The notes beneath the pieces are model-generated. The model was not told where the DNA came from, ran no database searches, and saw only the letters and a program-made list of their open reading frames with translations. Of a DNA stretch of 64,000 nt, positions 1 through 64,000 are shown one piece after another. The number at the start of each line of letters is the position of its first letter. Position 1 is the stretch's first letter. Source of the DNA: Rhodothermales bacterium (GTDB lineage Bacteria > Bacteroidota > Rhodothermia > Rhodothermales > UBA10348); the NCBI GenBank assembly GCA_024711125.1, contig JANJTM010000038.1, forward strand, positions 62,001 to 126,000, read 5' to 3'. Made by a program: the position numbers and the translations under genes.

Positions 1-286
1 GGGCCCGGGCGACCACCGGCGACGAGTCGGGCACGCCCGGCGACACCACGACGAGGTCGGCGCGCAGCGCGCGGTCCGTGTGGCCCCGGTCCTCGAACAG
101 GATGTCCTGCTCCACGAGGAGGGCTTCCGTCGCTTCCGGAATGGCATCGCGCTCGGTGAGGAATACGTGCGCCCCGGCGCGGCGAAGCAGGGCCGCGGCG
201 GCGAGCCCGCTCCGGGCGGCCCCGACCACCGTGATCGCGCGGTCGCGCACGGTATGTCCATCGAGCGGAAGGGACAACACGGTCAC
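1..286 (-). CDS. murD: UDP-N-acetylmuramoylalanine--D-glutamate ligase, N-terminal part (cut by window start)
   Basis: This is the first ~95 codons of MurD, the cytoplasmic ligase that adds D-glutamate to UDP-MurNAc-L-alanine. The translated end contains a Rossmann-type strand-loop-helix (AITVVGAARSGLAAAALL), followed by a TERD segment and the block VVVSPGVPDSSPVV, as in the UDP-binding N-terminal domain of MurD. The start is taken as GTG at 286, one base after the mraY stop; a second GTG two codons later (280) is an alternative. The catalytic domains lie outside the window. Identity rests on this N-terminal pattern plus its place directly after mraY in the dcw cluster. Confidence 0.88.
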   Translation of the reverse strand, partial: MTVLSLPLDGHTVRDRAITVVGAARSGLAAAALLRRAGAHVFLTERDAIPEATEALLVEQDILFEDRGHTDRALRADLVVVSPGVPDSSPVVARA

Positions 287-287
287 G

Positions 288-1445
288 TCAGCGGATGCGA
301 AGGATGAGGAGGGTCATGACCACCGTGAGCGCCGTCACCAGCCAGAACCGCATCACGATCTTGGCCTCGTGCGTTCCGCCGGCTTCGAAGTGGTGGTGTA
401 TGGGGGCCATTCGGAAGACCCGGCGCCCGGTGCCGGTCTTGCGGCGCGTGTACTTGAACCACGAGGTCTGGATGATCACCGAAACCGACTCGAGGAAGAA
501 CACCGCGCAGAGCAGTGGAAGCAGGAGTTCCTTCTTGATCATCAGGGCCATCGTGCCGACGGCCGCTCCGAGCGAAAGCGCACCGGTGTCGCCCATGAAG
601 ACCTGGGCGGGGTACCCGTTGTACCATAGAAACCCGAAGCACGCGGCCGCGAGCGCCGTTCCGAATACGGTGAGTTCACCGGCGCCGGGCAGGAACATCT
701 CGTTGAGGAAATCCGAGAAGACGACGTTGCCGGCGACGTAGGCCAATGCGGTCAGGCCGACCGCCACGATGCCGGTGACCCCGGCGGCGAGCCCGTCCAG
801 CCCGTCGGTGAGATTCACCGCGTTCGAGAGCGCCGTGACGATGAAGACGACGACCGGGATGTAGATGACCCACCCGAGGTCCACGCCTTCGATCAGGTCG
901 CCCAGCCAGTTGTAGTCGAGCGTCTCGTCGGCCACGAACGGCAGGTAGGTCAGGTTGTGGAAGGACGAGAAGTCCGGGTGGAAATAGATGACCGAGCCGA
1001 CGAAGAGACCCAACGTGATCTGCCCGATCAGCTTGATGCGGGCCGGAAGCCCGCTCTTGTCGCGCTTGACGACCTTGATGTAGTCGTCCGCGAACCCGAA
1101 AGCGCCCATCCAGGCGGTGGCCACGAGGATCAGCCAGACGTAGACCTCGGCGATCGCGCCCCAGAGCAGCGTCGATCCGAGGACCGCGAAGAGGATGATG
1201 AGCCCGCCCATGGTCGGGGTACCGGCCTTGTGCGAGTGGTCGACCACCCCGGCGGCCTGTCCTTCGCGCACCCGCTCGCCCAGCTGCTGGGTCGCGAGCC
1301 ACGCGATGATCCGTCGGCCTACGATCAGGGACAGGAACAGCGCCGTCAACGCCGCGAGCGACGCCCGGACGGTGATGAACTGGATCACCTGGAAGCCGGG
1401 CGGCTCGAAACGCGCTTCAAGGTACTGGATGAGGTAGTACAGCAT
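288..1445 (-). CDS. mraY: Phospho-N-acetylmuramoyl-pentapeptide transferase
   Basis: Integral membrane enzyme of 385 residues that transfers phospho-MurNAc-pentapeptide from UDP to undecaprenyl phosphate, making lipid I. Family signatures are visible: the DDYIK motif near residue 120, NAVNLTDGLDGLA near 210, FMGDTG near 285 and HHHFE near 350, spread over about ten hydrophobic segments. The length is normal for the family. The ATG start lies 9 bases after the murE stop and the stop is one base before murD, so translation within the dcw operon is probably coupled. Confidence 0.97.
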   Translation of the reverse strand: MLYYLIQYLEARFEPPGFQVIQFITVRASLAALTALFLSLIVGRRIIAWLATQQLGERVREGQAAGVVDHSHKAGTPTMGGLIILFAVLGSTLLWGAIAEVYVWLILVATAWMGAFGFADDYIKVVKRDKSGLPARIKLIGQITLGLFVGSVIYFHPDFSSFHNLTYLPFVADETLDYNWLGDLIEGVDLGWVIYIPVVVFIVTALSNAVNLTDGLDGLAAGVTGIVAVGLTALAYVAGNVVFSDFLNEMFLPGAGELTVFGTALAAACFGFLWYNGYPAQVFMGDTGALSLGAAVGTMALMIKKELLLPLLCAVFFLESVSVIIQTSWFKYTRRKTGTGRRVFRMAPIHHHFEAGGTHEAKIVMRFWLVTALTVVMTLLILRIR

Positions 1446-1454
1446 GGGATCGGA

Positions 1455-2930
1455 TCAGTGCGCGAGCGGTGCATCCATGATTTCCCGGCGGTCGTCGAAC
1501 GGAAGGTGCTCCGTGCCGACCACCTGGTACGGTTCGTGGCCCTTGCCCGCCACGAGCACGACGTCGCCGGGCCCGGCCGCCCCGAGCGCGGAGCGGATCG
1601 CTTCACGCCGGTCGACCAGCCACGCGGCCGAATCGGGTCGCGCCATGCCGGCGCGGATGTCGAACAGGATCGCTTCCGGATCCTCGGTACGGGGATTGTC
1701 GCTCGTGACGACCACGGCATCGGCGAGCGTCTCGGCGATGCGGCCCATGATGGGGCGCTTTCCGCGGTCCCGGTCGCCGCCGCAGCCGAAGACGCACCAG
1801 AGCCGGGCGGAACCGGTGACCAGCGGCCGCGCCGCGCGCAGCACGTTCTTGAGCGCGTCGGGCGTGTGGGCGTAGTCGACGATGGCGAAGCGGTCGTCGG
1901 GCCGGCGGATGACCTCGAACCGCCCCGGCGCGGGGCGGGCGTGGGAGAGCGCCGAAAGGGCCTCCCCGGCGGAAACGCCCAGGGCCCGCAGCGCCGAGTA
2001 CGCGGCCGCGAGATTGGCCGCATTGAACCGGCCCGCGAGCTCGAACCGTTGCCGGGCCCCGTCGAGCCGCAGCTCGAGCCCGTCCATGCCGTCCGACAGG
2101 ATCTCGTACCGGACGTCGGCACGATCGCCGGTTCCGAACGTCATCACGGGGGCGGCGCAACCCGCGGCCATGCGCTCGTGCGCGGGGTCGTCCGCATGCA
2201 GCACGGCGACGGAGTCGGGCGCAAGGGACCGGAAGAGGCGGCGCTTGGCCTCGAGGTAGTCGTCGAAATCGGCGTGGTAGTCCAGGTGGTCGCGCGTGAG
2301 ATTGGTGAACACTGCGGCACGGAAGGACACGCCGTGCACCCGGTCCTGCGCGAGCGCGTGGGAGGACACCTCCATCGCGACGTGGGTGCATCCCGTGGTC
2401 AGCAGGTCGGCGAAGGCCGCGTGCAGCGAGAGGGGATCCGGCGTCGTGTGCGAAGAAGGTTCGATCGCGCCGGGCCTTCCGACGCCCGTGGTGCCGATGA
2501 AGCCGGCCGGGTGGCCGGCGCGATCCAGCGCCTGCGAGATGATCCACGCCGTGGTGGTCTTGCCGTTGGTGCCCGTGACGCCCACGACGTCCATGGCCAT
2601 GGCCGGGCGCCCGTGCCACGCGGAGGCGAGCACCGAAAGGGCGCGCCGCGAATCGGTAACCCGTATGCGGGCGACGCCGGGGGGAACGGGTCCCTCCGGC
2701 GCCGCCTCGCATACGATGGCGGTAGCTCCGTTTTGAACAGCCTTGTCAATGAACCGGTGGCCGTCGGTCGTCACGCCGCGAAACGCGACGAAACAGCCCG
2801 AGGGCCCGACCACCCGGCTGTCGAAAGCCAGGTGGTCGAAGGTGCGATCCGGCACGGGATCTCCGGGGAGCAGGAGCCCCTCGCGTCGGAGCGCCTCGAG
2901 GAGCGTGTACAGCGTTCGGTCGGGTTTCAT
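1455..2930 (-). CDS. murE: UDP-MurNAc-tripeptide synthetase (meso-DAP-adding type)
   Basis: Cytoplasmic Mur ligase of 491 residues that adds the third amino acid to UDP-MurNAc-L-Ala-D-Glu. The ATP-binding loop GVTGTNGKTTT is near residue 118, HTTPDP lies in the substrate region and KGHE is near the C terminus. The motif DNPR is present (in VTSDNPRTEDP); in this family DNPR marks enzymes that select meso-diaminopimelate rather than lysine. The ATG overlaps the ftsI stop by four bases (ATGA). The predicted wall chemistry is therefore meso-DAP, which follows from family knowledge. Confidence 0.96.
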   Translation of the reverse strand: MKPDRTLYTLLEALRREGLLLPGDPVPDRTFDHLAFDSRVVGPSGCFVAFRGVTTDGHRFIDKAVQNGATAIVCEAAPEGPVPPGVARIRVTDSRRALSVLASAWHGRPAMAMDVVGVTGTNGKTTTAWIISQALDRAGHPAGFIGTTGVGRPGAIEPSSHTTPDPLSLHAAFADLLTTGCTHVAMEVSSHALAQDRVHGVSFRAAVFTNLTRDHLDYHADFDDYLEAKRRLFRSLAPDSVAVLHADDPAHERMAAGCAAPVMTFGTGDRADVRYEILSDGMDGLELRLDGARQRFELAGRFNAANLAAAYSALRALGVSAGEALSALSHARPAPGRFEVIRRPDDRFAIVDYAHTPDALKNVLRAARPLVTGSARLWCVFGCGGDRDRGKRPIMGRIAETLADAVVVTSDNPRTEDPEAILFDIRAGMARPDSAAWLVDRREAIRSALGAAGPGDVVLVAGKGHEPYQVVGTEHLPFDDRREIMDAPLAH

Positions 2931-5020
2931 TCGCAGCGAAGTACCGCCTCTCTCGGCAGTGGGGCCCCCGGCGGAGGATCCTGGCCGCGAACCAGGCCGG
3001 AGCCGTCGACGCGCGGAGTGATTCCGAGCGATACGAGGAGCCAGGTAGCCTCGCGCACCGTCATCCCGGTCACGTCGGGCATGCGCTCCCGGACGCCGGT
3101 TTCCGCCAGCCCGACTCGGACGCGGTCGCCGGTCTCGACGGGCGACCCGACGTCAGGAACCTGTTCAAGAACCCGGCGCAGCGCATCCTGCTCATCTATG
3201 GACGTAACCAGGCCCGATGCCCGGAGCCGGGCATCCGCGATCCGCGCGGGCATGTCGACGACCCGCGGCGCGGCACGCTCGATGTCCTCGTCCGGCAGCC
3301 GTACGCGGATCGTGTCCTGCGCCTCGGGATCCATCGCTTCGGGCAGCGTCACGATCCAGCGTTCAACCGTCCTGCGGAAGATCGGCGCAGCAGCGCTGCC
3401 TCCCCCGGTCGCCGAGCGGGGCTCGTCCAGGATGACGATGAGGGCGACCTTGGGATTTTCCACCGGAAAGAACCCGACGAAGGAAGCCCGGTAGGCCCCC
3501 TGTTCGTAGGCGCCGTCCCGCGTCTTCCAGGCCGTTCCGGTTTTCCCCGCGATGCGCACGCCGTCGACCTGCGCGTTGCGGCCGGTTCCTGCGGTCACCA
3601 CTCGCTCGAACGCGGGAAGAATCGTCTCGGCGGTCGACGCCTTGAAGGCGCGCCGGACCGAGTCCTGCCGGGCTTTCCACGTGACGCGGCCCGTGACGTC
3701 TCGCCGCTCCTTCACCACGTAGGGTCGTACCAGCGTGCCCCCGTTCGCGAGCGCCGAATAGGCGGCGAGCAACTGGAGAGGAGTCGCCTCGATCTCGTAC
3801 CCGCGGCTCATCGCCGACAGCGTGGTTCCGGACCAATCCTCCGGCTTCTTCAGCGTACCGGCCACCTCGCCCGGCAGGTCGACCCACGTCGGCATGCCGA
3901 ATCCCATTGCCCGCGCGTACCGGTAGAACGTTGCGCGGTCGAGACGTTCAGCCACCTCGGCAACGCCGATGTTGCTCGATTGGGCTATGACGTCCTTGAA
4001 CGGGATCCTGCCCAGCGGACGGATGTCCCTGAGCGTAATCCCGTGTCGCACGACCCATCCGGGTCCCGTATCGAGCGTGTCGTCGAGCGTAACCACCTCC
4101 TGCTCGACCGCGGCCACGGCGGTGACCAGCTTGAAGGTCGAGCCGGGCTCGAGTCGGTCGGTCACCGCGTGGTTGCGACGCCGATCTTCCGGGAAGCGCC
4201 CGGCATCGTTGGGGTCGAAGGTCGGACTGTTCGCGAGGGCGAGGACTTCGCCGGTTCGCGGATCCATGGCGACCGCCGTACCCCAGTTTGCACCGGTTTC
4301 CGCGACGCCGCGGGCGAGCTCCTCCTCCAGCACCGTCTGCCAGACGAGGTCGATCGTGAGCACGACCGACTCGCCGTGCTGCGGATCCGTGCCGGGCTCC
4401 CCTGCGGCGTACTTGACGCGTCGACGGCGATCGACCTGGACCGAACGCCAGCCGTCCTCACCGCGAAGCGGGTCGTCGTACTGGCGCTCGACCCCGGCAA
4501 GGCCGTTTCCGTCCACGTCCACGTGTCCCAGGAGGTGCGCGGCGGTCGCGCCGTAGCTGTACCGGCGACTGGCCGACGACGTCACGATGAGCCCCGGAAT
4601 CTCCAGGTCCACCAGCGCGTCGCGGGCTTCCTCGCTCACGCCACGGGCGAGCAGCACGTACTGGCGGCTCGACCGCCTGCGCACTCGTCCTTCGAAGTCT
4701 GCCTCCGCCTCGTCCGTATCCCGTGCCAGAATGTCAAAGAGCGGCGCGGCGCTGGCCGCGAAGCCGTCGGCCGTCGGATCGACGGCGATGTCGTAGCGGG
4801 CCGTGTTCACGACCAGGGTGCGCCCCATGCGATCGAGGATGGATCCCCGGAGCGCGGGTACGGACTCGGTCTTGGTGGCCTGGTTTTCCCCGGCCGCGCG
4901 AAGCTCTGCGCCCTCGATCAGCGTGATCCGGGCGACCTGGACCGCAACCGCGAGCGGCACGAGCGTGACGAGCGTCAGCAGCACGTACATCCGGAACAGG
5001 ATATCGTCCTTGACCTTCAT
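2927..5020 (-). CDS. ftsI: Peptidoglycan transpeptidase, FtsI/PBP class B with C-terminal PASTA region
   Basis: Septal peptidoglycan transpeptidase, anchored by one N-terminal membrane segment (about residues 8-30). The three penicillin-binding motifs are present: SxxK as STFK near residue 294, SxN as SSN near 349, and KTG (GKTGTAWKT) near 490. A dimerisation domain precedes them. The C-terminal ~110 residues hold PASTA-like sequence (VDMPARIADA..., MPDVTGMTVREA...), which binds muropeptide or beta-lactam in other proteins. ATG at 5020 is chosen; an in-frame TTG at 5032 directly follows the ftsL stop. The gene lies between ftsL and murE in the dcw operon, which supports FtsI over other class B PBPs. 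Confidence 0.93.
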   Translation of the reverse strand: MKVKDDILFRMYVLLTLVTLVPLAVAVQVARITLIEGAELRAAGENQATKTESVPALRGSILDRMGRTLVVNTARYDIAVDPTADGFAASAAPLFDILARDTDEAEADFEGRVRRRSSRQYVLLARGVSEEARDALVDLEIPGLIVTSSASRRYSYGATAAHLLGHVDVDGNGLAGVERQYDDPLRGEDGWRSVQVDRRRRVKYAAGEPGTDPQHGESVVLTIDLVWQTVLEEELARGVAETGANWGTAVAMDPRTGEVLALANSPTFDPNDAGRFPEDRRRNHAVTDRLEPGSTFKLVTAVAAVEQEVVTLDDTLDTGPGWVVRHGITLRDIRPLGRIPFKDVIAQSSNIGVAEVAERLDRATFYRYARAMGFGMPTWVDLPGEVAGTLKKPEDWSGTTLSAMSRGYEIEATPLQLLAAYSALANGGTLVRPYVVKERRDVTGRVTWKARQDSVRRAFKASTAETILPAFERVVTAGTGRNAQVDGVRIAGKTGTAWKTRDGAYEQGAYRASFVGFFPVENPKVALIVILDEPRSATGGGSAAAPIFRRTVERWIVTLPEAMDPEAQDTIRVRLPDEDIERAAPRVVDMPARIADARLRASGLVTSIDEQDALRRVLEQVPDVGSPVETGDRVRVGLAETGVRERMPDVTGMTVREATWLLVSLGITPRVDGSGLVRGQDPPPGAPLPREAVLRCE

Positions 5021-5032
5021 GGAGGGGCGCAA

Positions 5033-5533
5033 TCAGTCGATCTCGAGCGATGGCCCATTGGGAGTCCGCTGCGAAAGCCCGAGGGCCCGTGCGCGTTCGT
5101 GGATGACCTGCGGGCCGCTTGCGCGGTCGAATTCTCCCTTGACCCGGTTCGCGCGCAGGTGCAGCGCCAGGTTCTCTCTCCGGAGCGATTCGGCGCGCGC
5201 CATCAGGTCCTGGGTAGCCAGTACATGCCCCACGTACAGTGTGGAGACGAGCCCGAGCACGACGATCGCCGCTGCCATCCGGAACGTGGGGATGGCGTCG
5301 ACCAGGGTCCACCGTTCCTTCTGCCCGCCGGCCTCGTGGAAATTGGAGTCCGAGAGATCCCTCCACGCCGGATACCGCTCCTCGTGGCGCGCTCGGGCCG
5401 GTTCATTCCCTGCCGTCGGACGACGGGTCGCTGCCTGCCGGGCCCGGCGGCGCTGGGCGGCGTCGGGACCGGTCCGGTTCACGAATCGGGTCGGATCGGA
5501 CGAGGGCTGGCGGTTTCGCAGGCCTCGGGCCAT
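5033..5533 (-). CDS. ftsL: FtsL-like cell division protein
   Basis: Small bitopic membrane protein of 166 residues. A basic, disordered-looking cytoplasmic region of ~80 residues precedes one membrane segment (around MAAAIVVLGLVSTLYVGHVLA). A short region with heptad-like spacing follows (ESLRRENLALHLRANRVKGEFD), then a tail with ARALGL. This layout, and the position between rsmH and ftsI, is what FtsL shows in most bacteria, where it bridges FtsB and the FtsWI synthase in the divisome. Primary sequence in this family is poorly conserved, so the call rests mainly on topology and synteny. The cytoplasmic extension is longer than in E. coli FtsL. Confidence 0.75.
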   Translation of the reverse strand: MARGLRNRQPSSDPTRFVNRTGPDAAQRRRARQAATRRPTAGNEPARARHEERYPAWRDLSDSNFHEAGGQKERWTLVDAIPTFRMAAAIVVLGLVSTLYVGHVLATQDLMARAESLRRENLALHLRANRVKGEFDRASGPQVIHERARALGLSQRTPNGPSLEID

Positions 5534-5540
5534 GGCGGTA

Positions 5541-6524
5541 TCAGGAGAGGTCGGTACGTTCGGCCACGCGCAAGCGGGCGCTGCGCGCGCGGGGATTGGC
5601 CACCGTTTCCGGCTCCCCGGCTTCGATCGGTGCGCGATGGATCTCTCTCCACGGGGCCTGGAGCGTACCCATGACGTCGCGCACGGGAGTGCCTTCGAAA
5701 TTCCCGTACCGCAGGAAACGCTTGACCCGCCGGTCCTCGAGCGAGTGGTAGGAAATCACGGCCAGGCGGCCCGAAGCACTTACGAGTCGCGTCGCGCCGA
5801 CGAGCGCCTGCTCCAGGGCCTCCAGTTCTCCGTTCACCTCGATCCGGATCGCCTGGAAAACCCTCGTGAGGGTCTTCAGCTCGTCCTGGGTCGGAACGCA
5901 GGAGCGAACGACCGCCGCCAGCGCCGAGGTATCCGGCACGGGTCGGGATGCCACGATCGAGCGCGCGATGCGCACGGCGCGCGGCTCCTCGCCGAATCGG
6001 GACAGCACGAGACGGAGCGACCGTTCGTCGTACCCGTTCACGACGTCGCCCGCCGAAAGACCGCTCCGTGCGTCCATCCGCATGTCCAGGGGACCGGACG
6101 CTCGGAACGAGAACCCGCGCGCCGGTTCATCGAACTGGTGCGAGGAAACGCCCAGGTCGAGCAGCAGGCCGGTCACGGCGCGTATCCCGATACCACCGAG
6201 CAAATCGACGGCGTCGGCGAAGTCCCCTCGAACCAGCATCAGCCGCCCGGATTCGACGGCCTTGGTGAGCCGGTTGCCCGTCTCCCGGAGCGCCTCTCCA
6301 TCCCGGTCGATCGCGATGACGCGTCCATCCCGCGCCAGCGCGTCGAGGAGAGCGGCGGTATGGCCACCTCCGCCGGCCGTGCCGTCGACGTAGATCCCGG
6401 ACCGGTCGGTAATCAGTCCGCTTACGACAGCCTTGCAAAGAACAGGTACGTGGTACCCCGTGCCGTACGCCCTGTCGGCGCCGTCCCGGGGTGATCCCGT
6501 CGGGGAATTCTCGTTGGCAGGCAT
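5541..6524 (-). CDS. rsmH: 16S rRNA (cytosine-1402-N4)-methyltransferase
   Basis: S-adenosylmethionine-dependent methyltransferase of 327 residues acting on C1402 of 16S rRNA. The N-terminal region has HVPVLCKAVVSGL and DGTAGGGGHTAALL (the SAM-binding loop). The segments LLLDLGVSSHQFDEPARGFSF and PLDMRMD are hallmark RsmH blocks, and VISYHSLEDRRVKRFL lies near the C terminus. The ATG starts two bases below the mraZ stop, and the next gene, ftsL, begins 7 bases after its stop. As in most bacteria it is the second gene of the dcw operon. Confidence 0.96.
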   Translation of the reverse strand: MPANENSPTGSPRDGADRAYGTGYHVPVLCKAVVSGLITDRSGIYVDGTAGGGGHTAALLDALARDGRVIAIDRDGEALRETGNRLTKAVESGRLMLVRGDFADAVDLLGGIGIRAVTGLLLDLGVSSHQFDEPARGFSFRASGPLDMRMDARSGLSAGDVVNGYDERSLRLVLSRFGEEPRAVRIARSIVASRPVPDTSALAAVVRSCVPTQDELKTLTRVFQAIRIEVNGELEALEQALVGATRLVSASGRLAVISYHSLEDRRVKRFLRYGNFEGTPVRDVMGTLQAPWREIHRAPIEAGEPETVANPRARSARLRVAERTDLS

Positions 6525-6525
6525 G

Positions 6526-6969
6526 CTACCCGCCCATCACCTTCTCGGCGAGGGTCTCGTAGTCCGACTGCTGTTCCTCGAGATATCGGGCGAACACCTC
6601 GGGGTCCCAGATCTCGATGTGGTCCAACGCACCGATGATCAGGGCCTTGTCGGTGATTCCGGCGAACTCCATCAGGGGCCTTGCAAGGGGGACGCGGCCC
6701 TGTGCGTCGAGCGTGACCTCGTCGGCCCACATCAGGATGGTCCTGACGAAGTCCCGGCTCTGTTTGCTGTACATGTTGAGACCGGCGATCTCGCCCTCCA
6801 TGCGCTCCCAGGCGTCGAGCGGGTACAGGAAGACGCACCGCTCGAAGCCCCGGGTCATGGTGAACGTGCTCTTCGCCGACGGCGCGAGGGATCCGCGCAT
6901 CTTGGCCGGAATGGCCACGCGCCCCTTGCTGTCGACCGAATACGCCGCCTGTCCCTTGAAACTTGCCAT
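6526..6969 (-). CDS. mraZ: Transcriptional regulator MraZ
   Basis: DNA-binding regulator of the dcw operon, 147 residues with two SpoVT/AbrB-like halves. The first holds SVDSKGRVAIPAKMR and the second TLDAQGRVPLARPL, the paired DxxGR motifs of the family. The frame stays open upstream, but the first good family start is the ATG at 6969 (MASFKGQAAYSVD). It is the first gene of the operon and sits ~55 bases downstream of G-rich 10-base repeats that look like its own operator, so autoregulation is likely. Confidence 0.95.
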   Translation of the reverse strand: MASFKGQAAYSVDSKGRVAIPAKMRGSLAPSAKSTFTMTRGFERCVFLYPLDAWERMEGEIAGLNMYSKQSRDFVRTILMWADEVTLDAQGRVPLARPLMEFAGITDKALIIGALDHIEIWDPEVFARYLEEQQSDYETLAEKVMGG

Positions 6970-7025
6970 GGCTGTGGTTTCGGGGTGGGCTTCCCCCCAC
7001 GGACCGGTAGTGCCCTGGGAGAATT

Positions 7026-7050
7026 CCCCACTTTCCCCCACTTGTCCCCC
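7026..7050 (-). promoter_or_regulatory. Probable MraZ operator (10-bp-spaced GGG boxes)
   Basis: On the minus strand two TGGGG boxes occur exactly 10 bases apart (starting at 7040 and 7030). A third G-run without the leading T starts at 7050. MraZ is known to bind three TGGGN boxes separated by five-base spacers in the leader of its own operon. The spacing, orientation and position upstream of mraZ match; no binding test can be made here. Confidence 0.7.
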
Positions 7051-7051
7051 G

Positions 7052-7079
7052 AAGGTACGGGTTTCCATGGGAATGTCAA
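7052..7079 (-). promoter_or_regulatory. Putative mraZ/dcw promoter
   Basis: The minus strand reads TTGACA (7079-7074) and, 16 bases later, TACCTT (7057-7052). The same stretch also fits the Bacteroidota pattern: TTG, 19 bases, then TAccTTcG against TAnnTTTG. It lies immediately upstream of the MraZ boxes, so a repressor bound there would cover the start of transcription. Confidence 0.55.
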
Positions 7080-7204
7080 GCGGAACACCCCTCGGCGACA
7101 CCCCGGTTCACCCCCTCCGCGGACCGACCGGACCCCCGGAATTGGGCGATTTAGGCCGTTCCCGGGGTGGCAAGGGAACGCGGGCGCACCCGCTCGGGCG
7201 GGTT

Positions 7205-7271
7205 TCCGTTATTGCGCAGAACGGGCCGCAGGCGTTGCACCTCGATCCCGACAGGCCGTCCGTTATTGCGC
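7205..7271. repeat. Direct repeat in the pyrG-mraZ intergenic region
   Basis: The 13-base word TCCGTTATTGCGC occurs at 7205-7217 and again at 7259-7271, just below the pyrG stop. An unrelated 6-bp hairpin (ACCCGC/GCGGGT, 7189-7204) adjoins the first copy. No function is evident and no clear U-tract terminator for pyrG is seen. Confidence 0.5.
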
Positions 7272-7276
7272 CACGG

Positions 7277-8974
7277 TCAGACCTTGGCCGACGCGAGCTG
7301 CAATTTTTTCTCGCGCTTCGTCGGCTTCGCGCCCTTCATCTGGTGGCGCTCCTCCGCATACCCGACCGCGGCCTTCACGAACGACTCGAACAGCGGGTGC
7401 GGGCGACCGACGACGCTGCGGTACTCCGGGTGGAACTGCACACCAATGAACCAACGCTTGTCCGGGAGTTCCACGATCTCGACCAGGTCACGGCTCGTAT
7501 TGACTCCCGTGAAGTGCATGCCGTGCTCCAGCAGCTTGTACCGCAGCACGTTGTTCAGCTCGTACCGGTGCCGGTGGCGCTCCTGGACCCGGTCGGTCCC
7601 GTAAATCTCCCGGACGCGGGAGCCCTCGAGCAGGGTGCAGTCATACGCGCCCAACCGCATGGTCCCGCCCTTGTCGGCGATCCGCTTCTGCTCCTGCATC
7701 AGGTCGATTACCGGATTCGGAGTCGACGGGTCGAATTCGGTCGAATGCGCGTTCTTCCAACGGCAGACATTGCGGGCGAACTCGATCACGGCGCACTGCA
7801 TGCCGAGGCAGATTCCGAAGAACGGGATATCGTTCTCCCTGGCGTGACGAATCGCGGCCAGCTTGCCGTCGATGCCTCGTCCACCGAATCCCGGCGCCAC
7901 GAGGATGCCAGAAACGTCGGCGAGCCGCTCGGCGACGTTCTCCTCGGTCAGGTCATCCGACAGCACGTCGATTACCTCGACGTGCACACCGTTGGCCGCC
8001 CCGGCCAGGATGAAGCTCTCGTTGATCGACTTGTACGCATCCTGGTGGGCGACGTACTTGCCGACGAGCGCGACGCGGACCGTGCCCCGGGGTTCGCGAA
8101 GCTGCTTCAGGAACGCGATCCACTCGGTCAGATCGTGCTCGCCCGTCCTGCCGTGGGGCATGTCTTCCGAGAGATGGAGCCGCTCCCATGCGATCTCGTC
8201 CAGCCCTTCCTCCTTCAGCAGCAGCGGTACCTCGTAGATCGACTCGGCATCCCGGCTGGCCACGACCGCTCTCGGCTCCACGTTGCAGAACAGCGCCAAC
8301 TTCCTGCGCACGTCGTGGTCCAGCGGCCGGTCGGTCCTGCATACCAGGATATCCGGCTGCAGACCGAACGAAAGGAGGGTCTTGACCGAGTGCTGTGTCG
8401 GCTTCGTCTTCACCTCGCCCGCCGCTTCGAGATACGGCACGAGGGTCAGGTGGATGTTCAGCGCGTTTCGCGATCCCAGCTCGTACCGCACCTGGCGGAT
8501 CGCCTCGAGATAGGGCTGCCCCTCGATATCGCCCACCGTACCGCCGATCTCGGTGATCACCACGTCGTACTTGCCCGTGGCGCCGAGCTTGGTCATCCAG
8601 AGCTTGATCTCGTCGATGATATGCGGAACCACCTGGACCGTCTTGCCCAGGTAGGCGCCCGCGCGCTCCTTCGTGATGACCTCGAGGTAGATCCGGCCCG
8701 TCGTTACGTTGTTCGCCTGGCTGGTCGCGTCGCCAAGGAAGCGCTCGTAGTGGCCCAGGTCGAGGTCGGTCTCGGCGCCGTCGTCGGTCACGTACACTTC
8801 CCCGTGTTCATACGGGTTCATCGTGCCGGGATCGACGTTGATGTACGGGTCGAACTTCTGGATCGTGACCCTGAGCCCGCGCGCCTCGAGCAGTCGACCC
8901 AGCGACGCACAGACGATGCCCTTGCCGAGGCTGGACGTGACGCCTCCCGTGACGAAGATGTACTTGGTCTGCAC
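7277..8974 (-). CDS. pyrG: CTP synthase
   Basis: Makes CTP from UTP, ATP and glutamine. The 565-residue protein begins [19 protein letters not shown], the conserved N terminus of the amidoligase domain, so the GTG at 8974 is taken as the start even though the frame is open far upstream. The C-terminal glutamine amidotransferase domain has the nucleophile cysteine in FFGICLGMQ, and HPEYRS near the end supplies the catalytic His-Glu pair. Length and both domains are normal. It stands alone, ~150 bases from the methyltransferase gene upstream. Confidence 0.97.
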
Positions 8975-9120
8975 GACGGATAGCGGGTTGGGTGGGAGCG
9001 GGCCACGCTTCCGTGTCGTACGCCGCCGCGGCCGGCCCGGAAATCGTGGGGCACCGTCGGCTCGAGATGCCCGCAGAAAATACGGCGTCGGGTACGCGGA
9101 AGGAAACCCGAACCCTCGCT

Positions 9121-9942
9121 TCAGGCCGGTCGCCGGGCCGTGACCAGGAGTCCGGTACCCTTCGACTGCCGATCCGCCAGGTCGGCGGCATTGAGGAGTA
9201 GCCCGACGGGAAGCGCCACCACGTACCAGAGCGCCACGATCGGCACGAAGAGGAACGAACGGCCCAGCAACCGCATGGGAACGGCCACGAGGAGGCGCCA
9301 TGCCAGGCTTCCCGGCGCCCCGTACGTATAGCGCACGTCCTCGATCGACAACCCTGCAGAAGCGAGTTTGCCCCGGATTTCTTCGGGGGAGTATCCGTCG
9401 CGCACGTGCTCGCCGATGAAGGAAGCGTCGCCTTCGGCCTGCACGCCCGACCCTCCCTGGTCGGACGGGGTATTCACGACCACGATCCCGCCCGGCGACA
9501 GCACGCGCGCGAAATGTCGGAAGACGGTCACGTCGTCCTCGATGTGCTCCATGACGTCGACCGACAACACGAGATCGAACGGTCCTTCCTCGTGAAGATC
9601 GGTGAGATCGGCGTGGCGCACGGTACATCGCTCGCCGAGGCCCGTACGCCGCAGGTAGGCCCGCAATCGCTCCAGGTAGTCGTCCTTGATGTCGACGGCC
9701 GTCACGACTACCCTACCGTCGGAACGCAGCAGCCAATCGGTGAATTGTCCGAAACCGGTACCGGCGTCCAGGACGCGGAAAGGCCGACCGTCCGGTGCCG
9801 CGGACAGTGCGCGCCGCAGCGCGTCCCTCACGTACCACGCCCGGAGAAACACGACGTGCAGCACGCCGAGGAAAATCCGGTAGAGGAGCGTCGAGCGCTC
9901 GAAGCGCCGGACGAGTCGGTCCTTCACGGGATCGTAGTCCAT
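9121..9942 (-). CDS. Class I SAM-dependent methyltransferase with C-terminal membrane segment
   Basis: A 273-residue protein with a methyltransferase fold: motif [13 protein letters not shown] near residue 57, an acidic strand end TAVDIKDDY, and [15 protein letters not shown] near 125, where MEHIEDD is typical of methyltransferase family 11. After the catalytic part there is a hydrophobic stretch ([22 protein letters not shown]), so the enzyme is probably membrane-attached. It starts 11 bases after the stop of a GT4 gene and follows a GT2 gene, suggesting modification of a glycolipid or polysaccharide intermediate. The substrate is unknown. Confidence 0.8.
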
Positions 9943-9953
9943 GGCGGGGCGAT

Positions 9954-11069
9954 TCAGAGGGTTTCGGCGGCCTGGAGTACCGTGCGCGCGAAACGCGACC
10001 AGGACCGCTCCCCGGACAGGCGCACGGCGCCTTCGCGCAGCGCGGCGTTGCGTGAAGGATCCAGCGCTTCGTCGAGCGCACGGGCCAGCGACTCCGGGTC
10101 CGCCGGAGGAACCACGATTCCCGAGCCGTACTCGATCACCTGGGCCGAGATTCCTCCCACGTCACTGACCACGGCCGGAGTGCCGAACCGGGCCGCCGTC
10201 ATTACCACGCCACTCTGGGTTCCCGACGTGTACGGAAGCGCGACCACGTCTGCCGCGCCGAAGAGCACGGGCACGCGGTGGTCGGGTACGTATCCGTCCT
10301 CGATCCGGACCCGTCCGCGCAGGCCCAGGGCCTCGATCCGGCGCAGGATCGGCGCCTTGTCCTGGTACCACTCGCCGGCAACCACCAGGGTCGCATCCGG
10401 CTTCGACGCCGAAAGCAAAGCGAGGGCCTCGACGAGGTGATCCAACCCCTTGTAGGCCCTCACGAGGCCGAAAAACAGGACCAGCGGCCGGTCGTCGGCC
10501 ACATCGAGCGCGCGTCGCGCCGCGCCCCGCTCGGGAGCGTCCGGAAAGTGGTCGACCGCCGGGTGGGGGGTCACGAACACCGGGCCGGCATATCCCACGT
10601 CCCGTATACCCCGGGAAACGGCGTCAGACAGGGCGACGACCGCCCCACAGCGACGCAGCATCCATCGCGCGGTGGCGCGGGCGCCGGGAATGGGCTCGTG
10701 GGGCACGACGTTGTGTACCAGTCCGACCACGGGCGCTCCCGACCGCCGCGCAGCGACCCCGATCGACGGAGCCACGGGCATGGTCCAATGTGCGGCGAGC
10801 ACGAAGTCGGGGCGCCACGTCGACAACGCGTTGCCCGCGCGCCGCCAGGTCAACGGGTTGACCGCGTCGAGTATCGCGAGCGGATCGGGCCGGGCTCCGG
10901 GTTCCAGCGGGGACCGTCCCCCAAGCAGGACGGCCGGAAACAGCCGCGTGAACGGCACACGGAGTACCTCGTGACCCTCGGCCTCCAGCGCCCGGGCTGC
11001 ATGGGCCGAGAATTGCGCGATACCGCCCCGGATGGGCGGAAATGGGGATATGAACCCTATGCGGGACAC
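9954..11069 (-). CDS. Glycosyltransferase family 4 protein
   Basis: A 371-residue GT-B glycosyltransferase. The N terminus VSRIGFISPFPPIRGGIAQF carries the glycine-rich acceptor-side loop. The C-terminal half has LVLFFGLVRAYKGLDHLVEAL and, near the end, the nucleotide-sugar region DVVALPYTSGTQSGVVMTAARFGTPAVVSD. In that region the usual E-x7-E element is replaced by SGTQSGV, as in some WbuB/WcaL-like enzymes. The start is the GTG at 11069, four bases after the GT2 stop. The context (GT2, then GT4, then methyltransferase) suggests envelope glycan assembly; donor and acceptor cannot be told. Confidence 0.85.
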   Translation of the reverse strand: MSRIGFISPFPPIRGGIAQFSAHAARALEAEGHEVLRVPFTRLFPAVLLGGRSPLEPGARPDPLAILDAVNPLTWRRAGNALSTWRPDFVLAAHWTMPVAPSIGVAARRSGAPVVGLVHNVVPHEPIPGARATARWMLRRCGAVVALSDAVSRGIRDVGYAGPVFVTPHPAVDHFPDAPERGAARRALDVADDRPLVLFFGLVRAYKGLDHLVEALALLSASKPDATLVVAGEWYQDKAPILRRIEALGLRGRVRIEDGYVPDHRVPVLFGAADVVALPYTSGTQSGVVMTAARFGTPAVVSDVGGISAQVIEYGSGIVVPPADPESLARALDEALDPSRNAALREGAVRLSGERSWSRFARTVLQAAETL

Positions 11070-11073
11070 TCCG

Positions 11074-12024
11074 TCAGTCGTCGCCGACCGTGTCGGCGAC
11101 CCTGTAGGCCGACGGACGCTCCATGCGCGGGACCACGACCATCTCGCCGATGAGTCCGGTCGTGAACATCTGCACACCGGCCAGGATCATGAGTACGCCC
11201 AACAACAGCAACGGGCGGTCGCCGATCGGGCGACCGAAAACGAGCTTCTCGACCGAAAGCCAGAGCGAGATCACGAAACCGCCCAGGAATGCCAGGCTCC
11301 CGAGCGTTCCGAAGAAGTGCATCGGTCGCGCGGTGAACCGCGTCAGGAACTGGACGGTCAGCAGGTCGAGGAAACCTTTGACGAACCGGGAAAGCCCGAA
11401 CTTCGTCCGGCCGTACTGGCGCGCATGGTGTACGACCGGGATCTCGCCGATGCGGTGGAATCCCTCCCACTTGGCCAGGAGCGGGATGTAGCGGTGCAGC
11501 TCACCGTACACGTGTACGCTCTTCACGACGTCCGACCGGTATCCCTTGAGCCCGCAGTTGAAGTCGTGCAGCGGGATGCCCGACATGCGCCGCGTCACGA
11601 AGTTGAAGAACCGGCTCGGAATGGTCTTCGAGAGCGGGTCCTTGCGGCGACGTTTCCAGCCGGACACCAGGTCGAGCCCGCCTTCAAGCGCCGCCACGAG
11701 GTTCGGGATCTCGGCCGGATCGTCCTGGAGATCGGCGTCCATCGTGACGACGTACCGTCCCCGCGCCCGCTCGAAACCGACCGCCAGCGCCGCAGACTTG
11801 CCGTAGTTGCGTTGGAACGACACCCCGTGGAACCGGGGGTCTTCCTTCGACAGCGCGCGCACACGTTCCCATGACCCGTCGCGTGAACCGTCGTCGATGA
11901 ACCAGGCCTCGAACGTGAGACCGGCCCCTTCGCACGCCTCGACGATGCGTCGAGCGAGGGGAGCCAGCGACTCCTCCTCGTCGAGCAGCGGGATCACCAG
12001 GCTGACGTCTGGACGAGGGGTCAT
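11074..12024 (-). CDS. Family 2 glycosyltransferase, DPM1/GtrB-like polyprenyl-phosphate sugar transferase
   Basis: The 316-residue protein has an N-terminal GT-A domain with DVSLVIPLLDEEESL, the acidic IDDGSRDGSW, and the metal-binding TMDADLQDDP, which is the signature of dolichyl/undecaprenyl-phosphate mannosyl- or glucosyltransferases. Two C-terminal membrane segments (about residues 230-252 and 270-292) match the GtrB/ArnC layout. It probably loads a sugar onto undecaprenyl phosphate at the inner face of the membrane. It starts 5 bases below the gyrB stop and precedes the GT4 gene by four bases. Confidence 0.86.
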   Translation of the reverse strand: MTPRPDVSLVIPLLDEEESLAPLARRIVEACEGAGLTFEAWFIDDGSRDGSWERVRALSKEDPRFHGVSFQRNYGKSAALAVGFERARGRYVVTMDADLQDDPAEIPNLVAALEGGLDLVSGWKRRRKDPLSKTIPSRFFNFVTRRMSGIPLHDFNCGLKGYRSDVVKSVHVYGELHRYIPLLAKWEGFHRIGEIPVVHHARQYGRTKFGLSRFVKGFLDLLTVQFLTRFTARPMHFFGTLGSLAFLGGFVISLWLSVEKLVFGRPIGDRPLLLLGVLMILAGVQMFTTGLIGEMVVVPRMERPSAYRVADTVGDD

Positions 12025-12029
12025 CGGGT

Positions 12030-14096
<2,067 letters not shown>

Positions 14097-14160
14097 TCAC
14101 GGCCGCGGAGCGCATCGTTCGCGGGCATGTACCGGAACCCCGTCGAGCGTGACCCGCCCC

Positions 14161-14826
14161 TCAGACCTCCAGGTACCGCATGAACTGCTGCACGCGGTAG
14201 ACCAGCTCTTCCTGGTCGTCCTCCTCGCCGAACGCCGCCACGACGTGATAGCCCCGGTGCTCGAGCACGTGCTTGACCCGCGTCGCGTCTCGGACGTTGA
14301 GCTTGATCGTCACCCGTACGCGGGAAGGCGCATCCTCGACGGTGTCCGTGGACAGCGACAGCACGCGCACGTCGTTCTGTTCGACGGCGAAAACCAGCTG
14401 CGACAGCGAGTAGTCCCGTTCCTCCAGCTCGACGGCCAGGATGGCCCCCGACGCATGGGTGCCGAGCGTTCGGGCAAACCAGTCGAACAGCTCGTGCCGA
14501 CGCACGAGACCGGCGTACAACCCCTCCTCGACCACGGGAATGGTGGTGAGGTCATGCTCCATCATGAGACGGGCCACCTCGAAAAGGTGCGTGCGCAGCG
14601 TCACCGAGACCGGCTCCCGCGCCGACAGCAGGGCCACCAGCGGAATGTCGGGGCCCGCCGCGTCGAGCAGCTGCTCCTCGGAGAGGATCCCGATCACACG
14701 CCGTTCGGCGTCCACGACCGGCAGATGTCGTACGCGGACCTCCATGAGGAGGCCGAGCGCGTATTCGACGGTGTCGGTCGGTTTCAGCGGAGGCGTGGCC
14801 TTGCTGACAAGTTGGTCGACGATCAT
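14161..14826 (-). CDS. CBS-domain pair protein with C-terminal ACT-like region
   Basis: A 221-residue protein with two CBS motifs in the first ~125 residues (VRHLPVVDAERRVIGILSEEQLL and LTTIPVVEEGLYAGLVRRHELF). A C-terminal ~80-residue segment has the alternating pattern of an ACT or AcuB-type domain (VRVLSLSTDTVEDAPSRVRVTIKLNV). Such stand-alone proteins are thought to sense adenine nucleotides; no catalytic domain is present. The start is ATG 14826. It lies ~190 bases upstream of gyrB in the same direction. The target process is not identifiable. Confidence 0.78.
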   Translation of the reverse strand: MIVDQLVSKATPPLKPTDTVEYALGLLMEVRVRHLPVVDAERRVIGILSEEQLLDAAGPDIPLVALLSAREPVSVTLRTHLFEVARLMMEHDLTTIPVVEEGLYAGLVRRHELFDWFARTLGTHASGAILAVELEERDYSLSQLVFAVEQNDVRVLSLSTDTVEDAPSRVRVTIKLNVRDATRVKHVLEHRGYHVVAAFGEEDDQEELVYRVQQFMRYLEV

Positions 14827-14945
14827 GGAAGCACCGGGGGTCTGCTGCTTCGATGCTGCAAGCGACGTGCCGTTTCCTGGGCGAGCCGACGCGATATACG
14901 GCAGTCGTGCGCCCTTGCGCAACGGCAATTATTCGGATCCCGGGG

Positions 14946-16289
14946 TCAGGGTCGTCCCCGCCCGTCTGCCGGGACCTCGACGTGGCGACCCGTACGCAGC
15001 ATCGGCTGCAGATCCCGGTAGTGGTGTTTGGCCAGTCGGATGTGCATTCGGGCCACCGGCTGGCCGCCGTGCTGCTCGTCATCCAGGACCTCGAATTCCT
15101 CCGACAGGACCTCGGCGACACGGCGGATATGGGCGATGGCCTTGGCGTCGACCACCGGAACGCACACCACGGTGTCCACGAAATCGGCCTCGGCCACCGC
15201 GAGCACCTTCGTTCGCAGCGGTCCCAGGCCGATTCCCCGCCGGGCCGAAACGAACGCCGCGTCGGCATACTCCTCCCTCAGGTGACGCATCGTGTCGGGG
15301 GAATCCAGCGCGTCGATCTTGTTGAATACCAGCAGCGTGGGTTTCTCCTCGGCGCCGAGTTCGGCCAACGTCTCCCGGACGACCTGCATCTGGTCCTCGA
15401 ACCGGGGTCGGGACGCGTCGATCACGTGCAGCAGAACGTCGCTTTCGCGCACTTCGTCGAGCGTCGATTTGAAGCTCTCGATCAACCGGTGCGGAAGCTT
15501 GCGGATGAAACCCACCGTGTCCGAAAGCAGCACCGGCTTGTTCGCGGCCAATCGCACGAGCCGCGTGGTGGCGTCCAACGTCGCAAAGAGCCGGTCTTCG
15601 GCCAGAACGTCGGTGTCGGCCAACGCATTCATCAACGTCGACTTGCCCGCGTTGGTATACCCGACGAGGGAGACGCGGACGTAGCGCTGGCGCCCCTTCC
15701 GCTGCGTGGTGCGCTGGCGGTCGATCTCGTCGAGCCGGAGTTTCAGCGTGGCGATCCGGTGCCCGATGAGGCGCCGGTCAGTCTCGATCTGCGTCTCGCC
15801 CGGGCCCTTCGTTCCGATACCCCCTTTCTGCCGGGACAGGTGCGTCCACTGGCGGGTGAGCCGGGTGCGCAGGTACTCGAGCTGGGCAAGCTCCACCTGC
15901 GTCTTCGCCGTGGCCGAGCGGGCATTCCGGGCGAATATGTCGAGGATCAGGCCCGAACGCTCGACCAGTTTGATCCCGATTTCCTTCTCGAGGTTTCGGA
16001 TCTGGTTCGGCGACAGGTCGTCGTCGAGGACGACCAGGTCGGCGGAGGTTTCCTTCACCAGCGCCGCCAGTTCGGCCACCTTGCCGCTGCCGAGCCAGGT
16101 TGCCGGGTGGAGGCGGTCCACCGCCTGCACGAGGCGTTCGACGACGTCTGCCCCGGCCGTGTCGGCCAGCAGGGCAAGTTCGTCCATCGAGTCGTCCACC
16201 TCGGCGCGGGTCGAGCCCGGGCGGACCACGCCCACCAGCACGGCCTTTTCCCGGCGGGGCACTTTCGTTTCGTGAAGGGTCGCGGTCAC
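14946..16289 (-). CDS. hflX: Ribosome-associated GTPase HflX
   Basis: A 447-residue GTPase that binds 50S/70S ribosomes and splits stalled ribosomes under stress. The N-terminal HflX domain is followed by the conserved KGGIGTKGPGETQIETDRR linker. The G domain has P-loop GYTNAGKSTLMN, G3 DTVGFIRKLPH and G4 FNKID. The GTG start at 16289 gives MTATLHETKV; no ATG gives the full N-terminal domain. The neighbouring downstream gene is the CBS protein; upstream is an unrelated membrane protein gene 10 bases away. Confidence 0.94.
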   Translation of the reverse strand: MTATLHETKVPRREKAVLVGVVRPGSTRAEVDDSMDELALLADTAGADVVERLVQAVDRLHPATWLGSGKVAELAALVKETSADLVVLDDDLSPNQIRNLEKEIGIKLVERSGLILDIFARNARSATAKTQVELAQLEYLRTRLTRQWTHLSRQKGGIGTKGPGETQIETDRRLIGHRIATLKLRLDEIDRQRTTQRKGRQRYVRVSLVGYTNAGKSTLMNALADTDVLAEDRLFATLDATTRLVRLAANKPVLLSDTVGFIRKLPHRLIESFKSTLDEVRESDVLLHVIDASRPRFEDQMQVVRETLAELGAEEKPTLLVFNKIDALDSPDTMRHLREEYADAAFVSARRGIGLGPLRTKVLAVAEADFVDTVVCVPVVDAKAIAHIRRVAEVLSEEFEVLDDEQHGGQPVARMHIRLAKHHYRDLQPMLRTGRHVEVPADGRGRP

Positions 16290-16299
16290 GATCGCACGT

Positions 16300-16860
16300 T
16301 TACCCCTCGAGCGCCTGCCGCCCGACCGTGCGCTCCGGCACGATCGCCTGGGGCTCTTCCAGGCGATTCCGCACGTAACGCCGGAAAACCTCCACGTACG
16401 GTTTCGGCACGGCGACCTCGAGCCGGCGATGGGACCCGTCTGCCGACTCGTACATGAAGACGAAGACGACGCCGCGCCCCTCCGAGGCCTCGAAATAGTC
16501 GTATACCTGCACCCATGCCACCGATGCGTCCGAGCGAAGCGCGTCGCGAACGATTCCGTAGCGGGTAACGAACACGGTTCCGGACAGCAGGGACGACATC
16601 AGCCACAGCATCGCGCCGACCAGGTACCCCGTGAAGATGTCCGGGGCGATCTCCGGAATGGCATTCGCCGCGTAAACGTAGAGCACCGCCACCACTCCCA
16701 TGAACAGGATCGGCCAGACGGGAAGGCGCGCCGGACGCGCCGCTTTCCACGAGAACGCCACCCCGCGAATGCGGAGCCGGCGGGCCACCGTGAGTGCCAG
16801 CAACGTCGACGTCACGCCGAGAAAGGCGAGGACGAGTACCGTATGCAGGGCATTGACCAC
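16300..16860 (-). CDS. Hypothetical membrane protein with three predicted membrane segments
   Basis: I do not recognise this family. From the GTG at 16860 the 186-residue protein has a first membrane segment (VVNALHTVLVLAFLGVTSTLLALTV), a second (LPVWPILFMGVVAVLYVYA) and a third (YLVGAMLWLMSSLLSGTVFV). A soluble C-terminal half of beta-strand character follows (WVQVYDYFEASEGRGVVFVFMYE...), which resembles PH-like domains seen in many small bacterial membrane proteins. The frame continues upstream into the BatA-like gene, so the start is uncertain; GTG 16860 is the first start codon after that gene's stop. It lies between hflX and the BatA-like gene. Confidence 0.6.
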   Translation of the reverse strand: MVNALHTVLVLAFLGVTSTLLALTVARRLRIRGVAFSWKAARPARLPVWPILFMGVVAVLYVYAANAIPEIAPDIFTGYLVGAMLWLMSSLLSGTVFVTRYGIVRDALRSDASVAWVQVYDYFEASEGRGVVFVFMYESADGSHRRLEVAVPKPYVEVFRRYVRNRLEEPQAIVPERTVGRQALEG

Positions 16861-16940
16861 GTGGAGACGGAGATCGTAATCGGAACTTCGTTCGCCGGCG
16901 CCCGGACGGGCGCGTTCGGCCGAGGTCGGTCGGCCACCGG

Positions 16941-19052
16941 TCAGGCGCCCGCTTCGGGCTTCCAGAGTGCCGCCACGGCCGATTCGGCCACCAACGTGAG
17001 CAACGCGAGCAACAGGAAGACGTTCCACCATTCGACCCCGTCGCGTTCGGCCGCAACGAGGTCGCGCGCGCGCCCGGTGTCTGCCGTATCCAGCGGGAGC
17101 ACGTCGACCCGAAGGCCGGTGGCACGGGAGAGCCGGACGGCCGCTTCGTCCGGTTCCAGGCGGGTCGGCTCCGATTCCCGGCTGTCCGTATTCACCGCGG
17201 CGCGGTGAACCACCCGCGCCCTGTCGACTACCGAGAGCGTGCCCGGCCGGTCGAGGGTGCCGTCGAGACGAACGAGGACGCCGGAGGCGATGCCCCTGCG
17301 TGTCGGCGCGATCCGGTCCCCCGCGGGCGTGACCACCTCCAGCGGAACCGTTTCATCCACGCGGGAAACGAACAACTCGGCGGCGGAGCCCACGGGAAAT
17401 TGCCCGCCTTCCACCGAGCCGCTCGACGTCAGCAGGAACAGGGACCGGTAAAGCAGCGGAAGGAACAGCCCGCGGGTCGGAAGATCGCTCCATGCCGGAT
17501 CGGGGGCGACGGCCACCCACAGCACGGTACCCCGGCCGTGACGGATCTCCTGGAGAAACGGATCGCCGCCGGCAAGCCGCATCACGGTGTTCTCCCCCGC
17601 ACCGGCGGGCTCGTAGGCCCTGCGGCGGAACAGCGTGACCCGCTCGGGTTCAGCCCCCGCACGGTCGAACAGGCCCTCGAAAACCGGGTGTTCGAGCTCC
17701 ACCCGCTCCACGACATCGAGAGCCGCCCCTCCCGACGATTGGATCACCGCCCCGACGCGACCGCCGGACGCCGCGGCCAGGAGGGCCGAGGCTCCGTCCA
17801 CCGTCCCCCGGGCCGTCGGAAACACGAGAAGTCCGGCGCCGTCCCGCACATGGCGGGCGAGTCGTTCGACTTCCCCGGTTCCGAGATCCGCGACCCCCAG
17901 GAGAACGGCCGCGTCGAAGTCCGACAGGCGCGCCGAGGCGAGCGCCCGCTCCGCGATCCACGTGACCTCCATTCCCAACCGGTCGCCCGCGAGCGCCGGG
18001 TCGAGCGCCGCGCGCAGGAACCCGGTTTCCATACCCTCCCCTTCCACGACGAGGACGCGGCGGGATTCGGGTACGAGCAGGGTGAAGTACCGTTCGTCGT
18101 CGAAGGGCACGCTGTCGTCCTCGAGCACGACGCGACCGGAGAGCCAGCCGCGTCCGGTCACGGAGGCCGAAAACTCGAGCGTCGCCCGGTTTCCGGGCTC
18201 CAGGTCGGCCGTCGCCTGCGCCACGCGTTCGCCCTCGATTTCGAGCCATGCCACGTAACCCGGTAAAGACGACGGACCGTGGTTGACCACGTCGGCCTCG
18301 AATCGCACGGGTTGGCCGGCGCCCACCACACGCGACACGACGCGAACCGCCTCGACCCCGACATTCGCCTCGGTTCGGGTGCCGACCGGAACCAGCAGCA
18401 CGTTGGGGCCGGAGGACGAAGGCCGGGCGAGCGTGTCGACGATCGTCGACGCCTGCAGATCCGACACCACGTACATCTCGCGGCGCGCGAGGGTCGAACG
18501 CTCCAACACCGCCGCGGCCCTCGCGACGGCCGACGAGAGCGTCACCGTCGCGAAGCCCGGCTCGATGTCGGCCAGCCGTGCCGCCGCGGCCGCTCCCCCC
18601 GGCCCGACCGACGCGGCCGTTGCGTCAGCCTGACCGGTGAACACCACGAGGACTTCGTCTTCTGCGTCGGTCGTGCCCACGATGGCCCGCGCCGCGGCGA
18701 GGGCCTGGTCGAAATAGGACCCCGCGGCATCCCGGGTCGTCATCGAGGGCGAATCGTCCACGACCACCGCCACCGCTGCCGGTCCGTCCACGCCCACCCA
18801 GGCCGCCAGCCTGCCCGGCAGGACGGGCCTCGCGAACGAGAGGACCAGGAACGCGATCGCCAGCGTGCGCAGCAGCAGCAGAAGCCACTGCTTCACGCGG
18901 ACCCGCTGCATCGTCGACCGCTGGACCTCGCGCAGGAATGCCAGCGAGGAAAAATCGACCCTTCGCGGCTTCCGGAAGTTGAACAGGTGGATGATCAGCG
19001 GGATTGCCGCCGCCGCGAGGCCGAGCAGAACGAGCGGGTTCAGAAACGTCAT
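16941..19052 (-). CDS. BatA N-terminal domain / VWA-like membrane protein
   Basis: A 703-residue protein starting MTFLNPLVLLGLAAAAIPLIIHLF. This is the BatA-type N-terminal membrane segment, followed by a second segment (VKQWLLLLLRTLAIAFLVLSFARP) typical of Bacteroidota/Rhodothermota proteins. A von Willebrand A-like domain follows, with the metal-site motif DDSPS (DxSxS) near residue 95. A long Ig/CARDB-like and glutamine-amidotransferase-like region comes next, and a final membrane segment (NVFLLLALLTLVAESAVAAL). Such proteins usually sit beside a MoxR ATPase and a DUF58 protein; neither is next to it here. Role unknown, perhaps envelope stress. It diverges from uvrA with ~157 bases between starts. 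Confidence 0.8.
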   Translation of the reverse strand: MTFLNPLVLLGLAAAAIPLIIHLFNFRKPRRVDFSSLAFLREVQRSTMQRVRVKQWLLLLLRTLAIAFLVLSFARPVLPGRLAAWVGVDGPAAVAVVVDDSPSMTTRDAAGSYFDQALAAARAIVGTTDAEDEVLVVFTGQADATAASVGPGGAAAAARLADIEPGFATVTLSSAVARAAAVLERSTLARREMYVVSDLQASTIVDTLARPSSSGPNVLLVPVGTRTEANVGVEAVRVVSRVVGAGQPVRFEADVVNHGPSSLPGYVAWLEIEGERVAQATADLEPGNRATLEFSASVTGRGWLSGRVVLEDDSVPFDDERYFTLLVPESRRVLVVEGEGMETGFLRAALDPALAGDRLGMEVTWIAERALASARLSDFDAAVLLGVADLGTGEVERLARHVRDGAGLLVFPTARGTVDGASALLAAASGGRVGAVIQSSGGAALDVVERVELEHPVFEGLFDRAGAEPERVTLFRRRAYEPAGAGENTVMRLAGGDPFLQEIRHGRGTVLWVAVAPDPAWSDLPTRGLFLPLLYRSLFLLTSSGSVEGGQFPVGSAAELFVSRVDETVPLEVVTPAGDRIAPTRRGIASGVLVRLDGTLDRPGTLSVVDRARVVHRAAVNTDSRESEPTRLEPDEAAVRLSRATGLRVDVLPLDTADTGRARDLVAAERDGVEWWNVFLLLALLTLVAESAVAALWKPEAGA

Positions 19053-19209
19053 GGCAGGATCGGCGACGGAAGACCCCGGGCGGCCTCGAGCGGGCGGTTC
19101 GAACGTGACCCCCGAACCGGCAGTTCCTGCGCCCTCCGTCCCCCGGAACCTCGGCGTCGAGGCATCCAACGGTGCTCGCCGGCGTATATCCCTGCTATTC
19201 CTCCGCTCC

Positions 19210-22050
19210 ATGGGAAATCGCCCACCCCCTTCCGGACCCGTTCCGGGCCGAGCCGGCATCGTGATCCGCGGGGCCCGGCAGAACAACCTGCAGGGCATCG
19301 ACATCGACCTGCCCCGTGGTCGACTCGTGGTCTTCACCGGTCCGTCGGGGTCGGGCAAGTCCTCGCTGGCCTTCGATACCATCTACGCCGAAGGGCAGCG
19401 ACGGTACGTGGAGAGCCTGAGCGCCTACGCGCGCCAGTTCCTGGAGCGCATGGACAAACCCGACGTCGACCTCATAACGGGCCTTGCCCCGGCCATCGCG
19501 ATCGAGCAGAAGACCGCATCGCGCAATCCGCGCTCGACGGTCGCAACACAGACCGAACTGTACGACCACCTTCGACTGCTCTTCGCGCGCATAGGCGTCA
19601 CCCTATCGCCCGTGTCGGGCGAGTCGGTAACCCGGCATTCGCCTCGCTCGATAGCCGAAGACCTGCAACGGCTGCCCGACGGGACGCGGTTCTACCTCGG
19701 TTTCGACGTGCCCGAGCACAAACGGTCCACGCTTCGCCGCGAGCTGGATGTGCTCCGTCAGCGCGGCTTCTTCCGGCTCGTGGAGTTCGCTGAGGACGGC
19801 ACGGAGCGGCTCATCGATCTCTCCGAAACCCCGATCGAAGAGATCCGGTCGGAACGCGAACGCCTTCTCGTCCTGGTCGACCGGCTCGTCGCCCGACCCG
19901 GACATTCCGACACCGCGGGCCGCATCGCCGACTCGGCCGAAATGGCCCTACGGGAAGGTTCGGGGCGGTGCGTCGCGGTGCTGGCCGGCAGCGGCGAGCG
20001 ACGCGGATACAGCGAGTTCTTCGAGCGGGACGGGATGCGGTTCGAGGAGCCGACGCCCAACCTGTTCTCGTTCAACTCGCCGCTGGGAGCGTGCAGGACC
20101 TGCCAGGGCTTCGGACGCGTCACCGGGATCGATCCGGACCTCGTCGTGCCGAACCCCGATCTGTCCTTGCGACAGGGTGCGCTGGCGCCCTTCCGTACCG
20201 AGCAATGGAGCAAGCACTTCCGGGAACTGGTGCGGGTCGCCGCGCAGGAGCGCATCGACATCGACGTACCGTACTCTCGGCTGGACGAGCATACGCTCGA
20301 CATCGTCTGGAACGGGAAAGGCGAATTCCCCGGCGTGAACGGCTTCTTCCGCATGCTGGAGAAGCAGAGCTACAAGATGCACTACCGCATCTTCCACGCA
20401 CGCTTCCGTGGGTACACCGAATGTCCCGACTGCGGCGGTTCGCGTCTGCGTCCCGAAGCGCTCTTCGTCCGGGTGGGTGGCGTGCATCTCGGCGACATCG
20501 TAGGCATGACGGTCGCCGATGCCCGGGCCTTCTTCGACGGCCTCCTCCTTTCGACCTACGAGGAGGCCGTGGCCGGTCGGGTGCTCGAGGAAATCCGGAA
20601 ACGGCTGCGGTTCCTCGATGACGTCGGGCTGGAATACCTGACGCTCGACCGGCTCAGCCAGACCCTTTCGGGCGGCGAAAGCCAGCGCATCCACCTCGCC
20701 ACCTCGCTGGGTTCGGCGCTCGTCGGCTCTCTCTACGTGCTGGACGAGCCGTCCATCGGACTGCACCCCCGGGACACCGGCCGCCTGATCGCGATCCTGG
20801 AGCACCTGCGGGACATCGGTAACTCGGTCCTCGTCGTGGAACACGAGGAGGCCATGATGCGCAGCAGCGACCTCGTGGTCGATCTGGGCCCGGGCGCCGG
20901 GCGCAACGGCGGACGCGTGGTCGCGGTCGGAACCCCGGAGGAGATCGAACGCGACGAAGCGTCCCTCACCGGGGCGTATCTCTCCGGGCGAAAGTCGATC
21001 CCCTTACCCTCGCGACGGCGTACCGCGCACCCCGACGACGTCCTGGTCATCGAGAAGGCGCGGCAGCACAATCTGAAGCGCCTCGACGTGCGCATCCCCC
21101 TCGGCGTCGTCACGTGCATCACCGGGGTCAGCGGGTCGGGAAAGTCGACCCTGCTCCACGACACGCTGTACTACGGCACCGCGCGGCTAAAGGGGCTCGA
21201 GATCGGAGACGCCAAGGTGGGCGCCCACGACGCGATACGCGGGCATCACCTCTTCGATCTCGTCGAGATGGTGGACCAGGCCCCCATCGGGCGCAGCCCG
21301 CGATCGAACCCGGTCACCTACGTGAAGGCGTTCGACCTCATCCGGAACCTCTTCGCCGAGACCCACCAGGCCCAGGTGCGGGGACTCAAGCCGGGGTACT
21401 TCTCCTTCAACGTACCCGGCGGACGTTGCGAGTCGTGCCAGGGCGAGGGACAGGTCCGCGTGGAGATGCAGTTCCTGGCCGACCTCTTCCTCGAGTGCGA
21501 AGCCTGCCGCGGAACCCGTTTCCGCCAGGAAGCAAGAGAGATCCACTACCGCGGCCGCTCCATCGACCAGGTCCTCGCGATGACGGTGGACGAGGCCCTG
21601 GACTTCTTCGCCGATGTGCCCCCCCTTGCCCGCAAGCTGGCGGTGCTTTCGCAGATCGGGCTCGGCTACCTCGCGCTGGGGCAACCCTCGAACACGTTGT
21701 CCGGGGGTGAGGCCCAACGTATCAAGCTTGCCGCCCACTTGGGAAAGGGGTCGCGGGAGCGGGTCCTCTACCTATTCGACGAACCCACGACCGGGCTTCA
21801 TTTCGACGACATCCGCAAACTGCTCGCGGCCTTCGACGCGCTCGTAGAGGACGGAAACACCGTCGTGCTCGTCGAGCACAACCTCGACGTCATAAAGTGC
21901 TGTGACCATGTCATCGACATGGGACCCGAGGGCGGCATCCGGGGCGGATTCATCGTGACCGAGGGCACGCCGGAACACGTCGCCGCCCACCCGTCCAGCC
22001 ACACGGGACGCTACCTGGCCCCCCTTCTCCACGGCGCCGCGCCCGGCTGA
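19210..22050 (+). CDS. uvrA: UvrABC system protein A
   Basis: Damage-recognition ATPase of nucleotide excision repair, 946 residues. Two ABC modules are visible. The first has Walker A GPSGSGKSSLAFDTIYAEG and signature LSGGESQRIHLATSLGSALV. The second has GVSGSGKSTLLHDTLYY and LSGGEAQRIKLAAHLG, with Walker B LYLFDEPTTGLHFDD. Zinc-binding cysteine pairs occur at CRTCQG, CPDCGG, CESCQG and CEACRG. The ATG at 19210 is used although the frame is open upstream; the domain itself begins ~15 residues in (IVIRGARQNNLQGIDID). Transcribed alone, divergent from the BatA-like gene. Confidence 0.96.
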   Translation: MGNRPPPSGPVPGRAGIVIRGARQNNLQGIDIDLPRGRLVVFTGPSGSGKSSLAFDTIYAEGQRRYVESLSAYARQFLERMDKPDVDLITGLAPAIAIEQKTASRNPRSTVATQTELYDHLRLLFARIGVTLSPVSGESVTRHSPRSIAEDLQRLPDGTRFYLGFDVPEHKRSTLRRELDVLRQRGFFRLVEFAEDGTERLIDLSETPIEEIRSERERLLVLVDRLVARPGHSDTAGRIADSAEMALREGSGRCVAVLAGSGERRGYSEFFERDGMRFEEPTPNLFSFNSPLGACRTCQGFGRVTGIDPDLVVPNPDLSLRQGALAPFRTEQWSKHFRELVRVAAQERIDIDVPYSRLDEHTLDIVWNGKGEFPGVNGFFRMLEKQSYKMHYRIFHARFRGYTECPDCGGSRLRPEALFVRVGGVHLGDIVGMTVADARAFFDGLLLSTYEEAVAGRVLEEIRKRLRFLDDVGLEYLTLDRLSQTLSGGESQRIHLATSLGSALVGSLYVLDEPSIGLHPRDTGRLIAILEHLRDIGNSVLVVEHEEAMMRSSDLVVDLGPGAGRNGGRVVAVGTPEEIERDEASLTGAYLSGRKSIPLPSRRRTAHPDDVLVIEKARQHNLKRLDVRIPLGVVTCITGVSGSGKSTLLHDTLYYGTARLKGLEIGDAKVGAHDAIRGHHLFDLVEMVDQAPIGRSPRSNPVTYVKAFDLIRNLFAETHQAQVRGLKPGYFSFNVPGGRCESCQGEGQVRVEMQFLADLFLECEACRGTRFRQEAREIHYRGRSIDQVLAMTVDEALDFFADVPPLARKLAVLSQIGLGYLALGQPSNTLSGGEAQRIKLAAHLGKGSRERVLYLFDEPTTGLHFDDIRKLLAAFDALVEDGNTVVLVEHNLDVIKCCDHVIDMGPEGGIRGGFIVTEGTPEHVAAHPSSHTGRYLAPLLHGAAPG

Positions 22051-22355
22051 GCTGGCTCGCACAGGCCTCGCCTCCGGGTGGACGCATTCCATCCGACCCG
22101 GGCGACCGGATCTGCCGACACCGCAGGGAGTGCCCTGTTACTTTTCGAACGCCCGGCGCGGCTAGTAATCAGGATAGACCGGAGGTGCGCACGGCCCGGC
22201 CGAAGGAGGTCGACCCGACGCGGAAACGCGGCGGGAATGGTCGGGCCTGTAACGCGTCTTCCGAGAGAACGCACAAACATTCCTGACCGGGAGCCGTACC
22301 GGGTCGAATTGCCCGAAATCGGTCCGGAAATCTGCCTCGCGGCTCCACCCGCCCA
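22051..22355. other. Intergenic stretch between uvrA and a GT4 gene
   Basis: About 305 bases without a supported gene. The antisense frame is open here, but its product has arginine-rich shadow composition. I see no tRNA, no riboswitch-like conserved core and no convincing terminator with a U-tract. A promoter for the following GT4 gene is expected here, but no clear TTG/TAnnTTTG pair stands out. Confidence 0.5.
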
Positions 22356-23609
22356 ATGACCGCGCTGCCCCACGACCTGTTCGCTCCGCTGGACGAAGCC
22401 GTCGAGGATCGGCTGGACGGGTTGCGTGTGGCGCTGTTCACCGGCGCGTACAACCACATCGCCGACGGTGTGGCGCTGACGTTGAACCGCCTCGTCGCTT
22501 TTCTCGAGGAGCATGGCGCCGAGGTGCTGGTCTTTGCGCCGACCTCTGACCGACCGGCCCTGCAGCACGCCGGTCTTCTCGATCCCGTGCGTTCCGTGGC
22601 CATGCCCGGGCGGCCGGAATACCGTGTTTCGCTCGGGCTGTCGCGGACCCAGCGGCGTCGGCTGGAGGCTTTCGCGCCCGATCTCGTACACATCGCCACG
22701 CCGGATGTCCTCGGCTTCCAGGCGATGGTTCTCGCGCACCGGATGGGCATTCCCGTCGTGAGTTCGTACCACACGCACTTCACGTCGTACCTGTCGTATT
22801 ACCGCATGGGCTGGCTGGAAGGCGTCGCGTGGCGCGTTCTCCGCACGTTCTACCGGTACGCCGAACACGTGTACGTTCCAACGCCGACGATGGTGAGAGT
22901 CCTTGCCCAACAGGGCATCTCGGAGGGCATTCACCTCTGGCCCCGGGGCGTCGATACCCACCTGTTCAAGCCCGGGCGTCGTGACGTCGAGTGGCGCCGA
23001 TCGCTCGGATTCGCGGACGACGACGTGGTGGTCACGTTCGTCTCCCGCCTGGTGTGGGAGAAGGGACTCGACGTGTTCGCCGACGCGATCGACCGCCTGA
23101 AGCGTCTCCGCGTGCCGCACAAGGTTCTCGTCGTGGGAGAAGGTCCGGCGAGAACGGGCCTCCAGGAGCTGCTGCCCGATGCGGTATTCGTGGGCTACCT
23201 GCGGGGCGAGGACCTGGCCCGCGCGTACGCGTCGAGCGACGTGTTCTTTTTCCCGAGCGAGACCGAGACCTTCGGCAACGTGACGCTCGAAGCGATGGCT
23301 TCGGGGCTGCCTGCCGTCTGTGCCGACGCGGCCGGAAGTGACGCGCTGGTCCGTCCGGGCCGGACCGGCTTCCTCGAGGCCGGTCGGGACGGCAATGCCA
23401 TGGCTCGGCGCATCGCGACCCTCGTCCTCGACGACCGCCTGCGGGAACGCATGGGGCACGAGGCGCGGGTCGAGGCCGAAAGGTATGCCTGGTCGGCCGT
23501 GCTGGGTCGAATCGCCGGCTACTACACCCGGCTCCTGGACCGTTCGCCGGCCGCCGCGACCGAACCGGTTTCCGTACTTCCGCAGGCGACCCCGGCCGTC
23601 GCCGCCTGA
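22356..23609 (+). CDS. Glycosyltransferase family 4 (GT-B), MgtA/SQD2-like
   Basis: A 417-residue glycosyltransferase. The N-terminal domain has VALFTGAYNHIADGVALTLNRL and PDLVHIATPDVLGF, then SYHTHFTSYLSYY, a pattern common in alpha-mannosyltransferases and SQD2-like diacylglycerol glycosyltransferases. The C-terminal domain has RGVDTHLFKP, FVSRLVWEKGLDVFADAI and the donor-binding PSETETFGNVTLEAMASGLPAV (E-x7-E). No membrane segment. The ATG lies at the very start of the open frame. The next GT4 gene begins four bases after the stop, so the two are co-translated. Likely product: a glycolipid or phospholipid-linked mannoside (inference). Confidence 0.86.
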   Translation: MTALPHDLFAPLDEAVEDRLDGLRVALFTGAYNHIADGVALTLNRLVAFLEEHGAEVLVFAPTSDRPALQHAGLLDPVRSVAMPGRPEYRVSLGLSRTQRRRLEAFAPDLVHIATPDVLGFQAMVLAHRMGIPVVSSYHTHFTSYLSYYRMGWLEGVAWRVLRTFYRYAEHVYVPTPTMVRVLAQQGISEGIHLWPRGVDTHLFKPGRRDVEWRRSLGFADDDVVVTFVSRLVWEKGLDVFADAIDRLKRLRVPHKVLVVGEGPARTGLQELLPDAVFVGYLRGEDLARAYASSDVFFFPSETETFGNVTLEAMASGLPAVCADAAGSDALVRPGRTGFLEAGRDGNAMARRIATLVLDDRLRERMGHEARVEAERYAWSAVLGRIAGYYTRLLDRSPAAATEPVSVLPQATPAVAA

Positions 23610-23613
23610 GCCG

Positions 23614-24780
23614 GTGCGGCTCCTCTTCGTATCGCATTCGTTCACTCCCGAAGGGAAGGACCTCGCCAACCTCGGCGGCATGCAGCGCGTGGCCGTCGAA
23701 CTGGACTCGGCGATGTCGCGGGTCGTCGGCCCCTCGTACGCGCACCTCGTGCTGCGATCGACGTGGAGATGGGTTCACTGGAAGGTGCCCTTCTTCCTCG
23801 TCCGTACCGGGCTGACGCTTCGGCGCCTGATCCGCCGTGGGGATGTCGATCTCGTCCTGTTTTCGTCCATGGTGACCGCCGCTCTCGCGGTCCCCCTCGC
23901 GTACGCCCGCGGGCGTGATCGCGTGCGGCTCGCGGCGATCGTGCACGGGTTGGATGTCACGACACCGTTCCCGCCGTACCAGCGGTTCCTCCGACGCGTC
24001 TTCGCACGTCTCGATCTCGTACTCCCGGTAAGCCGGGCCACCGGAGCCGCCTGCGTGGAGCGCGGCCTGGATCCCGACCGCCTGCGTCCGGTCGGGAACG
24101 GCGTCGACGTGGGCCGTTTCCCGGAACCCTCGCACGATCCCTCCCGCCGCCGGGCGTCCCTGGCCGAATCGGCGCTTGCGCCCGCTCCCGACGGCGGGCT
24201 CCTGCTCGTTTCGGTCGGACGCCACGTGCGACGAAAGGGGTTCGAGTGGTTCATCCGCACGGTGATGCCCCGACTGCCGGACGACGTTCGCTACTGGCTG
24301 GTCGGTGAAGGTCCGGAGACGCCCGCCCTGCGGGTGGCGATCGACGAATGCGGCCTGGAAGACCGGGTCAGGCTCCTCGGTCGTCGCTCCGAGGCCGAAC
24401 TGGCCGCCCTGCTCGGGGCAGCCGACCTGTTCGTGATGCCCAACATACCCGTTCCGGGCGACATGGAGGGATTCGGCGTGGTGATCCTGGAGGCGGGTCT
24501 TGCAGGGCTTCCCAGCGTGGGGGCCAGGCTCGAGGGAGTAGCCGAGGTGATTTCGGAAGGGCGCAACGGCCACTTGGTCCCGCCAGGGGATGCCGGGGCA
24601 TTCGCCGACGCGATCCGTGCCTACCACGGCGATCCGGATCGACTCGCCGCGGCGTCCCGATCGGCGCGCTCCTACACCGTGGAGGGTTTCGGGTGGAGCG
24701 CCGTGGCCTCCAGGACGCTGGAGGCGCTCGGCCTCTCCGTCATCCGTGTACCCAGCCCCGATCCTCGAGCCACTGGATGA
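23614..24780 (+). CDS. Glycosyltransferase family 4
   Basis: A 388-residue GT-B protein starting with GTG at 23614, four bases after the preceding GT4 stop (VRLLFVSHSFTPEGKDLANLGG). Donor-side motifs are VSVGRHVRRKGFEWFI, LVGEGPE and PGDMEGFGVVILEAGLAGLPSVGA (E-x7-E form). The acceptor domain includes AAIVHGLDVTTPFPPYQRFLRR. Its last 41 bases overlap the converging RND-transporter gene. Together with the previous gene it may build a two-sugar head group on an envelope lipid; this is inferred from adjacency only. Confidence 0.85.
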   Translation: MRLLFVSHSFTPEGKDLANLGGMQRVAVELDSAMSRVVGPSYAHLVLRSTWRWVHWKVPFFLVRTGLTLRRLIRRGDVDLVLFSSMVTAALAVPLAYARGRDRVRLAAIVHGLDVTTPFPPYQRFLRRVFARLDLVLPVSRATGAACVERGLDPDRLRPVGNGVDVGRFPEPSHDPSRRRASLAESALAPAPDGGLLLVSVGRHVRRKGFEWFIRTVMPRLPDDVRYWLVGEGPETPALRVAIDECGLEDRVRLLGRRSEAELAALLGAADLFVMPNIPVPGDMEGFGVVILEAGLAGLPSVGARLEGVAEVISEGRNGHLVPPGDAGAFADAIRAYHGDPDRLAAASRSARSYTVEGFGWSAVASRTLEALGLSVIRVPSPDPRATG

Positions 24781-27241
24781 GCGCCGGCAGGAAGATCAGC
24801 CCGGCCGCGAGTGTCGTGAGAATGCCGGTGACCGCCAGCCATCCGATGCTTTCCAACCCGGGGTGGAACGAGAGCACGAGGCCCGCGAATCCCACCATGG
24901 TCGTGAGCGACGACATGCTGACGTGTTCGCCCGTGGTGCGCAGAACCGTGCGCATCGAACCCTTGCCGAGGTCGCGGTATCGGTGCACTAGGTGGACCCC
25001 CACGTCGTCCCCGATGCCCAGGATGGACGGCAGCACGATCATGTTGTAGAAATTCAGCTTCATGTCGAACAGCTCGACCGCGAGCAGCATCCAGAGCAGG
25101 CCGACGAGCAGCGGAACGAGCGACAGCGCCGCCCAGCGGACCGAGGTGAAGTTGGTCAGCATCAGCGCGATGACGATCGTCATCGTCGCCAGGACCATCC
25201 ACGGGGACTCTGCCCGCATGAGCTTCAGCATCTCGGCGGCGACGATGCTCGTCGATCCCGCGTGGTAGGTTCGTCCCTCGTCCGTTTCGATCGTACCGAC
25301 GTCGTCGGAGAACGCCATGGATTGCCGGCCGTCCGACAGTCCGACCGACGAATAAATGATCACGAAGCGGCCCAGTTCGCCGTTCTTGTCGGTGAACTGT
25401 CGACGCAGGAAATCGGGGACCTGGTCCATCGGAATCGGCGAAACGGTCGAAGCCGCCCTGCGCAGCTTCTCGAGATCCTCCGAATCGTCGGTCTCGAGGA
25501 AGGGATCGGCCAGCAGGTCCCGGATCCGGCCCAGGCGGTCCAACCGGAGCTGCTGCTGTTCCGGGGTCAGGGGGAAGCGCTCGTACAGGCTTTCCACGGA
25601 CAGGATCGTCGGGGACAGCGTATCGGCTACCATGCGGCCGCGAAGCGCCGCGACCACCGACGGAATCTCGTCCAACTCGTCGACGATCACGTAGGCAGGA
25701 TTGCGCTTCGTCGCGTCGTTGTAAGCTCGCCGTACGATGTCCCTTCGGGCATCGTAGTCCTCGTAGACGGGTTCCAGTTTCCCGAAATCGTATTCGAACT
25801 CGACGCCCGGCGACGCGATGACCGCAGCGATCACCATGACCACGCTCACTGCCACGATCGGCCGTGACCAGCGGATCGGCGCGGCGGCCGATGCCGGCCG
25901 TTCGGTCGGGTGGATCGATTCGAGATCGAGCACCTTCGTACGCTCGAAGAGGGCGACCAGGGCCGGCAGCACGACCAGCATGGCCACCAACGCCAGGATG
26001 ATGCCCGTGCCCGCGATGAAACCGAACTGGCTGAACCCCTTGAAGTCGGCGACCATCAGCACGTACATGCCGAGGGAGGTCGTCAGACCGCTGGTCGCGA
26101 TCGCCTGGCCGTTGTCCACGAAGGTGGCCTCGACCGCGTCGACGACGTTCAGCCCGTGCCCGCGCTCCTCGGCGTAGTGCGCGTAGAAGTGGATTCCGAA
26201 GTCGATACCCAGGCCGAACAGGATCAGGCCGAGCGTCGACGTCATCAGGTTCAGGCTGCCGTACATCAGTTGGGCGAGACCGAACGTCCACGCCAACGAC
26301 ATGAACAGCGGAAGACCGATCACGACCATCATGACCGGCAGTCGCAGCATCTCCTGCAGAAGAACCTTGCCGATCCACCGCTTCCCCGCCCGCGCCCGGT
26401 ACGACTTGGTGGCGAAGTACAGGACCACCATGACGAGCAGCGTGAAGACGCCGACCGCGAACGAGCCCGCCACGTCGGCCTCGATGGCGTCCACTTCGAC
26501 CACCTGCCGCTCCAGGCGACCGGACAGGACGACCGTCATCTCCGGATGGAACCGGTCGGCCTGCATGGAATCGACGAGTGCCGCCAGATCGCGGTAGGCA
26601 TTGCGCACGAAGCGCAGATTGGTCTGCGACCCGGTCGGATAGAACCGCAGCGACAGCGTGGTCGAGTCGTCCGAAACGGGATACTCCTTGGCCACGATCT
26701 GGTCGTACGCGTCCTTGAGCTCTTCGGCGAGCGAATCGGCTTCCTCCCCGTCCTCTTCGTCCTCGAGATCGAAGAAGAACGGGTTGGCCTCGTATCGCGC
26801 ATCTTCGATCTTCTGCTCGAGCCACTCCTCGACGTCGTCGAGTTCCTCCTCGGTCGCGAAGTACATCGCGTTGTCCTGCAGGAAGGAGATGTCCCTCCGG
26901 TAGTCCACCCGCCCGAAGTAGGGTTCGGCGTAGCCCTCGCCTTTCATGGCGAGTACCTTCGGAATGAGCGCCTCGGCGAACGCCTTGTTCGCCTCGAACG
27001 ACGGGCTCACTATGCCGACCGCGGCATCGCTTTCGCCGCCCACGGTCTGCCGCAGCCGCTCGAGGGCACGGTAGGCCGGATAGTCGTCCGGGATGAGTTC
27101 GGCCAGGTCGGTGTCGATGCGCAGGTTGGAGGCCGTCATCGCACCCGCCACGCTCAGCAGCGACGCTACCAGGAGCACGAGAACGGGATGCGACGCCACC
27201 CATCGGATGGACGGCCGTAGAAACTGGAAGAGCGCACGCAT
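24740..27241 (-). CDS. MMPL/RND-family transporter
   Basis: An 833-residue membrane protein with the RND layout. The first membrane segment is VASHPVLVLLVASLLSVAGAM, followed by a large extracytoplasmic domain (with an acidic DLEDEEDGEEAD loop). A block of about five helices includes LGLILFGLGIDFGIHFYAHYAEERG. A second half repeats the scheme (IVLPSILGIGDDVGVHLVHRYRD). The GIDFGIH and GIGDDVGVH motifs are the paired MMPL helix-4 signatures. Such proteins move lipids or hydrophobic compounds, driven by the proton gradient; HpnN is one branch, but no hopanoid genes are seen here. It overlaps the GT4 gene tail-to-tail, supporting a glycolipid link only loosely. Confidence 0.85.
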   Translation of the reverse strand: MRALFQFLRPSIRWVASHPVLVLLVASLLSVAGAMTASNLRIDTDLAELIPDDYPAYRALERLRQTVGGESDAAVGIVSPSFEANKAFAEALIPKVLAMKGEGYAEPYFGRVDYRRDISFLQDNAMYFATEEELDDVEEWLEQKIEDARYEANPFFFDLEDEEDGEEADSLAEELKDAYDQIVAKEYPVSDDSTTLSLRFYPTGSQTNLRFVRNAYRDLAALVDSMQADRFHPEMTVVLSGRLERQVVEVDAIEADVAGSFAVGVFTLLVMVVLYFATKSYRARAGKRWIGKVLLQEMLRLPVMMVVIGLPLFMSLAWTFGLAQLMYGSLNLMTSTLGLILFGLGIDFGIHFYAHYAEERGHGLNVVDAVEATFVDNGQAIATSGLTTSLGMYVLMVADFKGFSQFGFIAGTGIILALVAMLVVLPALVALFERTKVLDLESIHPTERPASAAAPIRWSRPIVAVSVVMVIAAVIASPGVEFEYDFGKLEPVYEDYDARRDIVRRAYNDATKRNPAYVIVDELDEIPSVVAALRGRMVADTLSPTILSVESLYERFPLTPEQQQLRLDRLGRIRDLLADPFLETDDSEDLEKLRRAASTVSPIPMDQVPDFLRRQFTDKNGELGRFVIIYSSVGLSDGRQSMAFSDDVGTIETDEGRTYHAGSTSIVAAEMLKLMRAESPWMVLATMTIVIALMLTNFTSVRWAALSLVPLLVGLLWMLLAVELFDMKLNFYNMIVLPSILGIGDDVGVHLVHRYRDLGKGSMRTVLRTTGEHVSMSSLTTMVGFAGLVLSFHPGLESIGWLAVTGILTTLAAGLIFLPALIQWLEDRGWVHG

Positions 27242-27286
27242 GGGCGTCGGTCAGGGTACGGGGAACCAGGCGGTCGGAAGAAGGCG

Positions 27287-27994
27287 CTACCGGGACGGTG
27301 GCCCCATGAACCGAACGTTGTCGAAATCGACCTCTCCGATCGACTTCGTATTGTCAGAGTCCCCCCAGAGTCGCACCGACAGCGGGCGCCGCGGGGGTTC
27401 TTCACCGAAAAACCTACGATAGTCCGCGGCCACATCCCGGACAACCGGCTTCCACGCTCCGATTCCGTCCAGCGCACTGGACACGACGACCACTTTCAGC
27501 TTGCCGTACGTGGCCACCGTACCGACGGGGAGCGACGACGAGTACGTGTACTTGATCGCCTTCGGGCGCTTGAAGAGGACCCCGTCGATCGAGAAGATGA
27601 CATAGACCGCGGCACCCGTGTCGTTCGTCTTCTCCTTGTCCTCCTTCGCACCCTCGGGGAGCCGCAGCGCGTTCCACTCCCACGCCAGCCGGGGGTGGGT
27701 CGTGATGTCCCAATCGAAGCCGTCCGGCTCGTTCGCCATGGTCAGGTGGACGGCCTCGCCTTCGGTATACACACGAACGGCCTTGTTGGACCCGTCGCCC
27801 ACCACCGTCCACTTCTCGCGCGGACGCATCAGCCGGGGTTCCAGCGGCACGAGGTTGTTGTCCTCGAGATACTTCCACTTGACGGGCAGCGATCCCACGC
27901 GGTACGACTCGAAATCGTCCAGCATGATCGTGGATGGCTGCGCGGCCGCCGCCGTCGACAGGACGAAGAATAGGGCGACAAGGATCGGACGCAT
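27287..27994 (-). CDS. DUF3047 family secreted protein
   Basis: A 235-residue protein with an N-terminal signal peptide (MRPILVALFFVLSTAAAAQ). The body matches what I know of DUF3047: LDDFESYRVGSLPVKWKY at the start, LAWEWNALRLPEGAKED in the middle and IKYTYSSSLPVGTV, ending FDNVRFMGP. The fold is expected to be a beta-jelly-roll; no activity is established for the family. It sits between the RND transporter (45 bases downstream) and the LPG-synthase-like gene (46 bases upstream), all on the minus strand, so the three probably form one transcript. Confidence 0.78.
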   Translation of the reverse strand: MRPILVALFFVLSTAAAAQPSTIMLDDFESYRVGSLPVKWKYLEDNNLVPLEPRLMRPREKWTVVGDGSNKAVRVYTEGEAVHLTMANEPDGFDWDITTHPRLAWEWNALRLPEGAKEDKEKTNDTGAAVYVIFSIDGVLFKRPKAIKYTYSSSLPVGTVATYGKLKVVVVSSALDGIGAWKPVVRDVAADYRRFFGEEPPRRPLSVRLWGDSDNTKSIGEVDFDNVRFMGPPSR

Positions 27995-28040
27995 GGGTTC
28001 GGGGGGGGTGGTTCCCGGTGTCGTTGCAAGGGACGTGCCT

Positions 28041-29075
28041 TCAATCGTCGGAAGGGCTCGCCGCGCCCGACGGCGCGGACTCCGTACCGATCGCGAGGTG
28101 TGACCGTTCCCCCGCGGGCATCGAGCGCCGTTCGAGCACCGACACCATGGCGAACGCCGCGAAGTTGACCCCCTTGTCGAGCACGTTGGTGACGAGCAGC
28201 ATGCCGGCCAGGGCCGCGGTGGAGATGTCGAAGGACTGCGAGAGTTCGAGACCTGCTCCCATGAAGACCAATCCCTGGTTCGGAAGGAAGGGGATGCGTG
28301 TGAGCAGGATCGAGAGCGCGGCAAACGTGAACCAGACACCCAGGTCCACTTCGGGCATCACGACCTCCCACTGCAGGATCTGCAGCACCTGTCCGACGAG
28401 CAGTCTTGCGCCCTGGAGCGCAAACACCCGGGAAGCGATCCCGGCCGGCATCGAGAACAGGAAACGACGGAACCGAAGGGCTACGGGGACCAGGGCCGCA
28501 ACCGCGAGTCCCGCGAATCCGGCGTACCACCCCCAGCCCTCCCCCACCAGGTCTGCCAGGCGCACTTCGCCTGCGATGAGAAAGACCGCCAGGAGAACGA
28601 TCACGACCGCCGTCGACGATATCGAAGACAGGATGTTGTTGTCGCGGATGGTCTCCAGGAGTCGGACCTCGGGCTCGTTCACCTCCCTGCGCGCCCACGA
28701 GAAGAAGTAGACCTCCCCCGAGTACCCCACCACTTCCCGGTTGTACACCTTCTTCTTCAGGAACGCCGGGAAGGCCCGCACGCCGTCGAAGGACCAACTC
28801 AGCCGGTACATGATCACCTCGGCGACCGGAAGCAGCAGGTACGACGCGAAAAAGAGAAGGTAGAAGAAGGGTGACGTCGGAAGGTGCCGAACGACCTCGC
28901 GCCACCCGACGTCGGTCAGGGTCCAGGCCAGGTACGTCAGGATGGCGACGAGAAACGTCACCCTCGCCAGGCGAATCGCGGTTCGCCCGGTGCGGGAGAC
29001 GGCGAACCGATCCCACGACGCCTTCGCCCGTGTAAGTCGTGCCTTCGCGCCGGAAACGGCGCTTTCGGGATCCAT
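28041..29075 (-). CDS. Integral membrane protein, lysylphosphatidylglycerol-synthase flippase-like
   Basis: A 344-residue polytopic protein with about seven to eight membrane segments (for example VTFLVAILTYLAWTL, PFFYLLFFASYLLLPVAEV, AVVIVLLAVFLIAGEV, WYAGFAGLAVAALVPVAL). The central part SLSILLTR-like (ALSILLTRIPFLPNQGLVFMGAGLELS) and the general layout resemble the membrane domain of MprF/AglD-type proteins, which flip or bind lipids. The soluble aminoacyl-transferase half of MprF is absent. The N terminus is basic. It is the first gene of a probable three-gene unit with DUF3047 and RND genes. Assignment by topology and pattern; moderate certainty. Confidence 0.6.
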   Translation of the reverse strand: MDPESAVSGAKARLTRAKASWDRFAVSRTGRTAIRLARVTFLVAILTYLAWTLTDVGWREVVRHLPTSPFFYLLFFASYLLLPVAEVIMYRLSWSFDGVRAFPAFLKKKVYNREVVGYSGEVYFFSWARREVNEPEVRLLETIRDNNILSSISSTAVVIVLLAVFLIAGEVRLADLVGEGWGWYAGFAGLAVAALVPVALRFRRFLFSMPAGIASRVFALQGARLLVGQVLQILQWEVVMPEVDLGVWFTFAALSILLTRIPFLPNQGLVFMGAGLELSQSFDISTAALAGMLLVTNVLDKGVNFAAFAMVSVLERRSMPAGERSHLAIGTESAPSGAASPSDD

Positions 29076-29089
29076 GGATGCGGTGGGTA

Positions 29090-29128
29090 AAGCAAGCGAG
29101 GCTGCCGATCACCGACCGGCAGCCTCGC
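29090..29128 (-). terminator. Rho-independent terminator after the repeat-protein gene
   Basis: A perfect 12-bp inverted repeat (GCGAGGCTGCCG at 29096-29107 and its complement at 29117-29128) has a 9-base loop. On the minus strand it is followed by TTGCTTT. It lies ~40 bases after the stop of the propeller gene and directly before the next minus-strand gene, so it separates the two transcripts. Confidence 0.8.
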
Positions 29129-29167
29129 GTGGCCGGACCGGGGTCCGACCCGTTGTCGATCCGGGTG

Positions 29168-30061
29168 CTAGAAGTCGATGCCGTCGCGGGACCGGGCGAT
29201 ATTGACCTTGCGGTCCTTGACGCCGATCCACGAGAGCACGAGCACGTCACCGAGCGTTCCGAGCACGGGCGAGCGGGTGGTCGACTCGTCGAGGCGGATC
29301 TTCGCGCCCCACTCCACGCCCTCGGTGGAACGCATGACGTTGATGAAGTCGTTGCCCCGACCGCGCCACGCCAGGAACAGGCGCCCGTTGAACGATGCCA
29401 ACGCCGGGCCCGAATCGCTCGTTTCGTCGAGCCGGACCTTGGCGCCCCAGTCCACGCCGTCGCGCGACCGCATCACGTTCAGGAATCCGTTGCCTTCGCC
29501 CGTCCAGGCGATGAAGACGCGGCCGTCGTGCACGGCGGCGGCGGGCCTATCCTGGGTCGTGTCGTCCAGACGCACCTTGCTCGCCCAGTCGATCCCGTCT
29601 TCGGAGTACATCACGTTCAGGGCCTTGTCACGGCTTCCTCGCCAGACGAGGAACAACTGGTCGTCCGAGGCGGCGAGCACGGGCTCGAGGTCACTCGTCT
29701 CGTCGAGCCGGACCTTGGCGCCCCAATCCACGCCGTCCCGGGACCGCATGATGTTGATGTGCCCGTCCATGCCGGTCCACGCGAGGAACAGCGTGGTGGC
29801 GGTGGCCGCCAGCGCCGGAGGGTGCTCGCTGGTGTCGTCGAGTCGGACCTTGGCGCCCCAGTCGACCCCGTCCCGCGACTGCATGATATTGATGTTGTTG
29901 TCCATTCCCGTCCACGCGAGAAAGCTCTTCTCGCCGAACTGGGTCAACCCGGGGCCGTAGCGGCTTTCTTCGTCCAGCCGCTGTGCGAGCGCCGTTCCGG
30001 GCATGCCGAGCGCGAGGACGATCCATGCGGCCAGCAGGCCGCGCACGAGCGTCGTTTTCAT
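29168..30061 (-). CDS. Secreted six-repeat protein, predicted six-bladed beta-propeller
   Basis: A 297-residue protein with a clear signal peptide (MKTTLVRGLLAAWIVLALGMPGTALAQ), hence exported. The mature part is five full repeats of 45-46 residues plus a shortened sixth of about 31. The core pattern is FLAWTGxDxxINIMxSRDGVDWGAKVRLDxTSxxxPA, with an SxDG motif in each that recalls the Asp-box of sialidase-type propellers. The last repeat stops at SRDGIDF, and the missing piece (RLDEESRYGPG) is found at the mature N terminus, as expected for a ring closed by strand exchange. Function unknown: carbohydrate or protein binding is possible, and no catalytic residues are recognised. Repeats are also similar at DNA level. 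ATG 30061 is the start. Confidence 0.82.
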   Translation of the reverse strand: MKTTLVRGLLAAWIVLALGMPGTALAQRLDEESRYGPGLTQFGEKSFLAWTGMDNNINIMQSRDGVDWGAKVRLDDTSEHPPALAATATTLFLAWTGMDGHINIMRSRDGVDWGAKVRLDETSDLEPVLAASDDQLFLVWRGSRDKALNVMYSEDGIDWASKVRLDDTTQDRPAAAVHDGRVFIAWTGEGNGFLNVMRSRDGVDWGAKVRLDETSDSGPALASFNGRLFLAWRGRGNDFINVMRSTEGVEWGAKIRLDESTTRSPVLGTLGDVLVLSWIGVKDRKVNIARSRDGIDF

Positions 30062-30284
30062 GGTGTTTCTGATTGTTCCGAAAGTCGGGCACCCTGGGCC
30101 CCGATGGCGCGAGGCCATGCCCGGGCAGCATCTCCCACGATAGCCTCTCCCGGGGCGAAATGCAACGGATCCGCCCCGCCGTTCGCCGATCGCCGCGCGT
30201 TTCCCGGGAAGTTCGGGTTTGCCCCGGCAGCGGGCTCCGGGTGCCGATGAAGTACCTTGGATCAGCGCGAAGCCGCCGGACCCG

Positions 30285-31415
30285 ATGCACGATACGCTGC
30301 TCCTCACGCAGGATTTCCCGCCCGAGCTGGGCGGAACCCAGACCTACGCGTTCGAGATCGCGCGTCGTCTCGCGAAACGGGGTCGGCTGCGCGTCGTAGC
30401 CCCGTACCGGGCGGGGTGCGAGGAATTCGACGCGGTCTCGGGTGTCGAAACGGTCCGGGTCGCAGCCGACCCGAATCGGTTCTTCCTCGCGGCCCGGTCG
30501 GCGACGCTCCACGCCGCCCGCGACGGGTTCGTACAGGCGTTCTGCGTGCAGTGGAGCGCCGCGTTGCCCGCGCTCGCCGCACGCCGGAGATTCCCCCGTT
30601 TCGCCGTTCACGTGGCCGCGCACGGGAGGGAACTGCTCTTCAACCCGTTGCCGCCCCCGCTGACTGCGATCTACGACGCCATCAGGCGTCGGGTAGTGTC
30701 GCGAGCCCACGGACTGTACCCCGTCAGCCGGTATACGGCAGACCTGCTCCGCGCCCTCGGAGCCCCCGATTCCCGCATTCGCGTCCTTCCGAACGGAACC
30801 GATCCCGATCGTTTCCGCCCGATGGACCGGTTTCTGGCGCGGCGTCGGTTCGGGCTGGACCATCACCCGGTCATCCTGACGCTGTGTCGGCTCGTGCCGC
30901 GCAAGGGCGTGGACACGCTCCTTCGCGCGTTCGCCGCGTTGCAGGCCGATCATCCCGGGGCACGGCTCGTGGTCGGGGGCGACGGTCCCGAACGAAACGC
31001 GCTCGAGACGTTGGCCGCCTCGCTCGGAATCGCCGGGTTGACCCGCTTCGTGGGTGCAGTCGATCACGCGCTGCTTCCCGAGCTTCTCTCGGCGGCCGAC
31101 GTTTTCGTCCTGGTTCCGCGCGAGCGCCGGCCTGACGTCGAGGGCTTCGGGCTGGTCTATCTCGAGGCCTCGGCCTGTGAAGTGCCCGTCGTCGGTTCCC
31201 GGACGGGCGGAATCCCGGACGCCGTGCTCGACGGTGTATCCGGACTCCTGGTCGCTCCCGACGATCCCGATGCGGTCGCGGCGACCGTGGACCGGATCCT
31301 GTCGGACCCCGGCATGGCGCGGCAGCTTGCCGAGGGCGGTCGGCGTCACGTGCTTGATTTCGGAAACTGGGATCGCGTGGTGGACCGCCTGGTCGATGGG
31401 CTCGAAGGTCGCTGA
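30285..31415 (+). CDS. Glycosyltransferase family 4
   Basis: A 376-residue GT-B enzyme. N-terminal motif LLTQDFPPELGGTQTYAFEIARRL; C-terminal motifs LPNGTDPDRFRP, LTLCRLVPRKGVDTLLRAF, VVGGDGPERNALE and PDVEGFGLVYLEASACEVPVVGSRTGGIPDAV (E-x7-E form). It resembles PimB-like or phosphatidyl-inositol mannoside-type enzymes in its donor half, but the substrate cannot be told. ATG 30285 is the natural start (MHDTLLLTQ), ~220 bases from the divergent propeller gene. The MaoC gene follows after 35 bases. Confidence 0.86.
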   Translation: MHDTLLLTQDFPPELGGTQTYAFEIARRLAKRGRLRVVAPYRAGCEEFDAVSGVETVRVAADPNRFFLAARSATLHAARDGFVQAFCVQWSAALPALAARRRFPRFAVHVAAHGRELLFNPLPPPLTAIYDAIRRRVVSRAHGLYPVSRYTADLLRALGAPDSRIRVLPNGTDPDRFRPMDRFLARRRFGLDHHPVILTLCRLVPRKGVDTLLRAFAALQADHPGARLVVGGDGPERNALETLAASLGIAGLTRFVGAVDHALLPELLSAADVFVLVPRERRPDVEGFGLVYLEASACEVPVVGSRTGGIPDAVLDGVSGLLVAPDDPDAVAATVDRILSDPGMARQLAEGGRRHVLDFGNWDRVVDRLVDGLEGR

Positions 31416-31450
31416 CGGGTTATTTTGCGACCGAAAACAGAAGCGCCGCC

Positions 31451-31873
31451 ATGTCGAACTCCTACGACTCGCTCGAAATCGGCCAGTCCTTCGCCGTAGA
31501 ACGCCTCCTGACTGCCGAAGACGTCCGGATGTTCGCCGACGTGACGGGCGACGACAACCCGATCCACCTGGATGCGTCGTACGCCTCCGGCACCCGTTTC
31601 GGACAGCCGATCGTTCACGGCGTCCTGCTGCTCGGCGTGATCTCGAAGGTGCTCGGTCGCGATTTCCCGGGTCCGGGCAGCGTCGCCGTGTCACTTTCCG
31701 CCCGCTTCCTGCGTCCGGTGCCGGTGGGATCGACCGTCACGGTGGAGGCGACGGTCGCAGAAAAGATCGAGCGGTACCGCCACGTCCGTCTTCGCGTCAC
31801 GGTCTATATCGGAAAGAAGACGGCGGTGGCCGGCGAGGCGGTGCTCATCCCGCCCGGCGAAGGCGCGCTCTGA
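31451..31873 (+). CDS. MaoC-like (R)-specific enoyl-CoA hydratase
   Basis: A 140-residue single hot-dog domain. The catalytic signature DVTGDDNPIHLDASYASGTRFGQPIVHG holds the Asp-His dyad (D-x4-H) of (R)-hydratases such as PhaJ. The end SLSARFLRPVPVGSTVTVEATV is typical of the family. It would hydrate trans-2-enoyl-CoA to the (R)-3-hydroxyacyl form; PHA synthesis or fatty-acid turnover are both possible, and no pha genes are nearby. ATG 31451. The converging M48 protease gene ends 8 bases beyond its stop. Confidence 0.85.
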   Translation: MSNSYDSLEIGQSFAVERLLTAEDVRMFADVTGDDNPIHLDASYASGTRFGQPIVHGVLLLGVISKVLGRDFPGPGSVAVSLSARFLRPVPVGSTVTVEATVAEKIERYRHVRLRVTVYIGKKTAVAGEAVLIPPGEGAL

Positions 31874-31880
31874 GCCCCGG

Positions 31881-33377
31881 TCAGCGCACGAGTTTCACGG
31901 CGGCCCCGGCCGGCAGCGTATCGTCGATGCCCCGCTGGTTCAGGATCGCGATGCCTTCCGGCGTGAACCCGCCGCCCGGCGTCGCGGCGAGGGCCCGGAG
32001 CGTCGACGGCCGATCCACGCGGGCCACGTGTACGCGGGCAGGCTGTACCGACAGGACGGCAGGATCGCGCAGGGGTCCGAATCCGTGCATGGAGCGCAGG
32101 AAAACCGGCTCCCACGTCGCGTAGTCCCGCCCTGACGCGATCCCGGTGAATGCGTATACCCGGCCGCCGTAGTCGACGAAGTGGGCACGAACCCGGATCA
32201 TGGACCCGTCCTCGGAAGCCGTCTCGGCCAGCACGAAATTTGCCGGCAGCCCGTTCGATGAGCCGATGCCCGATTGCAGCACGGTGAGGCCCTGCGTTCG
32301 GGAGAAAGCCTCGGCGGCCTCCCGGGACGTCGCCGCCGGATCCAGCGCGAAGAGCAGGTAGGCGTCCTGCTGCGGCGCGACCATGACGACCCGACTCGCC
32401 TGGTTCACGACGCGGAACCCGGAAGGCACCGGATACTGGAGGGCCAGGTCGGGGTGAAGGAAGACGTCGGCCCGCACGAAACCCGCGCGCGGATTCTCGC
32501 CGGCCACGAGGCCCGAAACGGCCCTCAGCAGCCGATCCCGGCCTATCCGTTCGGCAGACGGCACCCGGGCAGCCCACTCCCCGGCCATGCGGCCCACGGT
32601 GACCTCACGTTCTCCGGGATCGGGATGCGTGGACAGGAATCCGGGCAGGCTCTGCCCGGACTGTTCTCCGAGTCGACGCAGCGTTCCGAAGAATGCGGCT
32701 CCCTGCGCGGCGTCGTACCCGGCCAGTGACGCGTATTCGACCCCCAGGGCGTCCGACTCGCGCTCGTCGTCGCGCCCGTAACTCAGGAAGAGCAACTGGG
32801 CGGCGGTCGAGCCGAGGTTCAGCACGGCCGAAGCGACGTCATCGCCGAACAGCAGCCCACCCCCGACCGCGCCTCCGATCAGCAGCGCCTGCCCCAGCAT
32901 CTGCGAGGCCGCCCGCTTGGACCCATGGCGGCCGGCAACGTGCCCGATCTCGTGGCCGAGCACTACGGCGAGCTGGGCCTCGTTTTCGACGTGGGCCAGC
33001 AGACCCCGGGTGACGTATACATACCCGCCGGGGAGCGCGAAGGCGTTCACGACGGGGCTGTCCAGTACGCGGAAATGAAACTGCGTGGCACGGAATTCCT
33101 CGGCGGCCTCGGGTCGTCTGAGATGGCTCCGGGACAGGAGCGCCTGGCCGATCGAGTCCACCCAGGCCGTGAGAGCCGGGTCGTCGTAAAGCCCGTACTC
33201 GGCCTGGATCTGCGCGTCGGCCTCGGTCCCCAGTCGGATTTCCTGCTGCCAGGTGTACCCGTAGGCCCGGCTGCGACCGGAGAGGGGATTCCGCTGCATC
33301 ACGCACGCGGATGCGGCAATGGAGCACGCCAGCAGGGTCATGAGGACGAAGCCGGCGGAACGCGAACGGGGAGTCAT
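31881..33377 (-). CDS. M48-family metalloprotease, lipoprotein
   Basis: A 498-residue protein with a lipoprotein signal (lipobox AASAC, Cys25), so probably anchored on the periplasmic side. The zinc site HEIGH is at 142-146, and the third ligand is likely the glutamate of ERESDALG near residue 205. The catalytic part (about 40-260) matches BepA/LoiP-type M48 peptidases used in outer-membrane quality control. A C-terminal ~200-residue region of unknown fold follows and ends FTPEGIAILNQRGIDDTLPAG, a short repeat-like motif common in such proteins. The ATG overlaps the recF stop by four bases, so the two genes are co-translated. Confidence 0.88.
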   Translation of the reverse strand: MTPRSRSAGFVLMTLLACSIAASACVMQRNPLSGRSRAYGYTWQQEIRLGTEADAQIQAEYGLYDDPALTAWVDSIGQALLSRSHLRRPEAAEEFRATQFHFRVLDSPVVNAFALPGGYVYVTRGLLAHVENEAQLAVVLGHEIGHVAGRHGSKRAASQMLGQALLIGGAVGGGLLFGDDVASAVLNLGSTAAQLLFLSYGRDDERESDALGVEYASLAGYDAAQGAAFFGTLRRLGEQSGQSLPGFLSTHPDPGEREVTVGRMAGEWAARVPSAERIGRDRLLRAVSGLVAGENPRAGFVRADVFLHPDLALQYPVPSGFRVVNQASRVVMVAPQQDAYLLFALDPAATSREAAEAFSRTQGLTVLQSGIGSSNGLPANFVLAETASEDGSMIRVRAHFVDYGGRVYAFTGIASGRDYATWEPVFLRSMHGFGPLRDPAVLSVQPARVHVARVDRPSTLRALAATPGGGFTPEGIAILNQRGIDDTLPAGAAVKLVR

Positions 33378-34501
33378 GGGGCGTCTGCGTTGAGGGTTTC
33401 CGAAATGAGCAGGGCCGAGTGCCCGCCCGCAGCCCAATCGACGGCGTCGCGGAACAGCCCGTCGTGGGCCGCCGTGACCAGGCTCTGTCGTCCGGGTTGG
33501 GTCAGCAGACCGGCGAACAGGTTGATCCGGTCGGGATCCAGCGTATCGAACACGTCGTCGAGGAGAAACAGGGGCGTTTCGCCGAGGCGGTCTGCCAGGT
33601 AGAAGAACTGGGCCAGCCGCAGGGCCAGTACGAACGTACGGTGCTGCCCGTGCGATGCGTACCGGCGAACCTCCAGGTCGTCGAGACGAAATACGATCTC
33701 GTCCCGGTGCGGGCCGGTGTGCGTCAGGCCCCGTTCCCGGTCGCCCTGCGCCCGGTCCCGAAGCAGGTCGGCGAACGCGGCCGCCACCTCCGCTTCGTCT
33801 GTCGGCAGCCCCGGGGCGAACGGGCGGTAGCGAAGCGTCGGACGTTCCGTACGCCCGTCCACCAGCCGCCAGGATTCGCCGAGGAAGGTATCGAACCTGT
33901 CGAAGAACTCCATGCGCCGCAACGTGATACGGGCTCCGTGTCGTACCAGCTCCGCGTCCCAGGCGTCGAGCATAGCGTCGGTTGCGCGCCCGGCCTGCCG
34001 GGCCAGCAGCTCGTTGCGCTGTCGAAGCGCGCGACGGTATCGTACGAGATGGTCCAGGTAGGTCGGTGACTCCTGGCACAGGATGGTGTCGAGGAACCGG
34101 CGGCGCTCCTCGGGGCCGCCATCGGTCAGCCTGTGGTCGTCCGGCGCTATCGAAACGACGGGAAAACGGCCGACCGCGTCGGACAGGCGGTCGAGAGGGG
34201 CGCCGTTTACCGCCAACCGTTTGCCCTCCCCGGGGACATAGGTGAGTCGGACGGTCGCGTCGGACCGGCTGTCGAAGGAGAAATCGGCTTCCACCTCGAA
34301 AAACCTCGCTCCCCTGCGCAGGGCGTACTGGTCGTTGGACGTGACGAAGCTCTTTCCGAGGCAGCAGTAGTGCACCGCCTCCAGGACGTTCGTCTTCCCG
34401 GTTCCGTTGGCGCCGTGCAACAGGTTGAGCCCCGGTGTGAAGGACACCCGGGTGGCGGCATGGGCGCGGAAATCGACCAGTCTGAGGGAGCGGATGCGCA
34501 T
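33374..34501 (-). CDS. recF: DNA replication and repair protein RecF
   Basis: A 375-residue SMC-like ATPase that helps load RecA at gaps. Walker A is GANGTGKTNVLEAV near residue 32, and the block LVDFRAHAATRVSFTPGLNLL before it is characteristic. The signature region is ASHGQHRTFVLALRLAQ, and Walker B LFLLDDVFDTLD lies near the C terminus. The start is ATG 34501 (MRIRSLRLVDFR), though the frame is open far upstream. The gene is separated from dnaA/dnaN/gyrB here; gyrB is 20 kb away. It diverges from murQ. Confidence 0.93.
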   Translation of the reverse strand: MRIRSLRLVDFRAHAATRVSFTPGLNLLHGANGTGKTNVLEAVHYCCLGKSFVTSNDQYALRRGARFFEVEADFSFDSRSDATVRLTYVPGEGKRLAVNGAPLDRLSDAVGRFPVVSIAPDDHRLTDGGPEERRRFLDTILCQESPTYLDHLVRYRRALRQRNELLARQAGRATDAMLDAWDAELVRHGARITLRRMEFFDRFDTFLGESWRLVDGRTERPTLRYRPFAPGLPTDEAEVAAAFADLLRDRAQGDRERGLTHTGPHRDEIVFRLDDLEVRRYASHGQHRTFVLALRLAQFFYLADRLGETPLFLLDDVFDTLDPDRINLFAGLLTQPGRQSLVTAAHDGLFRDAVDWAAGGHSALLISETLNADAP

Positions 34502-34606
34502 GGCACGCGAACGCCCCGGGCCCGCGATCGTTCTTCGGAAAACGCGTGGGAACCTGTTGTCGACGGCATGGTGAGCATTTGCTTCCACGCGGCCTGTCCC
34601 CTGCCC

Positions 34607-35545
34607 ATGCGCCCGGTGAATCCCCTCTTCGACGAACTGCGCACGCTCGCGACCGAACAGCGCAATCCGGCAACCCTTTCCATCGACGTCGCCCCCGTGG
34701 ACGAGATCGTCCGGCTGATCAACGCCGAGGACCACCGGGTGGCCGAGGCGGTCCGGGAGGAACTGCCCCACATCGCCGAGGCCGTTCGCATCGTCGTGCG
34801 GGCCTTCCGGGCCGGAAACAGGCTCTTCTACGTGGGGGCCGGTACCAGCGGCCGGCTGGGCATCCTCGACGCGTCGGAATGCCCTCCTACCTACGGCGTG
34901 GATCCGGACATGGTACAGGGCATCATCGCAGGCGGTCCGCCGGCCGTCTTCCGTTCGCAGGAGGGCGCCGAGGACTCGGAGCAGCGGGGAGCCGACGCGC
35001 TCGTCGAAGCCGGTGTGCGTCCCGGAGATGTTGTCTGCGGAATCGCCGCCAGCCGCCGGACACCTTTCGTACTCGGCGCCGTCGCCCGCGCCCGGGCCAT
35101 GGGCTGTCCCACGCTGTACGTCACCTGCACCCCTCGCTCCGAGTTCACCGTTCCGGTCGACGTGGCCATCTGCCCCGTGGTCGGTCCCGAGGTCATCATG
35201 GGCTCGACCCGCATGAAGAGCGGGACCGCCCAGAAGATGGTGTTGAACATGCTGACCACCGCGTCGATGATCCGCCTCGGCAAGGTGTACGAGAACATGA
35301 TGGTCGACCTTCAGATGACGAACCGCAAACTCGTCGAGCGGTCCCGGCGCACGGTCATGACCGTGACCGGCGTGGACTACGAGGAAGCGGCCCGCGTTCT
35401 CGATTCGGCGGACGGGCACGTGAAGACCGCGTTGGTCATGATCCTGGGCGAGGTCGATGCGGCGCAGGCCCGGAGGCGGCTCGACCGGGCTTCGGGGTTC
35501 GTACGCGCTGCCATCGCCGACCAGGAGTACGTTCCGGCCGACTGA
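34607..35545 (+). CDS. murQ: N-acetylmuramic acid 6-phosphate etherase
   Basis: Cleaves the lactyl ether of MurNAc-6-phosphate to give GlcNAc-6-phosphate during cell-wall recycling. The 312-residue protein has the SIS-domain blocks VGAGTSGRLGILDASECPPTYG and GPEVIMGSTRMKSGTAQKMVLNM, with GIAASRRTPFVLGA between them, and ends in the UBA-like tail typical of MurQ. ATG 34607 is chosen because family proteins begin about here (NPLFDELRTLATEQRNP); an earlier ATG at 34568 would add 13 residues. mfd starts 17 bases after its stop. No anmK or PTS gene is adjacent. Confidence 0.94.
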   Translation: MRPVNPLFDELRTLATEQRNPATLSIDVAPVDEIVRLINAEDHRVAEAVREELPHIAEAVRIVVRAFRAGNRLFYVGAGTSGRLGILDASECPPTYGVDPDMVQGIIAGGPPAVFRSQEGAEDSEQRGADALVEAGVRPGDVVCGIAASRRTPFVLGAVARARAMGCPTLYVTCTPRSEFTVPVDVAICPVVGPEVIMGSTRMKSGTAQKMVLNMLTTASMIRLGKVYENMMVDLQMTNRKLVERSRRTVMTVTGVDYEEAARVLDSADGHVKTALVMILGEVDAAQARRRLDRASGFVRAAIADQEYVPAD

Positions 35546-35562
35546 CCCAGGAGCGGACCGAC

Positions 35563-38500
35563 GTGTCGCTGAAGCCAATCCGTACCCGGCTCGAGGCGTT
35601 CGGGCCCTTTCGCGAAGCGGTCGAATGGGCGGCCACCGCCGTTCCCGGCGAGACGGCCCTCCTGAGGAATGCCGCAGGGTCGAGCGCGGCCTTCGTGATC
35701 GCCGCGCTGGCCGACACGGGCCGCTTCACGTGGTGCGTGCTCGAGGATGCGGAGCAGGCGGCGTACCTGCACAGCGACCTGCTCCAGGTGCTCCGCGCCG
35801 AGGAGCGCGTGATGCTCCTTCCGCCCAGCGATTTCCGTCCATACGATCCGGGGCACGAACCCGATCCGGCTCCGGTAATCCAGCGCGCCGATGTGCTGCA
35901 ACGTCTCTCGGACGGGTGGAAGGGAGTTCTCGTCACCGGGGCCGAGGCCCTGCGGGAAAAGCTCCCGCTGCTGTCAGACGTCACGGCATCGACCGTGCAC
36001 GTTGCGCTCGGAGACAGGATATCGCCCGGGTCGCTGATCGAGCGGCTTTCGGAACGCGGTTTCAGCCGGGTCGAGTTCGTCGAGCGCCCCGGGGACCTCG
36101 CCCTTCGCGGCGGTATCCTCGACGTTTTTCCGTTCGTGGGCGACTACCCGGTCCGAATCGAGTTCTTCGGCGACGAGATCGATTCCGTCCGCGAGTTCGA
36201 CATCCATACCCAGCGATCGATCAGCCGGCGCACGTCGGCCCGGCTCGTTCCCGACCTCGACCGCGGAGCCACCGGGCATCGCATCGCGCTCGTGGACGAG
36301 ATCCCGAGCGACGCCCTCGTGGTGGTCTTCGACGACGCGCGGGTCCACGCAGCGCTCGCCGCCCGGCATGACGAGATGACGGTGGCGTTCGACAAGCGGG
36401 TGGCCGAGGACCCGGAGACCGCGCCGCCGGACACGTTCTACGCCTCCCCGGGGGCCATCCGTTCGGGGCTGGATCGTTTTCCCCGTCTTCTCTCGGGACG
36501 CTTCCTCGAACGCAGACCCGAAACGGTTTTCGATCTCGAAACGCGCCCACAGCCCCCGTTCCACGGCGTGATCGCGGAACTTCGCAAGGCGCTGTCGGCG
36601 AACGCGGCGCAGACGACGGACACGTGGATCCTGTGTGACAGTCGCGCCCAGGAGGCGCGCATCGCTGAACTGCTCGAGGACGATCTCGAGCCGATGCGCA
36701 TCACGCTCACCGTCGAGTCCCTGCACGAAGGATTCGAAGCGCCGGGTTGCGGCATCGCGGCCTATACGGACCACCAGATCTTCAACCGCTACCATCGACC
36801 GACCACCAGGCGGCAGAAACAGCGTTTCGGCGGAATCAGTCTTCGTGAGCTGCAGCAGCTGGTCCCGGGCGACTTCGTCGTGCACGTCGACCACGGGATC
36901 GGACGATTCGCCGGGCTCGAGCAGATCGAGGTCCGGGGACGGCAGCAGGAAGCCGTGCGCCTGCTTTACCTGTCGGGTGACGTGCTGTACGTCAGTGTTA
37001 CGGCACTACATAAGTTACATAAATACAAGGGCAAAGACGGTCATCAGCCGCAGCTCACGAAGCTCGGCTCCGGCCAGTGGGAGAAGACCAAGTCCCGCAC
37101 GAAGAAGCGGGTCAAGGACATCGCGCGCGATCTCATCCGGCTGTACGCCGAACGGAAGCAGTCACGGGGACACGCGTTCGGCGCCGACTCCGTGTGGCAG
37201 AGGGAGTTCGAGGCAGCCTTCGAGTTCGAGGACACGCCGGACCAGGCGGCCGCTTCGGAAGCGGTCAAGACCGACATGGAGCAGCCGGTTCCGATGGACC
37301 GGCTGGTGTGCGGCGACGTAGGGTTCGGCAAGACCGAAGTTGCGATTCGGGCCGCATTCAAGGCGGTGCAGGACGGAAAGCAAGTGGCGGTCCTGGTGCC
37401 GACGACGGTCCTCGCGGCACAACACGCCCGCACGTTCGAACGCAGGCTGCGCTCGTACCCTGTCCGGGTGGAGTCCATGTCCCGTTTCCGGTCGGGCAGC
37501 GACCTCAAGGGCATCGTCTCCGGGCTCGCCGACGGTTCCATCGATGTAGTCATCGGGACCCACCGCCTGATTTCGGAGGACGTGCGTTTCAAGGACCTCG
37601 GCTTGCTGATCGTGGACGAGGAGCAGCGGTTCGGCGTCGGCGTGAAGGAGAAGCTGCGTCGGCTGCGCGTCAACGTCGACACCCTGACCATGACGGCCAC
37701 CCCGATTCCGAGGACGCTGCAATTCTCGCTGATGGGCGCCCGGGATCTTTCCGTGATCTCCACGGCACCCGCCAACCGTCAGCCCATCGTCACGGAGATC
37801 CATACGTTCGACAAGGATCTCATCCGGGACGCGATCCTGTACGAAACCAGCCGCGGGGGCCAGGTCTTTTTCATCCACAACAGGGTGCAGTCCATCCACG
37901 AGATCGCCGGATTGATCCGGAACATCCTTCCCGACCTGCGGGTCGTCGTCGGGCACGGCCAGATGACAGGACCGGAACTGGAGCACGTCATGCTGCAGTT
38001 CGTCGAGCGCAAGGCAGATGTGCTGGTTTCGACGTCGATCATCGAGAACGGCCTCGACATCTCGAACGCGAATACCATCATCATCGACCGCGCCGACCAC
38101 TTCGGGCTGTCGGAGCTTCACCAGTTGCGCGGTCGGGTCGGGCGATCCGATCGAAAGGCATTCTGCTATCTCCTTGTGCCGTCGATCCACGGACTCACCC
38201 GGGAAGCCAAGCAGCGGCTCCAGGCCGTCGAGGAATTCAGCGAGCTGGGCGCGGGGTTCCAGATCGCGATGCGCGATCTCGATATTCGCGGCGCCGGGAA
38301 CATGCTCGGTGCCGAGCAGAGCGGGTTCATCGAGGACGTCGGCTTCGAGACGTATCACCGACTCCTCGAAGAAGCGGTCTCGGAACTGCGTACCGAGGAG
38401 TTCCCCGAGTTGTTCGAACAGCCCAGGGCACCCCGGACCGGCGAGACCACCGTGGAACTGGATGTCGACGCTCTCATTCCCGAGTCCTACCTGGCCAACC

Positions 38501-38907
38501 GCGTGGAACGGCTGAACCTGTACCGGCGCGTCAGCGAGGCCACTTCGGCCGAGGAACTGCGGTTGCTGGAGGACGAGATGGGCGATCGTTTCGGTCCGCC
38601 GCCCGATGCCGTCCGGCAGCTCATGCTCGGGGTGGAAGTGAAACTGCTCGGTCAACGGTTACGACTGCCCCGAGTAGCCTTCAAGAACGAGCGTCTCTTC
38701 CTGTCCGTGCCCGACCAGGAGGTTGATTCCTGGTTCTATGCCCACGTTTTCCAGCCCCTTCTGGAACGCCTGGGGTCCCTCGATCGACGGTACGTGCTCA
38801 AGGATGGGGGACCCGGCAAGCTGCGCATCGTCATCCAGGGCGTGCCGACGCTCGACGTGGCGGTCGACGTACTCGCGTCGCTTCAGCTCGAGGAGATTGC
38901 GGCCTGA
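35563..38907 (+). CDS. mfd: Transcription-repair coupling factor
   Basis: A 1114-residue translocase that displaces stalled RNA polymerase and recruits UvrA. The UvrB-like N-terminal part (to ~400) is followed by the RNA-polymerase interaction domain (LVPGDFVVHVDHGIGRFAGLE, YLSGDVLYVSVTALHKLHKYKG). The helicase motor comes next: Walker A GDVGFGKTEVAIRAAF, DEEQRFG, and the motif VLVSTSIIENGLDISNANTIIIDRAD. The C-terminal TRCF domain ends the protein. The GTG at 35563 is preceded by AGGAG, one of the few Shine-Dalgarno-like sequences seen. uvrA lies 13 kb away on the same strand. Confidence 0.96.
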   Translation: MSLKPIRTRLEAFGPFREAVEWAATAVPGETALLRNAAGSSAAFVIAALADTGRFTWCVLEDAEQAAYLHSDLLQVLRAEERVMLLPPSDFRPYDPGHEPDPAPVIQRADVLQRLSDGWKGVLVTGAEALREKLPLLSDVTASTVHVALGDRISPGSLIERLSERGFSRVEFVERPGDLALRGGILDVFPFVGDYPVRIEFFGDEIDSVREFDIHTQRSISRRTSARLVPDLDRGATGHRIALVDEIPSDALVVVFDDARVHAALAARHDEMTVAFDKRVAEDPETAPPDTFYASPGAIRSGLDRFPRLLSGRFLERRPETVFDLETRPQPPFHGVIAELRKALSANAAQTTDTWILCDSRAQEARIAELLEDDLEPMRITLTVESLHEGFEAPGCGIAAYTDHQIFNRYHRPTTRRQKQRFGGISLRELQQLVPGDFVVHVDHGIGRFAGLEQIEVRGRQQEAVRLLYLSGDVLYVSVTALHKLHKYKGKDGHQPQLTKLGSGQWEKTKSRTKKRVKDIARDLIRLYAERKQSRGHAFGADSVWQREFEAAFEFEDTPDQAAASEAVKTDMEQPVPMDRLVCGDVGFGKTEVAIRAAFKAVQDGKQVAVLVPTTVLAAQHARTFERRLRSYPVRVESMSRFRSGSDLKGIVSGLADGSIDVVIGTHRLISEDVRFKDLGLLIVDEEQRFGVGVKEKLRRLRVNVDTLTMTATPIPRTLQFSLMGARDLSVISTAPANRQPIVTEIHTFDKDLIRDAILYETSRGGQVFFIHNRVQSIHEIAGLIRNILPDLRVVVGHGQMTGPELEHVMLQFVERKADVLVSTSIIENGLDISNANTIIIDRADHFGLSELHQLRGRVGRSDRKAFCYLLVPSIHGLTREAKQRLQAVEEFSELGAGFQIAMRDLDIRGAGNMLGAEQSGFIEDVGFETYHRLLEEAVSELRTEEFPELFEQPRAPRTGETTVELDVDALIPESYLANRVERLNLYRRVSEATSAEELRLLEDEMGDRFGPPPDAVRQLMLGVEVKLLGQRLRLPRVAFKNERLFLSVPDQEVDSWFYAHVFQPLLERLGSLDRRYVLKDGGPGKLRIVIQGVPTLDVAVDVLASLQLEEIAA

Positions 38908-38922
38908 TCCCCGCGGGTCGGA

Positions 38923-38938
38923 TGTTTCACGTGGAACA
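38923..38938 (+). other. parS-like centromere site (one mismatch)
   Basis: TGTTTCACGTGGAACA matches the ParB-binding consensus TGTTTCACGTGAAACA at 15 of 16 positions. It lies in the non-coding gap 16 bases after the mfd stop. Its partner is the perfect site ~1.9 kb further on. Confidence 0.75.
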
Positions 38939-38940
38939 CT

Positions 38941-38981
38941 CCCCGTAGCCGGGTCCAAGGGCAACCGCGCCGACTACGGGG
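38941..38981. terminator. Hairpin between converging mfd and WYL genes
   Basis: An 8-bp perfect inverted repeat (CCCCGTAG at 38941-38948, CTACGGGG at 38974-38981) has a 25-base loop and lies just after the parS-like site. The following bases on the plus strand are only moderately T-rich (CCGTTCTTCC). It could end mfd transcription, but it is a weak terminator by sequence. Confidence 0.3.
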
Positions 38982-39073
38982 CCGTTCTTCCCCGGTTTGG
39001 GGCGTCTTGCGGGGCCAACACCACGGATAGAGCCGTGGGGAAAGCGGGCGCCGGTTTCTACCGTGAACACGCC

Positions 39074-40066
39074 CTACTGCGGCGGTGCCGGGTCGTCGTA
39101 TCGTTCGGCCAGCGTGCGGGCCTTTTCAGCCACGAGCCGTCTCAGTGACTCCGGCTCCCTCGCGTCCGCGTCCAATCCGAAGCGCAGAAGCCACCCGGCA
39201 ACGTATTCGAGATTGTCGAACCGGAAGACGATTTCGGCACCCTCCGCGTCAGCCCGTTCCTCTTCGATCCGAGCCGGCACGCCTCTGCGTGCGTGCTCGA
39301 GAACCTGCTTGCCGAAATGGACGCGTATTCGCTGCGTATCGGGGCTTATCTCCCTGTCCCCGAGGAACTCCACGAGGCGGAAACCCGCCGGCTTTTCGAA
39401 CCGCTCGTGCAGAACGTGCAGCGTTCGTATGCGATCCAGGCGGAAGTTGCGCACCTCGGACCGCAAGTGGTCGTATCCGATGAGATTCCAGTGGTCCGTG
39501 TAGTAGACGAGCCCGAGCGGATCGACCGTTCGACGGGTTACTTCGCCGCGCGATTCGACGAAGTACTCCATGATGACGCGGCGCTCGCGAGCCACCGCCT
39601 CGCTGAGCCTGTACCATTGTCCGTCCTCTGACTGTTCCGCGTTGCCCGCGTGAACCCAGTAGGGATCCAGCACCGTCCTGGTCGACAGACGATCGATGTA
39701 ATCGCGGATTTCCCGCGGCAGGACCGACCGGATCTTCAGGCTGACCGCATCGGAATCCTCACGCAGCGAGGCATCCGACTGGAGTTTCATGAACTCGGTA
39801 CCCATGAGAAGGGTCGCAGCCTCCCGGGCAGTGAGCATGAGGGGAGGCAGCTGGTACCCTTCGAGGATCTCGTAGCCTCCCTCTTCCGCGTACGTGAGCG
39901 GGACTCCCGACTCCGTAAGCGCCCGCAGGTCGCGGAAAATGGTTCGTCGACTCACCCCGAAGTGATCGGAGAGGTCCCTGGACGTCAGGTTCGGCCGATT
40001 CTGCAGCAGAAGTACGAGGGCGAAGAGACGCTCCGTGCGGTTGAACCGCCTTTCTTCATTGCTCAT
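39074..40066 (-). CDS. HTH/WYL-domain transcriptional regulator
   Basis: A 330-residue regulator. The N-terminal DeoR-type winged helix spans about residues 10-65 (LTSRDLSDHFGVSRRTIFRDLRALTESGVPL). The WYL domain follows from about 150, with RVIMEYFVESRGEVTRRTVDPLGLVYYTDHWNLIGYD and FRLDRIRTLHVL, and a C-terminal WCX-type extension ends the protein. WYL domains bind nucleic acid or nucleotide ligands; such proteins control DNA damage and defence genes in several groups. No obvious target lies beside it. It occupies the place where parA-parB usually follow rsmG. Confidence 0.87.
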   Translation of the reverse strand: MSNEERRFNRTERLFALVLLLQNRPNLTSRDLSDHFGVSRRTIFRDLRALTESGVPLTYAEEGGYEILEGYQLPPLMLTAREAATLLMGTEFMKLQSDASLREDSDAVSLKIRSVLPREIRDYIDRLSTRTVLDPYWVHAGNAEQSEDGQWYRLSEAVARERRVIMEYFVESRGEVTRRTVDPLGLVYYTDHWNLIGYDHLRSEVRNFRLDRIRTLHVLHERFEKPAGFRLVEFLGDREISPDTQRIRVHFGKQVLEHARRGVPARIEEERADAEGAEIVFRFDNLEYVAGWLLRFGLDADAREPESLRRLVAEKARTLAERYDDPAPPQ

Positions 40067-40123
40067 CTGCGCGACCGGTGGTCAGTACTTCGTTCCTATC
40101 GCGCCGCGGCGGCGGCAACTACC

Positions 40124-40831
40124 TCAGCGTACGTGCATGTGCGTAGCTGGTGCCCGAACCTCGACAATGACCTTGCCGGTCCACTCCGGTCGCCCGTACA
40201 GCTCCTGCAGGCCGGTGGTGTGCACCTCTGGCAGCGTGAATCTTGCCTTGGCCTCCCCCACCTCCGCCTCGAGGTTTCCCCCTTTCAGGCAGACGAGGCC
40301 TGCGCACCACGGAGCGCCATGTCCGGATGCGCCGGGACGCGGAGAATTCCCCTCGCCGGCTTCCCGGACCCAGGGACGGGTCCAGGCCCACAGTTCGGCC
40401 AGCGGGGCCGTCGCCCTCGATACAGCGGCATGGAATGGCCCTTCCCAGTGCTCCGCCCGTCCCGTCCAGACCTGCAGGTTGTCCAGGCCGAGCGTGCGCC
40501 CGATGAGACGCACCGCATCCGTCTTGCGGGAAAGGCTGTCGACGGCCACGAATTCCACGTCGGGAAAGCAGATCGCCAGCGGAATCGCCGGCAGCCCACC
40601 CCCGGTCCCCCAGTCCACGACCCGGCTTCCCTTGGGAAAGGGACGCATCGCAAGGCAGAGACAATGTTCGATATGATCTGCGATTCGATCGGACGAGGAG
40701 CGGGCGACCAGGTTGGTGGCCCGGTTCAGCCGCTCCAGCAGCGCCGCGTACCGGTCCAGCAATTCCCGGCGTTCCTCCGGTACGTATTCAATCGGTGATG
40801 CCATCGCCGCCGGGTGTTTCACGTGAAACAC
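40124..40831 (-). CDS. rsmG: 16S rRNA (guanine-527-N7)-methyltransferase
   Basis: Methylates N7 of G527 in 16S rRNA. The 235-residue protein has the GidB blocks LLERLNRATNLV and VVDWGTGGGLPAIPLAICFPDVEFVAVDS (SAM site), then AVSRATAPLAELWAW. The ATG at 40831 gives MFHVKHPAAM..., because the start codon region is itself a parS site; an internal ATG at 40804 (MASPIEYVPEE) may be the true start. The gene overlaps the end of mnmG by 44 bases. This pairing of mnmG and rsmG is the classical origin-proximal arrangement. Confidence 0.92.
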   Translation of the reverse strand: MFHVKHPAAMASPIEYVPEERRELLDRYAALLERLNRATNLVARSSSDRIADHIEHCLCLAMRPFPKGSRVVDWGTGGGLPAIPLAICFPDVEFVAVDSLSRKTDAVRLIGRTLGLDNLQVWTGRAEHWEGPFHAAVSRATAPLAELWAWTRPWVREAGEGNSPRPGASGHGAPWCAGLVCLKGGNLEAEVGEAKARFTLPEVHTTGLQELYGRPEWTGKVIVEVRAPATHMHVR

Positions 40832-42704
40832 GCGCCCCCTTCAGGAGCACCATCAGGATCGACACATCGGCGGGGCTCACCCCGCTGATGCGACTCGCCT
40901 GCCCAAGATGATCCGGCCTGATTCGGGCCAGCTTCTCCCTCGCTTCAAGCGAAAGCGCTGTTACGCCGGTGAAATCGAAATCTCCGGGCACCCGATACGA
41001 CTCCAACGACGCCATTCGCTCTGCCAGATCGCGCTCGCGCTCCAGGTAGCCTTCGTACTTGATCTCCACCTCGGCAAGGCGCGCGATGGACTCCGACCCG
41101 ATCCGCACGTCTGACAGGTCGGACATCGACGCGGCCTCCAGGAGGGCCTGCATGTCTACCTGCGGACGCAACGCCAGTCGAACCAGGCGTTCCGGCTCGG
41201 CGATCGGCGTCGTCCCGACCGAAGCCAGGTACGCATTCACCCGTTCCGGGCTGACGGACCGTCTCGAAAACGCCTCCCGCATGCGCACCAACGCCTCTCG
41301 GCGGGCCTTCATGCGGTTCAACCGCTCCGTTCCCGCCAGTCCCAGCGCATGTCCGCGCTCCGTGAGGCGGAAGTCGGCATTATCCTGTCGAAGCAGGATG
41401 CGATGCTCGGCCCGGGACGTAAAGACCCGGTATGGCTCCTCGGTCCCTTTTGCCACCAGGTCGTCGATCAGAACCCCGATATACGCCTCGGACCGGCGGA
41501 AAACCACGGGTTCGGCACCCTGGAGAAACTGCACGGCGTTGATTCCGGCGACGATCCCCTGGGCTGCCGCCTCTTCGTACCCCGTGGTCCCATTCACCTG
41601 GCCGGCGAAGAAGAGCCCGGCAATCCTCTTCGTCTCCAGGCTGTACTTCAATTGGTGCGGGGGAAAGTAGTCGTATTCGATCGCGTAGCCCGGACGCAAC
41701 AAGTGGACGTTTTCAAGACCACGGACGCGTCGCAGGGCAGCCAGCTGGACTTCTTCCGGAAGACTCGTGGAGAAGCCGTTGACGTAAACCTCCTGCGTGC
41801 GGCGCCCCTCCGGCTCGAGAAACAGCTGATGCCTGTCGCGGTCGGCGAATCGATCGATCTTGTCCTCGATCGATGGACAGTATCGCGGCCCTCGACCCTG
41901 GATCCGACCCGCAAACATCGGCGATCGGTCGAAACCGGTCCGCAGGATTCCGTGCACCGCGGGGTCGGTGTACGTGAGCCAGCACGACACCTGGTTCTCC
42001 GTAACACCATCCGAGAGATAGGAAAACGGGGACGCATGCGGTTCCCCGGGTTGCTCTTCGAGCGACGAATAGTCGACGCTGGCCCCGTCTATGCGTGGGG
42101 GTGTACCCGTCTTCAGTCTGCCGGTCTCGAATCCGTGGGCCTGGAGCACGGCGGTCAGCCCGACCGAAGCTCCCTCGCCCATGCGCCCTCCACCCGACCG
42201 TCGCTCACCGACGTGAATCTGGCCGTTCAGAAAGGTCCCACTCGTCAGGATGACGGCACCGGCGGTGAACTCCGCCCCCCACAGCGTTACGACACCACGT
42301 ACCCGGCCTTGCTCCACGACCAGGTCCACCACCGTATCAGCCCGCATGCGGAGGTTGGGCGTCGATTCGAGCAGCGACCGGACCTCGGCAGCGTACTCCA
42401 TGCGGTCATTCTGGGCGCGGGGGCTCCAGACCGCCGGACCCTTGCTCCGATTCAGCATGCGGAACTGGATGCCGGACCGGTCTGCGGCGATGCCCATGAT
42501 GCCGCCCAGCGCATCGATTTCCCGGACGAGTTGCCCCTTTCCGATACCGCCGATCGCAGGATTGCAGGACATCTTTCCAAGAGCATCCAAACTCATGGAA
42601 ATCAATAACGTACGCGCACCCATTCGAGCGGCGGCGTGGGCGGCTTCGGCACCCGCGTGCCCACCACCCACTACTATGATATCGTAACGCTCCGCTGCGG
42701 CCAT
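40788..42704 (-). CDS. mnmG: tRNA uridine 5-carboxymethylaminomethyl modification enzyme MnmG
   Basis: FAD-dependent partner of MnmE in forming the cmnm5 group on wobble uridine 34. The 638-residue protein has the FAD dinucleotide fold IIVVGGGHAGAEAAHAAARMG at the N terminus, followed by SCNPAIGGIGKGQLVREIDALGG. The TGTPPRIDGASVDYS and NGTTGYEEAAAQG segments are both family marks. The C-terminal helical domain ends in QASRISGVSPADVSILMVLLK. Its last codons (ARVSRETPG) are encoded by the parS site shared with rsmG. The start is ATG 42704, four bases after the mnmE stop. Confidence 0.96.
   Translation of the reverse strand: MAAAERYDIIVVGGGHAGAEAAHAAARMGARTLLISMSLDALGKMSCNPAIGGIGKGQLVREIDALGGIMGIAADRSGIQFRMLNRSKGPAVWSPRAQNDRMEYAAEVRSLLESTPNLRMRADTVVDLVVEQGRVRGVVTLWGAEFTAGAVILTSGTFLNGQIHVGERRSGGGRMGEGASVGLTAVLQAHGFETGRLKTGTPPRIDGASVDYSSLEEQPGEPHASPFSYLSDGVTENQVSCWLTYTDPAVHGILRTGFDRSPMFAGRIQGRGPRYCPSIEDKIDRFADRDRHQLFLEPEGRRTQEVYVNGFSTSLPEEVQLAALRRVRGLENVHLLRPGYAIEYDYFPPHQLKYSLETKRIAGLFFAGQVNGTTGYEEAAAQGIVAGINAVQFLQGAEPVVFRRSEAYIGVLIDDLVAKGTEEPYRVFTSRAEHRILLRQDNADFRLTERGHALGLAGTERLNRMKARREALVRMREAFSRRSVSPERVNAYLASVGTTPIAEPERLVRLALRPQVDMQALLEAASMSDLSDVRIGSESIARLAEVEIKYEGYLERERDLAERMASLESYRVPGDFDFTGVTALSLEAREKLARIRPDHLGQASRISGVSPADVSILMVLLKGARVSRETPGGDGITD
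40814..40829 (+). other. parS centromere site (perfect consensus)
   Basis: TGTTTCACGTGAAACA, a perfect 16-bp palindrome identical to the ParB-binding consensus. It lies inside the overlap of the mnmG end and the rsmG start, and so encodes both VSRET in mnmG and MFHVKH in rsmG. parS in this position is common near chromosome origins. Confidence 0.9.
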
Positions 42705-42708
42705 GGGC

Positions 42709-44088
42709 TCACTTTCCGATGCAGAATCGTGAAAACACGGAATCCAGGACCTCTTCGTTCGTAATGACCCCGGTGATGCAGCCCAGTTCGTGCAGGGCCA
42801 CCCTCAGGTCGATCGACAGCAGATCTCCCGGAACACCGGCGTCCATGGCGACCTCAACGCGCAGCAGCGCCTCGTCCGCCGCCTGCAGGTGTGCCCGGTG
42901 CCGCGCGTTGAGCAACACCGGCGAATCCTCGGCATCCCGGACCAAGGGGGCAGCCGTGTGCCGGAGAGCCAGCAGGAGCGTGGAGAGTTCGCGGGGGTCG
43001 TCCACGGCCCTTCGCGCACTGATCGAAACGAACGATCCTTCAGCGGCAGCGACCGGCGCGCGGTCCGCCTTGTTGGCCACGAGTACGACCGGACGCTCGG
43101 CCGATCGCAGTCGATACACGATTTCCTCCTCCTCCGCCTGCAGCCCCTGCTCCGCATCGAATACGTACAGGACGATGTCGGCCGATTCGGCCGCATCGCG
43201 CGCACGGCGAATACCCTCCGCTTCGATCTCGTCTCCGGCCTCCCTGATTCCGGCGGTATCCACCAGCCGGAAGACGAGTCCGTCGAGCTCAAGGTCTACC
43301 TCGACGAGATCGCGCGTGGTGCCCTCGATCTCGCTGACGATGACGCGATCGTGCCCGACGAGCGCGTTGAGAAGGGTGGACTTCCCGGCGTTCGGTCGTC
43401 CCGCGATGACCACGCGAACCCCGTCCCTCAGGATCGAGCCCGAACGCGCGTGGGAAACCAGGTCCTCGATGGTGCCGCGACACTGTCGTAAAACGGCCCT
43501 GAGACGCTGCAAATCTGCAAAAACCTGGTCCGTATCCGAGAAATCGAGTTCCAGCTCGACGAGGGCACAGAACCCCGTCAATTCGTCCCGCAATCGACCC
43601 AGAAGCGCCGAAAAACGGCCATCCAGCTGCCTTTGCGCGGCTTCGTGCGCCCGCGCGGCTTGCGCGTGGATGATGTCGGCCACCGCTTCGGCCTGCGCCA
43701 GGTCGAGCTTTCCGTGCACGAATGCACGCTGGGTGAACTCGCCAGCCCTGGCCGGCCGGGCGCCCGACTCGTACAGGCGCGCCAGGATGCGCGCCGGCAC
43801 AACCAGCCCGCCATGGCACGAGATCTCGACGACGTCCTCGCCCGTGGGCGAGTTCGGTGCCCGGAACAGGCCCACCACCACGCGGTCGACCGGGACACCG
43901 GATCCATCCAGCCAGTGACCGACGTGAAGGGTACGAGTCGGCGCATCGGCAAGTCTGCCGTCCGACCCGCGAAACGACGCGTCCGCAATCGAGACGGCCA
44001 TCGGTCCGGAGAGGCGCACGACGGCGAGCGCGGCCACGCCTCGTGCCGTGGCAACCGCGGCGATGGTATCCTCTACCGCGGGCGACAT
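42709..44088 (-). CDS. mnmE: tRNA modification GTPase MnmE
   Basis: GTPase that works with MnmG on tRNA wobble uridine. The 459-residue protein has an N-terminal formyl-THF-binding domain (DTIAAVATARGVAALAVVRLSG, GEFTQRAFVHGKLDLAQAEAVADII). The G domain carries GRPNAGKSTLLNAL, GTTRD, DTAGIRE and NKAD. The C-terminal motif is CIGK, whose cysteine is required for modification. ATG 44088 is chosen as the family start; the frame is open a further 30 codons into yidC. It lies 7 bases after the yidC stop. Confidence 0.96.
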   Translation of the reverse strand: MSPAVEDTIAAVATARGVAALAVVRLSGPMAVSIADASFRGSDGRLADAPTRTLHVGHWLDGSGVPVDRVVVGLFRAPNSPTGEDVVEISCHGGLVVPARILARLYESGARPARAGEFTQRAFVHGKLDLAQAEAVADIIHAQAARAHEAAQRQLDGRFSALLGRLRDELTGFCALVELELDFSDTDQVFADLQRLRAVLRQCRGTIEDLVSHARSGSILRDGVRVVIAGRPNAGKSTLLNALVGHDRVIVSEIEGTTRDLVEVDLELDGLVFRLVDTAGIREAGDEIEAEGIRRARDAAESADIVLYVFDAEQGLQAEEEEIVYRLRSAERPVVLVANKADRAPVAAAEGSFVSISARRAVDDPRELSTLLLALRHTAAPLVRDAEDSPVLLNARHRAHLQAADEALLRVEVAMDAGVPGDLLSIDLRVALHELGCITGVITNEEVLDSVFSRFCIGK

Positions 44089-44095
44089 GCCGAGC

Positions 44096-45910
44096 CTACT
44101 TCCTGCGCGTGGGAGCCTTGCTCCCCGACGCCTTTCGGCTCTCTGCCGCCGCCTTGGAGGACGAAGCCTTGCGCTCACCTTCCGGCTTCGGCGCGTCTCC
44201 TCCGGACGCAGCCTTCTCGGCCGAGATCTTCCGGTTGATCAGTTGCTGGTGACCGGCCGTCAGCACGTTGTAGCAGAGGTAGTACAGGTTGAGCCCCGAC
44301 GCCAGCTTGTTGAAGATGGCGAAGATCATGATGGGGAACACGTACAGGAAGATCTTCGCCTGCGGGTTCGACGACGGCTGCGTCTGCAGCCGCATCTGGA
44401 TCACCATGGAAATGCCCATCAGCAGGGTGAAACCCGCAACGAAGTTCCCATAGAGCGGGATCGTGAACGGCAGGTTCAGGATTGCGTCGGGAGCCGAGAG
44501 GTCGGCAGCCCAGAGAAAGCCCTGCTGCCTGATCTCGATGGCCTGCGGCAGGAACTGCCACAGCGCGATGATGATAGGGTACTGGAGCAGCATGGGCAGG
44601 CAGCCGCCCAGCGGGTTGACGCCGGTCTCCTTGTAGAGCCGCATCATGGCCTCCTGCTGCTTCTGCGGATTGTCGGCGTACTTCTCCTTGATCGCCTCCA
44701 TCTGCGGCTGCAGCTCCCGCATCTTCGCCATGCTGGTAAACGAAGACTTGGTCAGCGGGTGTACCAGGATCTTGATCAGGATGGAGAAGACGATGATGAC
44801 CCATCCGTAGTTGGGAAGCCACTGCGACAGGAACGTGAACGTGGGAATGAAGACGAATTTGGCCAAAGGCCGCGTCACCGTCTCGAAGAAATCCCACCCG
44901 TAGTCGACCACATCGTAAAGACCGTTGTTGTAGTCCCGGATGCGGTAGTACTCCATCGGGCCCAGGTAAGCCCGGAGGCCGACGCTTCCCTCGTCGGGAA
45001 ACGGCATGGCCAGGCGCGCGGCGAATTCCTGTCGCATCAGCGAATCGGACGGTTCGCCGAAGCGCTCGCCTTCGAGTTCCGCCCCGTCCGAATCCCCCTC
45101 GGGCATCACGGCCGCGACGAAGAACTTCGATTTGACCGCGATCCAATCCACCTTGCCGCGAAGTGACTTGCTCCCGACGGCCTCAGAGGCGAGGGACACG
45201 TACTCGACCTCGCCGCCGCTGGACGCGTAGGCACCCGAACGGCTTCCTTCGTCCTGGTGATCGTCTTCGGAAAACGGAACCGCGCCGTTCCACGATACAT
45301 CGTATCCCGAGCCCGTCATGTACGACTCGGGACGCTCGAAATCGACCGTCACCCCGACCTCGTACGACCCCCTCGTGAACCGGTACGTGATCCGCATCGC
45401 GCCGTCGGCCAACGCGGTGCGGAAGGATACCGAACGCGACGAATCGCTCACCTCGATGCGATCGACCTCGGTATCGGCCTCGAAGTGGAACGACCGCGTA
45501 TCGTAGTTACGACTGCTCGGCGACGTGAACACAAGGGACAGCGCCCCCTCCTGCCGGGTGTCGATCACCTGGACCGGCTTGTCGGAGTTCGCCACCTTGT
45601 ACTCGGCCAGGCGCCAGGACGTCAGCGCCGCGCCTCGGGTCGACAGGACCGCTTCATAGAGGTCCGTCACGACCGTGATCTCACGGGCATCGCCCGATAC
45701 GACCGCAAACTCCGTCGAATCTACGGGCGCGGCAGACGAATCGGCCACGGCAACGTCATCGGTGGCGGGCTCAGCCGGCCGGACGAGGGTGGAATCGGAC
45801 GGGAGGCTCGAGGGCTGGTCTGCCGTCGGCGTCGGGGGTGTGAGCCACGTGAGCCACACCACCATGATGAGGGCGATCAGAACGGTCGCCGTGACGACAT
45901 TGCGATCCAC
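44096..45910 (-). CDS. yidC: Membrane protein insertase YidC
   Basis: A 604-residue inner-membrane insertase acting with or without SecYEG. The start MDRNVVTATVLIALIMVVWLTW (GTG 45910) is the first membrane segment. A large periplasmic P1 domain (~70-360) of the Gram-negative type follows. The conserved core contains VIIVFSILIKILVHPLTKSSFTSMAKM and the segments NPLGGCLPMLLQYPIIIALW and PSSNPQAKIFLYVFPIMIFAIF. The C-terminal tail is rich in K, A and S, as often seen. Located between rnpA and mnmE as in most bacteria; no small yidD gene is visible between rnpA and yidC. Confidence 0.95.
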   Translation of the reverse strand: MDRNVVTATVLIALIMVVWLTWLTPPTPTADQPSSLPSDSTLVRPAEPATDDVAVADSSAAPVDSTEFAVVSGDAREITVVTDLYEAVLSTRGAALTSWRLAEYKVANSDKPVQVIDTRQEGALSLVFTSPSSRNYDTRSFHFEADTEVDRIEVSDSSRSVSFRTALADGAMRITYRFTRGSYEVGVTVDFERPESYMTGSGYDVSWNGAVPFSEDDHQDEGSRSGAYASSGGEVEYVSLASEAVGSKSLRGKVDWIAVKSKFFVAAVMPEGDSDGAELEGERFGEPSDSLMRQEFAARLAMPFPDEGSVGLRAYLGPMEYYRIRDYNNGLYDVVDYGWDFFETVTRPLAKFVFIPTFTFLSQWLPNYGWVIIVFSILIKILVHPLTKSSFTSMAKMRELQPQMEAIKEKYADNPQKQQEAMMRLYKETGVNPLGGCLPMLLQYPIIIALWQFLPQAIEIRQQGFLWAADLSAPDAILNLPFTIPLYGNFVAGFTLLMGISMVIQMRLQTQPSSNPQAKIFLYVFPIMIFAIFNKLASGLNLYYLCYNVLTAGHQQLINRKISAEKAASGGDAPKPEGERKASSSKAAAESRKASGSKAPTRRK

Positions 45911-45925
45911 TGTGCGTAATTCGGT

Positions 45926-46360
45926 CTAGGGAGTCTGACGCGGACCGATGCCGGACAATCGCCCGACCAGCATCGTCATGGCGGCCGCCAGGTCCTCGGC
46001 GACGGAGCGTCGCTCCGTTTTCCCCGAGCCCCTGTAGACGATCGCCAGGGTGATCCGCTTTCCGCACGTCCCGAGGACGGTGTCCAGGGCAGGACGAAGC
46101 TGACGAAAACGTTCCTTCATCAAGCGTCGGATCCGGTTGCGAACGACGGCGCCGCCGACCCGACGCGATACGACGAACACCGACTGAACCGCCAGTGAGC
46201 CGGGAAGGTCCGTCGTCGACACGGAGCGGTACAGAAAACGAACGCAGCCGGCCGACACGCTGAGGACGTCGGAACGGCTGCGATCAAAGAGTGCCCTGAC
46301 GAGGCGGGCCCGCTTGAGCGAGTGGCTTCGGCCAAGCCCGAAACGGGCGGAGGCGCTCAT
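45926..46360 (-). CDS. rnpA: Ribonuclease P protein component
   Basis: Basic 144-residue protein partner of the RNase P RNA for 5' maturation of tRNA. The conserved RNR motif is seen in VVSRRVGGAVVRNRIRRLMKERFRQ, with SVFVVSRRVG before it. The N-terminal KRARLVRALFDR pattern is a variation of the usual K(x)xxFxxVF block. ATG 46360; it follows rpmH by 23 bases and is followed by yidC 15 bases later. Confidence 0.9.
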   Translation of the reverse strand: MSASARFGLGRSHSLKRARLVRALFDRSRSDVLSVSAGCVRFLYRSVSTTDLPGSLAVQSVFVVSRRVGGAVVRNRIRRLMKERFRQLRPALDTVLGTCGKRITLAIVYRGSGKTERRSVAEDLAAAMTMLVGRLSGIGPRQTP

Positions 46361-46383
46361 TCCTGGCTCTGGAGCGACCTGGC

Positions 46384-46539
46384 TTACTTGCCGGGCCTGG
46401 AATCGCTTACCGTGAGCGCCTTGCGGCCCTTGGCCCGACGGCGAGCGAGCACCTTGCGGCCGTTCTTCGAGGCCATGCGGGCGCGAAAACCGTGCTTGTT
46501 GGCGCGCTTCCTGCGGCTCGGGTGGTAGGTGGGTTGCAT
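46384..46539 (-). CDS. rpmH: 50S ribosomal protein L34
   Basis: A 51-residue highly basic ribosomal protein, read directly from the sequence. It begins [18 protein letters not shown] and contains [21 protein letters not shown], the conserved L34 body (F-R-x-RM-x-T/S-x-x-GR-x-V-LxxRRxKGRxxL). It ends VSDSRPGK, slightly longer than the 44-47-residue forms. It heads the rnpA-yidC-mnmE-mnmG-rsmG series. The region upstream shows no dnaA gene and no DnaA boxes; instead a divergent tRNA pair begins. Confidence 0.95.
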
Positions 46540-46710
46540 CTATCCGTACGCTTGAATCAGTTCGGTGGGGCTTTGCCGGACTGCGGACTCGCAGGGGGGT
46601 GGGGACGCTGCCCGAATCCGGACGTTCTGCCCGGACGCATCGGGGAGTGCGTCACGGAAACAGACAAGCGCGGAATATACGGCTTGACCGGTCCAAATCC
46701 AATCGGAACC

Positions 46711-46740
46711 TTGACAAAAGGCCCGCCGTTCGCATATTAT
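46711..46740 (+). promoter_or_regulatory. Promoter of the tRNA-Gly/tRNA-Val locus
   Basis: TTGACA at 46711-46716 and TATTAT at 46735-46740, separated by 18 bases. The expected start of transcription is about 6 bases before tRNA-Gly. It is the closest sigma70-type consensus seen in the window, fitting a strong stable-RNA promoter. Confidence 0.7.
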
Positions 46741-46752
46741 ACCACGCTCGAC

Positions 46753-46825
46753 GCGGGAATAGCTCAGTTGGTAGAGCATCAGCTTCCCAAGCTGAGGGTC
46801 GCGGGTTCGAATCCCGTTTCCCGCT
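46753..46825 (+). tRNA. tRNA-Gly (CCC)
   Basis: A complete cloverleaf. The acceptor stem GCGGGAA pairs with TTCCCGC, the D arm is GCTC...GAGC, the anticodon stem TCAGC/GCTGA encloses loop TTCCCAA (anticodon CCC), and the T arm has GCGGGTTCGAATCCCGT. Discriminator T, as in bacterial tRNA-Gly. The 3' CCA is not encoded (CCG follows). Confidence 0.95.
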
Positions 46826-46861
46826 CCGTACCCTTCGGACCCGTGGTCCGCGGGTGGGTCC

Positions 46862-46901
46862 CGGGTTACCGGTCAAGCCAGACCGCGTAACCCGAGTTGT
46901 T
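46862..46901 (+). terminator. Hairpin between the two tRNA genes
   Basis: CGGGTTAC (46862-46869) pairs with GTAACCCG (46887-46894), and the stem can be extended inward by CGGT/ACCG past one bulged C. It is followed by AGTTGTTTTC. It may be a terminator or attenuator between the tRNAs, or a processing signal. Confidence 0.4.
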
Positions 46902-46904
46902 TTC

Positions 46905-46978
46905 GGGCGGTTAGCTCAGCTGGTTAGAGCACCTGCCTTACAAGCAGGGGGTCACTGGTTCGAATCCGGTACCGCCCA
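46905..46978 (+). tRNA. tRNA-Val (UAC)
   Basis: Complete cloverleaf. Acceptor GGGCGGT/ACCGCCC with discriminator A, D arm GCTC AGCTGGTTA GAGC, anticodon stem CCTGC/GCAGG with loop CTTACAA (anticodon TAC in DNA), and T arm CTGGTTCGAATCCGG. The 3' CCA is not encoded. It lies 80 bases after tRNA-Gly, with a hairpin between them. Confidence 0.95.
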
Positions 46979-47021
46979 CCGGTCGCGATCCACGCGGACA
47001 TTCTGTCCGCACCGGACAGGA

Positions 47022-49508
47022 TCAGACGCCCGCTACCGTCCAACGCCGTTCGACGGCCGGGCCGTGCAGGGTCACGCGGCGTCGCCGATGGCCGGATGCC
47101 ATGGCTTCCCGATCGGGCGCGTGCCCGTTCGACAGCGCTTTCAGCAGATTGTCGCCCTCGAACGGATCCGAAACGAAGCAATCGATGCCGAGGTCGGTCA
47201 GCATGGCCACGTCGTCCGGAAGCACCTGGGTGGCCACGGCTACCAACCGGGCGTCCGGCAGCCGCGAGCGCAGGGCACTCACGTCGGAGTATTCCGTCGA
47301 TTCCACCGCGTTGATGTCGATGACCACGGCATCGACGGTGCGCTCCTCGAGGTGCGGCATGACCGAGGCAAGCGAGGGCACCTCGGTCACGTGCCACCGG
47401 CTTTCGATGTTCCGGGTCAACAGGGCTGCCGAGTCGGCATGGGGTGCCACCACGAGCGCGTGCCCTCGTGAATCCCCGGTCTGCTCCGAGGTGGCCAGGC
47501 GCATCGGGAATTGAACGATGAATTTCGTTCCCTTGCCCTTTTCCGACTCGACATCGATGAACCCACCCATGCGATCCACGAGTTTCTTCGTGATCGCAAG
47601 GCCCAGGCCCGATCCCTCGTGTTCCCGGTTCGCGTCCATCTGCTCCTGACGGAACTCGTCGAAAAGGTTCGGCAGGAAGTCTGCCGCGATGCCCACGCCG
47701 GTATCCGTGACCTCCAGTCGTGCGTTCCGCTCGTCACCGGTTACGCTCACCTTCACGTGACCCCGATCGGTGAACTTGATCGCATTGCCGACGAGGTTGT
47801 TGACGATACGTTCGAGACTGGCCCGGTCGAGTCGGGCGATCACCGGTTCCGACGGCACCTCGGTCAGGAGCCGGATTCCCTTCCTGACGGCCAGCGGCTC
47901 GATGAGACGCGCCGTTTCGACGACGCACGGCCCCATGTCGATCGGCTTGGCCTCCAGCGTGAGTCGTCCTGATTCCAGTCGGGCGAGTTCGAGGACCGAG
48001 TTGATGGTATTCAGCAGGCGGTTGGCCGCCTCCTGGATGAGCCCGGTGAATTCCCTCAGGTTTTCCGGCGCCTCGTCGTTCAGGACCTGGGCAAAACCCA
48101 TGATGCCCGCGATCGGTGTCCTGATCTCGTGGCTCATGTTGGTGAGGAAGGCGCTCTTGAGCCGGGCCATCTCCTCGGCTCGATCCCTGGCCGTGATCAG
48201 TTCGTTCTCGTAACGCTCCCGCTCGCGGCTGAGCCGCGACTGCTGGATACCGATCGTCATCAGGTCGGCCATGTCCCTGCTGATGTCGAACGACTCGTCC
48301 CCGAAGGCACCCGGCTCGGGGGAGGCGACCAACAGCAGGCCGACCGTCGACTCTTCCATCACGAGCGGCACGTAGAAGTACGATCGCAGTCCCGAACGGA
48401 TGAACCGGGAGGTCATGCTGGACGGCGAGTCGGAAGACTCCACGTCGGCCTCGTACCGGATGGCCTTCGTGCCGTCGGCAAGCAGTTCGAGTTCTGCTGC
48501 CGAAACGGTCAACCAGGCATCATGGGGCGTTTCGCCGATGTGTCCGAGAAGGAGGGGGGTACGCGTTTCGTGGTCGATCTCGAACAGCGCCAGGTGGGAT
48601 TGCCCGAGCAGCTCGGTCATGCGGCGCAGGGCGATATCCACCGATGTACCGAGGCTGCGCCCTTCCAGCATGGTGCGCTCCACTTCGTTCATGATCTGCA
48701 GCCGCTCGGTGTATCGTCTCAACGCAGCTTCGGCCTTTTCGCGTACCCCGACCTCCACTTCCAGGTCGGCGGAACGCTTCTCGAGGTGCTTGTTCAGGTC
48801 CTCGAGGTCTCTCATCGCCGACGACATGGCGTTCTGGAACAGCGAGCGGTATTTCTCCTCGCTCTGCCGAAGCGCCTGCTCGGTCTGCTTGTGTTCCTTG
48901 ACCGAACTCTGCAGCGTGCCGGTCTGCATGCGCAGGCTCTGGTGGCGCTTCTGCCATTCCTCGACGACCGACCGCAGTTTCTGCAGCTGGAATACGCCGA
49001 AAGCCGCCCCGGTCGCCAGCGCGAGCAGGAAGATTCCCAGGACGTAGACCATCCTGTGCTCGGCCTGCGCCTGTCGTTTCGACTCCTCGAGGGACATCCC
49101 GACGTGTACGTAGCCGGTCAGGACTCCGGCACCGTCGATCGGTCGGGAAGCGACCGCCGCCGGGAACCGATCCGGATCGGGAGTTGCCCATCGACCCACG
49201 CCCGTGAGCGCACGACCGTAGCGGGCCAGTATCGCGCCGGCAGGGTCCACGACCGCCGCGAACACGACCTCCCTGTCGCCGCTTATCACTTCAAGCGCTG
49301 CGGTGAGTGCGGCCGAATCGGCCGCGGCCACGTGCGGCGCAGCCTGCTCGGCGGCGACGGACGCAAGGGTTCGAGCCCTATCTTCGAGTATCCGGTATTG
49401 GCGTGCGTCGAGTCGCCCAGGCAGAAGTACGAGGACGGCAATGCCCGTCAGGGCGATCATCACCGCCACGGTGAAAACCAGGAACGTGTAACGCGATACG
49501 TTGGTCAT
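47022..49508 (-). CDS. GAF-domain sensor histidine kinase with degenerate C-terminal receiver
   Basis: An 828-residue sensor kinase. Membrane segments at about 7-30 and 153-175 enclose a ~120-residue extracytoplasmic sensor. A coiled-coil (about 178-265) and a GAF domain (about 275-420) follow. HisKA holds the phospho-acceptor His460 in FLTNMSHEIRTP, and the ATPase domain has N-box NNLVGNAIKFTD, DTGVGIA and GSGLGLAI. The last ~110 residues look like a receiver. Asp731 sits where the phosphorylated Asp would be, but the acidic pair is replaced (VVAPHAD) and the invariant Lys is an Asp (SDPF at 780-783). It is divergent from recJ; no partner regulator is adjacent. Confidence 0.88.
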   Translation of the reverse strand: MTNVSRYTFLVFTVAVMIALTGIAVLVLLPGRLDARQYRILEDRARTLASVAAEQAAPHVAAADSAALTAALEVISGDREVVFAAVVDPAGAILARYGRALTGVGRWATPDPDRFPAAVASRPIDGAGVLTGYVHVGMSLEESKRQAQAEHRMVYVLGIFLLALATGAAFGVFQLQKLRSVVEEWQKRHQSLRMQTGTLQSSVKEHKQTEQALRQSEEKYRSLFQNAMSSAMRDLEDLNKHLEKRSADLEVEVGVREKAEAALRRYTERLQIMNEVERTMLEGRSLGTSVDIALRRMTELLGQSHLALFEIDHETRTPLLLGHIGETPHDAWLTVSAAELELLADGTKAIRYEADVESSDSPSSMTSRFIRSGLRSYFYVPLVMEESTVGLLLVASPEPGAFGDESFDISRDMADLMTIGIQQSRLSRERERYENELITARDRAEEMARLKSAFLTNMSHEIRTPIAGIMGFAQVLNDEAPENLREFTGLIQEAANRLLNTINSVLELARLESGRLTLEAKPIDMGPCVVETARLIEPLAVRKGIRLLTEVPSEPVIARLDRASLERIVNNLVGNAIKFTDRGHVKVSVTGDERNARLEVTDTGVGIAADFLPNLFDEFRQEQMDANREHEGSGLGLAITKKLVDRMGGFIDVESEKGKGTKFIVQFPMRLATSEQTGDSRGHALVVAPHADSAALLTRNIESRWHVTEVPSLASVMPHLEERTVDAVVIDINAVESTEYSDVSALRSRLPDARLVAVATQVLPDDVAMLTDLGIDCFVSDPFEGDNLLKALSNGHAPDREAMASGHRRRRVTLHGPAVERRWTVAGV

Positions 49509-49647
49509 TCTGCGAACCGAATGGAGCGGACGAGTGGCCCAAGAGGCGGTATCGGTCGCTCGACGCCGCACTTAACACGCCGTCTGACCCTCCCGATGAG
49601 ACACCTGCGTCCGGATCGATCCCGGCCGCCCGCAACGCCTGCTCGAC

Positions 49648-51381
49648 ATGATGACGAGGTGGATCCTCAAGGAGATCGATGACGCCGACACGGTATTCCG
49701 CCTGTCCCGCGATCTCAACGATCTCGCCGAGCCGCTCGCGCGCAGCCTGGTACTTCGCGGGGTGCGCACGCTTCCCGAGGCACGGGACTTCTTTCGGGCC
49801 GGCCTGTCAGCCCTGCACGACCCGTTTTCGATGAAGGACATGGGAGCGGCGGCGACGCGCGTGGCTGCCGCCATCCGCGCCCGTGAACGCGTGCTCGTAT
49901 ACGGCGACTACGACGTCGACGGGATCACCGCCACCGCGATGGTCACCCATTTCCTGAAGGAACGCGGCGTTCCGGCCACCTTCTTCATCCCCGACCGTCT
50001 GAAGCACGGCTACGGCCTGTGCGCGGCCGGGCTCGATCACGCCGTCGATCGACAGGCGTCGCTCGTCATTGCGCTCGATTGCGGGGTGTCGGCCAATGCG
50101 GAAGCGCTCTATGCCCGGGATCGGGGCCTGGACCTGGTGATCTGCGATCATCATACGCCCCCCGAGATCCTGCCGGACGCCATCGCCGTGCTGGATCCCA
50201 AGCGAGCCGACTGCGCATACCCGTGCAAGGAGCCCTGCGGGTGCGCCGTGGCGTTTCATCTCCTGCGTGCCGTCCTTGCCGAATTGGGCGAAGACCCTTC
50301 GTCGGTCCACGAGTACCTGGACCTCGTCGCGCTCGCCACGGCCAGCGATGTCGTGCCGATCGCGGGAGAAAACCGGATCCTGCTCCGGGAGGGGCTGGAG
50401 CGTCTTCGGCGTCGCGGTCGCCTCGGCATCGCGGCTCTCGCCGATGAGGCGCAGGTTCGGCTCGGCGAGTGCTCGACCCGCACGATCCTGTTCAGCCTGG
50501 GTCCCCGGATCAACGCGGCAGGTCGCCTGGGGGACGCGGGCCAGGCCGTGCACCTGCTCCTGTCTGACACGTCCCACGCGGCCGTCGCGCGGGCGCGTCA
50601 CCTCGAGCGCCTCAATTCGGAGCGCCGCACCATCGACCAGTCCACGCTCGACATGGCGTTGCGTGACGCGGAAGACTGGGAAGAGCGATCGCCAGGGTCG
50701 GCGCTGGTCCTCTATGACCCGTCGTGGCATATCGGCGTCGTCGGAATCGTGGCGAGTCGACTCGTGGAGCGCTATCGGCGCCCGGTCGTGCTGCTCGGAC
50801 TCAACGGGTCCGTCGCCAAGGGATCGGCCCGGTCGGTCGAAGGGCTGAACGTTTACGATGCCCTTTCGGCGTGCGCCGACGAACTCGAGGGTTTCGGGGG
50901 GCATGACCTCGCCGCCGGCCTCACGGTGCGGCCCGAACGCATCGACGGCTTTCGGACCCGGTTCGTCGAAGCCGTGGACGCCGCCCGCACCGCCGCGTCC
51001 GGCGATCGGCCCGTCACCTACGACGCCCACCTACGACTCTCGGAGATCGATGAGCGATTCCGGTCCGTTCTTCGCCAGTTCGAGCCGCACGGACCCGCCA
51101 ACGATCCGCCCGTCTTTGCCACGCGAGCCGTCGAAGTGACCGGCAATCCATCCGTCGTCGGCCGAAACCATCTCAAGTTCCGCGTTCGGGAGCCCGGATC
51201 GACGACGCCGTCGGTGGACGCGATCGGGTTCGGCCTCGGGGCCGAACTGCCGGTACTGGAGGAAAGTCTGCGGTCCGGTCGGACCATCGACCTGGCCCAC
51301 TCGGTCACCGACAACGACTGGAACGGCCGCCGGACCCTGCAATTGTCCGTGGGCGCGGTTCGCTTCAGTCTGCCAGACTGA
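49648..51381 (+). CDS. recJ: Single-stranded-DNA-specific exonuclease RecJ
   Basis: A 577-residue 5'-3' ssDNA exonuclease of the DHH phosphoesterase family. Motif I is VLVYGDYDVDGITATAM near residue 82, and the DHH motif is VICDHHTPPEILPDA near 163. NAAGRLGDAG is motif IV, and the DHHA1 region GIVASRLVERYRRPVVLL...GSARSVEGLNVYDAL...FGGHDLAAGL contains the GGH motif. The C-terminal OB-fold is present, so the length is normal. The ATG at 49648 is used; an adjacent ATG (49651) is equivalent. Its end overlaps the converging arsR-type gene by 17 bases. Confidence 0.95.
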   Translation: MMTRWILKEIDDADTVFRLSRDLNDLAEPLARSLVLRGVRTLPEARDFFRAGLSALHDPFSMKDMGAAATRVAAAIRARERVLVYGDYDVDGITATAMVTHFLKERGVPATFFIPDRLKHGYGLCAAGLDHAVDRQASLVIALDCGVSANAEALYARDRGLDLVICDHHTPPEILPDAIAVLDPKRADCAYPCKEPCGCAVAFHLLRAVLAELGEDPSSVHEYLDLVALATASDVVPIAGENRILLREGLERLRRRGRLGIAALADEAQVRLGECSTRTILFSLGPRINAAGRLGDAGQAVHLLLSDTSHAAVARARHLERLNSERRTIDQSTLDMALRDAEDWEERSPGSALVLYDPSWHIGVVGIVASRLVERYRRPVVLLGLNGSVAKGSARSVEGLNVYDALSACADELEGFGGHDLAAGLTVRPERIDGFRTRFVEAVDAARTAASGDRPVTYDAHLRLSEIDERFRSVLRQFEPHGPANDPPVFATRAVEVTGNPSVVGRNHLKFRVREPGSTTPSVDAIGFGLGAELPVLEESLRSGRTIDLAHSVTDNDWNGRRTLQLSVGAVRFSLPD

Positions 51382-51715
51382 GTACGCGGCCGGTCGGCAT
51401 TTCCTCCGACAGCTCTTCCTTGAGCTGTCCGCACATCAGCGTGCAGACGGCGATGAGGGTCGGATCCTCGACGCGGTACACGACGCGGCTCCCCTGTCGG
51501 CGCCGGGCCACGAGTCCCTCCCGGTTGAGCACGGCCAGGTGCTTGGATGCGCTCGGCTGTCGCTGATCCGTGGCTTCGGCCAGCTGCTGAACGCACTGCT
51601 CTCCGCCCGAAAGCAACCTGTTGACCAGGTCCAGACGGGCCGGGACGGCGAGCACCGCGAATCGGCGGGCCAGGCGGTCGGTCCACTCGCGCGGAATGGG
51701 TTCCTTGCGTGCCAT
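51365..51715 (-). CDS. ArsR-family repressor, probable sulfide/persulfide sensor
   Basis: A 116-residue winged-helix regulator. The recognition region is CVQQLAEATDQRQPSASKHLAVLNREGLV, and the wing is RRRQGSRVVYRVED. Cysteines are at 41, 91 and 95. Cys41 falls in the alpha2-alpha3 region and the other two in the last helix, a layout that could form a redox disulfide or tetrasulfide as described for BigR and SqrR, or a metal site as in classical ArsR. It is divergent from the YeeE/YedE-persulfide dioxygenase operon, which parallels the BigR regulon, so a persulfide-sensing role is the best inference. The signal is not shown by sequence alone. Confidence 0.85.
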   Translation of the reverse strand: MARKEPIPREWTDRLARRFAVLAVPARLDLVNRLLSGGEQCVQQLAEATDQRQPSASKHLAVLNREGLVARRRQGSRVVYRVEDPTLIAVCTLMCGQLKEELSEEMPTGRVLSLAD

Positions 51716-51888
51716 GGGTTCAGAACGTTGATTCTTCCGCGGGAATACCCGGTGATCCGTTCGCGCGAGGCCACGCCGCAGTCTGGCCTTGTCGTTGTCG
51801 TTGGCAGAAATGGACTTGCGGGTTCACGCCCACCTCTTCCGGGTCGAAGGACCGCCACCGACCGGAGCCCGCGCGTATTCCCCGTAAC

Positions 51889-51924
51889 GAATATACAAAT
51901 TCGGACACCACTTGTCATTACAAG
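51889..51924. promoter_or_regulatory. Candidate ArsR-type operator with two dyads
   Basis: Two AT-rich inverted repeats lie in the divergent intergenic region. GAATATACAAATTC (51889-51902) has GAAT/ATTC arms, and CTTGTCATTACAAG (51911-51924) has perfect 5-base arms. The second covers the putative -33 element of the plus-strand promoter. They are the obvious candidate sites for the divergent ArsR-type protein. Confidence 0.5.
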
Positions 51925-51942
51925 ACAGAACAACTAATTTAC
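51912..51942 (+). promoter_or_regulatory. Putative promoter of the sulfur operon
   Basis: TTG at 51912-51914, a 20-base spacer, then TAATTTAC at 51935-51942. This compares with the Bacteroidota pattern TTG-N19-21-TAnnTTTG. The -33 part lies within the CTTGT/ACAAG dyad, so the repressor would block it. A leader of ~25 bases would precede the first gene. Confidence 0.45.
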
Positions 51943-51971
51943 CGGTCCAACCACCCGCACCGAATCCCTCG

Positions 51972-52532
51972 ATGCCCGAATTCCTCACGCAACCCTGGCC
52001 CTGGTACGTCGCCGGTCCCGCGATCGGGATCGTCGTCCCGGCCCTCCTCCTTATCGGAGGCAAGCAGTTCGGTGTTTCGGAGAACCTGAGGCACCTGTGC
52101 GCCGCCACCTTTCCAGGCGACGTCCCCTTCCTCAAGTATGACTGGAAGAAGGCCGGCCTCTGGAACCTCGTCTTTGTGCTCGGATCCATCGTCGGAGCCT
52201 TCCTGGCTTCTTCGGTCGTTTCCGGCCCCGTGACCGTCGACATCTCGGCCGCGACCCGCGCCGACCTCGCGGCGCTGGGGATCGCTGACTTCACCGGCCT
52301 TGCGCCCACCGAGATCTTCAGCTTCTCGAATCTCGTCTCCTTCAAGGGCCTGGTCTTCATCGTTCTCGGCGGCTTCCTCGTCGGTTTTGGCGCCCGGTGG
52401 GCCGGCGGCTGCACGTCCGGCCACGCCATCAGCGGGCTGGCCGACATGCAGGCCCCCTCCCTCGTCGCCGTCCTCGGGTTTTTCGCCGGCGGCCTGATCG
52501 TGACGCACCTCCTCTACCCCCTCCTCTTCTGA
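51972..52532 (+). CDS. YeeE/YedE family sulfur transporter subunit (PmpA-like)
   Basis: A 186-residue membrane protein with about four to five membrane segments. The signature GARWAGGCTSGHAISGLADM, with its conserved cysteine, is the YeeE/YedE motif tied to thiosulfate/sulfur-compound import (as in TsuA) and to the PmpA/PmpB pair of BigR-regulated operons. ATG 51972 (MPEFLTQPWPWYVAG) is chosen over an upstream in-frame ATG at 51912, which lies in the promoter region. The partner subunit starts four bases after its stop. Probable role: uptake or export of a sulfane-sulfur compound. Confidence 0.88.
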   Translation: MPEFLTQPWPWYVAGPAIGIVVPALLLIGGKQFGVSENLRHLCAATFPGDVPFLKYDWKKAGLWNLVFVLGSIVGAFLASSVVSGPVTVDISAATRADLAALGIADFTGLAPTEIFSFSNLVSFKGLVFIVLGGFLVGFGARWAGGCTSGHAISGLADMQAPSLVAVLGFFAGGLIVTHLLYPLLF

Positions 52533-52535
52533 GCC

Positions 52536-52991
52536 ATGGCCACCCCGTCCCCTTCCGAACGGATTCCGGTCAAGCGACTCGGTCTCTACCTGCTCCTCGG
52601 CGTCTATTTCGGCATCGTACTCACGCGGTCCGAGGTGATCTCCTGGTTCCGCATCCAGGAAATGTTTCGCTTCCAGGCCTTCCACATGTACGGAATCATC
52701 GGCCTGGCCATCGTAGTGGCGGCGATCTCGGTCGCCGTCATCAAGCGACGCAAGGTGCGGGATCTCGACGGAGAGCCGATCGTGATTCCCCCCAAGGACA
52801 TGACCCCGCTGGCGACGCGCTACTGGGCCGGCGGCACGATCTTCGGCCTCGGCTGGGCCCTGACCGGGGCCTGTCCGGGCCCGATGTTCGCGCTGGTGGG
52901 CAACGGCCTGCTCGTCATGACCGTCGGCATCGTGGCGGCCATGGCCGGCACCTGGACCTACTCGGCGTTGCGTCCGCGACTGCCGCACTGA
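52536..52991 (+). CDS. YeeE/YedE family sulfur transporter subunit (PmpB-like, DUF6691)
   Basis: A 151-residue membrane protein, the second half of the YeeE/YedE pair. Membrane segments include LGLYLLLGVYFGIVL and YGIIGLAIVVAAISVAVI. The cysteine motif is GLGWALTGACPGPMFALVG, equivalent to the GGCTSGH motif in the partner. Two adjacent half-size genes of this kind are characteristic of operons with persulfide dioxygenase. It starts at ATG 52536, four bases after the first subunit, and is followed by the dioxygenase gene 35 bases later. Confidence 0.87.
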   Translation: MATPSPSERIPVKRLGLYLLLGVYFGIVLTRSEVISWFRIQEMFRFQAFHMYGIIGLAIVVAAISVAVIKRRKVRDLDGEPIVIPPKDMTPLATRYWAGGTIFGLGWALTGACPGPMFALVGNGLLVMTVGIVAAMAGTWTYSALRPRLPH

Positions 52992-53026
52992 TTCCCGAAC
53001 CCTTTCACCCATCGAAACCCACCACC

Positions 53027-54472
53027 ATGCTGTTCCGACAGATCTGGGACGAGAAACTCGCTCAGTACGCGTACCTCATCGGTTGCCAGAAGACCAAGGA
53101 AGCCGTCGTCATCGACCCTGAACGCGACATCGACCAATACATCCGGTTGGCCGAGCGCGAGGGCCTCGAGATCGTGGCCGTGGCCGACACCCACATCCAC
53201 GCCGACTACATCTCGGGCATGCGCGAGTTCGCCGAGCGCGGAGTCAAGGTGTACGCCTCGGACGAAGGCGACGCCGACTGGAAGTACGAGTGGCTGATCG
53301 GCTCGAAGTACGACCACGTCCTGCTGAAGGACGGCGATGCCTTCATGGTCGGAAACATCGAAATCCGCGCCATCCACACGCCCGGCCACACGCCCGAACA
53401 CCTCAGCTACCTCGTCACCGACAAGGGCGGCGGGGCCGACCTCCCGATGGGCATCGCCACCGGCGACTTCGTGTTCGTCGGCGACCTCGGCCGGCCCGAC
53501 CTGCTCGAATCCGCCGCCGGATTCCAGGGCGTGATGGAGCCGTCTGCGCGCACGCTGTACCAGTCCGTGCGCCGCTTCCTCGATTTCGAGGACTACCTGC
53601 AGGTCTGGCCCGCCCACGGCGCGGGTTCGGCGTGCGGAAAGGCTCTCGGGGCCGTGCCCGAATCGACGGTCGGCTACGAGCGCCGGTTCAACGGGGCGAT
53701 CCAGTCGGCCATCCGCGGCGAGCAGGAGTTCGTCGACGCGATCCTCGCCGGCCAGCCCGAGCCGCCGATGTACTTCGCGCGCATGAAGCGCGACAACAAG
53801 ATCGGCCCGAAGGTCCTCCACAACCTTCCGAACCCCTACCGTCTCTCGATCGGCGAACTCAGCAAGCTCTCCGGTCGCACCGACATCGCCGTCGTCGACG
53901 CCCGCGTGGACCGGGAGTCGTTCCTCCAGGGACACCTGAAGGGTTCGTTCTGCGCCCCCTTCAACAAGACGTTCAACACGGTCGTCGGGTCCTTCGTCGA
54001 GGAGGACATGCCGATCTTCCTGATCATCCAGGAGGCGCACGTCCAGCAGGCGGTGCGGGACCTGGTGCGCATCGGGCTGGACAACATCGTCGCGTACGCG
54101 ACCCCCGAAATGCTCGACCGTTACCGCGATTCGGGCGGAGAACTCGACCACATTCCGGAGATGTCGATGGACGACATCGCCACGCTCTCCAGGCGGGACG
54201 ACGTGCTCGTCTTCGATGTGCGCAACGCGACCGAATACGAGTCGGTGCGCGTTCCGGGCGCCGCCAACATCGCCTACACGAGGCTCTGGGTGCGTCGCAA
54301 CGAAGTGCCGAGGGGCAAGACGCTGGCCGTGCATTGCATGACCGGCGGCCGTTCGGCCGTATCCGCGGCGCTGCTCAAGCGCCTTGGCCACGACGTGATC
54401 TTCCTGACGGGAGATTTCACCCAGTGGTCGATGAAGAACACGGTCGAATCGGGCGCTCCCGTCTCGGCCTGA
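53027..54472 (+). CDS. Persulfide dioxygenase-rhodanese fusion (MBL fold + two rhodanese domains)
   Basis: A 481-residue fusion. Residues 1-~245 are an ETHE1-like metallo-beta-lactamase domain with [12 protein letters not shown] (His56/His58), TPGHTPEH (His121) and VGDLGRPDL (Asp153). This fits the mononuclear-iron set of persulfide dioxygenases, which oxidise a thiol persulfide to sulfite; the usual second-site His of HxHxDH is a Tyr. Two rhodanese domains follow. The first (~270-370) has no cysteine in its loop, while the second has the active-site loop CMTGGR with Cys437. The layout is that of S. aureus CstB, which couples persulfide oxidation and sulfur transfer. Codons are strongly C/G-ending, suggesting high expression. 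Confidence 0.9.
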
Positions 54473-54546
54473 ACCATGTCCTCGACGGACGGGCGCCGCC
54501 TGGTTCGGCGCCCGTCCCGTCGGGGATTACCGACAAGAAAACTGCC

Positions 54547-54921
54547 ATGTTCGGTTTCAGAAATGCCCCGTCCACGGATGCCCACGAGGTGTCCGATTTC
54601 GAACGCGACGTCCTGCAGCGTTCGCACGAAACGCCTGTCCTCGTCGATTTCTGGGCTCCCTGGTGCGGCCCGTGCCGCATGCTCGGCCCCGTTCTCGAAA
54701 AGCTCGCCGGCGAAAGCAGCGACTGGATCCTGGCGAAGGTCAACACCGACGAAAACCAGGAGCTGTCCATGGAATACGGCATCCGCGGCATCCCGGCGGT
54801 GAAGCTCTTCTACCAGGGGCACATCGTCGGCGACTTCACCGGGGCCCTCCCGGAGTTTTACGTGAAGCGCTGGCTGGACGATACGCTGGCCCGCCTGCCG
54901 AAGCCGTCGGCAAACGCCTGA
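54547..54921 (+). CDS. Thioredoxin
   Basis: A 124-residue thioredoxin with active site [12 protein letters not shown] and the cis-proline loop [13 protein letters not shown] short ~12-residue N-terminal extension ([12 protein letters not shown]) precedes the domain, and there is no signal peptide, so it is cytoplasmic. It lies in the sulfur operon, 74 bases after the persulfide dioxygenase and 74 bases before the HiPIP. In this setting it may reduce protein persulfides or itself carry persulfide to the dioxygenase; that role is inference. Confidence 0.92.
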
Positions 54922-54995
54922 CGCGAACGGTCGGAAGCCGCCTAACAGGGCCCGAACGTATATTTCGGACAACCCACCAACCAACGGGGAATCCC

Positions 54996-55361
54996 ATGCC
55001 CACTTCCGATCTATCGCGCCGCCGGTTCCTGCAGCGTTTCGTCGCCGTAGGGGCCGTCGGACTCGGATCCGGCTCCATCCTGGCAGCCTGCGGAGGCGGA
55101 CAGCCTGCGCCCGAAGCCGCGGCTCCCGAGGCGGCGGCGTCTGCGTCCGTGTGCGACCTCACCGGCGTTCCCGAGCAGGAACTCGCGATGCGCACGCAAC
55201 TGCAGTATGTAGATGTCAGCCCCGATCCGGCCAAACACTGCAGCGGGTGCGCGTTGTACGTACCTCCCGCGGAGGGTTCGACCTGCGGTGGCTGCACGTT
55301 GAAACTGGGCCCCGTGGCTCCCGAGGGGCATTGCCTGTCCTGGGCCGCGAAGGCCACCTGA
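54996..55361 (+). CDS. High-potential iron-sulfur protein (HiPIP), Tat-exported, probable lipoprotein
   Basis: A 121-residue protein. The N terminus SRRRFLQRF is a twin-arginine signal, and the lipobox LAAC (Cys32) suggests lipid anchoring outside the cytoplasmic membrane. The mature domain contains QYVDVSPDPAKHCSGCALY, then STCGGCTLKLGPVAPEGHCLSWA. This is the classical HiPIP cysteine pattern for one [4Fe-4S] cluster, with His where many have Trp before the last Cys. HiPIPs pass electrons to terminal oxidases or reaction centres. Its place with sulfur-oxidation genes suggests it takes electrons from that pathway or from the bc1 or alternative complex (inference). Confidence 0.9.
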   Translation: MPTSDLSRRRFLQRFVAVGAVGLGSGSILAACGGGQPAPEAAAPEAAASASVCDLTGVPEQELAMRTQLQYVDVSPDPAKHCSGCALYVPPAEGSTCGGCTLKLGPVAPEGHCLSWAAKAT

Positions 55362-55424
55362 GTTCGGACCTCGTGAGCGCCGACCCCACCCGGGTCGGCG
55401 CTCGCGTTTCCGGGGTACCGCACG

Positions 55425-57110
55425 GTGAAGCGCGTCGACCTCCCGATACTCCGGTGGATCCCCGCCTATTCGTCTGACGACGCCCGGGGAGACCTGGCCG
55501 CGGGCCTCACGATCGGCGTGATGCTCGTGCCGCAGAGCATGGCCTACGCCATCCTGGCCGGAGTACCGGCCATCTACGGCCTGTACGCCTCGCTGGTGCC
55601 CCTGCTCGTGTACGTCGTGCTGGGCACGTCCCGCCACCTGGCCGTCGGCATCACGGCACTGGACAGCCTCATCGTCATCGCAGCGCTGTCTGCCATCGCC
55701 GATCCGTTTTCGGATGGCTTCGTCGGTCTCGCGCTCCTTCTTGCCGTGATGGCGGGCACGATCCAGGTCGCGATGGGCCTGGCACGCTTCGGGTTCGTCG
55801 TCGCCCTGCTGTCCCGGCCGGTAATCTCCGGTTTCACCGCGGCCGCCGCGGTCACCATCGGCATCTCCCAGATCGAAAGCCTGCTTGGGCTCTCGCTCGT
55901 GGGACCTTCGGACGTCTTCTCGACCCTCTTCGAGACCGCGACGACCCTGGGTCGCGTGGAACCCGTTTCGGCGATCATCGGAATCGCCGGCATCGTGTTG
56001 TTGCTCGTCCTGCGGCGGTTCGCCCCCCGACTCCCGGCCCCGCTGCTCGCCGTCGTCGCCGCAACGGCCGCCGTGCATCTGCTGGGCCTGACCTCGTACG
56101 GGGTGAGCGTCGTGGGCGACGTTCCGACCGGCCTTCCCGCGCCGACCCTGCCCCGAATCGACCTCGGTCACGTCCGACAGTTGCTCCCGGCGGCCATAAC
56201 CCTGTCGCTCGTGCAGTTCATGAGCGTGATTTCGCTCGGAAAGGTCTTCGCGGCGCGGCACGGCTACCGGGTGGATCCGAACCGGGAGTTGGTCGCTTTG
56301 GGGGCCTTGAACGTCCTGGGTGCCGTTTTCCGCAGTGTGCCCGTTTCGGGAAGCTTCTCCCGCAGCGCGGTCGGTGAACGGGCGGGGGGCCGCACTGCCA
56401 TGGCCAACGCGGTCGCAGCTGCCGTCGTCGCACTCACGCTCCTCTTCCTTACGCCGCTCTTTCGATCCCTACCGGTGCCGGTGCTGGCTTCCATCATCAT
56501 CGTCGCCGCCTTCGGGATGGTGGACGTGGCCGAGCTTCGAACGCTGCTCAGGGCGAAGCGAATCGACGGACTGATCGCTCTGCTGACCTTCGTGGCAACG
56601 ATCATCCTCGGAATCCAGAACGGCGTGATCGTCGGCATCTTCGCCTCGGTCGTCGCGATCCTGCTTCGCATCAGCCGCCCGCACGTTGCGGAACTGGGGC
56701 GCCTCCCCGGTACCTCCGCCTTCCGCAATCTCGCCCGCAACCCCTCGGCCGAACGGGTTCCGGGACTTCACATCGTGCGTTTCGATGCGTCGCTCGGCTT
56801 TGCCAATGCCGATTTCCTCGATGAGTACCTGACCGGCACGGCCGTCGCGGATCCGACGGTACACACCGTGCTCGTGGATGCCTCGAGCGTAAACGACCTC
56901 GACATGACGGCGGCGGGCGTACTGCTCGAAACGAGTCGACGGCTGTCGGCCGCCGGACGCCGCCTGGCGTTCTTCGGCGTGAAGGGTCCCGTTCGCGACG
57001 TGATGCAGGCGGCAGGTCTCACCGAGGCCCTGGGCGCAGACGCCCTGTTTCTCGACGGGGAGGCGGCCGCGGCGTGCCTGTCGCGATCCACGGGTGACCG
57101 ATCAGCCTGA
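55425..57110 (+). CDS. SulP-family anion permease with STAS domain
   Basis: A 561-residue SLC26/SulP transporter. The signature region LAAGLTIGVMLVPQSMAYAILAGVPAIYGLYASLVPLLVY is near the N terminus. About ten further membrane segments follow, and then a C-terminal STAS domain (~440-555) with VDASSVNDLDMTAAGVLLE. The start is GTG 55425. Substrates in this family are sulfate, bicarbonate and related anions. In an operon ending persulfide oxidation, sulfate or sulfite movement is the natural guess, and SulP genes also occur in BigR-type operons. Its last 9 bases overlap the converging TorD-like gene. Confidence 0.9.
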   Translation: MKRVDLPILRWIPAYSSDDARGDLAAGLTIGVMLVPQSMAYAILAGVPAIYGLYASLVPLLVYVVLGTSRHLAVGITALDSLIVIAALSAIADPFSDGFVGLALLLAVMAGTIQVAMGLARFGFVVALLSRPVISGFTAAAAVTIGISQIESLLGLSLVGPSDVFSTLFETATTLGRVEPVSAIIGIAGIVLLLVLRRFAPRLPAPLLAVVAATAAVHLLGLTSYGVSVVGDVPTGLPAPTLPRIDLGHVRQLLPAAITLSLVQFMSVISLGKVFAARHGYRVDPNRELVALGALNVLGAVFRSVPVSGSFSRSAVGERAGGRTAMANAVAAAVVALTLLFLTPLFRSLPVPVLASIIIVAAFGMVDVAELRTLLRAKRIDGLIALLTFVATIILGIQNGVIVGIFASVVAILLRISRPHVAELGRLPGTSAFRNLARNPSAERVPGLHIVRFDASLGFANADFLDEYLTGTAVADPTVHTVLVDASSVNDLDMTAAGVLLETSRRLSAAGRRLAFFGVKGPVRDVMQAAGLTEALGADALFLDGEAAAACLSRSTGDRSA

Positions 57111-58061
57111 TTCCCGGAGCCGTTCGCGCATTTCGGCCAATACGGCACGGGTGCCGACGAGGCGCTCCGTCCAGGCCGCAGCCCAGGCTTCGACCCCCGG
57201 CGCGCGGTCCAGGTCGGCCCACCCCTGCGCATTGCGGGCGGCCAGTGCGTCGAGGCGATCGAAGACGGGACCGAGACCGTCGTAAAGCGCCGCGCTTCGC
57301 AGCACGTTTTCCATCATGAGGCGTCTGCCCCCGAAACCTCCCGGCATCCCGGCGTCGTGCGCGAGAAACGCGAGGTCGCCCCTTCCGATGTAGAATCCGC
57401 AGCGCACCGGGGTCGTCAGGAACGATGCGATCTCCCGGACTCCCGTGCGATCGTCGTCCATGATGGAATGCACGGCTCCGAGGTCGGCCCGACCCGCTCC
57501 ACCGGCCGATCCGAGACGGATCGCGATGCGGCGCCGCTGCTCCAGCAACCAGTCCAGGAGAAACCGGACGGCGGGGCCATAGGCCGTGCTCCGTTCCGCG
57601 GCAAACACGAACGGGGGGAGCCATGCCAGCAGGTGGCCATCGAGAAATCCTGCCGCGTCGATCGCACCCCGGGGACCGCCTTCGAGCAGGAAGGCCAGGA
57701 AACGAAGCTCCGACGCGAGGTGGTCGGGACGCAGATCGTTCGATGCCGGCTCGAAACCCGCCTCCAGGAAACGCTGGGCGATGGTGTCCGGGGACCGACC
57801 CCCGTCTTCCGAATCGTCCAGGAAGACCCCTGCATACGGCAGGAGGTTGAACCCGAAGACCTCCTGGTGCGCTGCGGCGTCGCCGTCCGGGTCCCCGGTT
57901 CCCGGCCACAATTCCGCGAGTTCGGGGAACGCATGCCACGCGTCCCCTACCGATGCGGTCGGACCGGCATCCAGGAGATCGGCCAGGAGACGGATCACCC
58001 GGGCGCCGGCAACGAACTCGGCTCCCGCCGGAACCTCGGAATCCGGGCCCCGAGGGCTCAT
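57102..58061 (-). CDS. TorD/DmsD-like molybdoenzyme chaperone
   Basis: A 319-residue all-helical protein. The N-terminal ~190 residues fit the TorD-like pattern (RVIRLLADLLDAG..., EVFGFNLLPYAGVFLD, LRPDHLASELRFLAFLL). The PYAGVFLD and LRPDHLASEL blocks correspond to the Y/F-x-x-L/V-F and P-D-H-x-x-x-E/L chaperone motifs. The C-terminal ~120 residues (RTGVREIASFLTTPVRCGFYIGRGDLAFLA...) form an extension often found in chaperones for complex-iron-sulfur molybdoenzymes. It is the last gene of the molybdoenzyme operon, overlapping the SQR stop by four bases, and probably assists cofactor loading of the large subunit. Confidence 0.8.
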   Translation of the reverse strand: MSPRGPDSEVPAGAEFVAGARVIRLLADLLDAGPTASVGDAWHAFPELAELWPGTGDPDGDAAAHQEVFGFNLLPYAGVFLDDSEDGGRSPDTIAQRFLEAGFEPASNDLRPDHLASELRFLAFLLEGGPRGAIDAAGFLDGHLLAWLPPFVFAAERSTAYGPAVRFLLDWLLEQRRRIAIRLGSAGGAGRADLGAVHSIMDDDRTGVREIASFLTTPVRCGFYIGRGDLAFLAHDAGMPGGFGGRRLMMENVLRSAALYDGLGPVFDRLDALAARNAQGWADLDRAPGVEAWAAAWTERLVGTRAVLAEMRERLRESG

Positions 58062-59263
58062 ACGCGGCCCCGCAGCATGCCGTGCCAGTAGAGATCAGGA
58101 AGCACGTAGCACTTCAGGGCATACATGCTGTACCGCTCCTGCGACGTATCGAACGGGAAGGACGGCATCGGGCGATTGTCCCAGTCGAACTCGGCCAGGA
58201 CCAGCTTGCCGTACCCCGTGACCAGCGGGCAGGACGTGTAGCCGTCGTAGAGTTCCGGGTGCCTGAGGGAGCCCTCCCGCATGACCTGCAGGAGGTTCGC
58301 CGCAACGACCGGCGCCTGCTTGCGCACGGCCGCGCCCGTCTTGGCGACGGGCACCGACGAGGCGTCCCCTAGGCCGAAGATCTCGGGATAACGAACGTGC
58401 TGCAGGGTTTCCCGCTTCACGTCGATCCATCCGTCGGCGTTCGCGACCGCACTGCGCTTGATGAAGTCGGGGGCGCTCTGGTGCGGCACCACGTGCAGCA
58501 TGTCGAAATCGACCGTCTGCTCGGTCCTGGCCCCGGTTGCGGGATCGGTCACGCGGAACGTCGCCTTCTGCTCGGGCCCGCGCACCGCCACGAGTTCCGT
58601 GTGCAGGCGGAAGTCGATACCGTACCGGGCGATGACCTTGCGCAGGGTTTTCGCGAAGTACTCGACGCCGAATACCATCGTACCGGGATTGGCGAACATG
58701 ACCTCGGTGCGGCCGAGCGCGCCCGTCCGGCGCAGGTGGTCGGCCGCCAGGTACATGATCTTCTGGGGCGCTCCACCGCACTTCAGCGGCGTGGGCGTCG
58801 AGGTGAAGATGGCGCGCCCGGATCGCACGGACTGCAGCACCTCCCACGTGTAGGGTACGATGTCGTAGGAGTAGTTCGACGTGACTCCGTTCTTTCCCAG
58901 GGTATCCGTAAGCCCGTCGATCTTGTGCCAGTCGATCTGGATGCCGGGGCAAAGGACCAGGTACTCGTACGATACCGTCGCTCCGGACGACAGGGTTACC
59001 CGGCGGGCGTCGGCGTCCAGCGCATCCACCCGGTCCCGGATCCAGTCGGCGCCGTCCGGGATGAAATCCGCTTCGTCGCGTTCCGAGATCTCCCGGTCGA
59101 ATACGCCGGCGCCGACGAGTGTCCAGATGGGCTGGTAGTAATGCTTGTCCGAAGGCTCGACGATGCCGACGTCCAGCGAAGGATCCTCCGCGAGCAGCCG
59201 CGCCGCCACGGTGAGCCCGGCAGCTCCTCCGCCGACGATCAGGATTCGATATGCGTCTTTCAT
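58058..59263 (-). CDS. sqr: Sulfide:quinone oxidoreductase, type II-like
   Basis: A 401-residue FAD-dependent enzyme of the DSR superfamily, oxidising sulfide and reducing membrane quinone. The FAD loop is ILIVGGGAAGLTVAARL. Candidate active-site cysteines are Cys162 (TPLKCGGAPQK) and Cys345 (GYTSCPLVTGYGK). Their sequence context and spacing resemble human SQOR (type II) rather than bacterial type I. The second FAD contact EIFGLGDASSVPVAKTGAAVRKQAP is present. A C-terminal hydrophobic/aromatic stretch (ALKCYVLPDLYWHGMLRG) could attach it to the membrane. The gene lies 19 bases after the DUF1641 gene and overlaps the TorD-like gene. Confidence 0.9.
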   Translation of the reverse strand: MKDAYRILIVGGGAAGLTVAARLLAEDPSLDVGIVEPSDKHYYQPIWTLVGAGVFDREISERDEADFIPDGADWIRDRVDALDADARRVTLSSGATVSYEYLVLCPGIQIDWHKIDGLTDTLGKNGVTSNYSYDIVPYTWEVLQSVRSGRAIFTSTPTPLKCGGAPQKIMYLAADHLRRTGALGRTEVMFANPGTMVFGVEYFAKTLRKVIARYGIDFRLHTELVAVRGPEQKATFRVTDPATGARTEQTVDFDMLHVVPHQSAPDFIKRSAVANADGWIDVKRETLQHVRYPEIFGLGDASSVPVAKTGAAVRKQAPVVAANLLQVMREGSLRHPELYDGYTSCPLVTGYGKLVLAEFDWDNRPMPSFPFDTSQERYSMYALKCYVLPDLYWHGMLRGRV

Positions 59264-59282
59264 GGTCTGGACAGGAACGGGG

Positions 59283-59987
59283 TCAACGGGAAAGTGCCGG
59301 CTCGGTGCGGCGACGCGCGACTTCGGCGGCGTGCCGGGTCTTCATCTCCTGCCCGAAGAAACGGGCTACGTTGATGAGGAATGCGAGCCCGGTCTGTACG
59401 TCGTGATCGCCGAGCATTCGCAGGGCCTTGAGCGGCGTGTACCGGCGTGGTGCGGGCAAGGTCATGCACTCCTCGAAGCAGGAAACGAGCGCTCCGCCGA
59501 GCATTCCGACGATGGACACCGCGCCGGGCTGCAGCACGCGTGTGAGCCCGTCCACGGTCGCCTCGGCGGTCATGATCTCGCCCAGTTCAAGCGTCGAGCG
59601 CAGCCGGGAATCGATGTCGATGCCGGACTCCTGGATGCGCGCGGCGATTCCGTCCACGGTATCGGCCACCATCGACACGAAGCCGGGTGCCTGGCCGGCC
59701 ATGGACATCGCGTTCTCCAGGCCCGCGAGCGTCGACGGTTCGGTCAGCTGCTCCAGGAGCCGGAGTCCGGCCGCGAGCCGCTCGTCGACGTCGATGCCGC
59801 GGGCCTGCAGAGCGGCCACGTGCCCGTCGATCGCGTCGACCACCGTGGACGCGACCGCAGGCGCCTGGGCCGACATCTCGCGCAGGATCGACACCTGGTC
59901 TTCCAGGCGTCCCATTCGCTCGTTCAGCCGATCGAGGGCCGCAGCTATGCCCTGGAGATCGGCCGGTGTTGGCGTTTCACCGGTCAT
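59283..59987 (-). CDS. DUF1641 protein
   Basis: A 234-residue, mostly helical soluble protein. It shows an internal repeated pattern: PAVASTVVDAIDGHVAALQARGIDVDERLAAGLRLLEQL is echoed by PGFVSMVADTVDGIAARIQESGIDIDSRLRSTLELGEIM. The conserved DUF1641 end is PLKALRMLGDHDVQTGLAFLINVARFFGQEM. DUF1641 proteins are regularly encoded beside sulfide:quinone oxidoreductases and some formate dehydrogenases, but no biochemical role is established. The ATG at 59987 is used (a GTG immediately precedes it). It lies between the molybdoenzyme and SQR genes. Confidence 0.85.
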   Translation of the reverse strand: MTGETPTPADLQGIAAALDRLNERMGRLEDQVSILREMSAQAPAVASTVVDAIDGHVAALQARGIDVDERLAAGLRLLEQLTEPSTLAGLENAMSMAGQAPGFVSMVADTVDGIAARIQESGIDIDSRLRSTLELGEIMTAEATVDGLTRVLQPGAVSIVGMLGGALVSCFEECMTLPAPRRYTPLKALRMLGDHDVQTGLAFLINVARFFGQEMKTRHAAEVARRRTEPALSR

Positions 59988-60023
59988 CACATCCCTTGGA
60001 TTCTTGCGTTGGAGCGAAGATCG

Positions 60024-60050
60024 CCCTTCGGCGCACTACCTGCCGAAGGG
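60024..60050 (-). other. Strong hairpin at the molybdoenzyme stop codon
   Basis: Perfect 9-bp inverted repeat CCCTTCGGC/GCCGAAGGG (60024-60032 and 60042-60050) with a 9-base loop. It covers the stop codon of the molybdoenzyme gene and precedes the DUF1641 gene. On the minus-strand transcript no U-tract follows. It may therefore stabilise the upstream message or attenuate the downstream genes, rather than terminate. Confidence 0.5.
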
Positions 60051-63000
60051 TTTTTCGGGAAGTCGGTAGGCCTCCTTGACCGGCTTCAGCGGTCGCTTGA
60101 GCCAGAGCGGACGCCGGGTCCCGTCCGGGGAGTGGTCCACGGCCGACCGCGTCATGGCCACCCATTCGCGGTACGCTTCCATCGACTTGTTCGTGTCGAC
60201 CCAGACGTCGCCATGGCGGTCTCCGGAGTCGGCCTTCCGCACGTTCCAGGCCTTCTGCAGCCAGCAGTGGGCGCCCGAGACCGGGTCGGGGTGCACGGCG
60301 TGCGTCAGGTTCTGGTGCACACCCACGTCTTCCCACCAGATGCGGCTGGTATCCGGATCGAAGGATTTCCACGCCGTGGCGCCGTGCAGGATGTTCAGCG
60401 TATGCGTTCCGTCCTCCTTCTCACCCAGCTTGACGAGGCTCGACATGCCCGGGTTGACGCCCGAATGCTCCTCGAGACGCCAGCGTCCCAGGTGATGGCT
60501 CATCGCGATCACGCCCGGCTTGATGCCCTCCGTGATCCACACCTTGTCCACGAAATACCCGATCTGGGTCGTGACACGCACGAGGTCGCCTGTCGAAACG
60601 CCCATCCGCGCCGCATCCCGGGGATGCATCCAGATGGGGTTCTTGTGGCTCAACTCGTAGAGCCACTTGGCGTTGGCGCTGCGCGTGTGGATGAGCGTCG
60701 GAAGCCGCCAGTTCGGCAACAGCAGCATCTCGCCCTTCGACACGTCGATGTGGTCCGGGTGCACGTGGGACTTGACGGGCCACGGGATCGTGTACTGCTT
60801 CTCTGACCAGCCCCAGTCCCGCATTGTCGGCGAGAAGAACTCGAGCCGGCCGCTCGGCGTCTCGAAACCCGCCTTCGCGACCCCGTCGACCATGACGCCG
60901 ATCACCTTGCCGTCCCGCACGACCCGCCCCGCGTCGTCCACTTCGGCGCCCTTGGCGTCGACCCCCTTCTCGAACGGCACGTAGTTCTCCCGCTTCACCT
61001 CGAACGAGCCGTACTTGCGCATGTACTCGAGCGGGCTCAGGCCCTCCTTCGCGGCCGTTTCCGGCAGCCCGGGCACCGAGTGGTCGAACATCCAGCGCCA
61101 GTACTCCTCCTGGGTGATGATCTCTCCCGGGCGGTACGGGCTCTCGAAGTGCTTCCGCACCCCGAGCGACCCGTCCGGATCCATGGCCGCCGACAACTCG
61201 ACCCAGAACTCGGCTTCGTCCCAGACCTCGCCCGGGTTCGCCTCGTACGTGAAGCGGACCTTCTTTCCGAGCTTCTCCATCGCGGTCCGCCGCACCGGCT
61301 GGCGGAACGCGATCCACTGGCCCGCGTGGGTTTCCTGGCTCATCAGGTCATGCCGCTCGCCCGCGTGCCCCATCGGCAGCACGTAGTCCGCGAACCACGC
61401 CGACTCGTTCCACGTCGGGGTCAGCGCGACGTGGCACCGGATCTTCTCCTCGTCCCGGAGCGCCTTCAGCCACATGAAGCCGTCCGGGTTGATCCACATC
61501 GGGTTGTAGACCCGCGTGAAATAGACGTCGATGTCGCCGCGGCCCTCCTCGAGGAAGTGCGGCAGGAGGAAGCTCATCTCGAAGTGCGCCAGCGGCCACT
61601 CGTGCGGAAGATGCAGCTCCTGCCACGCGTTGAACGGCGGCGGCGAGTCGAAGGGCTTGGGTACGAACTTGTTCCAGCTGTTGCCGGACGTCCCCCCCTT
61701 GTTGCCGACGGATCCGGTCAGCACGTTCAGGAAGAACAGGCAGCGGGCGACCTGCCAGCCGCCGAGGTTTCCGATCGACGCGCTGCGCCATACGTGGGCG
61801 GCCAGGCGACCCTGGCAATCGGCGACGGCCTCGGCGGTCTTGACGATGCGGTCCACGGGGACCTGCGACTCCTCGGCGGCGCGCTCGAAGGTGAATTCGG
61901 CGTAGAGCGTCTTGAGCAGACGGTCGAAGAGCGCGAATTCCTTCTCATCCTCGGCCTTGTCGAAGCGATCCCCCTTGAAGAGGTCGCGGATGCGCTCGGC
62001 GAGCTTCTTCGACCCGGGGTCCGGCAAGTCGAACGGGACGTCGCCGTAGGGCTTCGTGCGGAAGAAATCGAGCGTTTCCCGCCAGTTCGTCCAGCGCCGG
62101 ACGAATTCGCGGTCGTACAGGTCGTTCTGGATGAGGTGGTTCGCCACCGCGAGCAACACCGTCGATTCCGACCCGGGCCACGTCGGAAGCCAGACGTCAG
62201 ACTTCGAGGCGGTGTTGGACAGGCGGGGGTCGAAGGTGATCAGCTTCGCACCCTTCTGCTTGCCCTCCATGATGCGCTGGGCATGCGGGTTGAAGTAGTG
62301 CCCGGTCTCGAGATGGCTCGAGATGAGCAGGATCACCTTCGCGTTGGCGTGGTCCGGGCTCGGGCGGTCGAATCCCGACCACAGGGCATAGCCGATTCGC
62401 GCGCTGGACGAGCAGATGTTCGTGTGCGAATTGTGCCCGTCCACACCCCACGCCGTGATGCAGCGGTTGACGTAGTGGTCCTCGCCCGGCCGCCCGACGT
62501 GGTACATGATGCCGTCCCGCCGCTTCATGCGGCTCTCGCGCATCTTCCCGCCGATCTCGCTCAGCGCATCCTCCCACGAAATGCGCTTCCATTTGCCCTC
62601 GCCGCGCTTTCCGACCCGCTTGAGCGGATACAGGATGCGTTCGGGGTCGTAGACCTGGTTGATGGTGGCCGGTCCCTTGGCGCAGTTGCGCCCCCGGCTT
62701 CCCGGATGCACCGGGTTGCCTTCGAACTTGCGGATTTCGAGGGTTTCCTTGTCGATGTAGGCCAGCAGGCCGCACGCCGACTCGCAGTTGAAGCAGACCG
62801 TCGGCACCAGCATGTAGTGCCGTGCGATGCGCTTCGGCCATTCCTTCCCGTCCCACTCGACCCAGTCGTCCCAGGTCTCCGGGGGCGGATACTGGCTCAT
62901 GCGACCGTCCGGGTGGGTGACCGTGGTCATTTCGACCGGCTTGGGTTGCCTTGCCGTCTCCGAGTAGGTCGGAAGGCCGAAGGCGGCCCCGTCGCCGCGC

Positions 63001-63089
63001 GGCTGCGTCACCGAGACCCGTGCTGGGGGTGCCGAGCTCGCGAGCAGGCGGAACAGGAGCGATTGAACCCGATCGGTTGTCGTTGCCAT
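60036..63089 (-). CDS. Molybdopterin oxidoreductase large subunit, candidate SoeA-like sulfite dehydrogenase
   Basis: A 1017-residue member of the complex iron-sulfur molybdoenzyme (DMSO reductase) family. The N-terminal [4Fe-4S] motif is Cys99-x2-Cys102-x3-Cys106 ... Cys136 (CFNCESACG, NCAKG). The bis-PGD domains follow, with a probable Mo-ligand cysteine at 226 (NICSSSAR). The C-terminal domain MHPRDAARMGVSTGDLVRV binds the dinucleotide. No twin-arginine signal is seen, as expected for a cytoplasm-facing enzyme such as SoeA and unlike PsrA/PhsA. Together with NrfD, SQR and persulfide dioxygenase this favours sulfite oxidation, but polysulfide, tetrathionate or other substrates remain possible. 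No iron-sulfur small subunit is visible in the window. Confidence 0.85.
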   Translation of the reverse strand: MATTTDRVQSLLFRLLASSAPPARVSVTQPRGDGAAFGLPTYSETARQPKPVEMTTVTHPDGRMSQYPPPETWDDWVEWDGKEWPKRIARHYMLVPTVCFNCESACGLLAYIDKETLEIRKFEGNPVHPGSRGRNCAKGPATINQVYDPERILYPLKRVGKRGEGKWKRISWEDALSEIGGKMRESRMKRRDGIMYHVGRPGEDHYVNRCITAWGVDGHNSHTNICSSSARIGYALWSGFDRPSPDHANAKVILLISSHLETGHYFNPHAQRIMEGKQKGAKLITFDPRLSNTASKSDVWLPTWPGSESTVLLAVANHLIQNDLYDREFVRRWTNWRETLDFFRTKPYGDVPFDLPDPGSKKLAERIRDLFKGDRFDKAEDEKEFALFDRLLKTLYAEFTFERAAEESQVPVDRIVKTAEAVADCQGRLAAHVWRSASIGNLGGWQVARCLFFLNVLTGSVGNKGGTSGNSWNKFVPKPFDSPPPFNAWQELHLPHEWPLAHFEMSFLLPHFLEEGRGDIDVYFTRVYNPMWINPDGFMWLKALRDEEKIRCHVALTPTWNESAWFADYVLPMGHAGERHDLMSQETHAGQWIAFRQPVRRTAMEKLGKKVRFTYEANPGEVWDEAEFWVELSAAMDPDGSLGVRKHFESPYRPGEIITQEEYWRWMFDHSVPGLPETAAKEGLSPLEYMRKYGSFEVKRENYVPFEKGVDAKGAEVDDAGRVVRDGKVIGVMVDGVAKAGFETPSGRLEFFSPTMRDWGWSEKQYTIPWPVKSHVHPDHIDVSKGEMLLLPNWRLPTLIHTRSANAKWLYELSHKNPIWMHPRDAARMGVSTGDLVRVTTQIGYFVDKVWITEGIKPGVIAMSHHLGRWRLEEHSGVNPGMSSLVKLGEKEDGTHTLNILHGATAWKSFDPDTSRIWWEDVGVHQNLTHAVHPDPVSGAHCWLQKAWNVRKADSGDRHGDVWVDTNKSMEAYREWVAMTRSAVDHSPDGTRRPLWLKRPLKPVKEAYRLPEKPFGR

Positions 63090-63110
63090 CTTGGTTCTCG
63101 AAAACGGGGA

Positions 63111-64000
63111 TCAGCTGTTCGGCACTTCCTGGGGTGCCATCACGAACGCGTGCTCGTAGGCATACAGGCCCGCGATGGCCGCGAGCCCGGCCACGAACGC
63201 GGCCACCGGCCCGGCCACGAAAAGCAGCGCCAGCGGCACCGCGTGGCCGATCAGCATGCTCCCGACCCAGAAATGGAGGCGGTACCTGCCGTGCGTGATC
63301 GCGTGCGCCGCCTGCGCGGCGTTTTCTGACGCGTGCGGCATCCAGACTTCGCCGAACAGCGTGACGAGCACGTCGGCCGCCAGTGCGACGCCGAACGCCG
63401 TACGGGCGAGCGCCGTCACCTCGGCATCGATCGCGACGAACGCCCCGAGCATCAGGAGCGCCGCCGCGCCGGCGAACACGGCCTGCACCACGAGGTGCAC
63501 CGGAAGCAGGCTCGACTGCCAGAGGTCGCGTCCCTCGGCCTGTCCGAAGAGGAAGGCCGTGTAGATGGCGGCGCCGACGGCGAGCGGGATTCCGATCCAG
63601 AACGCGGGCGCCCTCACGGCCTCGGCCAGGTCGGCCGACAGCCAGCCCAGCGCCGCCCCGGCCTCGACGACCCACCAGAGGCCCGACACCGTGCTGAACC
63701 CGATCAGCAGGAACGCGCCCCGAACCAACCAACTCTTGAACTGGGGGCGGAAAACGATGCGCAGGAAGCGCTGGGGATGCTCCAGGTCGTACACCAGCAG
63801 GGCCGTCGTCAGGAGCGTGAAGACGATCGAGAGCAGACCGCCGCCCAGGAATGCCGGCGCGGTGAACGGGAAGGTGCCGAGGAGGAATCCGAAGGCCAGG
63901 AGCAGGAAGATGCCGGTCGCGATGCCCTTCGTCACGAGATACGCGGGCACCGGCCAGTGCCAGGGCACCTTGTGCTGGGCGTTCCACGTCACCTGGACCA
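63111..64000 (-). CDS. NrfD/PsrC/SoeC-like membrane subunit, 5' end beyond the window
   Basis: At least 296 residues with about eight membrane segments (for example AYLVTKGIATGIFLLLAFGFLLG, FKSWLVRGAFLLIGFSTVSGLWWVV, HFWVGSMLIGHAVPLALLFVAG). The visible start VTWNAQHKVPWHWPVPAYLVTKG is the usual NrfD motif region (W-x-W/P-x-x-x-Y-L-x-x-K). The frame stays open to the window edge (64000), so a GTG at 63992 is probably internal and the true start lies outside. The protein would anchor the molybdoenzyme and exchange electrons with quinone. It precedes the large-subunit gene by 21 bases. Confidence 0.85.
   Translation of the reverse strand, partial: VQVTWNAQHKVPWHWPVPAYLVTKGIATGIFLLLAFGFLLGTFPFTAPAFLGGGLLSIVFTLLTTALLVYDLEHPQRFLRIVFRPQFKSWLVRGAFLLIGFSTVSGLWWVVEAGAALGWLSADLAEAVRAPAFWIGIPLAVGAAIYTAFLFGQAEGRDLWQSSLLPVHLVVQAVFAGAAALLMLGAFVAIDAEVTALARTAFGVALAADVLVTLFGEVWMPHASENAAQAAHAITHGRYRLHFWVGSMLIGHAVPLALLFVAGPVAAFVAGLAAIAGLYAYEHAFVMAPQEVPNS

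What the first reader, a model, noticed from the sequence alone, without database searches (positions are those of the whole stretch)
51885..51945. Dyad operator overlapping the promoter of the sulfur operon, beside a three-cysteine ArsR protein
CTTGTCATTACAAG sits on the -33 element and a second dyad GAATATACAAATTC lies 8 bases away. The divergent repressor has Cys41, Cys91 and Cys95. The gene arrangement mirrors the BigR/SqrR regulons, but the C-terminal Cys pair differs from what I recall of BigR (one Cys there). It may be a new variant of persulfide-sensing ArsR protein.
Basis: partly seen in the sequence, partly recalled or inferred. Interest (0 to 1): 0.5.

Follow-up and report, generated by a model that had tools for sequence, protein, structure and literature searches.

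The report
Two operators beside a sulfur operon
The DNA in front of a bacterial sulfur-handling operon carries two separate control sites: one fits the neighbouring ArsR-type repressor, and the other, the site first noticed, probably belongs to a different, GntR-type regulator shared by related bacteria.

Summary
The dyad CTTGTCATTACAAG (51911-51924) and the three-cysteine ArsR are real, but probably do not belong together. CTTGTNATNACAAG has 62 sites in 60 genomes of the order (own included) against 5 for the reversed control. Its core TGTNATNACA lies in 25 of 30 promoters of the orthologous operon that show no ArsR beside them, and in 5 of 17 that do. The core also precedes a GntR/HutC-type regulator gene in 22 of 44 promoters examined. 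The window's genome encodes that protein 18 kb away, outside the window; it is my best candidate for the dyad. The ArsR's own operator is most likely GTATTCCCCGTAACGAATAT (51875-51894), which fits the SqrR site ATTC-N8-GAAT; its motif is found in 16 of 17 ArsR-linked promoters. Cys91 and Cys95 occur in all 16 syntenic relatives and Cys41 in none. Neither cysteine of the BigR/SqrR/YgaV/HlyU pair is present. The operon resembles BigR operons, but the sensor chemistry must differ and is untested. Against the GntR link: two genomes keep four dyads each without the gene, and 54 further genomes showed no association. Binding and signals are inferred.

The parts
51365..51715 (-). ArsR-family repressor gene, 116 aa; Cys41 before helix 3, Cys91 and Cys95 in helix 5
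   Evidence: PF01022 39.8 bits over the cut-off 22; NF033788 77.4 over 55; translation; model
51729..51748 (.). weak second copy of the ArsR-type site, 14 bp before the arsR start codon; possible autoregulation
   Evidence: one-mismatch match to TATTC-N8-GAATA; PWM score only 2.5, and 1.03 with 42 better positions in the window when the window is left out of training
51875..51894 (.). most likely ArsR operator, GTATTCCCCGTAACGAATAT (contains ATTC-N8-GAAT)
   Evidence: palindromic motif of ArsR-linked promoters; TATTC-N8-GAATA has one perfect match in the genome
   Evidence: present, not conserved in relatives (by eye)
51911..51924 (.). reported dyad CTTGTCATTACAAG; predicted site of a GntR/HutC regulator, overlapping a possible -33 element
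51930..51934 (+). third half-site ACAAC, a 10-bp direct repeat of the ACAAG half of the dyad
   Evidence: ACAA at this spacing in 21 of 30 core-bearing YedE1 promoters
51972..52532 (+). YedE1: YeeE/YedE-type sulfur transport half protein
   Evidence: PF04143
52536..52991 (+). YedE2: second half, DUF6691
   Evidence: PF04143 and PF20398
53027..54472 (+). MBL-fold plus rhodanese protein
   Evidence: PF00753 and PF00581
54544..54921 (+). thioredoxin
   Evidence: PF00085
54972..55361 (+). 129-aa secreted cysteine-rich protein, HiPIP-like by eye
   Evidence: no Pfam family at 0.001; the label is my reading
55425..57110 (+). SulP-type sulfate permease
   Evidence: PF00916 and STAS; TIGR00815 over its cut-off

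Best explanation
The intergenic region carries two independent operators for one sulfur operon. Site 1 (51875-51894, perhaps with a weak twin at 51729-51748 beside arsR) is bound by the divergent ArsR, which represses YedE1-YedE2-MBL-rhodanese-Trx-SulP and perhaps itself; a sulfur-linked signal acting at the conserved helix-5 cysteines Cys91 and Cys95 would release it. Site 2 (the reported dyad CTTGTCATTACAAG, 51911-51924, overlapping the possible -33 box) is bound by a GntR/HutC-family regulator encoded 18 kb away at contig 49:132379-133182, outside the window. Shown by computation: conservation of both sites, their different distribution, the cysteine pattern, the gene order. Inferred: which protein binds which site, repression, and the signals.
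For: Dyad: 62 sites in 60 genomes against 5 reversed. Of 47 YedE1 promoters, the core TGTNATNACA is in 25 of 30 with no ArsR hit in the fetched locus and in 5 of 17 with one; shuffles predict 0.15 and 0.06; Fisher p 3.9e-4. The core precedes the GntR gene in 22 of 44 promoters examined, twice in 11. The GntR is present in 40 of the genomes with YedE1 and on the same contig within about 40 kb of it in 18 of these 40 (coordinates), and near sulfur genes in G029, G032, G033, G035, G053. Site 1: palindromic motif with log-likelihood 136.6 against 39.6-50.5 in five shuffled sets; best score at least 10.8 in 16 of 17 ArsR-linked and 1 of 30 other promoters; left out of training, the window's site is second of 63,981 positions. 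Cysteines: C91 and C95 in 16 of 16 syntenic relatives, but both in only 5 of 14 non-syntenic ones.
Against: The own GntR promoter lacks the core. G043 (99% complete) and G024 (85%) keep four dyads each with no GntR hit at 1e-5; G088 and G031 have one dyad and no hit. In 54 further genomes dyad and GntR are not associated (3, 1, 25, 25; p 0.61). 12 of 17 YedE1 promoters without the core belong to genomes with the GntR. Site 1 scores 10.8, the lowest of the 16, and drops to 6.48, behind one chance site at 7.08, when left out; apart from the five left-out tests the promoter scores are in-sample. No binding data exist.
Confidence: 0.6

Rival explanations
1. One reading: the ArsR is a BigR-like persulfide sensor and binds CTTGTCATTACAAG at the promoter.
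For: Adjacency, overlap with a possible -33 box, sulfur genes, and five ArsR-linked promoters (window included) that do carry the core.
Against: Core kept in 25 of 30 promoters without an ArsR beside them and missing from 12 of 17 with one. A different palindrome tracks the ArsR. Both BigR/SqrR cysteines are absent.
Confidence: 0.1
2. The dyad belongs to a third regulator, neither the ArsR nor the GntR; the GntR is merely one of its targets.
For: G043 and G024 have dyads without a GntR hit; the own GntR promoter lacks the core; no association in 54 further genomes. A promoter site before a regulator gene does not prove self-control.
Against: Core before the GntR gene in 22 of 44 promoters, twice in 11; GntR present in 29 of 30 genomes with a core-bearing YedE1 promoter; in G053 dyad, GntR and MBL-rhodanese follow each other. 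No other regulator family was screened for.
Confidence: 0.25
3. The ArsR senses a metal or metalloid (arsenite, antimonite or a thiophilic cation) or an oxidant at the helix-5 cysteines rather than sulfane sulfur.
For: Atypical As(III) sensors take their cysteine ligands from helix 5 (cluster 5 in PMC10509353, passage). The closest sequences and folds of known structure include SmtB, an As(III) ArsR and an antimony repressor. The Rubrobacter CxxxC homologue lies divergent to another ArsR and a P-type ATPase. A cyanobacterial CxxxC homologue lies among psbA- and heme-oxygenase-like genes, not sulfur genes (my reading).
Against: In 16 syntenic loci the divergent genes are sulfur genes, and no Pfam-tested gene of the window cluster is a metal or arsenic transporter. 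The full cysteine pair is kept in 16 of 16 syntenic but 5 of 14 non-syntenic relatives. The Rubrobacter homologue heads a sulfur transferase, TauE and MBL operon.
Confidence: 0.3

Closest known systems
BigR / SqrR / YgaV / HlyU / SoxR persulfide-sensing ArsR proteins
   Same: ArsR fold, sulfur gene neighbourhood (a named Sinorhizobium bigR lies between blh and two YeeE/YedE genes), operator of the form ATTC-N8-GAAT as given for SqrR (PMC9774250 passage)
   Different: Neither of the two bridge cysteines is present: N32 and K99 stand there. Separate side of the tree, 92/83. BigR equivalog score 39.7 against a cut-off of 155
PigS of Serratia with pmpA/pmpB/blhA
   Same: ArsR repressor tied to sulfide metabolism genes (PMC10509353 passage) and paired YeeE-type PmpAB proteins (PMC12423496 passage); the divergent gene order is recalled
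   Different: PigS is placed in the persulfide cluster with the two-cysteine site; its sequence was not compared here
RexT, H2O2-sensing ArsR of cyanobacteria
   Same: ArsR fold with cysteine chemistry
   Different: RexT uses adjacent Cys40-Cys41 in helix 3 (PMC8960804 passages); the window has a single cysteine there and its relatives none
YvoA / DasR / HutC, GntR-family regulators with a UTRA domain
   Same: Candidate GntR has PF00392 and PF07702; best solved relative YvoA, E 3e-38. TTGT-N4-ACAA geometry is recalled from TreR
   Different: Below the cut-off of each of the 25 NCBIfam families listed, HutC 140.9 against 220; predicted sites lie before sulfur genes

Membership tests
ArsR/SmtB family | HTH_5 domain and metalloregulator subfamily score | tested here: met
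   PF01022 39.8 over 22; NF033788 77.4 over 55; ArsR-type folds lead the PDB search
BigR/SqrR persulfide-sensing ArsR | cysteine in helix 2 (YgaV Cys31 position) | tested here: not met
   N32 in the window; no cysteine there in the 15 syntenic relatives aligned
BigR/SqrR persulfide-sensing ArsR | second cysteine near the end of helix 5 (YgaV Cys98 position) | tested here: not met
   K99 in the window; no cysteine there in the 15 syntenic relatives aligned. C91 and C95 lie 8 and 4 residues earlier
BigR/SqrR persulfide-sensing ArsR | score of the BigR equivalog model | tested here: not met
   39.7 bits, cut-off 155; note that E. coli YgaV also scores only 59
BigR/SqrR persulfide-sensing ArsR | operator ATTC-N8-GAAT | tested here: inconclusive
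   sequence present at 51877-51892 within 51875-51894; binding not testable here
BigR/SqrR persulfide-sensing ArsR | polysulfide bridge and release by persulfide | not testable with these tools
   needs biochemistry
Canonical As(III) ArsR | CxC motif in helix 3 | tested here: not met
   window reads C41-V-Q; no cysteine at 43
GntR/HutC family (candidate for the dyad) | GntR HTH plus UTRA domain | tested here: met
   PF00392 62 bits and PF07702 126.8 bits, both over cut-off
GntR/HutC family (candidate for the dyad) | binds the CTTGTNATNACAAG dyad | not testable with these tools
   only comparative evidence for and against

The most novel reading that the evidence does not exclude
A GntR/HutC-type protein controls a sulfide/sulfane-sulfur regulon across families of one bacterial order through CTTGTNATNACAAG, a fourth regulator family for such genes beside ArsR, CsoR and Fis. 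At the same operon it alternates with, and in the window coexists with, an ArsR of a distinct helix-5 CxxxC type.
Probability: 0.45. Interest if true: 0.65.

Novelty: new variant of a known kind. Interest (0 to 1): 0.5.

Why it matters
PMC10509353 (passage) names three families of described persulfide-sensing regulators: ArsR, CsoR and Fis. If the pairing proposed here holds, sulfur genes in this order answer to a member of a fourth family, and one operon has switched between, or combined, two regulators, which makes regulator replacement directly testable. The ArsR would also show that a BigR-like gene neighbourhood does not imply BigR-like cysteines, so naming by neighbourhood would mislead. 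My searches of the held library for GntR/HutC with sulfide or persulfide, GntR with persulfide, regulon and YeeE and Rhodothermota with sulfide and transcriptional regulator listed nothing that I recognised as such a regulon; only listings were seen, and a GntR-rhodanese search was rejected and not repeated.

Tried and rejected
Chance inverted repeats: counting dyads alone shows nothing (3 observed, 2.8 expected), so the case rests on conservation. Cys41 as a shared part of the sensor: unlikely, absent from all 16 syntenic relatives. RNA hairpin instead of a DNA site: disfavoured, because ACTTGT-N4-ACAAGT has AT at the centre in 30 of 40 sites without that being imposed; it was not folded. Conserved thiol in the GntR: rejected, the Cys174/Cys176 pair occurs in part of the window's family and not in the own protein.

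Led nowhere: the genome-contig scan found three distant Solirubrobacterales ArsRs; one paper search for SqrR sites was flooded by unrelated papers; ArsR with CXXXC gave two copper/cadmium papers. In one search the 'DUF442' query was read in a wrong frame, so its single row is a self-hit and means nothing; that gene rests. Dropped before counts: near-duplicate G042 from motif training; a YedE1 fragment of G030 (contig 663) from the promoter table (47 of the 48 places used); eight ArsR rows (L036, L037, L038, L046, L048, L053, L058, L066) from the tree. In G056 the YedE1 start was probably set wrongly (TTG), which may explain its missing ArsR site.

Full report
What is there. The window lies in an unnamed 3.79 Mb genome (contig 49, 62001-126000). 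The order is not named by the tools; Rhodothermota is my guess, untested. The ArsR gene (51365-51715, minus) stands divergent to two YeeE/YedE halves, an MBL-rhodanese, a thioredoxin, a small cysteine-rich protein and a SulP permease. The reported dyad, the three cysteines and the coordinates are correct.

The arrangement is conserved. Of 60 genomes, 25 have an ArsR match at 1e-15. In 16 loci from 15 other genomes the ArsR is divergent to YedE1. In all 16, Cys91 and Cys95 are present and Cys41 is not (15 of them with the window are alignment A1). Among 14 non-syntenic relatives in the same call both cysteines are present in 5, one of the two in 8, neither in 1. The AlphaFold2 model (mean pLDDT 88.8) puts Cys91 and Cys95 in helix 5 (85-105) and Cys41 just before helix 3. 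Against E. coli YgaV, two named BigR proteins, a Rhodobacter protein between soxS and a YeeE gene (my label SoxR) and HlyU, the bridge-cysteine positions carry N32 and K99. These references fall on the other side of a branch of support 92/83 from the order's ArsRs; the window itself has a long branch and many forks are open. The helix-5 CxxxC is shared with an ArsR of Rubrobacter tropicus that heads a sulfur transferase-TauE-MBL operon and with a cyanobacterial protein among psbA-like and heme-oxygenase-like genes (my reading), so it is not exclusive to sulfur loci.

The ArsR operator. A palindromic motif search over 16 ArsR-linked intergenics gave ATAtaAC-N6-GTtaTAT (log-likelihood 136.6 at width 20 against 39.6-50.5 in five shuffled sets). 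Best scores of at least 10.8, the window's own value, occur in 16 of 17 ArsR-linked promoters and in 1 of 30 others. That one is G044, whose contig ends 376 bp upstream of YedE1, so an ArsR there could be missing from the assembly. These scores are in-sample. With the window left out of training its site scores 6.48, second of 63,981 positions behind 7.08; four other promoters left out in turn still gave best sites of 15.6, 14.6, 8.2 and 17.5. TATTC-N8-GAATA has one perfect match in the genome and 16 more with one mismatch, one of them at 51730-51747 beside arsR. ATTC-N8-GAAT is the site cited for SqrR in PMC9774250 (passages); the same paper reports one YgaV target, katG, without it.

The reported dyad has another distribution. 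CTTGTNATNACAAG has 62 sites in 60 genomes and the reversed control 5. Of 47 YedE1 promoters, 30 show no ArsR hit in the fetched locus and 25 of these carry the core TGTNATNACA; 17 have the ArsR and 5 of these, the window included, carry it. Shuffles predict 0.15 and 0.06; Fisher p 3.9e-4, with no correction for relatedness. In the window's family, 22 of 24 genomes with YedE1 have recJ directly upstream and no ArsR hit between, and 21 of these 22 carry the core. A third half-site, ACAA, follows at a 10-bp step in 21 of 30.

What the dyad precedes. I examined 61 of the 62 sites in wide loci and the last (G008 contig 3) only in a 3-kb locus. By tblastn: YedE1 18, MBL-rhodanese 4, SQR 3, SulP 1, NarJ-like 1. 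The second own copy lies 20 bp before a gene with a BLH_phosphatase domain. By eye only: rhodanese 3, and one each of sulfurtransferase-like, TauE-like, CoA-disulfide-reductase-like and cytochrome c. A GntR gene: 10 (8, two more from coordinates). Pyruvate dehydrogenase E1-like: 5 (by eye). The other 12 showed no clear theme.

The GntR candidate. A HutC-type GntR gene is found in 45 of 60 genomes, own included. Its promoter carries the core in 22 of 44 examined, twice in 11; the 45th, in G041, is a contig-end fragment. From the coordinates it lies on the same contig within about 40 kb of YedE1 in 18 of the 40 genomes that have both. It lies near sulfur genes in G029, G032, G033, G035 and G053. 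GntR is present in 29 of 30 genomes with a core-bearing YedE1 promoter and for 12 of 17 promoters without (p 0.018). Over 114 genomes of the order dyad and GntR are associated (both 31, dyad only 4, GntR only 42, neither 37; p 2.6e-4), but this comes from genomes already seen: in the 54 new ones the counts are 3, 1, 25, 25 (p 0.61). Against the link: G043 and G024 keep four dyads each without a GntR hit at 1e-5, and the own GntR promoter lacks the core, showing CAGGTAGATACGTGTATCGACCTG instead.

Reading. The operon is best seen as controlled by two regulators through two sites. That the dyad is not primarily the ArsR's site I hold at about 0.85; that 51875-51894 is the ArsR's site at about 0.75; that the GntR binds the dyad at about 0.65. 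Repression rather than activation, and the signals, are inferred. PMC10509353 (passages) describes known persulfide sensors as ArsR, CsoR and Fis types and the ArsR ones as having a helix-2/helix-5 cysteine pair. PMC12423496 and PMC10451225 (passages) describe sHdrR and SoxR with that pair; the former adds that many ArsRs near shdr genes lack it and may act differently, which fits this protein. PMC8960804 was read in passages. All other papers were seen only in search listings.

Noticed in passing
L087:7360-7373 (contig 18:13359-13372 of the own genome): The only other exact CTTGTNATNACAAG in the genome, 20 bp before a lipoprotein-like gene with a BLH_phosphatase (PF04273) domain.
   Followed up: yes
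L204, upstream of the own GntR gene (contig 49 near 133200): The own GntR promoter has a near-perfect palindrome CAGGTAGATACGTGTATCGACCTG instead of the dyad; it is divergent to an OMPP1/FadL-type outer membrane protein gene.
   Followed up: no
L100, L150, L153, L156, L158: The dyad also lies before pyruvate dehydrogenase E1-like genes, in four of the five divergent to a sigma-factor-like gene in the locus shown (by eye); why a sulfur-linked site should be there is unexplained.
   Followed up: no
GntR promoters, e.g. L134, L146, L151 and L174-L186: In 11 of 44 GntR promoters the core occurs twice; the copy nearer the gene often reads CYTGTNATNACACG.
   Followed up: partly
window 57102-59990, minus strand: A NarJ-like protein, a type III SQR-like oxidoreductase and a DUF1641 protein face the operon; in three relatives the dyad lies before the SQR gene, but not in the window.
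   Followed up: partly
window 51365-51381: The 3' ends of the recJ-like gene (49648-51381, plus) and arsR (minus) overlap by 17 bases.
   Followed up: no
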